From assembly GCA_025054715.1 (NCBI GenBank), contig JANWYH010000003.1:1-60774 (forward strand): 60,774 nt of DNA, in the 5' to 3' direction. The notes below the pieces were generated by a model. The model saw only the letters and a list, made by a program, of their open reading frames with translations, was not told where the DNA came from and did not search any database. Origin of the DNA: Pyrinomonadaceae bacterium. Lineage in GTDB: Bacteria > Acidobacteriota > Blastocatellia > Pyrinomonadales > Pyrinomonadaceae. The position numbers and the translations under genes are program-made. Each line of letters starts with the position of its first letter. Positions within the stretch are counted from its first letter, which is position 1. Shown piece after piece: positions 1 through 60,774 of the stretch.

Positions 1-1
1 T

Positions 2-142
2 GGTAAAACGATCATGGAAGATATTGTGCGTTATCGTTTACCATTTGAACCATTGGGCGATCTAGCGCATTTTTATGTAAAGCGTGAGCTTAAATACATT
101 TTTGATTATCGGCAAAAGAAAATTAGCGAGATTTTTAGCTAG
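2..142 (+). CDS. C-terminal end of an SRPBCC-like (polyketide cyclase/START-fold) protein, 5' truncated by the window edge
   Basis: An open frame runs in from the left edge and encodes the last 46 residues before a TAG stop. The segment contains a stretch like RYRLPFEPLGDLAHF followed by a basic tail with IFDYR, which resembles the end of SRPBCC ligand-binding proteins that end in a 'PFGPLG...iFdyR' helix. It converges on rsfS with a 40-base gap. The start and most of the fold lie outside the window, so the family call rests on the tail alone and is moderate. Confidence 0.55.
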   Translation, partial: GKTIMEDIVRYRLPFEPLGDLAHFYVKRELKYIFDYRQKKISEIFS

Positions 143-182
143 CATTGAACAAGTTGCAAGATAGCAATAGTCAGCAACTTTT

Positions 183-608
183 TCAAAAACTTTCAGGAAG
201 GTTCACTTTTTGGGCGTCTCGCCAAAGTCTTTCCAGATCGTAGAACTCTCTTGCCTCTTGATCGAATATATGCACTATGAAATCTCCGTAGTCCATTAAA
301 ATCCACTCAGCAGATTGATATCCTTCAAAACTTATCGGACTTTCGTCATATTCTTTTTTCATTTTCTCTTCGATCTCGTCAGCTATCGCCTGAACCTGAC
401 GCTGGTTTGTTCCGCTTGTTATAATGAAGAAATCCGTAAAGTCAGCTATACCACGTAAATTAAGTAAAATTGGATCAATAGCCTTTTTCTCCGTAGCACA
501 CCGAAGCGCTAGTTTTACTCTTTCGTCAACTTCCTCGAAAAGCAACTCCGTTACTTTTTTTTCAACTCCTATCGAAGGATTAAGTGATTTCTCTCTCAAC
601 TTTACCAT
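183..608 (-). CDS. rsfS: Ribosomal silencing factor RsfS
   Basis: RsfS (Iojap family) binds ribosomal protein L14 and blocks subunit joining when nutrients are short. The protein shows the family core DFTDFFIITSGTNQRQ followed by an amphipathic helix and the conserved C-terminal region with IVHIFD and FYDLERLW. I chose the ATG at 608, giving about 141 residues, because a GGAA lies about ten bases upstream. The earlier in-frame ATG at 644 would overlap nadD by 29 bases and has no ribosome binding site. It is last in the obg-nadD-rsfS run, a common bacterial order. Confidence 0.93.
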   Translation of the reverse strand: MVKLREKSLNPSIGVEKKVTELLFEEVDERVKLALRCATEKKAIDPILLNLRGIADFTDFFIITSGTNQRQVQAIADEIEEKMKKEYDESPISFEGYQSAEWILMDYGDFIVHIFDQEAREFYDLERLWRDAQKVNLPESF

Positions 609-615
609 AAAAAAA

Positions 616-2556
<1,941 letters not shown>

Positions 2557-2560
<4 letters not shown>

Positions 2561-3213
2561 AAGGCAAGGAAAATCTTAAGATAAGCCAAAGTTATCACCG
2601 CAAAAATTAAAGGAAGCACGAAAAAGACTCCGACACCGCAAGCCAACTGCCCTATTAAACTCAGCAGAGAAGCCACTAAGGTTATTTTTACAACTCCTGC
2701 TAAATTCTTCAAAACCGCCTTTGAGCTTAACAACACCGCTTCCAAAGCAGACAGCCCCTCGTTAACCATCAAAGGAAACGAAAATACAAGCAAAGTGTTA
2801 ATGGAAACCATCAATAAGGCAAGGATGAATTCAACAAACAGTAATCCTAAAAAAATCACTCCTCCTCGCGTTTCAGCCAACTCAAAACCTAAAGCAGAAA
2901 GTGCAGCTATCATCAAAAATGGTGCAATTATCATTAAAAGCAAAGGAATCGAAGATATGAGAACGACCAAAAGACTTGGAAGAAAGTAGTTAAATCCCTT
3001 AAAGAGAGACTCAAAATTTACTTTTTTACCCTCAAAAGCTTGTAAAAAACAAATGAAAATACCACATAGCATTGGTCCTAAAAGAACAAAAAAAGAAGCA
3101 AGAACAGCTCCAACTAAACAAACAGCAAATAGAATCCAATATTGCTCTTTAATAACTTTCCATGCCTGCTTGTAATAGTCAATCGTTTTTATCTGAACTT
3201 TACGAATTTCCAT
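2557..3213 (-). CDS. Multi-pass membrane protein of unknown function
   Basis: About 218 residues with roughly five to six hydrophobic spans, among them residues near 28-50, 75-100, 120-145 and 175-210. The layout resembles DUF975-type or glycerophosphodiesterase-membrane-domain proteins: an N-terminal amphipathic stretch, long hydrophobic helices and few charged loops, with no catalytic motif. The start was set at ATG 3213, which shares one base with the upstream stop (TGATG); a GTG one codon earlier is also possible. It lies in the run from the GNAT gene down to rsfS. Confidence 0.7.
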
Positions 3214-4025
3214 CACTTTTCTCTTTTTTGAATACTGACTCCAAGCACAGATGCCGTAGATATGACCTGTCTCTTACCGTCTTTTGTCTTTATAACCAGC
3301 TTCTGCTCGTCTATCTGAAAACTCGAAACATCTTCCATTGATTTTTCGAGCGTTTGTCCGTCTTTGAAAACTATAACCAACTGCATCTGGGCAAAAGAAG
3401 ATTCTTTATTTCCCCTTTCGCTTTTTTTCGGCTTTTCTGATTCAACAGAAGTTTCAGAAGGCTTACTTTTATTTTCGACCGAAGCGGAATTAATTTTTTC
3501 TTCCTCTACTTCTTGCTTTTTGTCCTCGATCTTTGTCGGCGTCGCTTGCTCTAGTTTGTTTTCTGAAGTTTTTCCTTCATTACTATCAACTTTTGAACTT
3601 ACGGGAACGAAGCTACCAGCAAATTTTATCGAAAAACTTGCCGGTAAATCGTTCGGTGTTTTACCTTCAATTCTTAAAAGCACTCTTTCAGGCTTACGAA
3701 AATAAACAACCCTTCCAGTCTCCACTTTAGTATTTGCCGAATAAATGGTAATTTTGGCAAGGGGTTTCAGATTACTAGCTACAAAAAGATCAATGTCTCC
3801 GTCAAAGTTCTCAGTTTCGACATTAACAAAAAGGTCCCCCTGATCGCTTTCTAAAACATAAAAATACCTAACAGGTCTATCATCACTCGCCGGGCGTGGC
3901 TTTATTATTCCGGTTATTTGGTTCGATGTAATGGGGGTCGGAGCATCTTGACTTGTTGACTGAGTAAAGCTAATGAAAAAGGAAAAGAAAAAAAGCAAAA
4001 AGATTTTTAGAGTTTTCTTTATCAT
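3213..4025 (-). CDS. Secreted hypothetical protein with charged linker
   Basis: About 270 residues. A lysine-rich start and hydrophobic core (about residues 1-25) form a Sec signal peptide. A beta-rich domain follows (about 35-140), similar in feel to pre-peptidase or bacterial Ig-like folds, with VNVETENFDGDIDLFVAS. Then comes a Lys/Glu/Ser-rich linker (about 145-205) and a small C-terminal domain with VVFKDGQTLEKS and VSSFQID, a pattern seen in small beta domains that recur in Acidobacteriota secreted proteins. ATG 4025 was preferred over an upstream TTG. No enzyme motif is visible. Probably periplasmic or surface-located. Confidence 0.65.
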   Translation of the reverse strand: MIKKTLKIFLLFFFSFFISFTQSTSQDAPTPITSNQITGIIKPRPASDDRPVRYFYVLESDQGDLFVNVETENFDGDIDLFVASNLKPLAKITIYSANTKVETGRVVYFRKPERVLLRIEGKTPNDLPASFSIKFAGSFVPVSSKVDSNEGKTSENKLEQATPTKIEDKKQEVEEEKINSASVENKSKPSETSVESEKPKKSERGNKESSFAQMQLVIVFKDGQTLEKSMEDVSSFQIDEQKLVIKTKDGKRQVISTASVLGVSIQKREK

Positions 4026-4040
4026 CTTTTTCAAAATCTA

Positions 4041-4496
4041 TCATAACTCTTTTCGCCAGTGAACAAGCCTTGAGGTTTCCTCGTACCCTAATTTTGCATG
4101 AACCGTTATGCTAAGCTCATTACCTATCTCGGAATCGGAAGCCATCTCTTCGCAACCCATGTTTTTTGCCCATCTTTCAGCCGTTTCCACTAAAGCTCTT
4201 CCAATACCATGTCGCCTATACTCTGGCTTAACGTACCATCCTTCCAAGTATCCTACATTATCAGTTAAGCAATCTTCTGCAAAAGGTCTTATACTAGCTT
4301 CCAAAAAACCTACCACCTCCTCAGTCTCAAGCTCTGCAATCAAAACAAGCTGTGTCTCAGGGTTATGATATATCTGAAGCATCTCCTCTTTATGCTCTTC
4401 ATCGGTCAGTTCATCCCAGAGGTTTTTTCTAAGCTCCAACCAGCTCTGAAAATCTTTCCTCTCGACAGCTCTTACTTTGAATCTAACTTGCGCCAT
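4041..4496 (-). CDS. GNAT N-acetyltransferase, AAC(6')-like
   Basis: A 151-residue GNAT protein. The acetyl-CoA-binding motif A is clear (YVKPEYRRHGIGRALVE), followed by WAKNMGCEEMASDSEIGN and a terminal LGYEETSRLVHWRK. These resemble the chromosomal aminoglycoside 6'-N-acetyltransferase group (SDxxxxN...GFxExxRxVxFxK). Resemblance does not prove aminoglycoside activity; many such chromosomal proteins act on other amines. ATG 4496 was chosen over an upstream TTG. The -10-like TAAAAT at 4505-4510 would put the transcript start almost at this ATG. Confidence 0.85.
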   Translation of the reverse strand: MAQVRFKVRAVERKDFQSWLELRKNLWDELTDEEHKEEMLQIYHNPETQLVLIAELETEEVVGFLEASIRPFAEDCLTDNVGYLEGWYVKPEYRRHGIGRALVETAERWAKNMGCEEMASDSEIGNELSITVHAKLGYEETSRLVHWRKEL

Positions 4497-4504
4497 TTTA
4501 TCTG

Positions 4505-4562
4505 ATTTTAGCAATCAGACTGACAAAAGCAAATTCTGTTGGAGGCACTTAATTGATAGAAT
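4505..4562. promoter_or_regulatory. Divergent promoter region between GNAT and tlpA-like genes
   Basis: On the minus strand TAAAAT (4505-4510) is preceded by TTGCTT at 16 bases. On the plus strand TAGAAT (4557-4562) stands 8 bases before ATG 4571, but its -35 is poor. Both predicted starts fall within a few bases of the start codon and neither gene has a Shine-Dalgarno at normal spacing, which would fit leaderless mRNAs. Prediction from motifs only. Confidence 0.4.
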
Positions 4563-4570
4563 AAGCATTT

Positions 4571-5146
4571 ATGAGAGTTTTTCTTGTCTTGGCGCTTCTT
4601 CTTATGTTTTTTCCTGCCTGTCGCCCATCAGCAGCACCGACTGGTATATCAAACCGCCCGTCTTCAGTAAACGGCGTTCCTCTTGAAACCTTCCCACCAA
4701 CCAAACCCATCGAAAATATGTCATGGATGCTTTTCGACGGCGAAACCAACGAAAACAAATCTATGCAAAGAATAAAAGATTTTCGTGGCAAAGTCCTAAT
4801 ACTGGACTTCTGGGCTACATATTGTCCGCCTTGCCTGGAAGAAATACCTCACTTAAAACAAATTCAGGAAAAGTATAAAGATGAGCTCCAAGTCATAGGT
4901 CTTCACGTTGGAGGCACAGAAGACCGGCAAAAAGTGCCAGACTTCTATCGAAAGCTACAAATAAACTATCCTTTAGCAACTCCAGAAGAAGCATTAACGC
5001 GATTTATCTTCGGCCCAAATACAGAAATCCCACAAACTGCAATTTTTGATAGAAACGGTCGTTTTGTAAGAAAATTCGCCGGCTTTAATGAGCAAATAAA
5101 AAAAGAAATGAACGAAACCATTGATAAGGTTGTAAACTCAAAATGA
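4571..5146 (+). CDS. TlpA/ResA-like thioredoxin lipoprotein
   Basis: 191 residues. A short signal peptide ends in a lipobox with Cys17 (FFPAC), so the protein is probably membrane-anchored in the periplasm. The thioredoxin domain (about 55-188) has the redox motif WATYCPPC with Cys85 and Cys88, followed by LEEIPHL, typical of TlpA/ResA proteins that reduce disulfides in extracytoplasmic proteins such as apocytochromes. The cis-Pro region TEIPQTAIFDRNG is present. Its stop overlaps the start of the GH15 gene (ATGA); a functional link between the two is not obvious. Confidence 0.9.
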   Translation: MRVFLVLALLLMFFPACRPSAAPTGISNRPSSVNGVPLETFPPTKPIENMSWMLFDGETNENKSMQRIKDFRGKVLILDFWATYCPPCLEEIPHLKQIQEKYKDELQVIGLHVGGTEDRQKVPDFYRKLQINYPLATPEEALTRFIFGPNTEIPQTAIFDRNGRFVRKFAGFNEQIKKEMNETIDKVVNSK

Positions 5147-7056
5147 GACATCTTGTTTTAGGAAACGGCTCTTTATTGATCAGTTTCGATGAAAAATACC
5201 AAATTCGCGATATATTTTACCCACACGCCGGTCAAGAAAATCATACCAAAGGCTATCCGTCTAGATTTGGCGTTTGGGCTGACGGTAATTTCTCATGGAT
5301 TTTTTCAGACAACTGGATAAGACTTCTTGACTATTTACCAAAAACTTTCGTTACGAACGTTCAACTAGAAAATCACAATCTAGGAATACGTATAAAATCA
5401 AACGATACGATTTTTCCGAGCAAAAATATCTTCATCAGAAAAATTTCTCTCGAAAGCACAAAAAAGATAAGACTTTTCCTTCATCAGGACTTCCGCATAT
5501 TTTCTAGTAAAGTCGGAGATTGTGCCTTTTACGAACCGCAGACTCGATCAATCATTCACTACAAGAAAAACCGATACTTTTTAATTGCCAGCTCGCCGAG
5601 TTTTTGTAGCTTTGCCATAGGCAGAAAAGCATTTAGTAACCTCGAAGGAACATGGCGCGACGCTGAAGATGGCGAGCTTCATCAAACAGCAATCGCAGAA
5701 GGCTCAGTAGATTCGACGATACGGATAGACCCTGACTCACAGCAAGTTTATTATTGGATTTGCGCCGGTTCGTCTTTAGAAGAAGTTATAGCGCTTCAGC
5801 ATTTTATTTTGTCAGAAACACCGTCAGCAACCTTTGAATTTTCGAAGAAATACTGGTCAAATTGGCTTATAAAACCTGAAGAAATCGAAGACCTATCAAG
5901 CCAAGTAAGCAGACTCTATGAGCGATCATTGTTTGTCATACGTGCCCATACCGATAAACAAGGCGCAGTTATTGCTTCAAGCGACTCAGAAGTAACCGAA
6001 AGAGCATCTGATCATTACGCTTATTTATGGACCCGTGACGGAGCTTTTACGGCCTACGCTCTTGACCTTGCTGGTTATTCGACGCTCACGAAGCACTTCT
6101 TTCAATTCTGCTCAGAAATTGTCCACGAAAAAGGATACTTTTTACAAAGATACAACGCCGATGGAACACCTGCTTCAAGTTGGCATCCCCTCTGGGATGT
6201 TAATCTCAAAAAACCACTGACTCCCATTCAAGAAGATGAAACTGCGCTAATCTTATGGGCACTTGGCAAACACTATGAAAAATACAAAGACACAGAATTC
6301 ATAGCAGAAATTTATCAACCCTTAATCGTTCGCTGTGCCGACTTCATGGTTAAGTTTAGAAATGAAAAACTCAAGCTACCTGATTTTAGCTGGAACCTTT
6401 GGGAAGATAGATGTGGCATCCATGCCTTTACCACAGCTAGCGTAATTGCCGGACTAAAAGCAGCAAGCACATTTGCCGAGATTTTTGGCGATACTAAAAG
6501 AGCAAAAATTTACGACCAGGCGGCTAATTATTTTAGAGAAGGCATGTTAGAAAACCTTTATTGCCATGAAGCTAAAAGATTTCTAAGGTCAATCGAAGCG
6601 CTTGATAACGGCGGTTTTACGAAAGACTACAAGTCGGACGCTTCTTTGCTTTGGCTTACGCTTTTCGGTATTTTTGACTCGGAAGACGAGAAAATAAAAC
6701 AAACAGTTCAAGCAATAGAAGAAAACTTGTGGAATAAAACACAAATAGGTGGACTGAGCCGCTACGAAAATGATCTCTACATGAAAACTTCAGAAAAGAC
6801 GACAGGAAACCCTTGGATTATCTGCACTCTGTGGTTAGCCGATTATTACATTCTATCGGCTAAAACCAAAAGTGAGATTGAAAAAGCCAGAAGCTTAATC
6901 GAAAAAGTAGCTTCATGGGCTAGTGAGTCTGGGATGCTTCCAGAGCAGATTAGTCCTTTCGATAGGACCCCTATTTCAGTCATGCCCTTAACGTGGTCGC
7001 ACGCATGTTTTATTGCAACTGTAAATCACTTGATTGAAAAGATTAGACTTCTCTAG
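5143..7056 (+). CDS. Glycoside hydrolase family 15 (glucoamylase-like)
   Basis: 637 residues. The N-terminal beta domain starts LVLGNGSLLISFDEKYQIRD with FYPHAGQENH, typical of bacterial and archaeal GH15 glucoamylases and related trehalases. The (alpha/alpha)6 barrel carries YLWTRDGAF. The likely catalytic acid is Glu421 (WEDR) and the likely base is Glu601 (LPEQIS). No signal peptide is seen, so it probably acts in the cytoplasm on maltodextrin, glycogen fragments or trehalose. Which alpha-glucoside is used cannot be read from the sequence. Its 3' end overlaps dnaB by 14 bases in convergent orientation. Confidence 0.9.
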   Translation: MRHLVLGNGSLLISFDEKYQIRDIFYPHAGQENHTKGYPSRFGVWADGNFSWIFSDNWIRLLDYLPKTFVTNVQLENHNLGIRIKSNDTIFPSKNIFIRKISLESTKKIRLFLHQDFRIFSSKVGDCAFYEPQTRSIIHYKKNRYFLIASSPSFCSFAIGRKAFSNLEGTWRDAEDGELHQTAIAEGSVDSTIRIDPDSQQVYYWICAGSSLEEVIALQHFILSETPSATFEFSKKYWSNWLIKPEEIEDLSSQVSRLYERSLFVIRAHTDKQGAVIASSDSEVTERASDHYAYLWTRDGAFTAYALDLAGYSTLTKHFFQFCSEIVHEKGYFLQRYNADGTPASSWHPLWDVNLKKPLTPIQEDETALILWALGKHYEKYKDTEFIAEIYQPLIVRCADFMVKFRNEKLKLPDFSWNLWEDRCGIHAFTTASVIAGLKAASTFAEIFGDTKRAKIYDQAANYFREGMLENLYCHEAKRFLRSIEALDNGGFTKDYKSDASLLWLTLFGIFDSEDEKIKQTVQAIEENLWNKTQIGGLSRYENDLYMKTSEKTTGNPWIICTLWLADYYILSAKTKSEIEKARSLIEKVASWASESGMLPEQISPFDRTPISVMPLTWSHACFIATVNHLIEKIRLL

Positions 7057-8413
7057 CTTCTTCATAGAAGTTTTCAAATCTAGTAAAGTTCTTCAAAAAG
7101 ACTAGTTTTACCTCATCGGTAGGACCATTTCTCTGCTTTGCAACGATTGCCTCAGCCATGTTCTCATTTTCTTCAGTTTTGCGGTAATACTCTTCACGAT
7201 AGATAAAAATTACAACGTCTGCATCTTGCTCGATACTTCCACTATCTCTAAGATCCGACATCTGAGGTCTTGGAGGATTCCTTGACTCTGGAGCACGCGA
7301 AAGCTGAGAAATGGCAATTACTGGCACGTTTAACTCCTTTGCCAAGCTCTTAAGCTCGCGAGAAATCTGAGAAACTTCATACTGACGAGACTCGTATCTC
7401 TGAGAAGAGCGCATCAATTGAAGATAATCCAAAATAATCAGATCAAGTCTTTTTTGCTCACTAATAAGTCGTCTTGCTTTTGCCCGCATCTCTAAAACAG
7501 AAATTGCAGGTGTATCATCAATAAAAATTTTTGCTTCAGAGAGCTTACCCAAAGCTTCTGCAACTCTCTTCCATTCATCTTTTGAGATTCTTCCTCTTCT
7601 GAACCTACTAGCATCAACCCGAGCCTCAGAACAAATCATTCTCATTACTAACTGCTCTTTTGACATCTCAAGTGAGAAAACCGCGACAACGGCATTTTCG
7701 TAAATAGCTGCGTTTTGAGCTATTGTCAGTGCAAAAGCTGTTTTGCCCATCCCGGGGCGAGCCGCTACTATTATCAAATCTCCTTTTTGCAAGCCTGATG
7801 TTAATTGATCCAAATCTCTAAAACCCGTCGCAAGACCTGTCAAAGCATGAGACCTTTCTTCGGCATATTCTTTTAGCTTCACTAAAACCTGTTCAGCTAC
7901 CGGTTTTATATGAGCAAAACCTTGCGTCGTTCTCTCCTGTGAAATCGCAAAAATAGCTTGCTCAGCTTTATCAAGGATTTCCTCCGTAGCTGTCTCTTCT
8001 GCCAATGCTTCAGAGATTATGTGATTACAAGAATTTATTAGCCTGCGAACTAAAGCTTTGTCACGAACTATCTTCGCATAACGAAATATATTCGGAAGAT
8101 GATGTAAACCGTTTGTTAGATTTATGATCGTAGCAATGCCGCCCATTCTCTCAAGCAAATTATCTTTCTTGAGTTTTTCAGCGACCAAAAGAGCATCTAT
8201 CTTTTCACCCTCTTGAAATAACTCAATCATGGCGCGGAAAATCTGACGGTGAAAAGGCGAATAAAAATCTTCTGGTTTTAAGGCTTCTATGGCTTCGGAT
8301 ATGTGAGAATTATCTAGCAGAATAGAACCTAAAATGATTTTTTCTGCTTCAATGTTTGAAGGAAGCGGTTTTTCTAAGAAATCATCTCGAAAAGCCTCAG
8401 AAGATTTAGGCAT
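7043..8413 (-). CDS. dnaB: Replicative DNA helicase DnaB
   Basis: 456 residues, usual length. The N-terminal primase-interacting domain (about 15-120) starts LPSNIEAEKIILGSILLDN. The RecA-like motor domain has Walker A RPGMGKTA (219-226), the Walker B region DLIILDYLQLM and the C-terminal arginine-finger region with QRNGPT. It unwinds DNA at the replication fork. The start ATG has a strong GAGGAG just upstream. It follows rplI, a common order, but an intrinsic terminator sits between the two. Confidence 0.97.
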   Translation of the reverse strand: MPKSSEAFRDDFLEKPLPSNIEAEKIILGSILLDNSHISEAIEALKPEDFYSPFHRQIFRAMIELFQEGEKIDALLVAEKLKKDNLLERMGGIATIINLTNGLHHLPNIFRYAKIVRDKALVRRLINSCNHIISEALAEETATEEILDKAEQAIFAISQERTTQGFAHIKPVAEQVLVKLKEYAEERSHALTGLATGFRDLDQLTSGLQKGDLIIVAARPGMGKTAFALTIAQNAAIYENAVVAVFSLEMSKEQLVMRMICSEARVDASRFRRGRISKDEWKRVAEALGKLSEAKIFIDDTPAISVLEMRAKARRLISEQKRLDLIILDYLQLMRSSQRYESRQYEVSQISRELKSLAKELNVPVIAISQLSRAPESRNPPRPQMSDLRDSGSIEQDADVVIFIYREEYYRKTEENENMAEAIVAKQRNGPTDEVKLVFLKNFTRFENFYEEAREV

Positions 8414-8419
8414 AACTCC

Positions 8420-8465
8420 TCAAAATAAAAAAGACTGCAAAACCTCTTCGCAGTCTTTGATAATA
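8420..8465 (-). terminator. Intrinsic terminator after rplI, overlapping the dnaB promoter/leader
   Basis: A 9-bp stem, AAAGACTGC / GCAGTCTTT (8430-8458), is followed on the minus strand by a T-rich run (8420-8429). The dnaB Shine-Dalgarno begins immediately after it and the ATG is at 8413. A promoter-like pair, TTGTCG -18- TATTAT (the -10 at 8460-8465), would start transcription around 8453, inside the first stem arm, so a dnaB-specific RNA could not form the full hairpin. Confidence 0.7.
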
Positions 8466-8515
8466 ACAAACAAACATGTTTTTCGACAATGCTCGGTTTT
8501 TGTCTTTTTATTCAG

Positions 8516-9025
8516 TCATTTCTTAGTCTTTTTCTTGGCCCTTTCCTCATCAGCCTCTTCTTTTTTTGTTCCGCCCTCTGGAACAACAGAAATAGGAAGC
8601 TCCAAAACGACTTCCCTATGAAGCTTTATAGGCACAACATAATCACCAGTTTCTTTTATAGCTTCTTTAAGCAAAATCTTCTTGCGATCGATTTCGTAAC
8701 CTTTTTCTCTTAGAGCTTCAGCTATGTCCATCGAAGTAACTGATCCGAACAGGATACCCTGATCACCTACTTTTCGCTCAAAAATGAGCTGCAAGCTCTT
8801 CATCTGCTCGGCTTGTGCCTCAGCAGTAGCCTTTTCCCTAGCCGCTTTCTTTAGCAAAGCCTCTCGTTCCTGTTCAATTTGCTTAATGTTACCTTTCGTG
8901 GCGAGTACAGCTAATCTGCGAGGCAACAGATAGTTTCTTGCATAGCCTGCTTTTACTTTGACTATCTCACCACGACCTCCTAGATTCTCAATATCCTCAC
9001 GAAGCAAAACGGTTATCGTCGCCAT
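8516..9025 (-). CDS. rplI: 50S ribosomal protein L9
   Basis: 169 residues. The conserved N-terminal rRNA-binding domain is present (VLLREDIENLGGRGEIVKVKAGYARNYL in the first 35 residues), followed by the long connecting helix (about 40-75) and the C-terminal domain (about 80-150) with GSVTSMDIA. A lysine/glutamate-rich tail of about 20 residues ends the protein. It lies 17 bases downstream of rpsR. Confidence 0.97.
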   Translation of the reverse strand: MATITVLLREDIENLGGRGEIVKVKAGYARNYLLPRRLAVLATKGNIKQIEQEREALLKKAAREKATAEAQAEQMKSLQLIFERKVGDQGILFGSVTSMDIAEALREKGYEIDRKKILLKEAIKETGDYVVPIKLHREVVLELPISVVPEGGTKKEEADEERAKKKTKK

Positions 9026-9042
9026 ATATCCTCACTCCTTCT

Positions 9043-9321
9043 TTAGTCTTTGACAAAAGGCAAGAGCGCCATGATTCTTGCGCGCTTTATTGCCTTAGCT
9101 AGTTTTCTTTGCTGCCTAGCTGTAATGCCAGAAATTCGGCGAGGCATGATTTTGCCTCTCTCGGGAATAAATTGCTTCAAAAATTCGACATCTTTCCAAT
9201 CGATGTAATCAGGAATCTCTATCTGAAGCTTGTTTTTCACACTCGTTCTCTTAACGACGACTTGCTTCGAAAGTTCAGATTCCATTATTTCTTTCATACC
9301 AATTTCCTTTTCAGCTTCCAT
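9043..9321 (-). CDS. rpsR: 30S ribosomal protein S18
   Basis: 92 residues with a roughly 20-residue N-terminal extension before the S18 core. The core shows [34 protein letters not shown] and [13 protein letters not shown], all diagnostic. An AAGGAG ribosome binding site precedes ATG 9321. It follows rpsF by two bases. The ssb gene found between rpsF and rpsR in many bacteria is missing here. Confidence 0.97.
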
Positions 9322-9323
9322 TT

Positions 9324-9734
9324 TTATTCTCCTTCTGATTGAAGTCCTTGCTTGATCGCTGCTACAGTCTCAGCAGGCTTTTTGCCTGTTTTATCTTTTC
9401 TCTTCTCACGCAGAGCGCGCATCTTCTCTGCGGCTTTCCTGTCCGTATCAACACGAACAGTTATGTATCTCATTATGAGATCATTGACGCGCATTCTGCG
9501 CTCAAGCTCAGCTATTTCCTTGCCACTACCTTCTATTTCAAATAGAACGTAGTGACCTTCTTTCTTGTGCTTTATCTTATAAGCAAGCTCGCGCTTGCCC
9601 CAGTTCTCTACCTTTACAACTTTTCCGCCCAACGATTCAATCGTTTTTTGAAGATTATCATTTAGTTTTGATAAATCTTCATCGCTTATTTCTGGAACAG
9701 CGATATACATCATCTCATAAACCCTTTTTTCCAA
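9324..9734 (-). CDS. rpsF: 30S ribosomal protein S6
   Basis: 136 residues. The S6 core is clear: [15 protein letters not shown], a central [20 protein letters not shown] and [12 protein letters not shown], then a charged tail of about 35 residues. As read, the frame can only start at TTG 9734, ten bases after GGAGG. A better-looking ATG at 9742 is out of frame: it reads ten codons across a six-A tract (9725-9730, T on the plus strand) to a TGA. One extra A would join that ATG to the S6 frame (see findings). Confidence 0.93.
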
Positions 9735-9755
9735 CTTTTCATTTCCTCCTTTTGC

Positions 9756-10319
9756 CTAATTAAAATTCGCCATAGCCTTCTCTACGCCTTCACGGATTAT
9801 CGTTTGAATTGCTTGCACGCCTTCTTGCAAAGCTTTCTCTACCCTTTCAACCTCACTTTTCGAGAAGTTCTGCAAAACGAAATCTGCCGTATCTTCAATT
9901 TCATATTCGGGACGAATGCCTATTCTCAAACGTATAAATTGCTCTGTCCCAAGAAAAGCTATGATTGATCTCAAACCGTTGTGACCGCCTGAAGAACCCT
10001 TCGGACGAATCCTTATCTTTCCAAGCGGTAAAGCTAAATCGTCAACAACTACTATCATGCTTTGAATCGAACGAAACTCACTTTTCAATAAACAAGCAAC
10101 AGCCTCACCACTTAAGTTCATGTACGTTTGAGGCTTTGCAAGTTCAACCTGAGTGCTTTCAATTAACCCGACTGCTATAAGAGAACGGCATTCTTGATCT
10201 TTGAACTTGACACCAAGCTGCTCAGCCAGCAGATCAACCAGCATAAAGCCTAAATTATGCCTAGTTTTCTCATACCTTTCACCCGGATTACCAAGTCCAA
10301 TAACAAGCCAGCCCTGCAT
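9756..10319 (-). CDS. pth: Peptidyl-tRNA hydrolase
   Basis: 187 residues, normal length. Pth frees tRNA from prematurely released peptidyl-tRNA. It shows IGLGNPGERYEKTRHNLGF with catalytic His21, the PQTYMNLSGE motif, VVDDLALPLGK and the GSSGGHNGLRSI loop. The ATG directly follows the rplY stop (TAA then ATG), consistent with translational coupling. The rplY-pth pairing is widespread. Confidence 0.97.
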   Translation of the reverse strand: MQGWLVIGLGNPGERYEKTRHNLGFMLVDLLAEQLGVKFKDQECRSLIAVGLIESTQVELAKPQTYMNLSGEAVACLLKSEFRSIQSMIVVVDDLALPLGKIRIRPKGSSGGHNGLRSIIAFLGTEQFIRLRIGIRPEYEIEDTADFVLQNFSKSEVERVEKALQEGVQAIQTIIREGVEKAMANFN

Positions 10320-10961
10320 TTACTCCTCTTTTTCAGGCTTTTCCTTCTTAATCACCTCAGGCTCAGCACCTGTTTCTAATTGAGGTTCAAGATCTTCTTC
10401 TTTGACATAAACAACTGTTGCTATAACTGCTTCTGGCTCTTCGTGTACCTCTATACCCTCTGGGAATTTCGCATCTGAAACGTGAAGCGATTGACCAACC
10501 TTAAGATGAGATACATCCAGTTCAATGTATTCGGGCATTTCAAGCGGATCACACAAGACCTTTACTTCTCTTAAAATCTGTTCCAAAATACCGCCTTGCG
10601 TTTTAACACCTTCAGGCTCTCCAACAAGATGTATAGGAATTTCTACTTCTATCTTCTGACCTTTCGCAACACGCCTCAAATCAGCATGAAGCAATCGCCC
10701 CGTTACGGGATGAATTTGCCTGTCTTGAAAAATGACATCTGTCAAACCAATATTTTCAACATCAAGAGTGAAAACCGTGTGATAACCAGTCTCGGAACGT
10801 AAAATAGCGGCTATTTCGGTCAACTTCGCCGCAACAGGAATACTTTCACCGCCACCACCATAAACAACAAGTGGAACCATACCTTTGCGACGCAAACTTT
10901 TATTTGCTTGCTTTCCGAGCTTCTCTCTTCTTATAGCCTTAACTGTAATCTTTTCTGCCAT
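10320..10961 (-). CDS. rplY: 50S ribosomal protein L25/general stress protein Ctc
   Basis: About 213 residues of the long CTC type. The N-terminal 5S-rRNA-binding L25 domain (about 1-92) begins MAEKITVKAIRREKLGK; the beta-rich C-terminal TL5 domain (about 93-185) contains PEYIELDVSHLKVG. The last 25 residues are acidic. The ATG at 10961 with GAGG upstream was chosen; an in-frame extension to 11045 would overlap prs and has no family support. prs ends 10 bases upstream. Confidence 0.95.
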   Translation of the reverse strand: MAEKITVKAIRREKLGKQANKSLRRKGMVPLVVYGGGGESIPVAAKLTEIAAILRSETGYHTVFTLDVENIGLTDVIFQDRQIHPVTGRLLHADLRRVAKGQKIEVEIPIHLVGEPEGVKTQGGILEQILREVKVLCDPLEMPEYIELDVSHLKVGQSLHVSDAKFPEGIEVHEEPEAVIATVVYVKEEDLEPQLETGAEPEVIKKEKPEKEE

Positions 10962-10971
10962 AACATTAACC

Positions 10972-11928
10972 TCAAATAAATAAAGATGAAACACTGGTTT
11001 CGTCGTGTATTGACTTGATTCCTCTTGCAAGAAGGCGGGCAACACTTAAAACTTCAATCCTACCTTCATCTGCTAGCTTACGAGCCGCTTCACTAAGAGG
11101 AATTGTATTCGTTACTATTAGTTTTTCGATGTAAGAGTTTCTTATGGTTTCAACAGCATTTCCAGACAAGACAGCATGAGTAAAGCAAGCCCTTATGCTT
11201 TTCGCACCGTTTTTATGAAGGGCTTCAGCAACTTTGGATAACGTCCCTCCAGTATCACACATGTCATCAACTATAAGGCAATTCTTACCTTTCACATCAC
11301 CAACTACGTTCATCACTTCTGCAACATTCGCCTTCTCGCGTCTTTTATCAACTAAAGCCAAACCAGCATTCAGCCTTTTTGCGTAAGCACGAGCACGTTC
11401 GGCTCCGCCCGTATCCGGCGCAACAACTACAAGATCATCCAAAGGATGTTCTTGGAAATATTTAACCATAACGGGCGCAGCAAAAAGATGATCCACTGGT
11501 ATATCAAAAAAACCCTGTATCTGCGCGGCGTGCAAATCAAGTGTCATTACTCTATGAGCCCCAGCCGTAGTTATGAGATTTGCAACCAATTTAGCAGAGA
11601 TAGGCACCCGCGGCTTGTCCTTCTTATCCGAACGGGCATATCCAAAATAAGGAATCACCGCAGTTACTCTTTCCGCCGATGCTCTAACGAAAGCATCAGT
11701 CATTATCAAAAGCTCCATCAAATGTGTGTCAACGGGCGGACAAGTCGGCTGAATTATAAAAACATCAGCTCCACGAACGTTCTCTCCAATGCTAAAATTG
11801 AATTCACCATCGGAAAACCTCGAAGTGTTTGCCACTCCGAGATCACAACTTAAATGCTCGCATATTTCACGAGCAAGCGCAGGATGTGCATTACCGGTGA
11901 AAATTTTTATACTGCCACTGACCCCCAT
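10972..11928 (-). CDS. prs: Ribose-phosphate pyrophosphokinase
   Basis: 318 residues, normal length. Makes PRPP from ribose 5-phosphate and ATP for nucleotide, histidine and tryptophan synthesis. Clear motifs are FTGNAHPALA, FSDGE, the flexible loop DKRREKANVAEV and the PRPP-binding loop CLIVDDMCDTGGTL. The ATG lies only about a dozen bases past the T-run of the terminator behind tRNA-Gln. I see no promoter in that space, so expression probably relies on read-through from ispE and tRNA-Gln. Confidence 0.97.
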   Translation of the reverse strand: MGVSGSIKIFTGNAHPALAREICEHLSCDLGVANTSRFSDGEFNFSIGENVRGADVFIIQPTCPPVDTHLMELLIMTDAFVRASAERVTAVIPYFGYARSDKKDKPRVPISAKLVANLITTAGAHRVMTLDLHAAQIQGFFDIPVDHLFAAPVMVKYFQEHPLDDLVVVAPDTGGAERARAYAKRLNAGLALVDKRREKANVAEVMNVVGDVKGKNCLIVDDMCDTGGTLSKVAEALHKNGAKSIRACFTHAVLSGNAVETIRNSYIEKLIVTNTIPLSEAARKLADEGRIEVLSVARLLARGIKSIHDETSVSSLFI

Positions 11929-11940
11929 TCTTTCTCAACA

Positions 11941-11978
11941 AAAACAAAAAAGGACAATCCCGAGTAGAATTGTCCTTT
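11941..11978 (-). terminator. Intrinsic terminator between tRNA-Gln and prs
   Basis: A perfect 10-bp stem, AAAGGACAAT (11949-11958) with ATTGTCCTTT (11969-11978), has a 10-base loop and is followed on the minus strand by TTTTTTG and further T. It lies 10 bases after the tRNA. It should stop most transcription from ispE/tRNA-Gln before prs, or act as a partial terminator. Confidence 0.8.
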
Positions 11979-11987
11979 CGAAAAACT

Positions 11988-12062
11988 TGGCTGGGGCGGT
12001 AGGATTCGAACCTACGAATGCCGGTTCCAAAGACCGGTGCCTTACCACTTGGCTACACCCCA
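11988..12062 (-). tRNA. tRNA-Gln (UUG)
   Basis: 75 bases including an encoded CCA. The acceptor stem is TGGGGTG with CGCCCCA (one G-T pair), the discriminator base is G, the anticodon stem is CCGGT/ACCGG around the loop CTTTGGA with anticodon TTG, and the T arm contains GGTTCGAATCC. It sits between ispE and prs, a common bacterial position. Confidence 0.96.
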
Positions 12063-12076
12063 AACTTCCTGAGAAA

Positions 12077-12979
12077 CTACTCGGAAACAACCGCTTCAAT
12101 CTCTAAAGCCTTTCTATACTCGGCTCTACTTACGGTTGTTACGGCAAACCTTTTCCATTCTCTTGGTAAACTCTCAATAGCTGCTTGCCGTGTAATTTCG
12201 CTTTCAAATATCGCAAATACACTCGCACCACTTCCTGACATTTGGACGAATTTTGCTCCAAAATCCATCAGAGCCTCTTTTACTCGTTTTATCTCTGGTG
12301 CAATGTCAAAAACCTTTCTTTCAAAATCATTGAGCGACGAAAGCCGCCTTTTCAAAAACTTTTCTTTTTCTTCAAAGCAAATTTTTAGGTTACCTTCTAA
12401 GTCTGATTTTGTCAAGTAAGGCAGGTTCAATATCTCATAGGCTTTTTGGGTGGAAACCTTAATATTTGGCGTAACTATAAGTATAAACGGCTCAGAAATG
12501 TCATCAACTGGTATTATCTTTTCGCCTCGCCCAAGACCAAAGCAGGTGCCACCATATAGAAAGAAAGGAACATCAGAACCAATCTTAGAAGCAATTTCCA
12601 ATAATTTCGGCATTCTTATTTTCAGTTTCCAAAGTTTCAAAAGTCCAATAATCGCAACAGCCGCATTGCTCGACCCACCTGCCAAACCTCCCGAAGAAGG
12701 TATCACTTTCTTAAGCTGAATCCTTGCACCATTTTTTAGCGATAAGCTCTCCTTTAGAGTTTCTGCAGCTTTTACAATTAGATTGTCTCTACCTAGAGGA
12801 ATGTCAGAATTGTCGCATGTTAGAATTAACTCTTCATCTTCAAAAAAAGCTATCTCATCTTGCAACGAAACCGTTTGAAAAGCAGTGCATATTTCGTGAA
12901 AACCGTCTCGCCTTTTACCTAAAACCCGCAGAAATAAGTTAATCTTTGCAAAAGACGGTAGCTTAAACCCGTCACTCAT
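12077..12979 (-). CDS. ispE: 4-diphosphocytidyl-2-C-methyl-D-erythritol kinase
   Basis: 300 residues. IspE phosphorylates CDP-methylerythritol in the MEP isoprenoid pathway. It has the N-terminal SFAKINLFLRVLGKRRDGFHEI and the GHMP ATP motif PSSGGLAGGSSNAAVA (about 94-109), plus VQMSGSGASVFAIFES in the C-terminal half. A plausible consumer of the pathway product is the squalene/phytoene synthase at 48022. tRNA-Gln lies 14 bases downstream. Confidence 0.96.
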   Translation of the reverse strand: MSDGFKLPSFAKINLFLRVLGKRRDGFHEICTAFQTVSLQDEIAFFEDEELILTCDNSDIPLGRDNLIVKAAETLKESLSLKNGARIQLKKVIPSSGGLAGGSSNAAVAIIGLLKLWKLKIRMPKLLEIASKIGSDVPFFLYGGTCFGLGRGEKIIPVDDISEPFILIVTPNIKVSTQKAYEILNLPYLTKSDLEGNLKICFEEKEKFLKRRLSSLNDFERKVFDIAPEIKRVKEALMDFGAKFVQMSGSGASVFAIFESEITRQAAIESLPREWKRFAVTTVSRAEYRKALEIEAVVSE

Positions 12980-12985
12980 AGCTTT

Positions 12986-13942
12986 TTATGAAAAAATAAA
13001 TTCGGTTACTACATTTGCAAACTCTTCTGGTTTTTCCTCTTGAGGCACATGACCGCAGTTTTTGAAAACTACGAGTCTCGAGTGAAGAATCTCTTCATAG
13101 AGCTTTCTAGCTTCTGAAATGTCTATCACCTTGTCATCTTCTCCCCATATTATCAGAGTTTTATGAGGTATCAAACTTGCTTCCCTTTCAATGCGGCTGG
13201 CTTGCCATTTCCTAGCGGTATTTACTATAGCTTTATGAGAATCTTTAGCCACTAGCGGTATCCTAACTTTTTCAATCTGCTCATCGTTGATCAAATCATA
13301 ATTTGCAGGAGATAAAACTTTCTTCATTCGCCATTTTATAAACCTTTTAGAATCAACCAAAAGCATTGAAACTATCTCACCAAGAAATGGCACTCTAGCA
13401 AGTTTCATCAACGGATGAGATAACGGCTTATCATTAGAAACGGCGCTAATAAGAACTAACTTCTCAACCCTTTCTGGATAATCAAGAGCCGTCAGTGCCG
13501 CCACCGCACCACCATAAGAGCTTCCTATCAGCGTTGCTTTACCTATGTTTAATCTATCCATCATCCTTACAAGCATTCTTCCCTGCGCCTGAATCGAATA
13601 ATCAAACCATGAAGGTTTATCTGAAAATCCAAATCCAACCATATCAACGGCAATCACATCTAGCCCTTTTTCTGCAAGCATCGGCGCAACAGTCTTCCAG
13701 ACATACACTGAAGAATTATAACCATGAATCAAAATGACTTTTTTTGAGCATCTCTCCTCGCCAAATCTTTGATAGTGAACCCTAATTCCATCTATCAACA
13801 AGAAATTCGACTTATCCGCGTGCGGAAATTTGGTATAGAGCAAGCTTTTATCAACGGTTTCATTTTTTGAGAGTATTTTCCAAAGGGCTAGCCCGCCGGC
13901 AAATCCAATTCCTACACCTATCAAGAAGCTTTTTCTTTTCAT
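12986..13942 (-). CDS. Alpha/beta-fold hydrolase, membrane-anchored
   Basis: About 318 residues. An N-terminal hydrophobic segment after MKRK (about 5-22) suggests a signal anchor. The alpha/beta hydrolase domain shows the oxyanion region HGYNSS, the nucleophile elbow GSSYGG, an acidic residue in WGEDDKVI and the catalytic histidine in NCGHVPQEE. It resembles hydrolases acting on esters or C-C bonds, but the substrate cannot be told. ATG 13942 with AGG nearby was chosen over an upstream TTG that would overlap truB. Confidence 0.85.
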   Translation of the reverse strand: MKRKSFLIGVGIGFAGGLALWKILSKNETVDKSLLYTKFPHADKSNFLLIDGIRVHYQRFGEERCSKKVILIHGYNSSVYVWKTVAPMLAEKGLDVIAVDMVGFGFSDKPSWFDYSIQAQGRMLVRMMDRLNIGKATLIGSSYGGAVAALTALDYPERVEKLVLISAVSNDKPLSHPLMKLARVPFLGEIVSMLLVDSKRFIKWRMKKVLSPANYDLINDEQIEKVRIPLVAKDSHKAIVNTARKWQASRIEREASLIPHKTLIIWGEDDKVIDISEARKLYEEILHSRLVVFKNCGHVPQEEKPEEFANVVTEFIFS

Positions 13943-13946
13943 AAAC

Positions 13947-14816
13947 CTACACAAGAACAACTCTAGGCTGGATTCTCATTCTTTGAAAAACACCGATAGC
14001 CACTAATTCTCTCCCGTTAGAAAGCCTTACAAATTCGCCTTCTTTAAGCTTCATCTGCTTTTCTTCTATGGGATTTCCTTGCTTAACTAGACTCAGCTCG
14101 GTCGAATTAAGCGGCTTTTCAATGAAATCTGATAGTGCCTCATTCATGTTCACCAGTTTAACACTCCCTTCCTTAACAGCTCTTTCTAAATCTTGGATTT
14201 GATAAGCTTGTGAAACATGAAATTTACCAACCCTGATTCTTCTAAGCTCGACTAGATGGGCACCGACTTCAAGTTTTTTACCAATATCTTCAGCTAAACT
14301 TCTGACATATGTTCCAGCAGAACAAACCAGTTGGACTGTTGCATAACAACCTGATAATTCCATAAGCTCGAGCTTGTGAATGTTTACCTTGATCGGTTTT
14401 CGCTCTATCTCGATGCCTTTACGAGCAAGCTCGTAAAGTTTTTTACCACCTATTTTTTTTGCAGAAAACATTGGAGGAATCTGTTCTATTTCCCCAACAA
14501 AGCTCTTGAGCACATCAACAAGCACATCTTTTTTTATCAAAGGATCGCAAAGTGAAGATTTTGGCCCACCTGTTCTGTCTCCGGTAGTTGTTTCAAAGCC
14601 AAATCGCAGTTTTGCTACGTATTCCTTTTCCGCCTTTCCAAAAAACTGAGCAAGCCTTGTAGCTTTTCCTACTAACAACACAAGAACTCCTGTAGCAAAA
14701 GGATCAAGCGTTCCTGTGTGACCTATCCGCTTTATGCTCAAAATGTTTCGGCATTTTGCCACAACATCGTGAGAGGTCCACCCGGAAGGTTTATCCAAAA
14801 CTAAGATCCCGTTCAT
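13947..14816 (-). CDS. truB: tRNA pseudouridine(55) synthase
   Basis: 289 residues. TruB makes pseudouridine 55 in the tRNA T loop. It has the start GILVLDKPSGWTSHDVV, catalytic Asp38 in GHTGTLDPFATGVL, and the later KVLLLVG-like LVGKATRLAQ and CSAGTYVRSLAEDIG motifs. A C-terminal PUA-like segment (about 230-289) is present. It sits 5 bases after rel/spoT. Confidence 0.96.
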   Translation of the reverse strand: MNGILVLDKPSGWTSHDVVAKCRNILSIKRIGHTGTLDPFATGVLVLLVGKATRLAQFFGKAEKEYVAKLRFGFETTTGDRTGGPKSSLCDPLIKKDVLVDVLKSFVGEIEQIPPMFSAKKIGGKKLYELARKGIEIERKPIKVNIHKLELMELSGCYATVQLVCSAGTYVRSLAEDIGKKLEVGAHLVELRRIRVGKFHVSQAYQIQDLERAVKEGSVKLVNMNEALSDFIEKPLNSTELSLVKQGNPIEEKQMKLKEGEFVRLSNGRELVAIGVFQRMRIQPRVVLV

Positions 14817-14821
14817 AGAAG

Positions 14822-17044
14822 TTAAACCTTTGAAGCTGAATTATTCAAACGCTCTACATCAATCACACCCGAAACGCTTTTTATAGCGCTTATTACTCTA
14901 TCCAAATGCTTTTTGTCAAAGACCTCAAGTGTTACCTCAATAAATCCCCTACCATCTCTAGATACTCTAGCTCTTGCATCCCGAATGCTTGTCTTGATGT
15001 CGGCTATAGCGCTAGTAATGCCAGCGAGCATACCGGTTCGGTTCTCAGTAACAACCATTATTTTTACTGCTTGGACCTGTTGTCGAATATCCTTAGCCCA
15101 CTCAACTTCTACTATCCGCTCTTTGTTAACCATTAGGGCTTTCATGTTCTTGCATTCTTTGTTGTGAACAACTATCCCTTTACCTAGAGAAATGTATCCG
15201 ATGATTTCTTCTCCTACTATAGGATTACAACACCTCGCTCGAGTTAAGAGTAAGTTATCAACCCCTTTAACAACAATAGCCTCATCACCTAAACCTATAA
15301 ACTTTTTGACGGCCTTAATCCCAGATTGAATAGCGGATTCTTTTTTCTTTTCCGGATCTAATTCAGCAAATTTTTCCGCCCCCAAATACTTTGCCATCAC
15401 ATTTCTGGGCAAAGTCTTTCCGTAACCTATTGAAGCAAGGAGATCATCAACTCTTCCGAAACCGTAATCATTTGCTACCCGCTTCAAATTTTCCTCATCG
15501 GCTAGGATTTTCTTACCTGAAAGACGAAACTTTTCGGCCTCACTTATCAATAGTTTTTTGCCTATCTCAATTGACTCGGCTCTTTGTTTTTCGGCTACCC
15601 AGTGTCTTATCCTGTTTCTTGCTTTTGCCGTAGTAACATAATTCAGCCAGTCAGGACTAGGGTGGGCGCTTGGATTGGTAAGAATTTCAACTACATCACC
15701 ATTTTTTATTTCCGTCCTTAAAGGAACTATCCTACCGTTTATTTTCGCCCCCGTGCACGTATCACCAACCTCTGAGTGAATTGCATAGGCAAAATCTATC
15801 GGGGTAGCGCCACGTGGAAGCCTTATGATTTTTCCCATCGGCGTAAACGCATAAACATCCTTCGGATAAAGGTCAAGTTTCAGAGATTCGAGAAACTCTT
15901 TAGAGTCCTTTACCTCTTTAGTCTCTTCCACCAAAGGTAACAACAGTCTCTCTATCGTTCTCCTAAGTTCCTCTAGCCCTTTATCATCTTCCTTGCTTTT
16001 TAAAAGGTTTTCTTTGTATTTCCAATGAGCCGCAACGCCCTCTTCGGCAATATAGTGCATCTCTTCGGTGCGAATTTGCACTTCAAAGGGCTGGCCATTT
16101 TCTCCTATAACTGAAGTGTGAAGAGATTGATAAAGGTTTTCTCTAGGCATTCCTATCCAGTCCTTGAAGCGTTCAGGAACAGGCGTCCAAATGTCATGAA
16201 TAACACTTAAAGCTAAGTAACAGTATTTTTTATCGTTTGGCGTTATAATTCTTGCGGCAATCAAATCATAAACCTCGTTTATCGTGATTTTTCGTTTTTT
16301 CAGTTTCCGCCAGAGCGAGTATAAACGCTTGACACGACCTTGAATCTGGGTGAATGGAACATCATTTTTCTTTAGATTTTCCTCTATGGTTAGTTTGATT
16401 TTTTCAAGCATTTTCTCAAGCTCTGGACGGCGAGACTCAACTTCTGCTTCTAGTTTTTTGTATTCGTCAGGATAAAGATTCTTAAAAGCAAGGTCTTCAA
16501 GTTCGCTGCGCATCTTCCCCATACCAAGCCGGTGGGCTATCGGCGCATAAATTTCAAGTGTCTCTCTTGAAATTCTCGCTCGCTTCTCGGGCCTTAGATA
16601 TTCTATTGTCCGCATGTTATGAAGCCGATCGGCAAGCTTTATCAAAACTACTCTCGCATCGGTAGTCATTGCTAGAACCATTTTTCTTAGATTCTCAGCT
16701 TGTTGTTCCTCTTTTGAAAGATTACTTATATGAGCAATTTTTGTAAGCCCATCAACAAGAAGTGCTATTTCATCTCCAAATGAAGCTCGCAAAGTTTCCA
16801 GATCAACCAAAGTATCTTCAACAACGTCATGTAAAAGCCCTGTCGCTACGGATACTTCATCGAGACGCATTTCGGCGAGAATATCCGCAACAGCCAAAGG
16901 ATGAACTAAATAAGGCTCTCCAGAAGCTCTGGTTTGACCTCTGTGATGAAGAGCAGAAAAAAGATATGCACGTCTGATTAAATTAACATCAGCATTCGGA
17001 TAATTCCTCACTACCTTCGCTATAATGTCTTCAATCCGAATCAT
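14822..17044 (-). CDS. Bifunctional (p)ppGpp synthetase/hydrolase RelA/SpoT
   Basis: 740 residues. The order is the HD hydrolase domain (about 20-200; HHRGQTRASGEPYLVHPL and LLHDVVEDT with the HDxxED metal site intact), the synthetase domain (about 230-345; NLYQSLHTSVIG and FEVQIRT), the TGS domain (about 395-460; VYAFTPMGKIIRLPRG), a zinc-finger or helical linker with RCCNP, and a C-terminal ACT domain (about 660-735). An intact HD motif and intact synthetase motifs suggest both making and breaking of (p)ppGpp. ATG 17044 was chosen over TTG 17053; it sits in the T-run of the upstream terminator. Confidence 0.96.
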   Translation of the reverse strand: MIRIEDIIAKVVRNYPNADVNLIRRAYLFSALHHRGQTRASGEPYLVHPLAVADILAEMRLDEVSVATGLLHDVVEDTLVDLETLRASFGDEIALLVDGLTKIAHISNLSKEEQQAENLRKMVLAMTTDARVVLIKLADRLHNMRTIEYLRPEKRARISRETLEIYAPIAHRLGMGKMRSELEDLAFKNLYPDEYKKLEAEVESRRPELEKMLEKIKLTIEENLKKNDVPFTQIQGRVKRLYSLWRKLKKRKITINEVYDLIAARIITPNDKKYCYLALSVIHDIWTPVPERFKDWIGMPRENLYQSLHTSVIGENGQPFEVQIRTEEMHYIAEEGVAAHWKYKENLLKSKEDDKGLEELRRTIERLLLPLVEETKEVKDSKEFLESLKLDLYPKDVYAFTPMGKIIRLPRGATPIDFAYAIHSEVGDTCTGAKINGRIVPLRTEIKNGDVVEILTNPSAHPSPDWLNYVTTAKARNRIRHWVAEKQRAESIEIGKKLLISEAEKFRLSGKKILADEENLKRVANDYGFGRVDDLLASIGYGKTLPRNVMAKYLGAEKFAELDPEKKKESAIQSGIKAVKKFIGLGDEAIVVKGVDNLLLTRARCCNPIVGEEIIGYISLGKGIVVHNKECKNMKALMVNKERIVEVEWAKDIRQQVQAVKIMVVTENRTGMLAGITSAIADIKTSIRDARARVSRDGRGFIEVTLEVFDKKHLDRVISAIKSVSGVIDVERLNNSASKV

Positions 17045-17047
17045 AAA

Positions 17048-17098
17048 TAACAAAAAGCGATGCCCGAATTATATTCTAACCGAGCATCGCTTTTTGAA
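17048..17098 (-). terminator. Intrinsic terminator after the TPR lipoprotein operon, with nested rel promoter
   Basis: A 12-bp stem, AAAAAGCGATGC / GCATCGCTTTTT (17052-17063 with 17084-17095), is followed by a T-rich run. The loop contains a perfect TATAAT on the minus strand (17068-17073) with a weak TTCAAA 19 bases upstream (17093-17098). Transcription from it would begin inside the second stem arm, 7 to 20 bases before the rel start codon. Confidence 0.65.
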
Positions 17099-17118
17099 AA
17101 AGCGTTTCTTTGAGAAAG

Positions 17119-18051
17119 CTATCTTTTAGAAGCCTCTTCCTGAGCTTTCCTTTTAGCTTCCTCTTCTTCCTTCTGTTTTCTCTTAAGCTCAGCAAGACGA
17201 GTAAATTCAGCTTTAGCTTTGTCAGCTTCCTGCTTTAACCTTTCTTTATCCTCCTTCCTGCCATCCATCTCGGCTAGTCGCTGCTCTTGAATAAGCAGTG
17301 CCGTCTTGTATGACCAAATCGAATCACTCGCCTTATCAAGTGCTAAAGCTTTATCTATCAGCTCTTTACCTCTTGAAATACAGCCCTTCAGCTGTTCGTA
17401 AGTTTTTGCATCGGTTGGTTTTACATACTGATACTCTTCCTTACCATCAACCTTAATAGTTTTTCTAACTGGTGGATTGCTTGTTATCTCATTCGCACAG
17501 GTATTTTCTTTAGAAGCAAGCAGAGTGTATGCTGCAGCTCTTACATTATCAGGCAAGGTCGTATCCTCTGCTATTTGAGTCTGCCATGCTCTCCATTCGT
17601 CCATTCTCTGCATCGTTTCAAGCAAATTACCGACGGCTGAGATGGAACTGCTTAGCAACTCCTGAACGTTTTTGTAATTTCTAACCAACTTATCGTCATT
17701 AGGACTATTTTCGAGGGTCCGTTTCAAACGACTTAGCTCATCTTTCAGCTTCGGTATAACCTTTTTGTATTCCGCAATAGCCTCATCAGCTTTTTCTTGC
17801 TTACGGCTGGAAATGTATTGAGCATGCAAGGTTCTAGCTAAAAAGAGACTACCCAGAGGCTCATCCGGACTTAACCTTACAGCTTCCCGAAAATGTGCTT
17901 CCGCCTCATCATAGTTCTTGTTCTGATAGGATTGTGTTCCGTCAACCAAATGCTGCTGGGTCTTTATTTTATACCAAATAGCACAACTTGTTCCTGTGAA
18001 AGAAATTAACACACAAAAAAGAGATATCTTCAACAAAGAAAAACGCTCCAT
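17119..18051 (-). CDS. TPR lipoprotein of the TonB operon
   Basis: 310 residues. A signal peptide ends in a lipobox at TGTSC (Cys23), so the protein is probably lipid-anchored. TPR-like repeats (about 35-110) include YQNKNYDEAEAHFREAVRLSPDEP, and a second repeat region follows about 190-260. The last 50 residues are a Lys/Glu/Ala-rich coiled coil. It is the last gene of the tonB-exbB-exbD-exbD run, 17 bases after the second exbD, so it probably helps that energy-transducing complex. No closer function is visible. Confidence 0.8.
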   Translation of the reverse strand: MERFSLLKISLFCVLISFTGTSCAIWYKIKTQQHLVDGTQSYQNKNYDEAEAHFREAVRLSPDEPLGSLFLARTLHAQYISSRKQEKADEAIAEYKKVIPKLKDELSRLKRTLENSPNDDKLVRNYKNVQELLSSSISAVGNLLETMQRMDEWRAWQTQIAEDTTLPDNVRAAAYTLLASKENTCANEITSNPPVRKTIKVDGKEEYQYVKPTDAKTYEQLKGCISRGKELIDKALALDKASDSIWSYKTALLIQEQRLAEMDGRKEDKERLKQEADKAKAEFTRLAELKRKQKEEEEAKRKAQEEASKR

Positions 18052-18068
18052 AAACTAACTCCAAGAAA

Positions 18069-18551
18069 TTATTGTTCTAGATCGTCAATTTGCAAACCAA
18101 CAGGCTGGGCACCTGCCGTTTTGACAGCATCCACCACCTTAGCCACGTCGCCATAACGCATCGAACGAGGTGCCTTAATAAAAACGGTCTTTTCAATCTC
18201 GTTTGTACCTTCTCGAAAGATGCCTTCTCTTTCTCGGTAATTAAAAACTTCCCTTAGCTTCTGAGTCAATGGTTCTGTGTTACTCAAATCCCCCATATCT
18301 TCTTGATTAAGCCTTAGTTTTCCGTTCTTCGCCACAAAAACAATCAAGGCATTCGGATTAGGAAGCAAAACGACCTTCTCCTGTTGTGGTTTTGGCTCTG
18401 CTGGGACTTTTGCTTCAAATCTAGTTGGTCTAGAAGGCGAAATCACCATGAAAATTATCAGCAGCACCAATAAAACGTCTATCAAAGGAGTGACGTTTAT
18501 ATTAGGTTCAGCCTCTTCATGTTTTATTTCAACTTCATCAAACAAAGCCAT
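18069..18551 (-). CDS. ExbD/TolR-type biopolymer transport protein (second copy)
   Basis: 160 residues with one membrane span (about 22-42) after INVTPLIDVLLVLLIIFMV, where the conserved Asp in the span (LIDVLL) is the proton-path residue of ExbD/TolR. The periplasmic part follows, with FIKAPRSMRYGDVAKVVDAVKTAG, a typical ExbD signature. It is 15 bases after the other exbD. Two unequal exbD genes in one operon suggest a heteromeric motor, as in some Myxococcota and Acidobacteriota systems. Confidence 0.92.
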   Translation of the reverse strand: MALFDEVEIKHEEAEPNINVTPLIDVLLVLLIIFMVISPSRPTRFEAKVPAEPKPQQEKVVLLPNPNALIVFVAKNGKLRLNQEDMGDLSNTEPLTQKLREVFNYREREGIFREGTNEIEKTVFIKAPRSMRYGDVAKVVDAVKTAGAQPVGLQIDDLEQ

Positions 18552-18566
18552 AATCTTAATAACCTC

Positions 18567-19022
18567 CTATTCCACCATTTTTCTCTTGTCAGCAACAAGA
18601 CCGATTTTGTCAACATTTTGAGCTCGAATAATGTTAATTGCCTCAACTACCGATCCATAAGGAACGTTAATGTCAGCCTTGATATACACAATGCGTTTTT
18701 CGGTTTCGCCCTTAAGCCGCCTGTCAATCACTTCTCCCATAACTTCTTTTATTTTCTCACCCAAAACAGCACGAGAATACCGGTCTTTACCTATGTAAAA
18801 CTCATTTTCGTTAGGAATGGCCACTATCACAGCCTTTTCATTATTTATGTATTGGTCTTCTTCAGGTGAAATCATGTCTCTCGGAATATTAACTGTAACT
18901 CCCTGCTGCAAAAGTGGCGTGACTATCATGAAAATAATCAACAACACCAGCATCACATCCACCATTGGAGTTACGTTTATCTCGGAATTATACTCATCGC
19001 TTCCGCCTATTTTCATTCCCAT
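18567..19022 (-). CDS. ExbD/TolR-type biopolymer transport protein (first copy)
   Basis: 151 residues. The N-terminal cytoplasmic part is followed by INVTPMVDVMLVLLIIFMIVTP (about 16-37) with the conserved membrane Asp, then a periplasmic domain with YIKADINVPYGSVVEAINIIR. It differs clearly from the second copy, so this is not a recent duplication. A 71-base gap with a stem-loop (19056-19087) separates it from exbB. Confidence 0.93.
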   Translation of the reverse strand: MGMKIGGSDEYNSEINVTPMVDVMLVLLIIFMIVTPLLQQGVTVNIPRDMISPEEDQYINNEKAVIVAIPNENEFYIGKDRYSRAVLGEKIKEVMGEVIDRRLKGETEKRIVYIKADINVPYGSVVEAINIIRAQNVDKIGLVADKRKMVE

Positions 19023-19055
19023 AAGCTTTCTTCCCTCCCTAAAATAAACATAGTA

Positions 19056-19087
19056 AGCCAGAAGAAAGGTTAACCCTTTTTCTGGCT
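19056..19087 (-). other. Stem-loop between exbB and the first exbD
   Basis: The outer stem AGCCAGA / TCTGGCT is perfect and an inner AAAGG / CCTTT extends it, with a TTAA loop. No strong T-run follows on the minus strand, so it looks more like an mRNA-stabilising or processing hairpin in the operon than a terminator. Confidence 0.5.
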
Positions 19088-19093
19088 CTCTTC

Positions 19094-19813
19094 TTAACCT
19101 TTCAGTTGCTTGGTGCGCTGCTTTATGAAGTAATCTATTAGCTCAGAAGCTGAGTTTTCCATCTCGACGCTGAAGTTTGCAACTTTATTCGTGTAGTAAT
19201 TGAACAGCCAAACAGCCGGAACTGCGACCCCAATTCCGAAAGCCGTAGCCACTAGAGCTTCAGCAATAGCACCACCTACAGCTCCAATACCAGCACTTTC
19301 GGTTTTTGCCAAGGCAACGAAAGCACCTATAATTCCCACGACCGTTCCAAAAAGCCCTACGAAAGGAGCTGTTGAACCAACAGTAGCAAGGCCTGACAAT
19401 CCACGTTTTAACTCTGCTTGCTTAACCGCTATGGCTCTTTGCAAAGCGCGTTTAGAAGCTTCAAGTTCATCACTTGTTATCTCCATTCCTTGATGAGCCT
19501 GAAACTCCTTTAAACCAGAAGCGACAACCATCGCAAGATGCGAGCTTTTATGCTTGTCGCTAATGCTTATAGCCTCTTCTATATTGTTGTTCTTCAAGGC
19601 TTGCGCAACCTTTTGAGCAAAAATACGAGATTGTTGCTTAGCTGCGTTATAGGTCATCCATCGCTCTATCCCGATTGCGATGACGTAAACCGACATCAAG
19701 ATCAAAATGACAATAACTATCCATCCCGGAATCGTTAAGCTTTTTGCAATCTCGTAAAGTCCGAATTCGAACTTTTGTTGTTCCACAAACATCAAAAGAA
19801 AACTCATCAACAT
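19094..19813 (-). CDS. exbB: ExbB/TolQ/MotA-type proton channel
   Basis: 239 residues. It has an N-terminal membrane span (about 30-50), a cytoplasmic loop, and the conserved paired C-terminal spans with GLATVGSTAPFVGLFGTVVGIIGAF and AIAEALVATAFGIGVAVPAVWLFNYY. This is the proton-conducting part of the TonB or Tol motor. GGAGG stands six bases before ATG 19813. The neighbouring tonB argues for ExbB rather than TolQ. Confidence 0.95.
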   Translation of the reverse strand: MLMSFLLMFVEQQKFEFGLYEIAKSLTIPGWIVIVILILMSVYVIAIGIERWMTYNAAKQQSRIFAQKVAQALKNNNIEEAISISDKHKSSHLAMVVASGLKEFQAHQGMEITSDELEASKRALQRAIAVKQAELKRGLSGLATVGSTAPFVGLFGTVVGIIGAFVALAKTESAGIGAVGGAIAEALVATAFGIGVAVPAVWLFNYYTNKVANFSVEMENSASELIDYFIKQRTKQLKG

Positions 19814-19845
19814 TTTTGTCCTCCAGAAAGATAAATTTTTACTGC

Positions 19846-19885
19846 CCTATAATTGCTTTGAAAAACGGCTCAAGCGCCGTTTTTC
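19846..19885 (-). terminator. Terminator-like hairpin between tonB and exbB, with overlapping exbB promoter
   Basis: A 10-bp stem, GAAAAACGGC / GCCGTTTTTC (19860-19869 with 19876-19885), has a six-base loop and looks the same on both strands. On the minus strand TTGAGC in the loop and second arm (19868-19873) and TATAGG (19846-19851) are 16 bases apart and could start a separate exbB transcript. The hairpin would lower exbB output from the tonB promoter. Confidence 0.55.
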
Positions 19886-19894
19886 TTACACATA

Positions 19895-20704
19895 TTATTG
19901 CAAAATAAATTTATAAGTAATTATCCCAGTAACTTTAACTGGAACACCTGAAAGCAAAGTCGGTCTAAACTTAGCCCTTTTTGCCGCGTCAACTGCCGCT
20001 GCTCTCAGCAATTGATGGCCACTTGTAGCGACCGCAGATATAACATTTCCTTGCTCATCAATAGTTACCTGAACAGTCACGTCTCCTGAAATTCTAACTG
20101 CTTTTGCCGCAGGCGGATACTGTGGTTGAGGCAAGCTTATAGCCTCACCATTTATAACCCCTTTTGACACCACCTTGGGTGGAGTTTTTGTAGGACTCGG
20201 CTTTGGCGGTGGTGGAGGCGCTTCCTCATCATCTACCCGAATCGGTGGAGCACTAGAAAGTCCACCGCCACCCTCACCTCTTTCAATTCCGGTGCTTGGA
20301 CTAGAAGCTCGAACGTTTTCAGTTCCGATCTTAAATCTTTCACCTGGACGAATTGCCATCACATCCTTTTGACCTAAAACGTCTTTAGGTGGCTCTTTAG
20401 TAGCTTCAATCGTAGCGTAGGCTTGCTTCACTATTGTAACGTCAGTTTCTTTTTGCGCAGTTTGTTTTTCTTGCTTTTGCTCAGGTTCTGGTGGTGGAGG
20501 AGGTGCTTCTTCCGGAAGCGGCGGAGCTACTAGTGTAGTAAGCACCAAGCCTTCATCGCTCAAACCCAGTTCCTTAGCAAAAAGACTGTAAACTAGCCCG
20601 CCTAGGAAAAGCGATGAAACTATAATGAAGGTTACAAGCAGCAATCCGCTTCTTAGCAGATTTTCTTCTTCGTGGCTTTTTGATTCAACCAATTGATCTA
20701 ACAT
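19895..20704 (-). CDS. tonB: TonB family energy transducer
   Basis: 269 residues. A cytoplasmic start is followed by one span (about 20-43), a Pro/Glu/Lys-rich periplasmic spacer (about 60-190, with PPPPPEPEQ and APPPPPKPSPT) and a C-terminal TonB domain (about 200-269) with VQVTIDEQGNVISAVATSG and RAAAVDAAKRAKFRPTLLSG. It transmits the ExbB-ExbD proton motor force to outer-membrane receptors. AAAGGAGG precedes the ATG. First gene of its operon, with a good promoter upstream. Confidence 0.93.
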   Translation of the reverse strand: MLDQLVESKSHEEENLLRSGLLLVTFIIVSSLFLGGLVYSLFAKELGLSDEGLVLTTLVAPPLPEEAPPPPPEPEQKQEKQTAQKETDVTIVKQAYATIEATKEPPKDVLGQKDVMAIRPGERFKIGTENVRASSPSTGIERGEGGGGLSSAPPIRVDDEEAPPPPPKPSPTKTPPKVVSKGVINGEAISLPQPQYPPAAKAVRISGDVTVQVTIDEQGNVISAVATSGHQLLRAAAVDAAKRAKFRPTLLSGVPVKVTGIITYKFILQ

Positions 20705-20794
20705 AACTTATTTCCTCCTTTTCCATCCAGCGCCAACCGAGGATTGGAGTATCTTATCAAAACGAGTAAGAGCTTTTTGTACTTAACGCTTTGA

Positions 20795-20823
20795 AGTTTA
20801 AAGTCTAATTTTTCAAAAGTCAA
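20795..20823 (-). promoter_or_regulatory. Promoter of the tonB-exbB-exbD operon
   Basis: TTGACT (20818-20823) and TAAACT (20795-20800) are separated by exactly 17 bases, close to the sigma-70 consensus. It lies about 90 bases upstream of the tonB ATG and just after the secF stop. No hairpin terminator is seen between secF and this promoter. Confidence 0.7.
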
Positions 20824-20837
20824 GAGATAAGTTCCGA

Positions 20838-21896
20838 CTATCTTACAACTGTCCTTCTCACAGTGCTTTGTCGCGCCGCAGAAGCTAGTTTTTCTGTTTC
20901 TTTCTCAGGCTGTTTCAACTCTGCAACTCCTATAATCGACTGCCACCACAAAGCTATAGGACTTGCAATCGCAATCGTAGAATAAGTCCCAGTAACAGCT
21001 CCTACTAGTAGAGCTAATGAAAAACTCCTTAAAACCTCACCACCAAACAACACTAAAGCAAGGACAGATAAGAAAACTAGGCCATTGGTTACGACTGTTC
21101 TACCCATGGTTTGATTTATAGAATCATTTGTAAGTTTGTAGATAGACTCGCCACGACGCAAAGTAAGATTTTCTCTTATGCGATCGAAAATAACTATCGT
21201 ATCGTTGACAGAATACCCGACCAGAGTTAAAAAGGCTGCTATTACCGTTATGTTTATTTCCCACTGAAAAATTGAGAAGAAGGCCAAAGTAGTTAAAACG
21301 TCATGAAAGACGGCTATTACCGCTCCTGCAGCATAAGTCCAATCGTAACGATAAGCAAGATAAAACAGAATTCCCAAAAGCCCTAGTAAGGTAGCTGAAA
21401 CCGCCTGATTGCGAAGCTGAGCACCCGCAACTGGTCCGACAATTTCCGTTCCGACAATCTTATATCTCGCCTCTTGATCTTCTTCAAGCGACAGATTAGC
21501 CTCTGCTTCCTTTCCGAAGGAATCCAGAGCCTTCTTAACAAAGCATCTACCAGCTTCATCAACATTTGGGCATTCTTCTCGTCTTCCCAAAGTTGGCACC
21601 TTGATTAAAACCTCATCTTTTTTATCGGTCGAATCCTGAATAACAGCATCAGAAATTCCTACTTCTTGCAAAGCACTTCTTATTTCATCTATTGAAGGTT
21701 TATCCTTAAATTTAGCTATAACAAAAGTACCACCCTTAAAGTCAATACCTAAATTAAAAGCGCTCGTTCCACCCTCACTCCATTCACGCCCTACTGCTGA
21801 AATCAAACCAGCAAGCAGAACAATAATCGAAACTCCAGCGAACCACTTTCGCTTTCCCATCCAGTCTACATTTATGTTTGCAAAAATCCTTATCAT
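20838..21896 (-). CDS. secF: Protein translocase subunit SecF
   Basis: 352 residues with six membrane spans and a periplasmic domain. Conserved features are NLGIDFKGGTFV after the first span, VGPVAGAQLRNQAVSA, and YSVNDTIVIFDRIRENL in the fourth or fifth span region. With SecD it uses the proton motive force to help protein export. It starts 2 bases after the secD stop. Confidence 0.95.
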   Translation of the reverse strand: MIRIFANINVDWMGKRKWFAGVSIIVLLAGLISAVGREWSEGGTSAFNLGIDFKGGTFVIAKFKDKPSIDEIRSALQEVGISDAVIQDSTDKKDEVLIKVPTLGRREECPNVDEAGRCFVKKALDSFGKEAEANLSLEEDQEARYKIVGTEIVGPVAGAQLRNQAVSATLLGLLGILFYLAYRYDWTYAAGAVIAVFHDVLTTLAFFSIFQWEINITVIAAFLTLVGYSVNDTIVIFDRIRENLTLRRGESIYKLTNDSINQTMGRTVVTNGLVFLSVLALVLFGGEVLRSFSLALLVGAVTGTYSTIAIASPIALWWQSIIGVAELKQPEKETEKLASAARQSTVRRTVVR

Positions 21897-21898
21897 TC

Positions 21899-23572
21899 CT
21901 AGATACTAAGCCTCTGCATGTTTGGTCTTCTCTGTAGTATCCACAAGAAAATGGTTCTTGAAACGTAAACAGCTGAGAAAAGATTTATCAGCAATCCCAG
22001 AATCAAAGTAACTGCAAAGCCTCTAATCGGACCAGTTCCATACATGTAAAGTATTATTGCTGAAATTATGGTAGTTATGTGAGTGTCTATGATCGTAACA
22101 AAAGCTCGATCAAATCCTAAGTCAACCGATTGAGGAATCGTCTTTCCGGCTAACAATTCTTCACGAATTCGTTCAAAGATAAGAACATTTGAGTCGACTG
22201 CCATGCCTACGCCTAATATTAGCCCTGCAATACCCGGTAAAGTAAGTGTAGCATCAAAGAAGACCATTGCCGCCATTGTCAAAAGCATATTCAGAAGAAG
22301 AACTATCACGGCGTTTATTCCAGCTCCACGGTAATAAAAGAGCATGAATGCAGCAACAAATATCAATCCACCCACTGAAGCCGTAACTCCAGCTCTTATT
22401 GAGTCAGCTCCAAGCGATGGCCCAACAGTCCTTTCTTCCTGATATTCTATCGGAGCTGGTAAAGCCCCAGACTTGAGCGTAAGAGCAAGGTCTTCAGCCG
22501 AAGCTTTTGTGAATCTGCCTGTAATTTCTCCTGAATCTGTAATTTTAGATTTTATGTAGGCGATAGACTTAACCTCATCATTCAGTCTTACAGCCATGTA
22601 ATTATTTATGTTTCGCTCGGTCCATTCACCGAATTTTTGAGCGCCGGAAGGCTTCAGGCTAAAAACAATTTGATAGTCTCCTTCAAAGCCAGTTCTTGAA
22701 ACTGCTGCTGCATCTCTTAGTTCACTACCATCAATAACAGCAGGAGTTTCAACCACAACAAAACGGGGTTTTCCATCGGTAGAATCTCTTTCTGTGTATG
22801 GAAAAACTTTTCTCGTTAAAGTTTCTCGTCCTCCTATCGAAGCCAGAGCCTCTTCACGCGTGGCATAAGTTTGGACAGGAGAAGGATAAGGAGGACTTAC
22901 AACCTTCATCAATTCTAGTTTTGACTCAGCGCTTACGATTCGTTTAACTCTTTCAGGGTCTTCCACACCAGGCATTTGCAGCATTATTCTGCCTGAATCT
23001 TCGCTTCCAATCACTTGTAAGGTAGGCTCTTTAACCCCGAAAGTATTTATACGGCTTTCTATGATTTTTAGTGCCTGCTCTGTAGCCTGCCTTGCCAGTG
23101 CTCGCTGACTTTGAATCGGTAAGCTCCAGGTTATGCTTGTATCGGTCGAAGTTTGTGTCCAAGGAGCATTTGGATTGTTAAAGTCAACTTTTCGGTTGAC
23201 TGCCTCAATTATTTGTTCCTTATGAGAAGGATCCGAAAAAGTAAGCGTTATCGAATAATTTCCATTCTCAGATACCTCCGTAACATCTGTAACCGAAAGT
23301 CCTGCTTCTTTGGCGGCATCAAAAGCCGCTTGACGGTAATTGTCCGTAAGTGCCTTTAGGTAATCTTCGATTTTAACTCGCATTACGAGGTGCGATCCGC
23401 CTTTTAAGTCCAAGCCCAAATTTATGTTCTCGCTTAAGTTCTTTTTTATACCTTCCCAAGTAAAGCTTTCCGCAAGAGTGCCTTCACGTGGCCCGAAAAC
23501 CATGTAAAATCCAACTAATGTAACAACTATTGAAATCGCCGTTCTTACCCAAAGATTTCTCTTCTTTCGCAT
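21899..23572 (-). CDS. secD: Protein translocase subunit SecD
   Basis: 557 residues. An N-terminal span (about 10-30) is followed by NLGLDLKGGSHLVM, the P1 head domain (about 50-370) and the C-terminal five spans with PGIAGLILGVGMAVDSNVLIFERIREEL. The length is typical. The yajC-secD-secF order on the minus strand is the common bacterial order. Confidence 0.96.
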   Translation of the reverse strand: MRKKRNLWVRTAISIVVTLVGFYMVFGPREGTLAESFTWEGIKKNLSENINLGLDLKGGSHLVMRVKIEDYLKALTDNYRQAAFDAAKEAGLSVTDVTEVSENGNYSITLTFSDPSHKEQIIEAVNRKVDFNNPNAPWTQTSTDTSITWSLPIQSQRALARQATEQALKIIESRINTFGVKEPTLQVIGSEDSGRIMLQMPGVEDPERVKRIVSAESKLELMKVVSPPYPSPVQTYATREEALASIGGRETLTRKVFPYTERDSTDGKPRFVVVETPAVIDGSELRDAAAVSRTGFEGDYQIVFSLKPSGAQKFGEWTERNINNYMAVRLNDEVKSIAYIKSKITDSGEITGRFTKASAEDLALTLKSGALPAPIEYQEERTVGPSLGADSIRAGVTASVGGLIFVAAFMLFYYRGAGINAVIVLLLNMLLTMAAMVFFDATLTLPGIAGLILGVGMAVDSNVLIFERIREELLAGKTIPQSVDLGFDRAFVTIIDTHITTIISAIILYMYGTGPIRGFAVTLILGLLINLFSAVYVSRTIFLWILQRRPNMQRLSI

Positions 23573-23587
23573 CTTCCCAAACCTTAT

Positions 23588-23887
23588 CTATCTACTTTTT
23601 TCTCCTCGCTTACCTATAACGGCATTCTTGCCTATTTCAATAAAGGATTTATCGGCACTCAAAATAACAAAGCTCGTCTCTCTTATCTCTTTTATCTTGC
23701 CAATAACTCCACCACTGGTTATTACTTCATCATTTATCTTTAGACTTTCGATCATCTGCATAAGTTCCCGTTGCTGACGACGATGAGGCAAAATGACAAG
23801 CAAATAAAAGATAAGTATAACGATTAACAAAGGGAGAATAGACCAAAATAAGCTCGCGCCACCATTTTGAAATAAGAAAAACATCAT
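23588..23887 (-). CDS. yajC: Preprotein translocase subunit YajC
   Basis: About 99 residues with one N-terminal membrane span (about 12-32), then LPHRRQQRELMQMIESLKINDEVITSGGVIGKI, the YajC signature. It is a small accessory of SecDF. Two adjacent ATGs (23887 and 23884) follow a GGAAAAAG; a TTG extension to 23923 has no support. A terminator upstream separates it from the aminotransferase. Confidence 0.93.
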   Translation of the reverse strand: MMFFLFQNGGASLFWSILPLLIVILIFYLLVILPHRRQQRELMQMIESLKINDEVITSGGVIGKIKEIRETSFVILSADKSFIEIGKNAVIGKRGEKSR

Positions 23888-23967
23888 CGCTTTTTCCGTA
23901 ACAAAAACTGATAGAAAAAGCAATTATGTCAAAGGTTTCTTTTTTTGGCAAAAATGAAAAGTTAATT

Positions 23968-24002
23968 TTTTGAAAAAGGCGAACCTTCAAGGACTCGCCT
24001 TC
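23968..24002 (-). terminator. Intrinsic terminator after the class III aminotransferase
   Basis: A stem AAGGCGA / TCGCCTT (23976-23982 with 23995-24001) with an inner CCTT/AAGG is followed on the minus strand by a short T-run (TTTTTC). It lies directly after the aminotransferase stop. Confidence 0.7.
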
Positions 24003-24006
24003 TGGT

Positions 24007-25356
24007 TTAAGCAGATTCCCTTACAGCTTGCTCAAAAATCTCAACAGCTACATCAACATTTTCCTTTGTTAGTATAAGCGGCGGAGACCAACGAATTGTG
24101 TTCATTCCACAACCTAAAACTATCAAACCTTTTTCAAAGCAAGCCTTTTCTACTCGATCACGAAGTTTTGGAGCAGGTTTCATTGTTGCTTTCGATTCGA
24201 CAAATTCTACTCCAATCATTAGGCCTAGACCTCGAACATCGCCTATGTAGTCGCAGTCAAGCTGCCTTAGCCTTTGCATCAGGTAATCACCGATTTTGCA
24301 AGCATTTTCTACTAAACCATTTTCTAAAAGCTCTATTGTTTTCAAAGCAGCAGCGATACAAACTGGATTGCCACCGAAGGTTGAAGCATGAGCACCTTTG
24401 TGCCACGACATTATATCGGATCTAGCAACACATGCTCCTATGGGAAGACCAGAACCAATTCCCTTAGCTATGCAAACAATATCAGCTTTTACCCCGTAAT
24501 GCTCAAGAGCAAACATCTTTCCAGTTCGTCCCATTCCAGATTGCACTTCATCAACAATCAACAAAATGCCGTATTCGTCGCAAATTCTTCGAATCTCTCT
24601 TACAAATTCAACAGGTGCAGGAATATAACCACCTTCACCTTGTACAACCTCAAGAACAATAGCCGCAACTTCTTCTGGTGGGGTCGTAGTGTTAAAAATA
24701 CGATTCTCTATCCAGTCAATCGTCCCCAAACAACATTTACCATTTTCACCTTTCCCCTTGTTGAAAGGACATCGGAAGCAGTAAGGATAAGGAACATGAA
24801 TGACATCTAAGGCCTGGCGCATGAAACCAAGTCTTTGAGCCTTTTTCGACGAAGTCAGACTTAGAGCCCCAAGAGTGCGACCGTGAAACGATCCAAAAAA
24901 GGATATGAACTTTTGACGACGCGTATAATACATCGCTAGCTTCAGAGCAGTTTCTATGGCTTCTGCTCCTGAATTAGCAAAATGTGTTCTGGTTTCGCCT
25001 TCAATCGGACATATTTCTTCTAACTTTTTACCCAGCTTAGGCATCAAGTCATAATAAAAATCAGTGCCGCACATGTGAATAAGTTTTGAAGCTTGATCTG
25101 TAATGGCCTTTACAATTTCAGGATGGCAGTGACCAGTCGAGCAAACAGCCACTCCAGCATTACAGTCTAGAAAAACGTTCCCATCAACATCTTCGATCCA
25201 AACTCCATAACCCTTTTCAGCTACCAGCTTGTATTCAGGTCTCGGATACGAAGGATTTACATATCTTGCATCAGCTTCTATAACTTGCTTTGCTCTCGGA
25301 CCAGGAAGTTCCGTTCTAATTATAGGTCTTTGCACATCTGCTTTTCTCGTTTCCAT
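24007..25356 (-). CDS. PLP-dependent class III aminotransferase (GABA/ornithine-type)
   Basis: 449 residues. It has the class III core: NSGAEAIETALKLA, FFGSFHGRTLGALSLT, Asp269 in LIVDEVQSGMGRTG and PLP-lysine Lys298 in CIAKGIGSGLPIG. The N-terminus GPRAKQVIEADARYVNPSYPRPE and the four-cysteine insert around residues 193-209 (PYCFRCPF...CC) resemble the archaeal 4-aminobutyrate/ornithine aminotransferase or broad-specificity racemase group rather than ArgD. The substrate cannot be assigned. GAGGAGG precedes the ATG. The upstream intergenic region holds a hairpin (see findings). Confidence 0.88.
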   Translation of the reverse strand: METRKADVQRPIIRTELPGPRAKQVIEADARYVNPSYPRPEYKLVAEKGYGVWIEDVDGNVFLDCNAGVAVCSTGHCHPEIVKAITDQASKLIHMCGTDFYYDLMPKLGKKLEEICPIEGETRTHFANSGAEAIETALKLAMYYTRRQKFISFFGSFHGRTLGALSLTSSKKAQRLGFMRQALDVIHVPYPYCFRCPFNKGKGENGKCCLGTIDWIENRIFNTTTPPEEVAAIVLEVVQGEGGYIPAPVEFVREIRRICDEYGILLIVDEVQSGMGRTGKMFALEHYGVKADIVCIAKGIGSGLPIGACVARSDIMSWHKGAHASTFGGNPVCIAAALKTIELLENGLVENACKIGDYLMQRLRQLDCDYIGDVRGLGLMIGVEFVESKATMKPAPKLRDRVEKACFEKGLIVLGCGMNTIRWSPPLILTKENVDVAVEIFEQAVRESA

Positions 25357-25621
25357 AAAAAAACCTCCTCATTTTTTAAAACTCGAATTTCAGTTGAGCG
25401 GAATTTACTTTGTGATTCAGGCGAGGAGTTTACAAACTAGTCACCGCCAAAAAGATTCGGTCGCCTCAGTGAAGGACGAGTCTGTAGAATCGCTCTTTGA
25501 AACATTACAGGAAAATAATATCAGAAAACTTCTATAAATCAAACTTTTTGCTGTCTAAAAGCTTTGATAAAAAGGAAAAACCTTCTTGCTTTCTTTTGCT
25601 TGAAAATGAAACAATCTTCTC

Positions 25622-27667
25622 ATGCAAAGAAAACATACAAACCGATTGATTAACGAAACCAGTCCATATTTACTGCAACATGCTCATAACCCGGTTGACT
25701 GGTATCCATGGTGCGAAGAAGCTTTTGAAAGAGCGAAAGCTGAAAACAAACCGGTTCTTGTCAGCATTGGTTATTCGGCTTGCCATTGGTGTCACGTAAT
25801 GGAAAGAGAATCATTCGAGGACGAAGAAACAGCAAAAATAATGAACGAAAACTTTATAAACGTCAAGGTTGACATGGAAGAGCGACCCGACGTTGATCAA
25901 GTTTACATGACTTTCGTTCAGGCGACCACTGGAAGCGGTGGCTGGCCATTAAATGTCTTCGTAACGCCCGATAAAAAACCCTTCTTCGGCGGAACATACT
26001 TTCCACCCGAAGACCGTTATAACTTGCCTAGCTTCCGCAAAGTCCTGCTTGCTGTTGCCCAAGCATGGAAAAACAATCGTGAAGAAATACTACGTTCATC
26101 CGAGCAGATAATTCAACAAATAAAGGAAGCAACACGCCTTGAGTCTACGACCGATCATATCAAAGCGGAAATCAGTGAAATCGCATTTGAGAAACTTAGC
26201 AAAAGTTTCGACGAAAAAAACGGTGGTTTCGGCGGAGCTCCAAAATTTCCTCCTTCGATGACACTTGAATTTTTACTTCGATATCATCGTCGCACAAAAA
26301 ATCAAAAAGCACTACAAATGGTAGTAAAAACCTGTCAAAAAATGGCTATGGGCGGCATATATGACCAAATAGGTGGTGGATTTCATCGCTACTCGGTTGA
26401 TTCAATATGGCTCGTCCCACACTTTGAAAAAATGCTTTACGATAATGCACAACTAACCCGAATATATTTACACCTCTACCAGATCACAAAAGACGACTTT
26501 TTCAAAAAAATCGCCACAGAAACGCTTGAATATATAGAAAGAGAAATGCTTCACCCCGAAGGAGGCTTCTTTTCTACTCAAGACGCCGATTCTGAAGGCG
26601 AAGAAGGAAAATTTTTCCTTTGGACCTTTGACGAAATAGAATTACTACTAGGAGAAGAAAATGCTAAAATCTTCTGCTTTTACTACGGTGTAACCGAAGA
26701 TGGAAATTTTGAAGGAAAGAACATCCTACACATAAAATATACTCCAGAGGAAGCAGCCGAAATTCTAAAGATACCTGTAGAAAAACTAAATGAAACAGTC
26801 GAACAAGGCAGGAAAATTCTATTTTCTGAACGTGAAAAGAGAGTTAAACCAAACAGGGACGAAAAAATTATAACCGCGTGGAACGGTCTAATGATGGCAA
26901 CTTTCGCAGAAGCCGCCGCCATTTTGAGTAAAGAAAGATATTTAGAAATAGCTCAAAGAAACGCAGATTTTCTCATATCAAACCTAATCAAAGATGACCA
27001 ACTCTTGCGAACATGGAAAGACGGTAAAGCCAAACTTAATGCCTACATAGAAGACTATGCAAATCTTGCTGAAGGTCTCATCGAACTCTTTCAGATAAAC
27101 TCAGAGTTAAAATACCTAAAAATGGCTGAATTCTTAGCAGAAAAAATGATCGAAGACTTCTGGGATAGAACTGAAGGTGGCTTCTTTTTTACTTCTCACG
27201 ATCACGAACAGATAGCATTTAGACAAAAGGACTTTCAAGATAATGCAACTCCTTCAGGCAACTCAGTAGCTGCAGAGCTATTCCTGAAACTTTCAAAATT
27301 CACTGGAAAAAGTGAATATGAAAACTATTCCGTTTCAATCTTCAAAAAGGTAGCTACTCAAATCATCCGTTATCCGAATGCTTTTGGACGCATGCTCTCA
27401 GCAATAGAATTTTATCTAGCTCCCAAAAAGGAAATAATCATAATAGGTAGTGAAGGAAACCCTTTACAAAAGTATCTTTGGTCGGTTTATCTGCCTGAAA
27501 AGATTGCAATCTGCATCGAAGCTCCAACAGATGAACTCATAAGTTCGCTTCCGATACTTGAAGAAAAAAAACAAATTGAAGGCAAACCTACGGCCTTCGT
27601 CTGTCAAAATTTTGTCTGCGAAAAACCAGTAACAGAATTAGAAGAATTCAGACGACAGATTGAGTGA
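25622..27667 (+). CDS. YyaL/spermatogenesis-associated-protein-20-type thioredoxin-domain protein
   Basis: 681 residues. The N-terminal thioredoxin-like domain (about 1-165) has [16 protein letters not shown] with Cys54 and Cys57, and HNPVDWYPW and [12 protein letters not shown], all diagnostic for the DUF255/YyaL family. The rest is an (alpha/alpha)6-barrel-like part similar to N-acylglucosamine epimerases, with [17 protein letters not shown] and [12 protein letters not shown]. The family's enzymatic role is not settled. There is no signal peptide. It is divergent from the aminotransferase and about 75 bases before acs. Confidence 0.92.
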
Positions 27668-27698
27668 CTTGTCTTTCATATCTCTAAACATTAAACTT

Positions 27699-27726
27699 AT
27701 TCAGTTAATCAGATTCAGTTAGTCAG
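27699..27726 (+). repeat. 14-base tandem direct repeat upstream of acs
   Basis: ATTCAGTTAATCAG (27699-27712) is followed immediately by ATTCAGTTAGTCAG (27713-27726), one mismatch. It lies 18 bases upstream of the acs ATG, just before its GAGGAAAGG ribosome binding site. It may be slippage or a binding site for a regulator. Confidence 0.6.
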
Positions 27727-27743
27727 AAGCGAGGAAAGGTTCT

Positions 27744-29699
27744 ATGTCAGAGGCAAAAATTGAGTCCGTGTTGCAAGAATCAAGAGTATTCTTACCGCCA
27801 TCAGATTTTGCGGAAAGGGCACATATAAAAAGCTTTGATGAATACGAAAGAATCTACAAAGAAGCTGCTCTTAACCCAGAAGCTTTCTGGGCTTCTATTG
27901 CGGAAAACCTTCATTGGTTCAGAAAATGGGATAAGATTTTAGAATGGAACGAACCGCATGCAAAATGGTTTATCGGTGGAAAGATAAATGCTTCTTATAA
28001 CTGCCTTGATCGACATCTTCAATCTTGGCGAAGGAATAAAGCAGCCATAATCTGGGAAGGTGAACCCGGCGAAGTTAGAACACTAACCTACCAGCAACTT
28101 CATCAGCAAGTCTGCAAATTCGCAAATGTCCTAAAAAAACTTGGAATAAAAACAGGCGATCGCGTGGCAATTTATATGCCTCTGATACCTGAAGCGATAA
28201 TTGCAATGCTAGCATGTGCTAGAATTGGAGCAACCCACACGGTAATCTTCGGGGGATTTTCAGCCGAAGCAGTCGCCGATAGAGTCAATGATTGTCAGTG
28301 TAGCCTCATCGTAACAGCAGACGGCGGATACCGTCGGGGGAACGAACTGAGACTAAAAGAAACCGTTGACACAGCCCTAAAAAAGACACCTTCCGTTAAA
28401 GCGGTAGTAGTTTTCTGCAGAACAGGCTCAAAAACCTCTATGGAACCAGGCCGCGATTATTGGTGGCATGAGCTTATGGAAACAGTTGATGAAAATTGCC
28501 CTGCTGAAGAACTCGACAGCGAGCATCCGCTTTTTATTCTTTACACCTCAGGAACAACTGGAAAACCCAAAGGTATTCTTCACACTACCGGCGGTTATTT
28601 GACCGGCGTCTACATCACATCAAAGTGGATTTTTGACTTGAAAGATGAGGACATTTATTGGTGCACCGCCGATGTAGGCTGGATTACTGGTCATAGTTAC
28701 ATCGTTTATGGTCCTCTTTCAAACGCGGCAACAGTTTTGATCTATGAGGGTGCACCAAATTACCCAGATTTTGACCGTTTTTGGACAATAATCGAACGTC
28801 ACAAAGTAAATATCTTCTATACTGCACCAACAGCCATTAGATCATTTATTAAGTGGGGAGAGCAATACCCAGAAAGACACGATTTATCGAGCCTTAGGTT
28901 ACTCGGAACCGTTGGCGAACCCATAAACCCTGAAGCTTGGATGTGGTATTACAAAGTTATTGGAAAACAAAAATGCCCAATCGTTGATACATGGTGGCAA
29001 ACCGAAACTGGAGCTATCATGATTTCGCCAATGCCAGGTGCAACACCCTTAGTGCCGGGAACAGCTACACTTCCATTTCCGGGGATATTTCCTGACATAC
29101 AAACGAAAGATGGAAAATCTGTCCCACCTGGAGAAGGCGGTTATTTGGTAATCACCAAACCCTTCCCTTCAATGCTAAGAACCATCTGGGGCGATGATGA
29201 AAGATTCAAAAAACAGTATTGGTCAGAAATACCTCATGTTTATTTTACGGGCGATGGAGCGCGTCGTGACGAACGAGGCTATTTTTGGATAATGGGGCGA
29301 GTTGATGACGTGATAAATGTAAGTGGTCATCGCCTTGGAACTGCAGAGATTGAATCAGCTCTGGTCTCACATCCTGCCGTAGCCGAAGCTGCCGTCGTCG
29401 GAAGACCCGATGAGATAAAAGGACAAGCCATTGTTGCTTTTGTTACTTTAGAAAGTGGACAAAAGGCAAGTAACGAATTAAAGGAAGAGCTAAAAAATCA
29501 CGTTGTAAAAGAAATCGGCTCAATAGCAAAACCTGACGAAATTAGATTTACAGACTCCCTTCCTAAAACAAGGAGTGGTAAGATAATGCGTCGCCTCCTT
29601 AGAGAGTTAGCTTCAAGCGGTGTTGTTGTTGGAGACGTTACGACACTTGAAGACTTCTCTGTTCTTGAAAAGTTGCGCCAAGAGGAGGAAGAAGAGTGA
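27744..29699 (+). CDS. acs: Acetyl-CoA synthetase (AMP-forming)
   Basis: 651 residues, standard length. It activates acetate to acetyl-CoA through acetyl-AMP. The ATP loop [11 protein letters not shown], the WWQTETG motif, [31 protein letters not shown] (split by the hinge) and the acetylatable lysine Lys613 in [11 protein letters not shown] are all intact. The C-terminus ends in a run of Glu. GTGA overlap with the next gene indicates an operon. Confidence 0.96.
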
Positions 29700-31051
29700 A
29701 AGAAAAGGTAAGAGTAGCAAGTGGGCAAGGCTTTTGGGGTGACCTTCTAACAGCTCCAATCGACCAGGTTCGCAAAGGCCCCATTGATTACCTAATGCTT
29801 GACTATCTTGCAGAAGTTACAATGTCAATAATGCAAAAGCAAAGGTCAAGAAATCCAGAAGCCGGATATGCGAGAGATTTCGTTGACTTGATGCGTGAAA
29901 TCTTGCCCGATTGCGTCGAAAAAAACATAAAGGTCATATCAAATGCTGGTGGTGTTAACGTCAAAGGCTGTGCAGAAGCTGTCAAAAGGGTCGCCCAAGA
30001 ACTAGGCCTACAAATTAAAATCGGAATCATCTCTGGTGATGACATTCTCAACCACCTTGATGAGTTTTCTGAAAAAGGTATTGAAATAAAAAACATGGAC
30101 ACGGACGAACCGCTTTCTTCTATTCGTGATAGGGTCCAGTCGGCAAATGTTTACTTAGGAGCTAAGCCTATAGTAGAAGCTCTAGAGAAAGGAGCTCAGA
30201 TTGTAATCGGCGGACGCTTAACGGATACGGGATTGACGCTAGCTCCTCTGATTTACGAATTTAATTGGGCTTTCGATGATTGGGATAAGCTTGCCGCAGG
30301 CACAATTGCAGGGCATATAATCGAATGTGGTGCGCAGTGCTCCGGCGGAAACTGTCAATACGAATGGAAAACAATACCCGATCTTGCAAACGTCGGCTTC
30401 CCGATAGTAGAAGCGTATCCTAATGGCGAATTCATCATAACCAAACATGAAAACACCGGCGGAAGAATCAACGTTCCCTCTATCAAAGAGCAGCTTCTTT
30501 ACGAAATGGGCGATCCGAGAAACTACATAACACCTGACGTTATAGCCGATTTTACGACGATAAACCTCGAACAAGTAGGTGAAAACCGCGTTCGTGTTTT
30601 TGGAATAAAGGGTCGCCCAAATACGGAGTTCTATAAAGTTTCGATATCTTACTCGGCAGGCTGGAAAGCCGTAGGAACTCTCGTTTATGCTTATCCTGAA
30701 GCGTACGAAAAAGCAAAGGCAGCAAATGAAATCTTACGCTCGAGACTCGAAAAACTAGGGTTAAAATTTGATGTCATTTTAACTGAATACGTCGGAGTTA
30801 ATGCAACTCACGGACATTTAGCAGGTGAGCCATCACCAGATATTCCAGAAGTGCAGCTTCGCATTGGTGTTCGTAGTCAAGACAAAGCGGCTGTTGAAAG
30901 GTTTACAAAAGAAATTGCGCCTTTAATCCTCACAGGTCCTCCAGCGGTTACAGGTTTTGCCGGAGGCCGTCCCAAGGTCGAAGAAGTTATAGCCTATTTT
31001 CCGGCTCTGATACCTAAGAACTTGATTCAGACAAGCGTAGAAATTATTTGA
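29696..31051 (+). CDS. AtuA-like acyclic terpene utilisation family protein (DUF1446)
   Basis: 451 residues. [43 protein letters not shown] and [25 protein letters not shown] are typical of the AtuA/DUF1446 family. In Pseudomonas the atu cluster breaks down citronellol and geraniol-type compounds, but AtuA itself has no settled reaction. The GTG start overlaps the acs stop, after an AGAGGAGG ribosome binding site. Coupling to acs suggests a link to acyl-CoA or branched-chain acid catabolism; that is inference. Confidence 0.88.
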
Positions 31052-31977
31052 AATTAGTGAAAACGCCTCAACCATCGAATACAAGTTTAGTTCTCGCCCA
31101 CTGTGCATTGTTCTTAGTCCAACTTTTGTTTGGAACTCTACCTGTAATTGGAAAGCCTCTGCTCCAAAAAATATCAGCTGTTTCTTTAGTAGGCATTAGA
31201 GTAGGTTTGACCGCCTTAGCTTTGGTCCTGATTCAGCGTTACAGAAGTAGCTTAAAGCTAAAAGAAAAAGAAGACTATCTGAAACTGTTCTTACTTAGCT
31301 TTTTCGGAGTAACCTTCAATCAACTTTTTTTCATTGGTGGCTTATCGCTTACCACCGCCTCTAATACTTCGCTTCTTGCAGCAACGATTCCTATCTTTAC
31401 TCTTTTGATAAGCGTTGCCCTCGGAAACGAAGCATTCCAAAAGAAAAGTCTGATCGGCATTTTGACGGCAGCCTTTGGCGTTCTGCTCCTTATTGATGTC
31501 CGCAATGCGTCGTTATCTTCAGAAACGACACTCGGCGATTTGATGATAATTCTAAACTCAATGTCCTACGGCATATATGTTGCTACTTCAAAAAATGTGA
31601 TTCTTCGTAATGGAGTAATAAAGTCGATGACATGGATTTTTATATTTGCAAGCATTTTCTGCGTTCCTCTCGCCTTCATTTCCGCATTAAAATTTGAGTT
31701 TACGCTAACAACTGATACTCTACTTTCTGCTCTTTACATAGCCATTTTTGCTACACTGCTTCCCTACTTGCTCAACGCATTTGCCTTACAAAAAGTCAAC
31801 CCGTCTTCAGTCGCAGTTTACATCTATCTTCAGCCGCTGATAGGCTTTTCTGCTGCTGTTGTTTTCCTTCGTGAGGAAGTTACAACGATAAAGCTCGTAT
31901 CAGCTGTCTTAATACTAGTCGGTGTTCTAATTGCTTCTAACCCTATAGTTAAAAAACCGGCATCAAAACTGAAGTAG
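31048..31977 (+). CDS. EamA/DMT-superfamily transporter
   Basis: 309 residues with ten predicted spans in two EamA repeats (about 15-150 and 160-300). The second repeat ends with [28 protein letters not shown], a DMT signature. Its substrate is unknown; many relatives export metabolites. It begins with TTG overlapping the AtuA stop (TTGA) or with GTG three codons later, so it is part of the acs operon. Confidence 0.88.
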
Positions 31978-32005
31978 CTACGCAGGGAACTAATTTCACA
32001 ACTAT

Positions 32006-32749
32006 TTATTTCTCTGCGACCACGATGATTGAAACCCCTATGGGAATATCAAAAAATCTTAACCAGAAACTTTCCGCAGCGAAAATACCACCGAAAATAC
32101 CGTTTAAGAACCATAAGTTTATGTTGTTTTCTGACTTTGGTTTTAGACCAGTTATTCTTATCAAAAGTCGTCCTAAAAAAATCGGCAGCAGAAAGGTTAT
32201 GTTTGCATAGGTAGCTCTTTCTATCTTAAAGCCCACCTCCCGTAACCTCGAAACTATCTGCTTTTTGGTATAACGGATTCGATGATTAGAAATTTCATCT
32301 TGCACTCCCCAAAGCCACATAAAGGCAGGAACAAATATGAGAGTCTTGCCGCCTCGCCTTAGAACTCTATGTATTTCTTTTAACCCCTTAAGATCATCGT
32401 CAAGATGCTCTATCACATCCAAAGCGGTTACTAAATCGAACGATTCATCAGAAAATGGAAGCTCCTCGGCAAGACCTATTTGTGCCTTTAATCCCTTTTT
32501 TGAGCAAAACTTAATCGCTTCTTCGGCTACGTCAACACCTTGAGCATCTCCGAATTTCCCAAGCATCTCTAGATTTGCACCAGTTCCACAACCTACGTCC
32601 AGTATCTTCGGCCCTTTTATCTCGGCTGTGATTTTGGTCAAGAAAAATTCGAGAATTTTTCTTCTACCAACAAACCACCAATGCGAATTCTCTACTCTAT
32701 TCAAAATTTCGTATGTGTAAAGCTCCATCTGTTTTGGCAATGCTTTCAT
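32006..32749 (-). CDS. SAM-dependent class I methyltransferase
   Basis: 247 residues. A Rossmann methyltransferase core (about 45-150) has ILDVGCGTGANLEMLGKFG, DLVTALDVIEHLDDD and LRRGGKTLIFVPAFMWLWG. The C-terminal part has hydrophobic segments (about 175-245), as in methyltransferases of polyprenyl or glycan metabolism. ATGA overlap with the upstream methyltransferase points to a joint pathway. The substrate is unknown. Confidence 0.85.
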   Translation of the reverse strand: MKALPKQMELYTYEILNRVENSHWWFVGRRKILEFFLTKITAEIKGPKILDVGCGTGANLEMLGKFGDAQGVDVAEEAIKFCSKKGLKAQIGLAEELPFSDESFDLVTALDVIEHLDDDLKGLKEIHRVLRRGGKTLIFVPAFMWLWGVQDEISNHRIRYTKKQIVSRLREVGFKIERATYANITFLLPIFLGRLLIRITGLKPKSENNINLWFLNGIFGGIFAAESFWLRFFDIPIGVSIIVVAEK

Positions 32750-33732
32750 AAAATTCCAAATCCAGACCAAGAGTTTTCATGACACCAAGTTATCTTGACT
32801 TCTCTCGCATTCGCTTCTTCCCACCATTTTTCAAATTCCGAACGTGTGATATAAAAGGTAACCGGTGCAGTCAAATGATCGAAAACTATGTTGTGCTGCT
32901 CGCGCCAACCGAACTCACTCAAATAAAGCATGTAATCTTGATAAAAAAACTTTCTATTGTGAAAAACCTTACTCAAAGGTCTATAAACAAACTTTGAAGC
33001 GAGGAAAACTGCTAATGTAGGAATTTTTGAAAAATGAAACAGTAGCGACGGGCTTATTCTAGAGGTTAGGCTTTCCCTAATTGGGCTAACATATTTCACA
33101 ATCCATTCGTTATTTTCAGCACCATAAACCCATACGGAAATTGCACCGCCCGCTTTTACTTTAGAAGCTATAGATAAAAAAGCTTTTTTCGGATTCGGCG
33201 TGTGATGAATGACTCCAACGCTAAAGGTGTAGTCGAAAACTCTCTTGAACGGCAACCTAAAAATATCCGCCTGAACTATGTGAACATTTGGTAAATTTTT
33301 TGTTCGTTCAAAGGCAATTTCTACTGACTCGCTCAAATCAATTCCTATTACTTCTCTAGCTCCCCATTTAGCTGCAAGAGTTGTGTGTCTGCCTTTTCCA
33401 CAACCACCTTCTAAAACTATTTTTTCTTCGAAGAAATCAGGCTTAACTGGCTGAAGCCAATCCAGAAGTTGCGATTCGTATTTTTCATCGGTTTGAGTAA
33501 AATGAGCCCATTGCCAACCGAAATTTCTTGCTGTTAAAAGCTTCTTATCTTCGTTTTTCGGCACATCAGCAAAGCGAGGTATGCCAGCTTTAACTTTGTA
33601 TTCGCGCAAACATTTTTTGCAGGACAAAATTGCATCGATTATCTCCAAACCTTCGTATCTACTGACGTAAGGCATCAGAATCTCACCGCCACAAACTGGA
33701 CAAGCTAAAAAATCCAGTAATTTGTCTTTCAT
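32746..33732 (-). CDS. Trm112-like zinc-ribbon plus class I methyltransferase
   Basis: 328 residues. The N-terminal 60 residues form a Trm112-like zinc ribbon with CPVCGG and CKKC. A class I methyltransferase domain (about 110-230) has VLEGGCGKGRHTTLAAKWGAREVIGIDLS and SVGVIHHTPNPKKAFLSIASKVKAGG. The GCGKG loop replaces the usual GCGTG. Fusion of the ribbon to the enzyme is common in glycan- or lipid-related methyltransferases. It overlaps both neighbours (ATGA at each end). Confidence 0.86.
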   Translation of the reverse strand: MKDKLLDFLACPVCGGEILMPYVSRYEGLEIIDAILSCKKCLREYKVKAGIPRFADVPKNEDKKLLTARNFGWQWAHFTQTDEKYESQLLDWLQPVKPDFFEEKIVLEGGCGKGRHTTLAAKWGAREVIGIDLSESVEIAFERTKNLPNVHIVQADIFRLPFKRVFDYTFSVGVIHHTPNPKKAFLSIASKVKAGGAISVWVYGAENNEWIVKYVSPIRESLTSRISPSLLFHFSKIPTLAVFLASKFVYRPLSKVFHNRKFFYQDYMLYLSEFGWREQHNIVFDHLTAPVTFYITRSEFEKWWEEANAREVKITWCHENSWSGFGIL

Positions 33733-34193
33733 CGCTTCGCCTCAACTAGTTTGCAAAATTCCTTGAATTCTTCTAAAGGAAAAGGATGATGCCAGTTTGA
33801 TTCAAACTCATCTATTTCTCGGTCCTCATAAAGCTGTCTAAAAGTTCTGTAAAAAGCATTGCAAACTTGTTCAATATCGCCTAGATAAGAATAAACAAGT
33901 TTTCTTTGACTTAAGTCCTTTTTCGGCGTCGGATATTGATATATTTCAATCAGCAGATTACTTTCAAAAGCTGTGAACTCAAAATCAAACTCTTCAGGAT
34001 CTCGATTCCAATTTAACACAAACTTTCCCCTGATTCCCCGCATTATGCTAGTTAAAATTTCAAGAAGTTGTTTTAAGGAAGTTTTGTAAGGCGAGCAAGC
34101 TGTTGTGGTATGAAATTCCTTTTCTTCGTCCCGGAAACCAATGGACATCCAACCGCACTGCGGAGAGTTGAAACTAACTTCGAACTGAGGCAT
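33729..34193 (-). CDS. Hypothetical protein, first gene of the methyltransferase pair
   Basis: 154 residues, rich in aromatic and acidic residues (DFEFTAFESNLLIEIYQYP, FRQLYEDREIDEFESNWHHPFPLEEFKE). No signal peptide, span or catalytic motif is seen. I do not recognise the family; the layout looks like a small soluble immunity-like or binding protein, but there is no evidence of a toxin nearby. It is translationally coupled to the zinc-ribbon methyltransferase and divergent from thyA. Confidence 0.65.
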   Translation of the reverse strand: MPQFEVSFNSPQCGWMSIGFRDEEKEFHTTTACSPYKTSLKQLLEILTSIMRGIRGKFVLNWNRDPEEFDFEFTAFESNLLIEIYQYPTPKKDLSQRKLVYSYLGDIEQVCNAFYRTFRQLYEDREIDEFESNWHHPFPLEEFKEFCKLVEAKR

Positions 34194-34240
34194 AATGCCA
34201 AAATTAAATATGTTACATTAGCCTCTAAGCTCTAGGCAAT

Positions 34241-35086
34241 ATGAGACAATATAACGAACTGCTGGATTATATTCTAAAAAACGGCAAAATTCAAAATGAT
34301 CGAACAGGCATAGGCACAATATCAGTTTTTGGTTATCAAACAAGATTCAATCTCCAAGAAGGTTTCCCGATTGTTACAACAAAAGCAGTGCCATTTCGAT
34401 GGATAGCAGAAGAGCTTTTCTGGTTTTTGAGCGGTTCTACAGATGAAAAAGAGTTAAGAAAAAAAGGCATTGATATATGGGCAGAGTGGGCTGATGAAGA
34501 ACACACTTCGAAATTCGGACGTAAAGCTGGTGATTTAGGACCTATTTATGGCTATCAATGGCGTAGCTTCGGCGGTGATTATCCTGAAAGAAACGGCTTC
34601 GATCAGATAAAAGCAGTGGTTGAGGAGATTCAAAAAAATCCTGATTCTAGACGTTTGATAGTTTCTGCATGGCATCCAAGACAAGCTCGTGAAGTGACGC
34701 TTCCACCATGTCACACGCTGTTTCAATTTAAAGTCGAAAATAGGAGAGTCCTTCACTGTCAGCTCTACCAGCGCAGTGCCGATGCGTTTCTAGGAGTTCC
34801 GTTTAACATTTCAGCCTATGCACTTCTTACACATCTGATTGCTCACGTGTGCGATTTAGAAGTAGGCCAATTCATACACACTTTCGGCGATCTACACATC
34901 TATAGAAACCACATCGAACAGGTAAAAATCGTTTTGGCTAGGAATCCACGCCCACTTCCTAAACTGGAAATCACGAATGCGGAAGATTACAAAGGCTTTG
35001 AAGGGCTCCTAAGATTCAAATACGAAAATCTCAAGTTGCAAGGTTATAATCCTCACGAAAAGGTTGCAGCTCCAGTAGCAATTTAA
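34241..35086 (+). CDS. thyA: Thymidylate synthase
   Basis: 281 residues, close to the usual 264. ThyA methylates dUMP to dTMP with methylene-tetrahydrofolate. Catalytic Cys157 lies in LPPCHTLFQF; RTGIGTISVFG, GPIYGYQWRSFGGDY and QRSADAFLGVPFNI are intact. No folA follows; the gene ends one base from the convergent TPR gene. A weak AGG seven bases before the ATG is the only ribosome binding site. Confidence 0.97.
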   Translation: MRQYNELLDYILKNGKIQNDRTGIGTISVFGYQTRFNLQEGFPIVTTKAVPFRWIAEELFWFLSGSTDEKELRKKGIDIWAEWADEEHTSKFGRKAGDLGPIYGYQWRSFGGDYPERNGFDQIKAVVEEIQKNPDSRRLIVSAWHPRQAREVTLPPCHTLFQFKVENRRVLHCQLYQRSADAFLGVPFNISAYALLTHLIAHVCDLEVGQFIHTFGDLHIYRNHIEQVKIVLARNPRPLPKLEITNAEDYKGFEGLLRFKYENLKLQGYNPHEKVAAPVAI

Positions 35087-35087
35087 T

Positions 35088-37082
35088 CTACTTTACTGCT
35101 TTTCTTATCTTTTCCCTTAAGCGAACGGCTGCTTTTTGACTAATCGTAAGATTTAATGCTTTTTGCCAAGCATTTTTTGCAGATTCCATTTTGCCAAGCT
35201 TTTGGGAAATATCCCCTAAATGCTCGTAAACTTCAGCTGAATCAGTTCCACGACGAGTAGCTTTGCGTATGTATTTTTCAGCCTCCTCGTAATTCCCTAG
35301 CTTGAAATATGCCCAGGCTAAACTATCAAGGTAAGATGGATTAGTCGGATCGCTTCTTACCGCTTTTTGTATCATTTCCAAAGCCTTTTCAAGTTGCCTG
35401 TTTTGTTCTACTAAAAAATAGCCTAGATTGTTTAGGGCAAGCGGATTATCAGGTAGCTGCTTCAAGACTTCGTTTAGGAGCTTCTCGGCTATATCGAAAC
35501 TTTCGGCGTGGTAGTAAGCATTTGAAAGCACAAGTTTCGCAATCACTTTTTGTTCGTTTGTTTGAGCCAAACTTTGAAGCTCACTCGCTATTGAAATTGC
35601 CTCTGCCCCTTGATCGGCTTGTCCGTAAAACTCTGCAAGCATTATCAAATATCTAAAATCTTCTACAGAAAAAGGTTTGCCCTTATTTTTCATCAGGCTC
35701 TTTATCAAGTTGGCTCCCTCTGCCACTCTTGCATTTCGAGCCAGAATCTGTGCTTCTAAAAAAACCAAGCTTTCATCTTTCGGAAATTTGCTTCTAATAG
35801 CTCTTACCGCATCATAAGCCTCCTGTTTCTTACCTGTTTCAACCAAAATTAAAATAGACTGACGATCAGCAAAAGAGCTAGAAGAACCAAGAACTAATCT
35901 GGCTCTTTCTATCACAACCTTTGCCTCGGCATAACGATTTACGGCTTTGTAAGCCGAGATCATCATTGAGAAAATTCGCTCTGCAAAATAAAGATCGTTT
36001 TCTGAAGATGCAGGCGAGTCGTAAATACCGCCTGCCTTTAAGGCTTCTTCAAATGCTTCGATAGCTTCTTTAATCTTTTCGGCTTCAAGATATGCCTCAC
36101 CAAGTTTTACATAGTAAGGCATTAGGTTTTTCTTATCCCTCTCTTTTTGCGTAACTTTATTTATTATCGTTCTTAAAAAACTAATCGCTTCTCCTGATTT
36201 GTCTGAAAATAGCTGAGTCTCCACCAAGATCTCAACAAGCTCGTAATTAGAAGGATTGATCATCGCCGCTTGCTCTAAAGCATAGATTGCTTTTGTGGCA
36301 AACTCCTTATTAGCTAGAAAAACAGCCTCACGAAGAGTCTCTACGAGTTCGCTATTCTCGGGTTGATCTGCGACTATAGGACTTAAGATTTCTATAGCTT
36401 CTTCAGCACGCTTGCTTTTAATGAGCTCTTTACCCAACCTCAAAGCAGCATTTTCTGGCGAAAGGTCTGCCCAATTTCCAAATACCATTCGATAAAATCT
36501 TGCTTCAATAGGTGAGACTGAAGAAAGCCATTTTCTCAAGGCATTTATTTTTTCTTCGCGCTTTCCCTCTTTTTCATAAAATTCGCTCAAAAAAGCCCAC
36601 GCTTCTGCATTTCTTGGATCAAGTCGAGTAACTTCCTGCCACTCGGCGATAGCTTTCTGTGCAAATTCTTGATTATATTTTCCTGTGCCTAAACCACTTT
36701 TTATGCTATAGACGCCAGCGAGAATTCTGTGAGCTCCGAAGTTATCTGGATTTACTTTAGTGGCAAGGCTTGCCATCGAAACTGCTTCATCTAGATTCAT
36801 TGGCTGCGAGTAAAGAGCAATCTCAGCAATAGCGGTATAAGCTTCAGCTAGACTTGGGTCTAACTCGATTGCCTTTTGAAAAGACTGCTTGGCAAGTTTA
36901 GCATAGTTTGCAAAGCTAAGCCGTGTTCTTTGACGGGTCATCTGCCAAAAATATCTCTGCCCTTCTAGTAATTTGGCGTAAGCCTGCTCTCTTTTTTCAC
37001 GACTAACCTCCTGAGCTACGGAACTACTCTGCGGTAAGATCGTTGAGTAAAAGATGCACAAAAAAACAAGAATTTTCTTCAT
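35088..37082 (-). CDS. Secreted TPR-repeat protein
   Basis: 664 residues. A signal peptide (about 1-24, ending SSVAQ) is followed by about a dozen TPR units, for example FQKAIELDPSLAEAYTAIAEIALYS, EEALKAGG and ALEMIQKAVRSDPTNPSYLDSLAWAYFKLGNYEEAEKYI. No enzyme domain is present. It probably acts as a periplasmic or surface scaffold. It is the last gene of the run that begins at pgi. Its end abuts thyA. Confidence 0.85.
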   Translation of the reverse strand: MKKILVFLCIFYSTILPQSSSVAQEVSREKREQAYAKLLEGQRYFWQMTRQRTRLSFANYAKLAKQSFQKAIELDPSLAEAYTAIAEIALYSQPMNLDEAVSMASLATKVNPDNFGAHRILAGVYSIKSGLGTGKYNQEFAQKAIAEWQEVTRLDPRNAEAWAFLSEFYEKEGKREEKINALRKWLSSVSPIEARFYRMVFGNWADLSPENAALRLGKELIKSKRAEEAIEILSPIVADQPENSELVETLREAVFLANKEFATKAIYALEQAAMINPSNYELVEILVETQLFSDKSGEAISFLRTIINKVTQKERDKKNLMPYYVKLGEAYLEAEKIKEAIEAFEEALKAGGIYDSPASSENDLYFAERIFSMMISAYKAVNRYAEAKVVIERARLVLGSSSSFADRQSILILVETGKKQEAYDAVRAIRSKFPKDESLVFLEAQILARNARVAEGANLIKSLMKNKGKPFSVEDFRYLIMLAEFYGQADQGAEAISIASELQSLAQTNEQKVIAKLVLSNAYYHAESFDIAEKLLNEVLKQLPDNPLALNNLGYFLVEQNRQLEKALEMIQKAVRSDPTNPSYLDSLAWAYFKLGNYEEAEKYIRKATRRGTDSAEVYEHLGDISQKLGKMESAKNAWQKALNLTISQKAAVRLREKIRKAVK

Positions 37083-37097
37083 ACTTCAATAATTGCC

Positions 37098-37556
37098 CTA
37101 ATGTAATTTTTCTGCAGCCGAGACTACCTTTCCCCACAGAGATTTACGCGGGAAAATCATTACAAACAAAATCAAAGAAACAGCCGCAGCTCGCAAAATA
37201 CTCGATTTGTTGCCCGTCAGAACTACAATTATGAACCCAACTAAAGTAATGGCTTCCGCAATAATAGCAAGTAGTATAGTTTTCTTTTGTAACTCAGCCA
37301 GCAGATAATCTGCGCCTTCACTCGTTGCTATAGCTTTCAGCCTGTCCCAAGAAAAGAAAAATCTACGAAGAAGCAAAACGCCCACAGCCAAAAGAACGAT
37401 CAATGCCCAAAGAGCTATTTCTAGCTCAAAAGGTATTTCTGAATGAGAAAAATCAACTATCCAAGATATGGAAACAAACATTATTATGCTAAAAAGCAAT
37501 GCAAGCGTTACAACCACTGTCCTATTGTAAATTTCTTCGAAACCCTTAGCATTCAT
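37098..37556 (-). CDS. Small membrane protein of unknown function
   Basis: 152 residues with four predicted spans (about 12-34, 42-62, 88-110 and 115-135). Between spans two and three is a charged cytoplasmic loop. I do not recognise a family. Its start overlaps the stop of the BamD-like gene (ATGA), and the TPR gene follows by 15 bases, so it may be part of an envelope function. Confidence 0.7.
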   Translation of the reverse strand: MNAKGFEEIYNRTVVVTLALLFSIIMFVSISWIVDFSHSEIPFELEIALWALIVLLAVGVLLLRRFFFSWDRLKAIATSEGADYLLAELQKKTILLAIIAEAITLVGFIIVVLTGNKSSILRAAAVSLILFVMIFPRKSLWGKVVSAAEKLH

Positions 37557-39013
37557 GGTCTTTTTTCAACGTTCGTTCTAACAACAGTCGTTAAGGCTTG
37601 TGGAATCTGCGAAGCATTCAGATCTCCTTGATTTTCGATTATTTGATCAATCAGCTCGAACTTTGATTTATCAAAATCATCGCTCATTAGCACACCATCT
37701 TTATTGATGGTAAGAGGATAGATTCCGAGAAACTGATTTTTGAGATTCTCAAAAAAGGACTCCTTTTTCGGCGGCATAACACTCAGCCGAGCTGGGTTCG
37801 GTTCAGGAACGCTAGCTCCCATTAATTGAAGCTGCTCTTTTGCTTTACTTACGTATTCACTATTCGGATATTCACGAACTATTCTCTGAAAGTATTTAAC
37901 CGCCTCGTCTGTTTCTTCTTCAATTTGATAGGTTACGGCTAATTTATAAAGCACTTCGTCCATGTAGGCAAACTTCGGATACTTCTCCAAGATTTCCAGA
38001 TAACGAGACTGGGCACCTTTAAGTCCGCCTTTTCCCTGTTTTACGGACAAGTTGTAGTAGTAGTTAGCAACTCCGAGGTTGTGTAGTCCCAAGTTATTTT
38101 GAACTTCTTCTAGTCTTTTATCTACTTCTGCCTTCAAAGGCGAATCAGAACACCTTTGATAGAAAGCCTTTAGTCTTTGCTCCGCTCTTTTTGCTTTCGT
38201 AATGTCTCTATCTGGAAGTCCTATCTGTCGCATTTCAGCTTCAGCTATTTTTAGCATGACACGACAGGAAAGTGGATGAGTTGGAAAGAAGGTAAGCCAC
38301 TCTTGATAAGCAGCTGAAGCCTGAATTAGCGAACTCGTTGTGCCTTCAAGATAAAAAGAGTCTGCAATTGCAAGCTTTGCCATTGGAAGGTAAGGCGAAT
38401 CTGGATAGGTCGTTATTATAACCTGAAAAAGAAGCCGTCCTACTTCGTAGTTGTTCTTTCTAACTTCTCTCGTAGCCACTATGAAAAGCTCACGATCCCT
38501 TCCGGGAGACACCGTTCCTATTAACTCTTCATATTCATCGCGCTCTTTACCTATGGGAATTAAGCCTAGTAGTTTCTTTGTTTTCTTTTTGACTTCGCGA
38601 GGTTTTCCAACTTTTGATACAGGAGCGACTCTTTCCTTCGCTATTTCCTTCAAAACATTATCAACTCTTGTGTTTAGCTCTGCTGCCGCAGATTCGAGCT
38701 GTTCGATATCCTTTATCTCATATTTTTCTGATCGATCTACTTTACCACGCAAATTATTCACCTCATTTAGAAGCGACGAAACTTCTCTTTCTAGAGATTT
38801 CACCCGACCAATTGGCGTATCCAGTTCGGTCTTATCTTTTTTCTTTTCCTTTTCATCTTCTTTCAAAGCCGAAAGCATGCTGTCAAGCGAGCGTCTCATT
38901 GCTTGAAGTTTATCGCTTAGCACGTTAAGCCTCTGTGATGGCGTTGCATCAGCCTGTGCAAATGTTTGCAGAGCAAAACTTAAGAATATTAACAAAAATA
39001 AAGGTCTTCTCAT
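37553..39013 (-). CDS. BamD/ComL-like outer-membrane assembly TPR protein with coiled-coil N-terminus
   Basis: 486 residues. A signal peptide (about 1-20, ending TFAQA) has no lipobox cysteine. A Lys/Glu-rich coiled coil follows (about 25-130), then TPR-type repeats like those of BamD/YbgF (about 185-420): NYEVGRLLFQVIITTYPDSPYLPMAKLAIADSFYLEG and DEAVKYFQRIVREYPNSEYVSKA. Classical BamD is a lipoprotein; here the anchor cysteine is missing. The joining of a CpoB-like coiled coil to BamD-like repeats is unusual. Confidence 0.78.
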   Translation of the reverse strand: MRRPLFLLIFLSFALQTFAQADATPSQRLNVLSDKLQAMRRSLDSMLSALKEDEKEKKKDKTELDTPIGRVKSLEREVSSLLNEVNNLRGKVDRSEKYEIKDIEQLESAAAELNTRVDNVLKEIAKERVAPVSKVGKPREVKKKTKKLLGLIPIGKERDEYEELIGTVSPGRDRELFIVATREVRKNNYEVGRLLFQVIITTYPDSPYLPMAKLAIADSFYLEGTTSSLIQASAAYQEWLTFFPTHPLSCRVMLKIAEAEMRQIGLPDRDITKAKRAEQRLKAFYQRCSDSPLKAEVDKRLEEVQNNLGLHNLGVANYYYNLSVKQGKGGLKGAQSRYLEILEKYPKFAYMDEVLYKLAVTYQIEEETDEAVKYFQRIVREYPNSEYVSKAKEQLQLMGASVPEPNPARLSVMPPKKESFFENLKNQFLGIYPLTINKDGVLMSDDFDKSKFELIDQIIENQGDLNASQIPQALTTVVRTNVEKRP

Positions 39014-39032
39014 AGGTGCTCCTTATGTATTC

Positions 39033-39713
39033 TCAAACCCATTCCGAAGCCGCTAAAATCAGTTCTTTAGTGGCTTCAGATGGATTCTTATTATCATCAA
39101 AGATGGCAGAACCCGCAACAATTATCTCAGCCCCAGCCTCTACTACCCTTGCGATGTTCTGCTTTGTAATACCACCGTCAATCTCTATTCTAGCTCGTAA
39201 ACCCTTCTCAACTATCATTTGTTTTAGCCGTCGCAATTTCTCAATCGAACTCGGTATAAATCGCTGTCCGCCAAAGCCAGGATTTACAGACATCAAAAGA
39301 ACAAAATCTGCAAACGGCAGGGCTTCTTCCAAAATTGAAAGGGAAGTAGCAGGATTTACGGCAATACCGGCTTGCGCCCCAGCCTGCTTGATTGCCATGA
39401 GTGTTCTATGAAGATGAGGGTCAGCCTCCACATGAACAGAAACCATATCTGCTCCAGCCTTTACAAATTCAACAGCATATCGGCTTGGCTCAACTATCAT
39501 TAGATGACAATCAATCTTTAATCTAGTCTTTTTTCTAACCGATCTCAAAACCGGCAAACCTACGGTTATGTTTGGGACGAAGCGCCCGTCCATAACATCA
39601 AAATGTAAAATTTCGGCTCCACCAGTCTCAACAGCCTCTATCTGCTCTCCTAGCTTAGTAAAATCGGCTGAAAGAATTGATGGCGCTATCTGTATCATTT
39701 TGTTGATCTGCAT
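39033..39713 (-). CDS. rpe: Ribulose-phosphate 3-epimerase
   Basis: 226 residues. Rpe interconverts ribulose and xylulose 5-phosphates. The TIM-barrel motifs IAPSILSADF, ILHFDVMDGRFVPNITVG, KIDCHLMIVEP and MSVNPGFGGQRFIPS, plus IEIDGGITKQN, are all present. A second ATG (39698) gives the family-typical start MIQIAPSIL and may be the true start; neither has a clear ribosome binding site. Confidence 0.96.
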   Translation of the reverse strand: MQINKMIQIAPSILSADFTKLGEQIEAVETGGAEILHFDVMDGRFVPNITVGLPVLRSVRKKTRLKIDCHLMIVEPSRYAVEFVKAGADMVSVHVEADPHLHRTLMAIKQAGAQAGIAVNPATSLSILEEALPFADFVLLMSVNPGFGGQRFIPSSIEKLRRLKQMIVEKGLRARIEIDGGITKQNIARVVEAGAEIIVAGSAIFDDNKNPSEATKELILAASEWV

Positions 39714-39731
39714 TGACGTTCTGGTTGCTTT

Positions 39732-40376
39732 CTAAGGAATAACTCTACGATTTCGAAGCTCGCCGCCGCTGGGTAGAGTAGCTGGGGTCTTCATCGGCGT
39801 TGGCGTCGGCTTCGACTCTACGTTCTTATTTTCTGTTTTCTTCTCGTCAGCACGGTTGTTTTGATTGCTGTTTTTATTCGACTCTGAATTTGGCAGATTT
39901 GCATTCTTGTTTCTTATAATGTCTCTAGTTCTCTCCAATCTTCTCACATTAGAATTTTTTTGTTGTCTCGTCTCATTCTCGTCTTCGATTAAAGGAAACA
40001 GATCATCTTCGAGATTCTTTTTAATCGTTGCCGGAGCTTCTGTGCTTTCCGGGTTTGCTTGCGCTACAACAACAAGTATAGTTTGCCCCGTTTTCACTGT
40101 TTCACCGGGACGCGGACTTTGCTCGAGAATCGTGTTGGGTTTTTCTTTACTATAACGATAAGAGCGACGTTTGATTTTTAGTCCCAAATTCTCCAATTCC
40201 CTTTCGCCTTCATAAAAATCCTTACCAACTATTTCAGGAACTTTTATCTCTTCTCCTCGCAAAGAAAACCATATTGCCGCAACCATTCCAGCAAAAAAAG
40301 CCAGGGCTAAAACAACGAGTGCTGCAAACTTAATCAGTATTGAAATTCCTTTTCGCACAAATGCAACCTTTGCCAT
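39732..40376 (-). CDS. Membrane-anchored single-PASTA-domain protein
   Basis: About 214 residues. An N-terminal span (about 15-38) is followed by one PASTA domain (about 45-105; VPEIVGKDFYEGERELENLGLKIKRR and ILEQSPRPGETVKTGQTILVVVA). The rest is a low-complexity tail rich in Asn, Lys, Glu, Pro and Thr. PASTA domains bind peptidoglycan or beta-lactams in kinases and PBPs, but here no kinase is attached. ATG 40376 was preferred over GTG 40397. It lies between pgi and rpe. Confidence 0.8.
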   Translation of the reverse strand: MAKVAFVRKGISILIKFAALVVLALAFFAGMVAAIWFSLRGEEIKVPEIVGKDFYEGERELENLGLKIKRRSYRYSKEKPNTILEQSPRPGETVKTGQTILVVVAQANPESTEAPATIKKNLEDDLFPLIEDENETRQQKNSNVRRLERTRDIIRNKNANLPNSESNKNSNQNNRADEKKTENKNVESKPTPTPMKTPATLPSGGELRNRRVIP

Positions 40377-40426
40377 CTCAAGCTTTAAGTTTACCACATA
40401 AATAGGTTTGCTAAAACCAAATGTCC

Positions 40427-42109
40427 TCAGATCAAAGCTCCATTTATCCTTTCCAGCCCTTCCATTACATCACCACTGATATGAACATGTAAAATTCGCC
40501 GTTTCTTTCCACTTAGAACTAGAAAATCTCCGATTGCCTGAGCCGATTTTACCACCGCAAAACTGTACTTACGATTTGGAATAGGTAGTTGATGCTCATC
40601 ATTGGCAGTTATCTGAAGAAAAACTCCGCTATTTGGACCACCCTTGTAAGCCTGACCAGTCGAATGAAGAAATCTCGGCCCGAATCCTATACAAGTAGCA
40701 CAAAGCTTCTTATGCAAGATTTTATGACGTATCTGCTGTAGGGCCTCTTCAATCTGTGAATCCATCTTAAGATAAGCCAAAATAGCAAAATAATCGCCTT
40801 CTTGAATATGCTCGATGTGAGCTTCTAAAAATTTTGCCAGGCTCTTTTCTTCACCAACAAATTTTTCTAGATTAGCACGATAACTCTCATCAGCAAATAA
40901 GCTAACTCCATCAGACTCAAAAAATGGTCTTTTTTGAGCAAGTTCACCTGAGGATTCATACTCTTTCATCAATCTTCTAGTTTCAACTTTAGTAGATTCA
41001 ACATCTGGCTGATCGAAGGGATTTACCTGCATAATAGCACTAGCAACAGCCGTTGCAAACTCCCAACGGAAAAACTCTTGACTCAATGAAAACTCATCTT
41101 TTACTTCAATCCTCACAAACGGATTACCGAAGGCTGCAAAACCTTCAGAATCAATCGCATTCGAGTCTTTGAATTTCAAATGGACGAAAAGACGGTCATC
41201 ATCATAATCAGATAGCTTGGGCAAAGGCTTTTCTTTATCAATTGGTATTATGGCTTTCCCTTCTTTTCCTGTGCTTTCAGCAATTAGCTGCTCGAGCCAA
41301 GCACCGAAACTTTCTATTTCTTTAGAACAAAAAATCGTGAGCTTGTCTTTTCCGAGCTTCCAGCAAACTCCCAAAATAAGTCCCAGAATTGCTCCATAAT
41401 TTTTCTCCGTTTGATTTAACTTGCAGATTTCTGACATAAAAAGAGCTTCTTTAAGAAGTCTCTCAACATCTATTTGCATCGCGCTTGCCGGTATAAGCCC
41501 AAAAACCGACAATGCCGAAAATCTCCCTCCAATTTGTGGCTCACCTAGAAAAATTCGGCTAAAACCTCTTTCTCTAGCCAAAACATGAAGCTTAGTGTTT
41601 GGATCAGTTATCGCAACAAAATGCTTACCAGCCTTATCTTCGCCCAACAAAGCAGAGACCTTCTCGTAGAAATACTCTCTTAGGCAGTCAACCTCTAGAG
41701 TAGTCCCAGATTTTGAAGCCACAATAAAAAGAGTCTTTTCGGGAGCAATCCTTTTTTCAACTGAAACTATTTGCGCCGGAACAGTTGAATCCAAAACAAA
41801 AAAATTATCTTTCTTGAATGTGCGAGCTAAAACCTCCGCACAAAGCGATGAGCCACCCATACCGAGCAAAACTATAAATTCAAAGTTTCTTGAGAACTGG
41901 GCAAACTCGTGGTATTTTTCCAAATCAGCTACTTCTCTTTCAGCAATCCGCAGCCAACCAAGCCACTCCGATTCGTTCCTGCCAGTCCAAAGCCGTGCAT
42001 CTCTCTCCCAAAGAAGTTGCACCTTATTCTGCAAACGCCAATCTTCTGCTTCCTTGGCAACCAAATCTTCGACGTTGTTTGGCAAGAAATAAAAAAAGCG
42101 ATTCAGCAT
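40427..42109 (-). CDS. pgi: Glucose-6-phosphate isomerase (PGI/SIS family)
   Basis: 560 residues. The SIS domain has LLGMGGSSLCAEVLAR and FIVASKSGTTLEVDCLREYF; the C-terminal part has FGPRFLHSTGQAYKGGPNSGVFLQI, containing the conserved His. These match the diverged PGI seen as the second half of transaldolase-PGI fusions, here stand-alone without a transaldolase domain. AAAGGT precedes the ATG. It is divergent from the LexA-like gene with only 71 bases between them, so the palindrome there could also affect pgi. Confidence 0.9.
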   Translation of the reverse strand: MLNRFFYFLPNNVEDLVAKEAEDWRLQNKVQLLWERDARLWTGRNESEWLGWLRIAEREVADLEKYHEFAQFSRNFEFIVLLGMGGSSLCAEVLARTFKKDNFFVLDSTVPAQIVSVEKRIAPEKTLFIVASKSGTTLEVDCLREYFYEKVSALLGEDKAGKHFVAITDPNTKLHVLARERGFSRIFLGEPQIGGRFSALSVFGLIPASAMQIDVERLLKEALFMSEICKLNQTEKNYGAILGLILGVCWKLGKDKLTIFCSKEIESFGAWLEQLIAESTGKEGKAIIPIDKEKPLPKLSDYDDDRLFVHLKFKDSNAIDSEGFAAFGNPFVRIEVKDEFSLSQEFFRWEFATAVASAIMQVNPFDQPDVESTKVETRRLMKEYESSGELAQKRPFFESDGVSLFADESYRANLEKFVGEEKSLAKFLEAHIEHIQEGDYFAILAYLKMDSQIEEALQQIRHKILHKKLCATCIGFGPRFLHSTGQAYKGGPNSGVFLQITANDEHQLPIPNRKYSFAVVKSAQAIGDFLVLSGKKRRILHVHISGDVMEGLERINGALI

Positions 42110-42142
42110 ACCTTTACTAACCTTGCGCGAAAGATGAACAGT

Positions 42143-42170
42143 TTGTAAAGCTTGCTAGCTTTACTATACA
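42143..42170 (+). promoter_or_regulatory. Promoter of the LexA-like gene with an internal palindromic operator
   Basis: TTGTAA (42143-42148) and TATACA (42165-42170) are 16 bases apart. A perfect inverted repeat, GTAAAGC-N6-GCTTTAC (42145-42164), overlaps the -35 and fills the whole spacer, where a repressor would block RNA polymerase. The predicted start is only about 4 bases before the ATG at 42181. The divergent pgi gene could share the site. Confidence 0.6.
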
Positions 42171-42180
42171 ATTTTACGGA

Positions 42181-42756
42181 ATGCTCACACGAAGACAACG
42201 ACAAATTTTTGATTTTATCTGTGACTTCATGGAAAGACGCGGTTATCGTCCATCCTATCAACAAATAGCGAAACATTTCGGCATTAAATCAAAAGCTACG
42301 GTTGCAAAACACATAACTCTGTTGGAAAAACTCGGACTGATACGCCGCCAGCGAATAAATGGAAGTTTCTATATTGAGATACTCACATCGCCTAAAACCT
42401 TAGAAGAAAACTTGTGTAGAATCGAATGGCTCGTTGAAGACAATCAGCCTTTACTAATTTCTCGCTCGTTGCTTAAAACAAAAATTGATCTGCTCTACGC
42501 ATACCGCATGCCCGACGATTCCATGAATGAAGCCTTCATCATGCCCGGCGATCTCGTGCTTTTGGAAAGAACAAGTGAAAATCCGAAAAACGCGGACATC
42601 GTGCTCGTAAATTTTGAAGGCTCGCTTCTACTAAGAAGGATTTTCTTCACAAACCAGGCAATTGAATTAAAACCTGAAAACAAGAGTCTCAAATCCATTT
42701 TTACAACCAATCTTAAAATAGAAGGCGTAATGAGGTTGCTTTTACGTTCCGTCTGA
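42181..42756 (+). CDS. LexA-like winged-helix regulator with a degenerate autoproteolysis domain
   Basis: 191 residues. The N-terminal winged helix (about 1-65) matches LexA: LTRRQRQIFDFICDFMERRGYRPS, then IAKHFGIKSKATVAKHITLLEKLGLIRR. The C-terminal S24 fold keeps Ser114 in the PDDSM motif and FIMPGDLVLLER. The catalytic lysine position is Arg152 (LLLRRIF, aligned with TVKRL), and the Ala-Gly cleavage site is missing: the segment reads RIEWLVEDNQPLLI. The protein should bind DNA but not cut itself. It may be a second, non-SOS LexA paralog; a normal LexA could lie elsewhere in the genome. Confidence 0.85.
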   Translation: MLTRRQRQIFDFICDFMERRGYRPSYQQIAKHFGIKSKATVAKHITLLEKLGLIRRQRINGSFYIEILTSPKTLEENLCRIEWLVEDNQPLLISRSLLKTKIDLLYAYRMPDDSMNEAFIMPGDLVLLERTSENPKNADIVLVNFEGSLLLRRIFFTNQAIELKPENKSLKSIFTTNLKIEGVMRLLLRSV

Positions 42757-42760
42757 AGAC

Positions 42761-42789
42761 TTGTTGAAGCTACTCGGAAAAGCTAATCT
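42761..42789 (+). promoter_or_regulatory. Promoter upstream of the malic enzyme gene
   Basis: TTGTTG (42761-42766) and TAATCT (42784-42789) are 17 bases apart; the -10 match is fair. It begins 4 bases after the LexA-like stop codon, so the malic enzyme may have its own transcript. Confidence 0.4.
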
Positions 42790-42819
42790 AATATAAATAT
42801 GTATAAAGGAACGAAAACT

Positions 42820-44256
42820 ATGGAACACTTAAGCCCGAGCGCCAGCTATTCGATGACTTTTCGGTTAAAAATAGAAAATCATCCGAAGAAATTAGGCGAA
42901 ATAACAACAGCAATAGGAAAAGCAGGCGGAGATATAGGTGCAATCGATATTGTTTCAGTTGGTAAAGATTTTCTAATCAGAGACATAACCGTTAATGCAG
43001 CTTCCGAAGCTCACGGTGAGCTAATAATCAAAGCCATAAAACAAATCAACGGCGTTGAAATTGTAAATGTATCTGATCTTACCTTCCTGTTACATCTCGG
43101 CGGAAAGATCGAAATTGTCTCAAAAAAACCGCTAAAAACACGCGCCGACCTTTCAATGGCTTACACGCCGGGCGTAGCTCGTATATCTCAAGCAATTCAT
43201 AAAGACCCAGAAAAAGTTTTCACTCTTACCATAAAAAAGAACTCCGTTGCAGTAGTATCCGATGGAACCGCAGTTTTGGGGCTCGGTGATATTGGTCCCG
43301 AAGCAGCAATGCCAGTTATGGAAGGAAAATGTCAGCTCTTTAAGGAATTCGGCGGAGTTGATGCTTTTCCTATATGCCTGAAAACAAAAGACCCCGAAGA
43401 GATAGTTAGAACCGTAAAAAACATATCCGTAGCCTTTGGCGGTATAAATCTCGAAGATATATCAGCTCCGAGATGCTTTGAGATAGAACAAAGACTAAAA
43501 GAAGAGTTAGACATACCAGTTTTTCATGATGATCAACATGGAACAGCCGTTGTTGTGCTTGCTGCCCTTATAAATGCCCTAAAAATCGTCAACAAGAAAA
43601 TCGATGAAATAAAAATCGTAATAAGCGGCGTAGGAGCTGCCGGTGTAGCCTGTACAAAGATATTGATAGAGGCAGGAGCAAAAAATTTGATAGGATGCGA
43701 CCAATCAGGCGCAATATATGAAGGAAGACAAGAAAATATGAATTGGATAAAAGAATGGTACGCCAAGAACACAAACCCAAACAAAGAAAAAGGAAGCGTT
43801 CATGACGTAATCAAAGGAGCGGACGTCTTTTTAGGACTAAGCGTCTCGGGACTTCTTACAAGAGAAGACTTAAAAAACATGGCAAAAGATCCGATAGTTT
43901 TCGCAATGGCAAATCCAATTCCAGAAATAATGCCTGAACAAGCCGAAGGACTAGTAGCTGTAATGGCAACCGGAAGAAGCGATTACCCAAATCAAATAAA
44001 TAACGTATTATGCTTTCCGGGCATCTTCCGAGGAGCGCTCGATTGTAGAGCTTCCCAGATAAACGAAGAAATGAAATTAGCTGCAGCAAAAGCTATCGCC
44101 AGCATAATCAGCGAAGATGAACTTCACCCAGATTATATAATCCCGTCGGTCTTTGATAAACGCGTCGTAATGGCAGTCGCAAAGGAAGTTGTAGAAGCAG
44201 CTTACAAAACAGGTGTTGCAAGAAAAGAACGCCTCGAAAAAAACGAGGTTTCTTGA
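42820..44256 (+). CDS. NAD(P)-dependent malic enzyme with N-terminal ACT domain
   Basis: 478 residues from ATG 42820, chosen because AAAGGA precedes it; an earlier ATG at 42799 lacks one. The ACT domain (about 8-85) is followed by the malic domain (SMAYTPGVARISQAI, VSDGTAVLGLGDIGPEAAMPVMEGK with the catalytic lysine, VFHDDQHGTAVVVLAAL) and an NAD-binding domain (VISGVGAAGVACTKILIEAGAKNL). It makes pyruvate from malate. The ACT domain suggests amino-acid control. Only an NAD or NADP choice is unclear. Confidence 0.93.
   Translation: MEHLSPSASYSMTFRLKIENHPKKLGEITTAIGKAGGDIGAIDIVSVGKDFLIRDITVNAASEAHGELIIKAIKQINGVEIVNVSDLTFLLHLGGKIEIVSKKPLKTRADLSMAYTPGVARISQAIHKDPEKVFTLTIKKNSVAVVSDGTAVLGLGDIGPEAAMPVMEGKCQLFKEFGGVDAFPICLKTKDPEEIVRTVKNISVAFGGINLEDISAPRCFEIEQRLKEELDIPVFHDDQHGTAVVVLAALINALKIVNKKIDEIKIVISGVGAAGVACTKILIEAGAKNLIGCDQSGAIYEGRQENMNWIKEWYAKNTNPNKEKGSVHDVIKGADVFLGLSVSGLLTREDLKNMAKDPIVFAMANPIPEIMPEQAEGLVAVMATGRSDYPNQINNVLCFPGIFRGALDCRASQINEEMKLAAAKAIASIISEDELHPDYIIPSVFDKRVVMAVAKEVVEAAYKTGVARKERLEKNEVS
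44232..44254 (+). terminator. Short hairpin at the end of the malic enzyme gene
   Basis: CCTCG (44232-44236) and CGAGG (44244-44248) form a five-base stem with an A-rich loop, followed by TTTCTT. It lies within the last codons of the gene. The stem is short, so termination may be partial. Confidence 0.4.
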
Positions 44257-44279
44257 ATCTAGAAGATTTGCGTTATAAT
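44253..44279 (+). promoter_or_regulatory. Promoter upstream of the SOD gene
   Basis: A perfect TATAAT (44274-44279) with TTGAAT (44253-44258) at 15-base spacing, just after the malic enzyme hairpin. The SOD start at 44313 has GAGG upstream (AACGAGGTGAAAAGCG). Confidence 0.5.
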
Positions 44280-44312
44280 TAAATCAAACACTAATCAACG
44301 AGGTGAAAAGCG

Positions 44313-44939
44313 ATGGGACTTAACACGGTTTACAAAGCAAGAACTTGGAATTTGAGCGACCTGAATGGGATTTCTAACAGAACCTTAGAAATACATTTCA
44401 AGCTTTATGAAGGTTATGTCACAAATACAAATCTCTTGAATGAAAAAATAGCCGAACTTATAAAAGACGGCAATCTCGATCCGACAAAAACAGCAGCATT
44501 TAGCGAATTAAAACGCCGCTTCGGCTTTGAATACAACGGAATGGTCTTACATGAATACTACTTCGACAATCTTACAAAAGACGGAAGTGGCGATCCATCA
44601 AAAGATTCTGCCTTTTACAAAGCTGCAGAAGCAAGTTTCGGAAGTTATGAAACATGGAAGGCAGATTTCATAAATGTCGGCAAAATGAGAGGCGTAGGCT
44701 GGGCTATCTGTTACCAAGACCCCGTAACTGGCACCCTGTCAAATCATTGGATAAATATGCATGAGACAGGAAATGTAGCTGGCTATAAACCTATCTTGGT
44801 CATGGATGTCTGGGAACATGCCTTTATCCTCGACTATGTGCCAGCAGATAGACCCAAATACATAGAAGCTTTCTTCTCAAATATAAACTGGGAAGCTGTA
44901 AATTCTCGACTAATTGCCACAGAAACCGCAAAAGCTTAA
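44313..44939 (+). CDS. Fe/Mn-family superoxide dismutase
   Basis: 208 residues. Metal ligands are preserved: His in EIHFKLYEGYV near residue 28, His in MVLHEYYFDNL, and Asp and His in DVWEHAFILDY. The usual HHxxYV segment is shortened to LYEGYV, so the second-sphere His30 of E. coli SOD is absent, as in a known bacterial subgroup of Fe/Mn SODs. There is no signal peptide; it is cytoplasmic. Converges on the uracil-DNA glycosylase genes with a shared terminator. Confidence 0.92.
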   Translation: MGLNTVYKARTWNLSDLNGISNRTLEIHFKLYEGYVTNTNLLNEKIAELIKDGNLDPTKTAAFSELKRRFGFEYNGMVLHEYYFDNLTKDGSGDPSKDSAFYKAAEASFGSYETWKADFINVGKMRGVGWAICYQDPVTGTLSNHWINMHETGNVAGYKPILVMDVWEHAFILDYVPADRPKYIEAFFSNINWEAVNSRLIATETAKA

Positions 44940-44943
44940 TAAC

Positions 44944-44983
44944 AAAAAAGGCATTTCTTCAAGATTGAAGAAATGCCTTTATC
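44944..44983. terminator. Bidirectional intrinsic terminator between SOD and the UDG pair
   Basis: A perfect 14-bp stem, AAAGGCATTTCTTC / GAAGAAATGCCTTT (44947-44960 with 44967-44980), with a six-base loop has T-rich flanks on both strands. The stop codon of the second UDG gene (44959) lies within the stem. Confidence 0.85.
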
Positions 44984-45531
44984 TTTTTCATATCTTCCCA
45001 AACTTCTCTTTTCTTCGATGCATCTCGCATAAGATAAGCAGGGTTATATGTAGGCAAAAGTTTTGCCCCGTAAAACTCATAAAATCTTCCGCGAAGCAAA
45101 CTAATCCGTTGTTTTGTGTTTAATAAAACTCTCGTAGGAGTGTTGCCAAGCGTAACTATAAGCCTCGGACTTAAAGCAGAAATTTCCCGAAGTAAGAAAG
45201 GAGTAAAAAACTTCAGCATCTCGTGAGTAATTTCTTCTCCTTCGCAAATAAACTTGATTACATTCGTTAGATAACAGCTCTTACGATCCAGCTCTATCGA
45301 ACCAAGAATTTTGTCAAGCAATTCCCCCACAGGTCCCCTGAAAGGTTTTCCCGACTCTAGATCAGGCGGACCGGGAGATTCGCCGATAAAAACTATTCCT
45401 GATGAAGGTTCACCATCTCCAAAGATAAAAATCCTATTAGGAAACAGCAACCTACCTTTTTGAAGAATCTCCTCGTAAATTTCTTCAAGAGTTTCTTTTT
45501 TAGCTGGATCTGTAAAAAGCGGAAGTTGCAT
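44959..45531 (-). CDS. Degenerate family-4-type uracil-DNA glycosylase paralog
   Basis: 190 residues. It has the UDG fold cues FIGESPGPPDLESGKPFRGPVGELLDKIL and LTNVIKF, but lacks the N-terminal CxxC and the other cysteines that hold the 4Fe-4S cluster. The second motif reads TYNPAYLMRD, with Asn163 instead of the usual His. The GEAPG motif is ESPG. The last 35 residues are almost the same as the upstream gene's. It probably has lost or changed glycosylase activity. It starts by a one-base overlap (TAATG) with the upstream UDG. Confidence 0.85.
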   Translation of the reverse strand: MQLPLFTDPAKKETLEEIYEEILQKGRLLFPNRIFIFGDGEPSSGIVFIGESPGPPDLESGKPFRGPVGELLDKILGSIELDRKSCYLTNVIKFICEGEEITHEMLKFFTPFLLREISALSPRLIVTLGNTPTRVLLNTKQRISLLRGRFYEFYGAKLLPTYNPAYLMRDASKKREVWEDMKKIKAFLQS

Positions 45532-46394
45532 TACTGAAAGCTTTTCAGATAGTCTCGCACTTTTTTCATATCTTCCCAAACATCTCTTTTTTTAGATGGA
45601 TCACGTAAAAGATAAGCAGGATGAAACGTCGGCATAACCTTAATTCCCTGAAAGTCCTGAAATTGACCTCTTATCTTCGTAATAGAAACCTTTGTATTCA
45701 AAAGATACTGACATGCTGTACTTCCTAAAGTCACAATGCAAACTGGACGGATAACAAAAATTTCTCTTATAATAAACTCCCGACAAACCTTAGCTTCTTC
45801 AGGCGTTGGTTGACGATTTCCCGGCGGACGACAACGATTGATATTTCCTATGAAAACCTCTTCGCGCTTTAATTCAATAGCCTCTATTATCTTCGTAAGA
45901 AGCTGTCCTGCTCGCCCTACGAAAGGTTCACCGCGAATATCTTCATCCGCACCAGGTGCTTCACCAATGAACATCAACTTCGCATTTGGATTTCCTTTGC
46001 TATGCACTATTTGAGTTCTATGTTTATAAAGTGGGCATCTATGACAATCACCTATGTCAGCACGAATTTTCTCAAGGTTATCTTGGTTTTCAGCAGGAGT
46101 AATCGTATCAAAAAGCAAAACCGGTTTTTTTTCGGAACTGTCTAAATTCCCGATGTTTAGCTTCGAAGGCCTTAGTTTTTCTATTATATTTGCTAACCTT
46201 TCGTTTCTTTCGGCTTGCTTTTCTTGAGATGACAAACTAATTGATGGTTTGAAAACCTTGGCTTCTTCACTACTCTTTATTTCTGGGACAGTTTGCTCCT
46301 GTTTTTCAATCCATAAGTCTCGAACCCCTAAATCGCGAAGGTAAGAAAGATTAGCCCTTAAACCTGAAATTAACTCCTTTAATTCTTCTTTCAT
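45531..46394 (-). CDS. Uracil-DNA glycosylase, family 4 (iron-sulfur type)
   Basis: 287 residues. A ~110-residue N-terminal extension precedes the catalytic core (about 113-285). Cys117 and Cys120 (CHRC), Cys188 (NRCRPPGNR) and Cys204 match the four 4Fe-4S ligands. Motif A is FIGEAPGADEDIRGEPFVGRAG and motif B is TFHPAYLLRD with His258. It removes uracil from DNA in base excision repair. The N-terminal extension is low in conserved features and of unknown use. ATGA overlap with coaBC. Confidence 0.94.
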   Translation of the reverse strand: MKEELKELISGLRANLSYLRDLGVRDLWIEKQEQTVPEIKSSEEAKVFKPSISLSSQEKQAERNERLANIIEKLRPSKLNIGNLDSSEKKPVLLFDTITPAENQDNLEKIRADIGDCHRCPLYKHRTQIVHSKGNPNAKLMFIGEAPGADEDIRGEPFVGRAGQLLTKIIEAIELKREEVFIGNINRCRPPGNRQPTPEEAKVCREFIIREIFVIRPVCIVTLGSTACQYLLNTKVSITKIRGQFQDFQGIKVMPTFHPAYLLRDPSKKRDVWEDMKKVRDYLKSFQ

Positions 46395-47608
46395 TTGTTC
46401 CTGAGCCTTACGATTTCATCCAAAATTTTCTCAGCCATTTCCTCTTTAGACATAAGTGGCACTTCTACTCTGGATCCATCCCGCCCAAGTATAAACCCTC
46501 TGTTTTTGTCAGAACCAAAACCACTTTCCGAAGAAGAAATGTCATTAGCAACTATCAAATCCAAATTCTTTTCCTTCAGCTTTTCTTTGGCGTATTCTTC
46601 AACATTGTCGGTCTCAGCAGCAAATCCCACAACAACTAATCCATCGTGCCTTTTTAGCGAAACCGCTTTCAGTATATCAGGAGTTTTTTTTAGCTCAATC
46701 GTCAACCTATCAGAATTTTTCTTTATCTTTGAGCTAGAGCGATTGACCGGAGAATAATCAGCTACGGCTGCAGCTCCAATATAAACGGTAGCTTTTTTAA
46801 GCTCGTCCATAACGGCTTGATACATCTGCTCGGCTGAAACTACGTTTATAACTTTCATGCCTTCGGGTGGGCTCGCTATAACATTTCCCACTATCAAGGT
46901 AACCTCAGCACCTCGTCTGCGAGCTGCTCTTGCTATAGCAAACCCCATCTTTCCAGAAGAATGATTAGATATGTATCTTACAGGGTCAATCTCCTCCCTA
47001 GTTCCACCAACGGTAATTAATAAATGTTCTCCCTCTAAATCTTGCTCGACTGCTTCGACACTCTGTCTTGATTCTAGAAAACTTAGGACTTGCCTGACTA
47101 TGTTTTCAACGTCTTCTAATTTGCCAGTTCCAACTGTTTTACAAGCTAGCTCCCCTTCGACCGGCTCGATAAAAATAACCCCATCTTCTCTAAGCCTTTG
47201 CACATTTCTCTTCGTAGCCGGATGATTCCACATAGCAGTATTCATAGCAGGCGCAACCATTACGGGTGCAGTAGAGGCAAGATAGGTTGAAGTTAAAAAG
47301 TCGTCGGCAATTCCATTAGCAAATTTTGCCAGAATGTTAGCCGTCGCCGGAACAATCAGTAATAAGTCTATGTTTTGAGAAAAATTAACGTGAGCTATCG
47401 GATCAGGATTATCCGCAGAATAATCGTCAACTATAACATACTGATTCGTCAAAGCTCGAAAGGTAAGGGGCTTGACGAATTTAGTAGCTTCTTTTGTCAT
47501 TGCGACCTGCACAAAACAGCCAGCCTTCTGAAGAAGTCTTAAAACTTCTACTGCCTTATAAGCAGCAATTCCTCCGCACACTCCGAGACCTATTTTCCAC
47601 TCTTTCAT
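46391..47608 (-). CDS. coaBC: Bifunctional phosphopantothenoylcysteine decarboxylase/phosphopantothenate-cysteine ligase
   Basis: 405 residues. The CoaC flavoprotein domain (about 1-175) has GVCGGIAAYKAVEVLR, the catalytic-His region DPIAHVNFSQ, and VAPAMNTAMWNHPATKRN. The CoaB domain (about 190-405) has ITVGGTREEIDPVRYISNHSSGKMG, AAVADYSP and the lysine motif KIKKNSD. It makes 4'-phosphopantetheine for CoA. ATG 47608 was chosen over a GTG upstream. Confidence 0.95.
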   Translation of the reverse strand: MKEWKIGLGVCGGIAAYKAVEVLRLLQKAGCFVQVAMTKEATKFVKPLTFRALTNQYVIVDDYSADNPDPIAHVNFSQNIDLLLIVPATANILAKFANGIADDFLTSTYLASTAPVMVAPAMNTAMWNHPATKRNVQRLREDGVIFIEPVEGELACKTVGTGKLEDVENIVRQVLSFLESRQSVEAVEQDLEGEHLLITVGGTREEIDPVRYISNHSSGKMGFAIARAARRRGAEVTLIVGNVIASPPEGMKVINVVSAEQMYQAVMDELKKATVYIGAAAVADYSPVNRSSSKIKKNSDRLTIELKKTPDILKAVSLKRHDGLVVVGFAAETDNVEEYAKEKLKEKNLDLIVANDISSSESGFGSDKNRGFILGRDGSRVEVPLMSKEEMAEKILDEIVRLRNK

Positions 47609-47698
47609 CACCCCGAAGTCAAAAAATAACACAAATTTCCGCTAAGTTAAAATAGTATCATTTGGATAACAAAACAAAATTCATTTAGCATAATTACT

Positions 47699-48025
47699 GT
47701 GAAGCAGCAGAGTCTTTTCGATGAAGTTCAGCATTGTGAAATCGAAAAGATTGCTCTATATGCACTCGGTGAGTTCCAGACCCGCGGACATAAACTTGCG
47801 GATAGGCAGCTAGCATTAGACCGCCTCTTAGGCGCATTTAGAAGAGCCGCTGAGCATTTTCAAGCTACACAACTAACCGACGAGCAAATCGCAGAGACGC
47901 TGGAAAGATTAGGTGCAAAAGTAAAAAAAGTACCTTCCTTTTTCGCAAAGCATCCATTTAGAATAACAGTACCTTTAAGTTTAGCCGAAAAAGCTCGCAA
48001 ATTCTTCGATGAACAAAACAGATGA
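47699..48025 (+). CDS. Small conserved-looking protein of unknown function
   Basis: 108 residues. It is helix-rich and charged (FDEVQHCEIEKIALYALGEFQTRG, LDRLLGAFRRAAEHFQATQLTDEQIAETLERLGAKVKK) with no spans, signal or catalytic motif; family not recognised. The GTG start has no ribosome binding site, and a CATAAT ends about five bases upstream, so a leaderless mRNA is possible. Its stop overlaps the squalene/phytoene synthase start (ATGA), so the two are probably translated together. Confidence 0.65.
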   Translation: MKQQSLFDEVQHCEIEKIALYALGEFQTRGHKLADRQLALDRLLGAFRRAAEHFQATQLTDEQIAETLERLGAKVKKVPSFFAKHPFRITVPLSLAEKARKFFDEQNR

Positions 48026-48918
48026 GTCTGGAACTAAAAAAAGCATATCGATACTGCAAGGCAATAACGAAAAAACATGCTAAAAGTTTTTACTTCGCTT
48101 CAAAATTTCTCCCAAAACAGAAAAGAAAATCTATCTACGTACTTTACGCCTTCTGCAGACATGTTGACGATGAGATCGACAAAGCCAAAATAGAAAATGA
48201 ATCACATGCAATAGAAGAAGTAAAAAAATGGCAAGAATCACTTGAAAAACTTTACAATGACGGTTTTCCCAGCGGCTCAAATGACCGAATAAACTTAGTG
48301 TTACTGGCGTGGAGTGACGTTCTAAGAAGCTACAAAATTCCTCTCTCGTTACCTATAGAATTGATAAAAGGCGTTTTGATGGACACTCATGTAAAAAGAT
48401 ATGAGACCTTTGATACACTCTACGTTTACTGCTATCGAGTAGCTTCTACGGTCGGTCTGATGAGTTGTGAAATCTTTGGTTATCAAAACCCATCAGCCCT
48501 TAAATTTGCCGAAGCTATGGGCATAGCAATGCAGATTACAAACATCTTGCGCGATGTAGGCGAGGATGCGAAAATGCAAAGGATTTATATACCGCTTGAA
48601 GACTTGAAAAATTTTGGAGTCAGTGAAGAGCAAATAATTGAAGGAAAAAAAGATGACAATTTCATCCGTTTAATGAAGTTTCAGATCGACAGAGCGAGGA
48701 AATTTTACAAGGAAGCAGAACAAGGCATTCCGATACTCGAACCAGACACAAGATTTACGGTTTTCTTAGCCTCAAGGATTTATGCAAAAATTCTGGACGA
48801 GATAGAAAAGCAAGATTACGACGTTTTTAACCGTCGAGCGCATACTACAACAGCTCAAAAACTTTTAAGTCTGCCAAGCTTATGGTTAGAATTTGAAAAC
48901 TTCAAAAGACTAGATTAA
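48022..48918 (+). CDS. Squalene/phytoene synthase family protein
   Basis: 298 residues. Both aspartate-rich motifs are present: AFCRHVDDEIDKAK (about 45-58) and TNILRDVGEDAKMQRIYIP (about 175-193). YVYCYRVASTVGLMSCEIFG is the usual middle motif. It joins two prenyl diphosphates to make presqualene/squalene or phytoene. With no crt, hpn or shc gene nearby, CrtB and HpnC/HpnD cannot be told apart. Confidence 0.9.
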   Translation: MSLELKKAYRYCKAITKKHAKSFYFASKFLPKQKRKSIYVLYAFCRHVDDEIDKAKIENESHAIEEVKKWQESLEKLYNDGFPSGSNDRINLVLLAWSDVLRSYKIPLSLPIELIKGVLMDTHVKRYETFDTLYVYCYRVASTVGLMSCEIFGYQNPSALKFAEAMGIAMQITNILRDVGEDAKMQRIYIPLEDLKNFGVSEEQIIEGKKDDNFIRLMKFQIDRARKFYKEAEQGIPILEPDTRFTVFLASRIYAKILDEIEKQDYDVFNRRAHTTTAQKLLSLPSLWLEFENFKRLD

Positions 48919-48941
48919 ATTTTCCAAAGGAGTAAAAGTCT

Positions 48942-49973
48942 ATGAAGAAACTTTCCACCTTGATTTTTTTCGCAATTTTTGCGATTTCTGGTCTGTCACA
49001 AAAACAACGCGGAGGTGCAGAGATTAAACAGTTGCAGTCACCCCAGAACCCAAGAATTGGTTTTGTCGTGCACGGCGGAGCAGGCGTCATACCAAGAGGC
49101 TCGTTAACACCCGAAAAGGAAGCCGAATACCGCCAAAAGCTCGAGGAAGCTTTGATGGCTGGCTATAAAGCCCTTCAAGAAGGCAAATCAGCTCTCGATG
49201 CAGTCGAAATTGCAATTCGTATTCTTGAAGACTCGCCGCTTTTTAATGCCGGCAAAGGTGCTGTTTTTACAGCGGATGGACGTGTGGAACTAGACGCTTC
49301 AATAATGGACGGGAAAACCCTAAAAGCCGGTGCGGTCGCAGGAATTCATACAGTGAAAAATCCCATTTCCTTAGCTCGCGTAGTCATGGAAAAGTCGCCG
49401 CATGTTATGTTGATCGGCGAAGGAGCAGAAAAATTTGCCGTCAAAAATGGTCTAGATATAGTTGATCCAAAATACTTCTGGACGAAAGAGCGCTGGGAAC
49501 AATACGAAAGAGTTAAGAAAGAACGCGAAAAACAAGCAAACCAAAAGACAAGTAAATATGGAACAGTTGGAGCTGTAGCTCTCGATAAATACGGGAATTT
49601 GGCTGCTGGAACTTCTACAGGTGGCATGACCTATAAAATGTTTGGTCGGGTTGGTGATACGCCAATCATTGGAGCCGGAACATACGCAAATAACGAAACT
49701 TGCGCAGTTTCAGCAACTGGCTGGGGCGAATATTTCATTCGTCTAGGCGTTGCAAGAGACATTTCTGCTTTGATGGAGTATAGAGCTTTACCAATTCAGC
49801 AAGCCGTTGATCTAGTGATCCAACAAAAGTTGAAAAAATTAGGTGGTGACGGTGGTGTTATTGCGATAGATAAGTTCGGAAATATCGGTATCTCGTTCAA
49901 TACAGAAGGCATGTATAGGGCTTATATCAATTCCGACGGAAAACCTGTCGTCTTAATTTATAAGGATGAGTAA
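48942..49973 (+). CDS. Isoaspartyl peptidase/L-asparaginase (Ntn hydrolase), secreted
   Basis: 343 residues. A signal peptide (about 1-19) is followed by the N-terminal subunit HGGAGVIPRG and the cleavage site before Thr208 in YGTVGAVALD; after self-cleavage this Thr becomes the nucleophile. GTSTGGMTYKMFGRVGDTPIIGAGTYAN is the family signature. AAAGGAG precedes the ATG. It probably degrades isoaspartyl peptides or asparagine in the periplasm. Confidence 0.93.
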   Translation: MKKLSTLIFFAIFAISGLSQKQRGGAEIKQLQSPQNPRIGFVVHGGAGVIPRGSLTPEKEAEYRQKLEEALMAGYKALQEGKSALDAVEIAIRILEDSPLFNAGKGAVFTADGRVELDASIMDGKTLKAGAVAGIHTVKNPISLARVVMEKSPHVMLIGEGAEKFAVKNGLDIVDPKYFWTKERWEQYERVKKEREKQANQKTSKYGTVGAVALDKYGNLAAGTSTGGMTYKMFGRVGDTPIIGAGTYANNETCAVSATGWGEYFIRLGVARDISALMEYRALPIQQAVDLVIQQKLKKLGGDGGVIAIDKFGNIGISFNTEGMYRAYINSDGKPVVLIYKDE

Positions 49974-50014
49974 AAACTTGCTAAGCCCGCAAAACCTGAG
50001 CAGATTTTTTAAGC

Positions 50015-50044
50015 GCGAAATTAGATAAGTGCGAAATTAGAAAA
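50015..50044 (+). repeat. 14-base direct repeat after the isoaspartyl peptidase gene
   Basis: GCGAAATTAGATAA (50015-50028) and GCGAAATTAGAAAA (50031-50044) are spaced by two bases. It leads into the hairpin below and looks like a slippage duplication. Confidence 0.5.
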
Positions 50045-50100
50045 GAAGAGACAAGTTTCTCTCCATTATAAGAAATAGTAGTCTTTTGTCTCTTCTAATT
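50044..50100 (+). terminator. Hairpin after the isoaspartyl peptidase gene, likely terminator
   Basis: An 11-bp stem, AGAAGAGACAA / TTGTCTCTTCT (50044-50054 with 50086-50096), has an inner TTTCT/AGAAA stem in its 31-base loop. The following bases are AT-rich but not a pure T-run, so it may be a terminator or an RNA structure. Confidence 0.45.
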
Positions 50101-50152
50101 TAATCTTCGTTTTTAAGGTATTTGTAACATAGTAACTCGAAAATCAAGGTGC

Positions 50153-50158
50153 TATACT
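50153..50158 (+). promoter_or_regulatory. Possible -10 box of the ABC transporter operon
   Basis: TATACT stands 25 bases before ATG 50184. I see no convincing -35 at 16-18 bases, so this is a weak prediction. Confidence 0.3.
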
Positions 50159-50183
50159 GGGTTTTCACACCGACTTGCAAAAT

Positions 50184-51482
50184 ATGACAGAAAAGGGAAT
50201 TGCAATCATAGAAGCAAAAGAGGTTGAAAAATTTTATAAGCAACCCGATGGAAGTCGAATACAAGTAATTGCTCCAACAAATCTTAAAATCTACCCAAAT
50301 CAGATATTAGCACTTCTCGGCCCGTCAGGATGTGGTAAATCAACTTTACTTCGTATGCTTGTAGGATTAGAAATCCCCTCAGCGGGAGAAATCTACTGGC
50401 ATGGTCATCCCATAGACCATCAAAAACCGAATGCTGCCGTAGTTTTCCAAAGCTTTGCACTCTTTCCTTGGTTAACCGTACTCGAAAACGTTGAAGCTCC
50501 CCTGTTGGCACGTGGTATAAACAGCGTCGAAAGACATAAAAGAGCATTAAAGATTTTAGATATAGTAGGATTAGACGGTTTTGAAATGGCGTATCCTAAA
50601 GAACTTTCCGGCGGAATGAAACAAAGAGTAGGTTTTGCCCGTGCTCTTGTTGTAGAACCAGAAGTTCTATTCATGGATGAACCTTTTTCAGCATTAGATG
50701 TTTTGACTGCAGAAAACCTTCGCAAAGAATTATTAGATCTTTGGTTAAAAAGAAAAATACCCACTCGTACCATCTTTATTGTTACCCACAACATAGAAGA
50801 GGCTGTATTTTTAGCCGACAGGATCGTCGTTCTTGGGAAAAATCCTGCTTACATACGTGTTGATATTGATATTAATCTGCCTCGACCGCGAAACCGCAAT
50901 TCAGAAGAATTTATAGAAATGGTTGATTACATTTACAAGGTTTTGACAAAACCAGATGAAGAGTTAGAAACAGAAGCTTACACCATAAAAGAGAAAAAAG
51001 CAAAGCATATAATGCTACCGCATGCTCGTCCCGGCGGAATAGCAGGACTTCTAGAAATTCTCTCCGATCGTGGTGGAAAAGACGATCTTTATCATCTAGC
51101 AGATGAACTGATGATGGAGATAGATGACTTGCTTCCGATTGTAGACGCTGCATCGTTGCTAGGCTTCGTTAAGGTTGACGAGGGAGATATTGAGCTAACT
51201 TTGCAAGGAGAAACCTTCGTAAAATCGGACATCCTAGAAAGAAAGAAGATATTTCGCGAATCTGCTCTAGAAAATATCCCTCTTTTACGTCAGATTGAAA
51301 GTTCTCTCAGGACGAAAAGTGATAGAAAACTACCAGAAGAATTCTTCCTCGACATATTAGAAGAGCACTTTTCTGAGGAAGAAGCATCTAGACAGCTGAA
51401 TACAGCAATTCATTGGGGGCGCTACGCTGAGATATTTGACTATGACGGACAAAGTCAATGCCTTTTCTTGACGGAGTTGTGA
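50184..51482 (+). CDS. ABC transporter ATPase (nitrate/sulfonate/taurine type) with C-terminal AAA-associated domain
   Basis: 432 residues. The ATPase (about 5-235) has Walker A GPSGCGKST, the signature LSGGMKQRVGFARAL and Walker B VLFMDEPFSALD. The rest (about 255-425) is the AAA-associated C-terminal domain (PF09821-like), winged-helix-like with HIMLPHARPGGIAGLLEIL. ATG 50184 was chosen over TTG 50175. It pairs with a duplicated permease and no periplasmic binding protein, as in the COG4754/COG4986 group. The ion or molecule moved is unknown. Confidence 0.9.
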   Translation: MTEKGIAIIEAKEVEKFYKQPDGSRIQVIAPTNLKIYPNQILALLGPSGCGKSTLLRMLVGLEIPSAGEIYWHGHPIDHQKPNAAVVFQSFALFPWLTVLENVEAPLLARGINSVERHKRALKILDIVGLDGFEMAYPKELSGGMKQRVGFARALVVEPEVLFMDEPFSALDVLTAENLRKELLDLWLKRKIPTRTIFIVTHNIEEAVFLADRIVVLGKNPAYIRVDIDINLPRPRNRNSEEFIEMVDYIYKVLTKPDEELETEAYTIKEKKAKHIMLPHARPGGIAGLLEILSDRGGKDDLYHLADELMMEIDDLLPIVDAASLLGFVKVDEGDIELTLQGETFVKSDILERKKIFRESALENIPLLRQIESSLRTKSDRKLPEEFFLDILEEHFSEEEASRQLNTAIHWGRYAEIFDYDGQSQCLFLTEL

Positions 51483-51483
51483 G

Positions 51484-53208
51484 ATGCTTCATGGTAAATC
51501 AAAATTAATATTTTCGGAAAGAAAGTTTTCTCTTCTTTCTGATTTTATAATTCTTCTATCAACTATTGCTGTTATCTACGGTGTTATAACAGCCATCTCA
51601 CCTTGGTTCGGTCCTGTAGAAGAAAAAGCTGAAATCTCACTCTCGCCAGAAGTGCTTCCCATTTATGCCGGATACTCACTATTAAGAATGGCAATTGCTT
51701 ATCTTCTTAGCTTTCTGTTTGCAATAGTTTATGGATACATTGCCGCTTATTATGCTCGCGCTGAAAGAGTAATGCTCCCGATACTTGACATCTTGCAGTC
51801 TATACCAGTCCTTAGCTTCTTACCAGGTGTAATGCTCGCAATGGTTGCTCTTTTTCCCACAAAACAAGTTGGTGTAGAACTGGGTTCTATTCTTTTAATC
51901 TTCACAGGGCAAGTTTGGAACATGGCTTTCAGTTTTTATAGCTCCTTGAAAAGTATTCCAAAAGAGTTAAGAGAAGTAACTGAAGTGTATAACTTTAGCC
52001 GTTGGCTGCGGTTTAGATACTTAGAATTACCCTATTCAACCATAGGTCTTGTTTGGAATTCGATGATGTCAGTAGCTGGGGGGTGGTTCTTTCTGATGGC
52101 TTGTGAAATGTTCACTCTGGGCGAAAAAGATTTCCGCTTACTTGGGCTAGGTTCTTATCTCCAAAAAGCAGCGGACGAAGGCGACGTAACTGCTATCTTG
52201 TGGGGACTAGGAACCATGATCACCGTCATAGTCATTTTAGACCTTTTGTTATGGCGCCCTTTAATTGCCTGGTCAGATAAATTTAAGTTAGAACAAGTCG
52301 AATCCGAAATAAAACCGAGGTCAAAAATACTCAACCTGATACGCCGTTCTAGTATAATTGACAGAGTTAGCAAAAATCTACTTCATCCCCTCAACGAAAA
52401 AATAACATTGTTACTTAGCAGGAGGAACTCTGCGGATCGCAAAAAACCTAGTTTAATTCGCAAGAGAATAGTAGAAAATCTGTATTTTGCATTAGCTCTT
52501 GCTTTTGTAGTGTATGGCCTATGGTTAACCATAAGGCTTTTCTCAGGGTTAAGCAGCGACGAAATACTAATGCTTATTCAAGGTGCCTTGGCTACCTTCT
52601 TAAGAGTTCTTGCAGCTCTTCTCATAGGCTTAGCTTGGACAGTTCCGGTAGGAGTTTGGATAGGACTTCGCCCAAAAGTTGCACGCTTTGCACAACCCAT
52701 CGTTCAAGTTGTTGCCTCAATACCAGCAACTGCTCTCTTCCCCGTTGTTTTGTTGTTTTTAATTCACTGGGGAGGAGGACTTAGCATAGGCGCAATTGCT
52801 CTAATGCTTCTTGGAACACAGTGGTATATCCTTTTTAATGTCATTGCAGGGGCAATGTCTATACCTAACGACCTTCGTGAAGCATCTGCGGTATTCAAAT
52901 TCAGTTTCATAAACAGATGGAGACTCTTAATTCTACCGGCTATTTTTCCGTATCTAGTAACGGGTATGGTTACGGCGGTTGGCGGTGCTTGGAATGCTAG
53001 TATTGTAGCAGAGTATTTCAGTTTTAAAAACGAAACACTCTCAACAATCGGTCTCGGTGCAATCATAAATCGCTCGTCAAGCGAAGGAAATATGGAACTT
53101 TTATTTGCCTCAACTCTGGTGATGGCGTCTGTAGTCGTTCTAATAAACCGGACTGTATGGCGAAGACTTTATAAACTTGCTTCTACTAAGTTCAAGATGG
53201 AAAGTTAA
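51484..53208 (+). CDS. ABC transporter duplicated permease (COG4986-like)
   Basis: 574 residues with two fused BPD_transp_1 permease halves (about 20-270 and 330-565). EAA-type loops are seen in both: VTEVYNFSRWLRFRYLELPYS and ASAVFKFSFINRWRLLILPAI. The linker (about 275-325) is basic and not membrane-inserted. It begins one base after the ATPase stop. No substrate-binding protein is encoded in the operon. Confidence 0.9.
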   Translation: MLHGKSKLIFSERKFSLLSDFIILLSTIAVIYGVITAISPWFGPVEEKAEISLSPEVLPIYAGYSLLRMAIAYLLSFLFAIVYGYIAAYYARAERVMLPILDILQSIPVLSFLPGVMLAMVALFPTKQVGVELGSILLIFTGQVWNMAFSFYSSLKSIPKELREVTEVYNFSRWLRFRYLELPYSTIGLVWNSMMSVAGGWFFLMACEMFTLGEKDFRLLGLGSYLQKAADEGDVTAILWGLGTMITVIVILDLLLWRPLIAWSDKFKLEQVESEIKPRSKILNLIRRSSIIDRVSKNLLHPLNEKITLLLSRRNSADRKKPSLIRKRIVENLYFALALAFVVYGLWLTIRLFSGLSSDEILMLIQGALATFLRVLAALLIGLAWTVPVGVWIGLRPKVARFAQPIVQVVASIPATALFPVVLLFLIHWGGGLSIGAIALMLLGTQWYILFNVIAGAMSIPNDLREASAVFKFSFINRWRLLILPAIFPYLVTGMVTAVGGAWNASIVAEYFSFKNETLSTIGLGAIINRSSSEGNMELLFASTLVMASVVVLINRTVWRRLYKLASTKFKMES

Positions 53209-53223
53209 ATCTTAGGAGAAGAG

Positions 53224-53931
53224 ATGGAAACAATCAGCTTCGTTAGATATATCTTAGCCGCTCTAGTTTTAGGAGCCATAATTGGAGCAGAAAGACAACG
53301 TAGGCAAAGGCTGGCAGGAATGCGAACAAATGCACTCGTAGCCTTGGGATCTGCTATGTTTGTAAGCATAAGTCTGATGCTCTCGCCCGATACTAGTCCA
53401 ACCAGAATAGCAGCACAAGTTGTTTCAGGCATAGGATTCCTCGGAGCAGGCTTAATCGTTCGAGAGGGATTCAATGTTCAAGGGTTAAACACTGCAGCTA
53501 CCCTTTGGTGTAGCGGTGCAGTCGGAACACTCTGTGGCGTAGGTTTTATTACCGAAGCCTTTATTGGAACTACTGCCGTGCTCTTAACTCACATACTCCT
53601 TAGACCTTTGGGACAAATTCTTGATAAACAAAGAAGAACTATCATAGCGAAAGAGGAAAAAGCTGGTGAGGCTCTTTACCAGATTCTTGTGGTCTGTCGT
53701 AACAAAGACGAACAAAGATTGCGCTCTTTGCTTCTACATACTGTTATCCAAAAAGGTTTGTCACTTCGAGCCCTAGTTAGTGAAGATGTAAGCAACGACA
53801 AACTCGAAATTCAGGCTGAAATATGGGTAGAGCAAAGAGATGATAGAAAATTAGAGGAAATAGTAGGAACTCTGAGTTTAGAACCGAGTATTAGCGCAAT
53901 TAGCTGGAAGGTTATCTCTGATGTCTCTTAG
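53224..53931 (+). CDS. MgtC/SapB family membrane protein
   Basis: 235 residues. Four N-terminal spans (about 5-135) include LVLGAIIGAERQRRQRLAGMRTNALVALGSAMF and GIGFLGAGLIVREG. The C-terminal part (about 145-235) is a soluble ACT-like domain. MgtC proteins are linked to magnesium and phosphate homeostasis. AGGAG precedes the ATG and it follows the permease by 15 bases, suggesting an operon with the anion-type transporter. Confidence 0.92.
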   Translation: METISFVRYILAALVLGAIIGAERQRRQRLAGMRTNALVALGSAMFVSISLMLSPDTSPTRIAAQVVSGIGFLGAGLIVREGFNVQGLNTAATLWCSGAVGTLCGVGFITEAFIGTTAVLLTHILLRPLGQILDKQRRTIIAKEEKAGEALYQILVVCRNKDEQRLRSLLLHTVIQKGLSLRALVSEDVSNDKLEIQAEIWVEQRDDRKLEEIVGTLSLEPSISAISWKVISDVS

Positions 53932-54407
53932 AAGCAGTTGGAAAAGTCAAGTTTAAGTTTCCGAAGAATTGCAAAGTTTTTTACCCCCGCCCAACTCTAC
54001 AAATCCCCTTAAACCGAAGTTATAAATCTTTATCTTTAGAGCTTCCCCACCTTGCCTCTTATCTAGACTTAGTGCGCCGAAGTTTGAGATCCCGAGCGCA
54101 TTGACTAGAGCAAAGTTAAAAGCTCTGCTACTTGTAGGCTTCTCAACTCAACGGAACCTGAATTTCTCCAGTTTAGTTTACAAGCGTAGCAACTCTAGAT
54201 AATGACCCTTGCTTGAAAAGGCGTAAACGAAAATCTACACCTATGGGCTTATGCTCATAACAGATGGATGGATAGCAAACCAGCTACTCGGTTTTCGAAA
54301 GGCAATTTCTTTATTATACCAGGCGAATAGTTGATTGCTTTCGTTCCTATCTCCGAAGAATGAGATTTGATGAAGACTACAAAATTGAGTAAACTACTAA
54401 GTTGAGC
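53932..54407. other. 476-base gene-free stretch before tRNA-Ser
   Basis: No convincing ORF on either strand; the only short frames have unlikely composition. No tmRNA, RNase P or SRP signature, IS end or CRISPR repeat was recognised. The sequence is of mixed composition with short purine-rich stretches. It may hold decayed coding sequence or an unrecognised small RNA. Confidence 0.5.
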
Positions 54408-54498
54408 GGAAAGGTGCAGGAGTGGCTTAACTGGCAGCACTGGAAATGCTGTGTACCCCAAAAGGGTACCGTGGGTTCGAATCCCACCCTTTCCGCCA
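54408..54498 (+). tRNA. tRNA-Ser (GGA)
   Basis: 91 bases with encoded CCA. The acceptor stem GGAAAGG pairs with CCTTTCC, the anticodon stem CAGCA/TGCTG surrounds the loop CTGGAAA with anticodon GGA, a long variable arm (TACCCCAAAAGGGTA) is present as in serine tRNAs, and the T arm has GGTTCGAATCC. The discriminator is G. Confidence 0.97.
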
Positions 54499-54647
54499 TA
54501 TTTAAAAATGCACTCAGGATTAGTTTCAGCTATTCTCAGGAACCTTCTTAGCCAACTTAATCATTCCACCAGCACTAGCCGACACTAGTAATTTACATAG
54601 AAGCGAAGTATAGGCAGAAATTGGCAATCTACAATCGTCACTGAATG

Positions 54648-55946
54648 CTAAAGTCCGACTTTTCCTTCTGCAGAAGTTTTATATCTTTTCGGATAGAGAG
54701 GAAATTTCGCTACAAGTTCGGCTACTTGCTTGCGAACCTTTACCTTTACTTCTTCAGACTTTGGTTCTTTTATGACTTCGGCAATCATCTTTCCAATCTG
54801 TCGCATTTCCTCTTCTTTCATCCCGCGAGTAGTTAGTGCAGGCGTTCCAATACGGATACCTGAAGCAATAAAGGGCTTGTTAGGATCAAATGGAATCGTG
54901 TTTTTGTTAACTGTAATGTTGACTTCTTCGAGCGCTTTCTCTGCTTCCTTACCTGTAATGCCTTTGCCGTTTAGATAAACATCTACCAAAAGCAAGTGGT
55001 TATCGGTACCACCAGAAACAAGTCGCAATCCCTGATTTTTTAGCTCTTCTGCCAATGCTTTCGCATTTGACACTACCTGGCGTTGATAAACTTTGAAATC
55101 CTCGCGCAAGGCTTCGCCAAAGGCGACGGCCTTTGCTGCGATTATGTGAACAAGCGGTCCGCCTTGCACTCCAGGGAAAACAGCTCGATCAATTTCCTTC
55201 GCAAACTCCTCTTTGCACAAAATCAGTCCACCGCGCGGTCCTCGCAATGTTTTATGAGTTGTTGTCGTCACGAATTCGCAGTATGGAACAGGAGAGGGAT
55301 GGATTCCTGCAGCAACTAAACCTGCAATGTGAGCTATATCCGCCATGACTTTAGCACCGACAGATCGAGCAATTTCCGATATGCGCTCGAAGTCTATAAC
55401 CCTCGGATAAGCTGATGCTCCGCAAATTATTAGTTTCGGACGATGCAGCTTAGCAAGATTTTCAAGTTCATCATAGTCAATCTGCTCAGTTTCTCTATTA
55501 ACTCCATATTCAACGATTCGGTAGTTAATGCCTGAGAAATTAAGTGGATGCCCATGAGTAAGATGCCCGCCGTGCGTCAAATTCATTCCTAAAACGGTAT
55601 CACCATGTTTAAGCGTCGCTAGGAAAACCGCCATATTCGCTTGCGCTCCCGAATGAGGTTGAACATTGGCATGTTCTGCCTTAAAGATTTCCTTTGCCCG
55701 ATCAATAGCAACCTGTTCAACTACATCTACAAATTCACAGCCGCCGTAATATCTTTTCTTCGGATATCCTTCGGCATATTTATTCGTAAAAACCGAGCCC
55801 ATAGCTTCTAAAACGGCTTCAGAAACAAAATTTTCTGAAGCAATCAACTCCAAGCCATTTGCCTGCCTTCTTACCTCATCATCAATTGCTCTACTTATAA
55901 TTGGGTCTATTTCACTCAAAGGTGCGTTGAATTTACGATTCATCAT
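54648..55946 (-). CDS. glyA: Serine hydroxymethyltransferase
   Basis: 432 residues from ATG 55946, chosen because AGGAGAAAAGG precedes it; an earlier ATG at 55964 contains this ribosome binding site within its own reading frame. PLP lysine is in [37 protein letters not shown] and THGGHLTHG are intact. It converts serine to glycine and makes methylene-tetrahydrofolate, which thyA uses. It follows rpiB. Confidence 0.97.
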
Positions 55947-55957
55947 TTCCTTTTCTC

Positions 55958-56395
55958 CTAACATTCGAGCTGCCTTATTTTCTCTACTCTTCTTGCGTGT
56001 CTTCCGCCTTCAAATCGAGCATCAAACCACGCACGGATAATTTTTGGAATCTCCTCTTTTGGAATAACCCTTGCACCGATGGCAAGAACGTTTGCGTCAT
56101 TGTGCTGGCGGGCAAGACGAGCTGTCTCTTCGTTCCAGGCCTGAGCTGCCCTAATTCCTCTAATTTTATTCGCAGCAATAGCAACTCCTATTCCTGAACC
56201 GCAAACAACTATTCCTTCACTAGCTTCGCCAGAAGCAACCCTTTTAGCAACAGCCGCCCCAAAATCAGGATAATCAACTGGCTCGGTTGAGTACGTTCCC
56301 AGGTCTTCATACTCAATTCCCATCTGCTCAAGCAGAGACTTTATCTGCTCTTTTACCTCAAACCCAGCATGATCTGCTCCTATCGCTACTTTCAC
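55958..56395 (-). CDS. rpiB: Ribose-5-phosphate isomerase B
   Basis: 145 residues. [15 protein letters not shown], the catalytic cysteine in [15 protein letters not shown], and [29 protein letters not shown] match RpiB/LacA. It interconverts ribose and ribulose 5-phosphates. The rpiB-glyA order is common in bacteria. Confidence 0.96.
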
Positions 56396-56421
56396 AGTTC
56401 TCTCCTAAACAACTAGAAAAC

Positions 56422-56772
56422 TTACTTAAAAATTTGAGAAGTGATACGGAAAAATTGATAAAACCCTATCAAAGCACCAAAAATTATCCCAACAACAATG
56501 CCTAAAGGTGCCGTTTCAAGCAAAGTATCAATTATCCAACCTATAGCCATCATAAAAACTACCGAGGCAAAAAGCGCAATAGCAGCACTCCATGCTAAAC
56601 CGCTTTCTCGTAATGATTTTGTTGTTTCCTCATCAAAAGCTTTTTTTGAAACTTCTTCAACGCTTTTTTTAACGAATCCGGGAAGACTCGTTCTTTCTTC
56701 AGAACTGGAGGCTGTAGAACTTATCTTCTCATCATTTGACTGTTCATTAGAATCAAGCAGGCTCTTTATCAT
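56422..56772 (-). CDS. AtpZ/AtpI-like putative F1Fo-ATPase accessory protein
   Basis: 116 residues. The first ~55 residues are polar and Ser/Glu-rich; two spans follow (about 60-80 and 90-108) with LAWSAAIALFASVVFMMAIGWIIDTLL and APLGIVVGIIFGALIGFYQFFR. This matches AtpZ/AtpI proteins near atp operons. No atp structural genes are in the window; the neighbours are rpiB and glyA. An AAGGA precedes the ATG. Confidence 0.85.
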   Translation of the reverse strand: MIKSLLDSNEQSNDEKISSTASSSEERTSLPGFVKKSVEEVSKKAFDEETTKSLRESGLAWSAAIALFASVVFMMAIGWIIDTLLETAPLGIVVGIIFGALIGFYQFFRITSQIFK

Positions 56773-56804
56773 AAGCCTATTCCTTCGAAAGCAAGCTTAC
56801 TCTG

Positions 56805-56810
56805 ATTATA
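56805..56810 (-). promoter_or_regulatory. -10 box of the atpZ-rpiB-glyA operon
   Basis: A perfect TATAAT on the minus strand, about 33 bases before ATG 56772, with a TG just upstream. The -35 is weak. It lies right after the T-run of the terminator below. Confidence 0.5.
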
Positions 56811-56821
56811 CATCTCTCGTA

Positions 56822-56868
56822 CTAAAAAATAAAAGAAGTGCTCGGTTTTGGGGGAAACCGAGCACTTC
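56822..56868 (-). terminator. Strong intrinsic terminator after the beta-helix gene
   Basis: A perfect 14-bp stem, GAAGTGCTCGGTTT / AAACCGAGCACTTC (56835-56848 with 56855-56868), is followed on the minus strand by TTTTATTTTTTAG. This is the strongest terminator in the window. Confidence 0.9.
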
Positions 56869-56870
56869 AC

Positions 56871-56924
56871 TCGTGGAAGAGTAGGCACAGGAGAGGAGGG
56901 GGAGAGTAGTTTTTTCTTCCACGA
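56871..56924 (-). other. Second stem-loop in the 3' untranslated region of the beta-helix gene
   Basis: TCGTGGAAGA (56871-56880) pairs with TCTTCCACGA (56915-56924) around a 34-base loop that is purine-rich on the plus strand (C/T-rich in the mRNA). It lies between the gene stop and the terminator, so the 3' UTR has two stacked hairpins. There is no T-run after this one. Confidence 0.55.
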
Positions 56925-56929
56925 AAGTC

Positions 56930-59074
56930 TCAATCTTCTGCGATGAAGTTGACTTGCATGTCCTCGTTCACAGTAATAACTTGTGCTCTGAAATTGTATC
57001 TTTTCGATACGGCTTCTATCACATAAACCTGTCCTGCTTCAACGTCAGCAAAGCTGTAATAGCCAAAGGCGTTTGTTATTGATATTCTCATCGCTCCGTT
57101 TTGATCTACAAGAATCACCCTAACACCCAGAATGCCGAAGCCTTTTTGATTCATAACACGCCCAGCTACTGTAACACCAGCTGAAGTCGGCGCTTGAACC
57201 TGTTGAGCTGCGGAAAACTCAGATGTGTCACCCGTAGTGAGATCAGTCGCAGTAGCAGTTACAAAATGCCCTACCGTTACGCCAACAGAAGCGTTAAAGT
57301 TTATGGTTGCAGCACCAGCTGCATTTGTAGTAACATTTGTTGCGCCTAAAAAAACAGCCCCTTCTCCATTACCGCTGGGATCTGCCGTGGGAACTGAGAA
57401 AAACTCTATCCTAAACGAACGATTCGGCGTGCTCAATAAAAGTCCTTGAATTACTGTTAAACTTCCAGAGCTTATAGCCGAAGTAAGCTGTGGAAAGTTC
57501 TGATAATTATTTCCATCGCCCGAATCCACATCTAGCGGGTCGTTCGCGGTGACGCCATTTGCATTCAGGCTACCAAGGTCTATACCAAGTCCAGCATTAT
57601 TGTTAATGCTATTTCTGTAAACTCTATTTCCGGTTGCACCAGCAAAAATAATGATCCCACCTTCTCCGAAACGTCCTGGTATAAGAGTTCCGTTTCCGTT
57701 GAACATAATAACGTTACCTTGACCTGATAAAGTACCACCAACTAAATTGCCAGTTGAAGTCGGCTGGTGAATATAGATGCCTGCCTCTGAATTTCCTAGT
57801 GGGCTAGTTCCGTTGGCTTGAGTTCCTATAAGATTTGCTTGAATTGTATTGTTGTTTCCCTCGTTTATCTCAATACCTACCTCATTACCTGAAATAAGGT
57901 TGTTGGAGATCGTATTCCCTGATGAGTTATTATCAACGCTAACCCCATTTTTGTTTCCAATTGATGAATTTCCAGCTAGATTGGTGCCAATGTAGTTACC
58001 AATAACCGTGTTAGAAGAGCCTCCGCCTATGTTCACACCATCGCCACCATTGCCGGAAAGTAAATTTCTAAGATCAGGGGTTAGGCCTCCAACTGTTGTA
58101 TTTGAGCCTGTGATGTAGATTCCTTGAGAACCGTTCGGAATTGCACTCATTCCAGAAGCATTTGTTCCGATCAAATTTCCCTGCACCAAGTTATTGGTAG
58201 AAGAGCCGATGATGCTAATACCATCACCAACATTACCTGAGATGAGGTTTCCTGGAGAGCATCCCAGAGTTGTTGAGCTACCTCCAATCGTATTTGAGGA
58301 GCCAAGTACAAAAACACCATCAGCAGAATTTGGAATAGAGCTATTTCCAGAAGCATTTGTTCCTATGTAGTTACCCTGTATAGCATTGTTATTGCTTCCG
58401 AAGACAACCAATCCATCACTGGCATTTCCAGAAATCAGATTTCTATGTGCTGGATTCACGCCGCCGATAGTGTTTGAATTTCCCATAATGAAAATACCAA
58501 CTCCATTTCCCGCTGCAGCATTACCTGATGAATTGGTGCCTATGTAGTTACCTGAAATTACATTATTATTCGTCCAAACTTCTATTCCACTTCCATCAAA
58601 ATTACTGATTACAAGTCCACGAATTGTGCTTCCACCGCTTCCTGGAGCAAGTGTTAATCCGTTAGCCCCAGTCCCAGCCCCGGCACCATTGATTACAATT
58701 CGAAGAGTTGCAGTCCCGCTGCAACTAGAATTAGGCTGAGATCCGGGTTGGGTGTATCCATCAATAACGACTGGATCGGTTATGTCAGGTAGAGCCGAAG
58801 CAAGATTTATAACATGAGGGCCTGAACCGGGGATGTTAAACTCTATAGTATCTAGACCGGGATTGTTGTTAGCTTGCTGAATTGCATCCCTTAATGTTCC
58901 CGGGCCACTATCACTAGCTGAGGTAACCGTATAGATTGCTTCAGGCTTAATCTTTTCGACGGATTTTTCAAATCCTCCAGCCTTTGATGAAGTACCGCTC
59001 AGCTTAATAATCGAAATCAGCACTACTACAACCACAGAGAACAACAAGATGAATCTTTCTTTCATGAATTTCAT
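56930..59074 (-). CDS. Secreted right-handed beta-helix repeat protein with C-terminal carboxypeptidase-regulatory-like domain
   Basis: 714 residues. An N-terminal hydrophobic stretch (about 8-24) is a signal peptide or anchor. TVTSASDSGPGTLRDAI (about 49-65) marks the start of a parallel beta-helix domain with repeated units of about 55 residues around GNYIGTN or GNLIGTN and a following SSNTIGG-like turn (about 140-460). A beta-sandwich part (about 530-620) and a carboxypeptidase-regulatory-like domain (about 630-714, with GRVMNQKGFGILGVRVILVD) follow. It is probably a surface protein that binds polysaccharide. Start M1 or M4. Confidence 0.85.
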   Translation of the reverse strand: MKFMKERFILLFSVVVVVLISIIKLSGTSSKAGGFEKSVEKIKPEAIYTVTSASDSGPGTLRDAIQQANNNPGLDTIEFNIPGSGPHVINLASALPDITDPVVIDGYTQPGSQPNSSCSGTATLRIVINGAGAGTGANGLTLAPGSGGSTIRGLVISNFDGSGIEVWTNNNVISGNYIGTNSSGNAAAGNGVGIFIMGNSNTIGGVNPAHRNLISGNASDGLVVFGSNNNAIQGNYIGTNASGNSSIPNSADGVFVLGSSNTIGGSSTTLGCSPGNLISGNVGDGISIIGSSTNNLVQGNLIGTNASGMSAIPNGSQGIYITGSNTTVGGLTPDLRNLLSGNGGDGVNIGGGSSNTVIGNYIGTNLAGNSSIGNKNGVSVDNNSSGNTISNNLISGNEVGIEINEGNNNTIQANLIGTQANGTSPLGNSEAGIYIHQPTSTGNLVGGTLSGQGNVIMFNGNGTLIPGRFGEGGIIIFAGATGNRVYRNSINNNAGLGIDLGSLNANGVTANDPLDVDSGDGNNYQNFPQLTSAISSGSLTVIQGLLLSTPNRSFRIEFFSVPTADPSGNGEGAVFLGATNVTTNAAGAATINFNASVGVTVGHFVTATATDLTTGDTSEFSAAQQVQAPTSAGVTVAGRVMNQKGFGILGVRVILVDQNGAMRISITNAFGYYSFADVEAGQVYVIEAVSKRYNFRAQVITVNEDMQVNFIAED

Positions 59075-59110
59075 AAAACTTCCTCCTAAGTTTTTCTTTA
59101 GCCTAAAAGT

Positions 59111-60774
59111 TTATGGTCTAGACACGCACCTAACATTGCTATAAGGACCTATTATGTTGCCACTTGGCGTCGAGAATATTCCCGCTATTCTATAGTATCT
59201 AGTACCACTTGGTCTGCCAGTCACGTTGTAGCTAAGAGGAGAGCTTCCAACGTCGGCTATAGTAGCAAAGTTGTTAGTCGTAATTCTTATGTCTTCTATG
59301 TAAGTGCCTATATCCGTCACCAGCAGGTCACTTGTCATTCGGAAACGAACTCTAACAGTCGTTCCGGCGTAGGGCGTTAAATCGAACTCTCTAGTTCCAA
59401 CAAACACTCCCGAAAAAGTGCCTAAAGTTACGAATGGCCCACCGTTGCTACTTAGCTCGACATTTATGAAATCAAAATCCTGCTCGGTGCTCTGATTGGT
59501 AAGGTAAGACAGCGAAGCTCCTTGACCAGCCGGTAAGGCCACACCAGGAGCAACCATAGTGAGAGATTCATCTTGCTGAACTAAATTAGGAATAAAGTAA
59601 GCAAGACTACCTGTGTTTGGATTCAAAGCGGAAATCCATTGAACGCTTCCCGACCACCTAGAATTTGCTCCATTAACTAGAGGAGTATTAGCATCGTCAA
59701 AGTAAATTTGACTTAGATTTGTTGCTTCTTCAATTCTATAACCAATCGGCGGAGTCCCTGTTGGAGCATTCCAATTGATTGTATAATTTCCGTCTAAATC
59801 AACGTTACAACCATTCAGGTCAATAGTTCCAGGCGAGGCTCCTGGATTGGTCTGAACCGGCGCATTGAAACTGCCGGTTGAGCCTGCCACTGCTCTGTAA
59901 TAAAAGGGCATTCTGAGGGTTTGTCCAGTAGAAGCATGAGTAGCGTAGATATACCACTGAAATTCAGTATTAGGTGAAATTTGTGCTCCATTTGCCACTG
60001 TGCGAACATAAAACACCGCTTGGCCCCTGGACGGCAACCTTACAGAGGTTATAGGATTGTTGCCAGCTTCATCCGAGGTGAAGCTAACCGAGAAAGCACT
60101 TCCAAGGTTTCTATTATTTGCAACGGTTAGATTATAAACTCCTCCACCGCCTCCAAGATCCCTGATTATAACCTTTCTCGTCCTAACAGTAGGTTGGACA
60201 AGTCCTGCCACAGGTTGATTTCCGAAGCTAGCTGTCGGCAACAAAACTTCTAAGTTACCATTTGGATCAAGCGTAGGTGGGTTTCGTAAAGGCATATTAA
60301 ATTCTCTTTGATCTCCTGCAGTATTCGGATCAGCATCTCTTAGAAGTAAAGTTGGTGAAACCATAATCGCCCTTAGAGAAAGCGCTCCTGCTACATTTAT
60401 GTGTCCTGCCCCGAGATCATTGATTGAAGTAGGTGCCGGGTCGGCTTGTGGTGATCCTAACCCAGTTCTCAAATTAGTTGCAGAGTTTTGTAGTAGTGCT
60501 CGCGCCACGGTTACAGCTTCAAATCTTTTGTTTCGATAATTCGGATCATTCAGATTAACTGTATCGAGCCCAAGTTGATTACGAACTCTCTGGCGAATGA
60601 GAACCATAGCCCCAGCTGTTATAGGACCCGAAAATGACGTCCCGTTGGCTTTTGTATAACCTGTCGGATTTGCCAAACCCAGAACCGCATCTGGCAGCCC
60701 ATCGGGAGTCGCAGCACCAGCAACACCGACACCCGGTGCTGTTACATCTGGTTTTATCTGCCTATAATTTGCCG
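59111..60774 (-). CDS. C-terminal part of a subtilisin-like (S8) serine peptidase, truncated by the window edge
   Basis: The frame is open to the right edge and encodes about 554 residues. The first visible part reads KPDVTAPGVGVAGAA, then a GTSFSGP motif with the catalytic serine, both diagnostic for the S8 family. After the catalytic domain come beta-rich domains (about residues 160-550) with no further catalytic motif. The Asp and His of the triad and the true start are outside. It lies 36 bases upstream of the beta-helix gene, so the two may be co-transcribed secreted proteins. Confidence 0.9.
   Translation of the reverse strand, partial: ANYRQIKPDVTAPGVGVAGAATPDGLPDAVLGLANPTGYTKANGTSFSGPITAGAMVLIRQRVRNQLGLDTVNLNDPNYRNKRFEAVTVARALLQNSATNLRTGLGSPQADPAPTSINDLGAGHINVAGALSLRAIMVSPTLLLRDADPNTAGDQREFNMPLRNPPTLDPNGNLEVLLPTASFGNQPVAGLVQPTVRTRKVIIRDLGGGGGVYNLTVANNRNLGSAFSVSFTSDEAGNNPITSVRLPSRGQAVFYVRTVANGAQISPNTEFQWYIYATHASTGQTLRMPFYYRAVAGSTGSFNAPVQTNPGASPGTIDLNGCNVDLDGNYTINWNAPTGTPPIGYRIEEATNLSQIYFDDANTPLVNGANSRWSGSVQWISALNPNTGSLAYFIPNLVQQDESLTMVAPGVALPAGQGASLSYLTNQSTEQDFDFINVELSSNGGPFVTLGTFSGVFVGTREFDLTPYAGTTVRVRFRMTSDLLVTDIGTYIEDIRITTNNFATIADVGSSPLSYNVTGRPSGTRYYRIAGIFSTPSGNIIGPYSNVRCVSRP

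Follow-up and report, generated by a model that had tools for sequence, protein, structure and literature searches.

At the locus studied here, a gene for a LexA protein is transcribed divergently from pgi and is followed on its own strand by genes for an ACT-domain malic enzyme and for a protein which we take to be superoxide dismutase-like. The features below lie in the window, by which we mean the whole stretch of 60,774 nt that was analysed:

40427–42109, minus strand: pgi, the divergent neighbour (PF00342)
42143–42172, plus strand: promoter-like pair TTGTAA-18-TACAAT, read from the sequence, its −10 element ending 8 nt before the ATG
42145–42164, no strand: perfect palindrome GTAAAGCTtgctAGCTTTAC in the pgi–lexA divergent intergenic region, a putative operator read from the sequence
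42181–42756, plus strand: lexA, encoding a LexA ortholog of 191 aa predicted to be non-cleavable (alignment, profile matches, tree)
42184–42351, plus strand: LexA winged-helix DNA-binding domain, residues 2–57 (PF01726, 60.5 bits)
42433–42456, plus strand: VEDNQPLL, residues 85–92, at the position of the canonical LexA Ala-Gly cleavage site (alignment)
42487–42732, plus strand: S24/LexA C-terminal domain, residues 103–184 (PF00717, 50.6 bits; model match)
42520–42522, plus strand: codon of Ser114 at the nucleophile position, kept (alignment)
42634–42636, plus strand: codon of Arg152 at the position of the general-base lysine, Lys to Arg (alignment)
42799–44256, plus strand: ACT-domain malic enzyme gene, 42 nt past lexA, the conserved downstream neighbour of lexA in the clade described below
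44313–44939, plus strand: presumed superoxide dismutase-like gene, downstream

The lexA product has the architecture of LexA, a wHTH followed by an S24 domain, and its PF01726 score compares with a cut-off of 23.7 bits. Against the NCBIfam LexA equivalog TIGR00498 it scores 91.0 bits, below the cut-off of 110.95. We aligned 109 LexA proteins, the best among the relatives found, with E. coli LexA. In this alignment Ser114 is retained within PDDSM, Arg152 (LLLRRIF) falls on Lys156 of E. coli LexA, and Ala84-Gly85 is replaced by Asp87-Asn88, the common PLL serving as anchor. These data confirm what the preliminary description had read at the three positions, namely a kept serine, an arginine for the catalytic lysine and a VEDN stretch in place of the cleavage site. 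The protein therefore lacks both the complete Ser-Lys dyad and the Ala-Gly site of a LexA SOS repressor. The LexA of a congener, G043 (L007), likewise keeps the serine, has arginine at the lysine position and is without Ala-Gly, which excludes a sequencing error in the window.

An AlphaFold2 model of the protein (pLDDT 92) found its best PDB match in Thermotoga maritima LexA (3k2z; Z 17.0), with 178 residues aligned at an rmsd of 10.4 over both domains, a value that presumably reflects a different orientation of the two domains. The C-terminal domain of the model, compared with LexA C-terminal domains, gave Z of about 15 and an rmsd of 1.8–1.9 (1jhh, Z 15.1 and rmsd 1.8). Sequence and model together thus indicate a retained LexA fold from which the self-cleavage switch is gone and, by analogy with the mechanism in E. 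coli, RecA should not inactivate a LexA that has no cleavage site. The substitution of lysine by arginine might by itself leave cleavage intact; our literature search found no paper on K156R in E. coli LexA.

The preliminary description had taken the protein for a LexA paralog, a view that its relationships contradict. Within the host genome (2.45 Mb, 99% complete) it is the sole PF01726 match and the sole strong S24 match, so that no canonical LexA accompanies it; recA is present in a single copy and no Y-family polymerase was found. We searched 162 genomes of the class, detecting relatives in 112, and built a LexA tree from an alignment stripped of the dyad columns (Ser and Lys) and of the region around the cleavage site. 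The host protein falls into a single clade (SH-aLRT 98) of 41 proteins from ten genera (g1, g3, g4, g5, g12, g13, g14, g19, g22 and g28), which is sister to 46 canonical orthologs. The motif AAG occurs in 0 of the 41 clade members, so that the predicted loss of RecA-driven self-cleavage, the clear reading of the host sequence, is conserved throughout the clade; in the sister orthologs AAG, Ser and Lys are present in 46 of 46. The same genera split off on one branch of the RecA tree (support 100/99). Since the LexA clade and the RecA branch coincide, the simplest reading is that the cleavage site was lost once and vertically, in the ancestor of the clade, and that the dyad decayed afterwards. 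Many genomes of genus g22 have no PF01726 match at all, indicating that LexA is dispensable there. The family as a whole thus includes members whose LexA is intact, a clade in which LexA has lost its cleavage site, and genomes without LexA.

Gene order provides a further characteristic of the clade. Of 38 informative clade loci, 30 have an ACT-domain malic enzyme gene 3′ of lexA in the same orientation, either immediately adjacent or separated from it by one or a few genes; none of the canonical loci does. The two genes are 42 nt apart in the host and 4 nt apart in genus g28. Among the eight informative members without the malic enzyme gene at this position is congener G043, where polyamine-type genes (identified by eye) come after lexA and a protein 89% identical to the product of 44313–44939 is encoded nearby. 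Upstream, hflX is divergent from lexA in 25 clade loci, no hflX was found upstream of lexA in g3, g4 and g12, and the host has pgi in its place, starting at 42109 on the opposite strand, 71 bp from lexA. The downstream pair has thus outlasted several changes of the upstream neighbour. Such conservation suggests that in most of the clade lexA is most likely co-transcribed with the malic enzyme gene, although the shared order might instead be a matter of common descent and not of function. The proposal that LexA controls the malic enzyme accordingly gains indirect backing from gene order, whereas control of pgi does not, pgi adjoining lexA in the host only among the loci read.

The lexA promoter itself is laid out much as in most of the clade. 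With the −10 element so close to the ATG, the lexA transcript probably has no leader, and the same holds for most clade members, where the distance is 6–13 nt; in many canonical lexA genes, by comparison, the leader is longer and the −35 element reads CTTGACG. The palindrome noted previously in the host promoter is real: its perfect 8-bp arms, GTAAAGCT-tgct-AGCTTTAC, overlap the −35-like TTGTAA (42143–42148) and end just short of the −10 TACAAT (42167–42172). Perfect dyads with arms of at least 8 bp arose in 1.1% of dinucleotide shuffles of the 71-bp intergenic region (P about 0.01) and occur in 17 of 855 windows of 71 bp across the region; taken by itself, the palindrome is therefore no more than modestly unusual. 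A scan of the host genome returned one perfect and one single-mismatch copy, and 13 of the 14 near-matches with context read fall inside open frames, for which reason we rejected the palindrome as the operator of a regulon. Autorepression through this element had also been proposed, and is weakly supported: the palindrome is the sole perfect copy in the genome, it is absent from the lexA promoter of G043, and clade lexA promoters have no dyad in common (the top centre was 35% paired, the mean being 26%).

A dyad, AACAAAAGC-TTGAC-GCTTTTGTT, is present in canonical lexA promoters of g21 and g23, together with variants showing compensatory changes, and in the genomes listed its exact copies occur at lexA alone. 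The window palindrome and this dyad have an AAAGC...GCTTT core in common, with spacings of 6 and 5, respectively, so that the palindrome may be an operator private to the host. The host genome holds no perfect copy of the canonical-type lexA operator.

A different motif marks the DNA-repair genes of the family. TGTTTCA-N4-TGAAACA is common to recA promoters across the family: of 29 genomes, 26 have it in front of recA with at most two mismatches. Upstream of a gene for an XRE-family protein it occurs with at most two mismatches in 22 of 30 genomes and with at most three in all 30; for shuffled upstream sequences the best match mostly had 5–6 mismatches. Sites upstream of ruvA, ruvB, RecA-like ATPase and Rad52-like genes were read by eye. 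In most clade genomes the motif is strongly over-represented, with 5–15 sites genome-wide against 0–4 for the control. The host genome has one site (control, 2), which lies outside the window:

G000:C17:148281–148298 (L180:1501–1518): perfect TGTTTCA-N4-TGAAACA between the XRE gene and a SWIM-like/Rad52-like gene

The Rad52-like identity of the host gene was confirmed by Pfam. The recA promoters of the host and of G043 (L152, L157) are without the motif, unlike those of most of the family. In two recA open frames, of 710 aa (L158, G053) and 756 aa (L159, G066), the RecA match comes in two pieces, probably owing to inteins.

We considered LexA as the protein that binds this motif and rejected it on two counts. 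Genomes without LexA keep the motif, at ruvA (G080), imuA (G106), dnaN (G086) and the XRE gene (G095), as named from their translations, and among the best upstream matches scanned none with at most two mismatches lies upstream of lexA. The XRE protein is encoded in 107 of 118 family genomes, nearly always in one copy and at roughly 57–70% identity, and the motif stands upstream of its own gene, of recA and of repair genes, which is the arrangement of a DdrO/IrrE-like system. From this co-location the motif most likely belongs to the XRE-family protein. All of the 16 genomes tested encode an M78/IrrE-like protein, and in three (G114, G130 and G064) its gene lies near that for XRE. The host's, of 200 aa (L218; G000:C5:20815–21105), reads EEICH rather than HExxH, and EExxH is also found in the other clearly read ortholog frames. 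This makes IrrE-type cleavage doubtful and weakens the case for a plain IrrE-type protease.

The distribution of this motif bears on whether clade LexA could still be an SOS repressor, sitting constitutively on damage-inducible promoters and relieved by a housekeeping protease, a modification or a ligand. The DNA-binding helix is conserved with that of canonical LexA, and tuning by phosphorylation has been proposed for the LexA of Synechocystis (PMC7567884). The repair genes of the family, however, have a motif of another kind, which is retained even in genomes lacking LexA. Exact copies of AACANNNNCTTGACGNNNNTGTT (g23), the strongest candidate for a canonical operator, occur in the genomes listed only at lexA, and no Y-family polymerase was found in the host. 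We therefore regard a constitutive SOS repressor as unlikely.

A protein that has lost its trigger might alternatively be a functionless relic on its way to gene loss, as the drift of the catalytic residues and the many LexA-less genomes of g22 could suggest. Selection argues against this. Whole-gene dN/dS is 0.08–0.30 for the clade pairs where it was computable, and is low in the DNA-binding domain, the best conserved part of the protein, with the clade and canonical consensus differing at few positions of a nearly identical recognition-helix region. Open frames are intact in 41 of 41 clade lexA genes and the leaderless promoter layout is conserved. Clade LexA is thus still under purifying selection, and a decaying relic is quite improbable.

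The dyad positions, by comparison with the DNA-binding domain, vary widely. Among the 41 clade members the nucleophile position is occupied by Ser in 15, Ala in 23, Gly in 2 and Met in 1, the general-base position by Lys in 14, Arg in 14, Gly in 7 and other residues in the remainder, and both Ser and Lys occur together in only 4. An altered self-cleavage, in which Ser114 assisted by Arg152 attacks a different peptide bond, would suit the serine kept in the host and G043 and the equal frequency of Arg and Lys, but is very improbable given that Ala-Gly is missing in 41 of 41 members and Ser is replaced in 26 of 41, which leaves no protease activity that the clade could have conserved in common.

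The explanation we favour, and consider probable, is that a vertically inherited, sole LexA lost its cleavage and became a regulator that RecA cannot switch off, the repair genes being under another regulator, most likely the XRE-family protein. According to this scheme an ancestor shared by about ten genera would have lost the cleavage site, after which the protease dyad would have decayed while the DNA-binding domain stayed under purifying selection. LexA would now be a repressor or regulator whose activity is either fixed or tuned in another way, plausibly controlling the lexA–malic enzyme unit, its concern perhaps being central carbon metabolism. Counting against the scheme, the analysis found neither an operator nor a regulon for the non-cleavable LexA, and the recA promoters of the host and G043 are without the repair-gene motif. 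Repair genes would carry in TGTTTCA-N4-TGAAACA the operator of the other regulator, most likely XRE, and the loss of LexA cleavage would have been tolerated because the damage genes appear to answer to it. More tentatively, and with less confidence than we place in this scheme, the XRE repressor and an M78-like partner devoid of HExxH could run the damage response, freeing LexA to become a constitutive regulator tied to the malic enzyme and carbon metabolism.

The host protein resembles canonical LexA (E. coli; T. maritima 3k2z) in fold, wHTH, S24 domain, serine position and orthology, and differs from it in the absent Ala-Gly, in the Lys-to-Arg change and in that the damage genes of the family carry another motif. 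The closest precedent is the LexA of Synechocystis sp. PCC 6803 (sll1626), in which the Ala-Gly site is missing (Gly-Gly) and the dyad is broken (Ser to Asp), which was reported as unusual among the cyanobacteria analysed, and for which non-SOS regulation has been suggested (PMC7567884, PMC3091678). As there, the host has a sole LexA with Ala-Gly and dyad lost; unlike there, the loss defines a 41-member, ten-genus clade of a different lineage, and lexA has a malic enzyme gene as its neighbour. For the XRE protein the nearest comparison is Deinococcus DdrO/IrrE, a LexA-independent XRE/M78 pair controlling recA and other repair genes (PMC8072749). The two are alike in the motif at the XRE gene's own promoter and at recA and ruv genes, in independence of LexA and in the presence of an M78-like protein, whereas the operator of the family is different and EExxH stands in place of HExxH. 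DdiA of Myxococcus xanthus has been described as an XRE-family co-regulator of a DNA damage response (PMC12288472), a role comparable to the one proposed here for the XRE protein of the family. No paper on LexA in this bacterial group was found in a literature search made under the presumed taxon.

These observations would turn an isolated oddity of Synechocystis into a traceable evolutionary event, with the site lost once, the dyad decaying repeatedly and LexA absent elsewhere in the family, and they make the fate of a master repressor after loss of its trigger directly testable in one family. In addition, they suggest that the family has a DNA-damage regulon independent of LexA and as yet uncharacterised, for which an operator is defined and a regulator can be proposed.

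Genera g21 and g23 encode a second, canonical LexA (L118, L120, L122, L123, L125, L126 and L127), whose operator-like palindrome is different, for example GATTTTCG-N8-CGAAAATC. In g23 (L123, L127) the second LexA gene is adjoined by relatives of two overlapping, mutually related genes of the window, 44959–45579 and 45531–46394, which by eye are uracil-DNA glycosylase-like.
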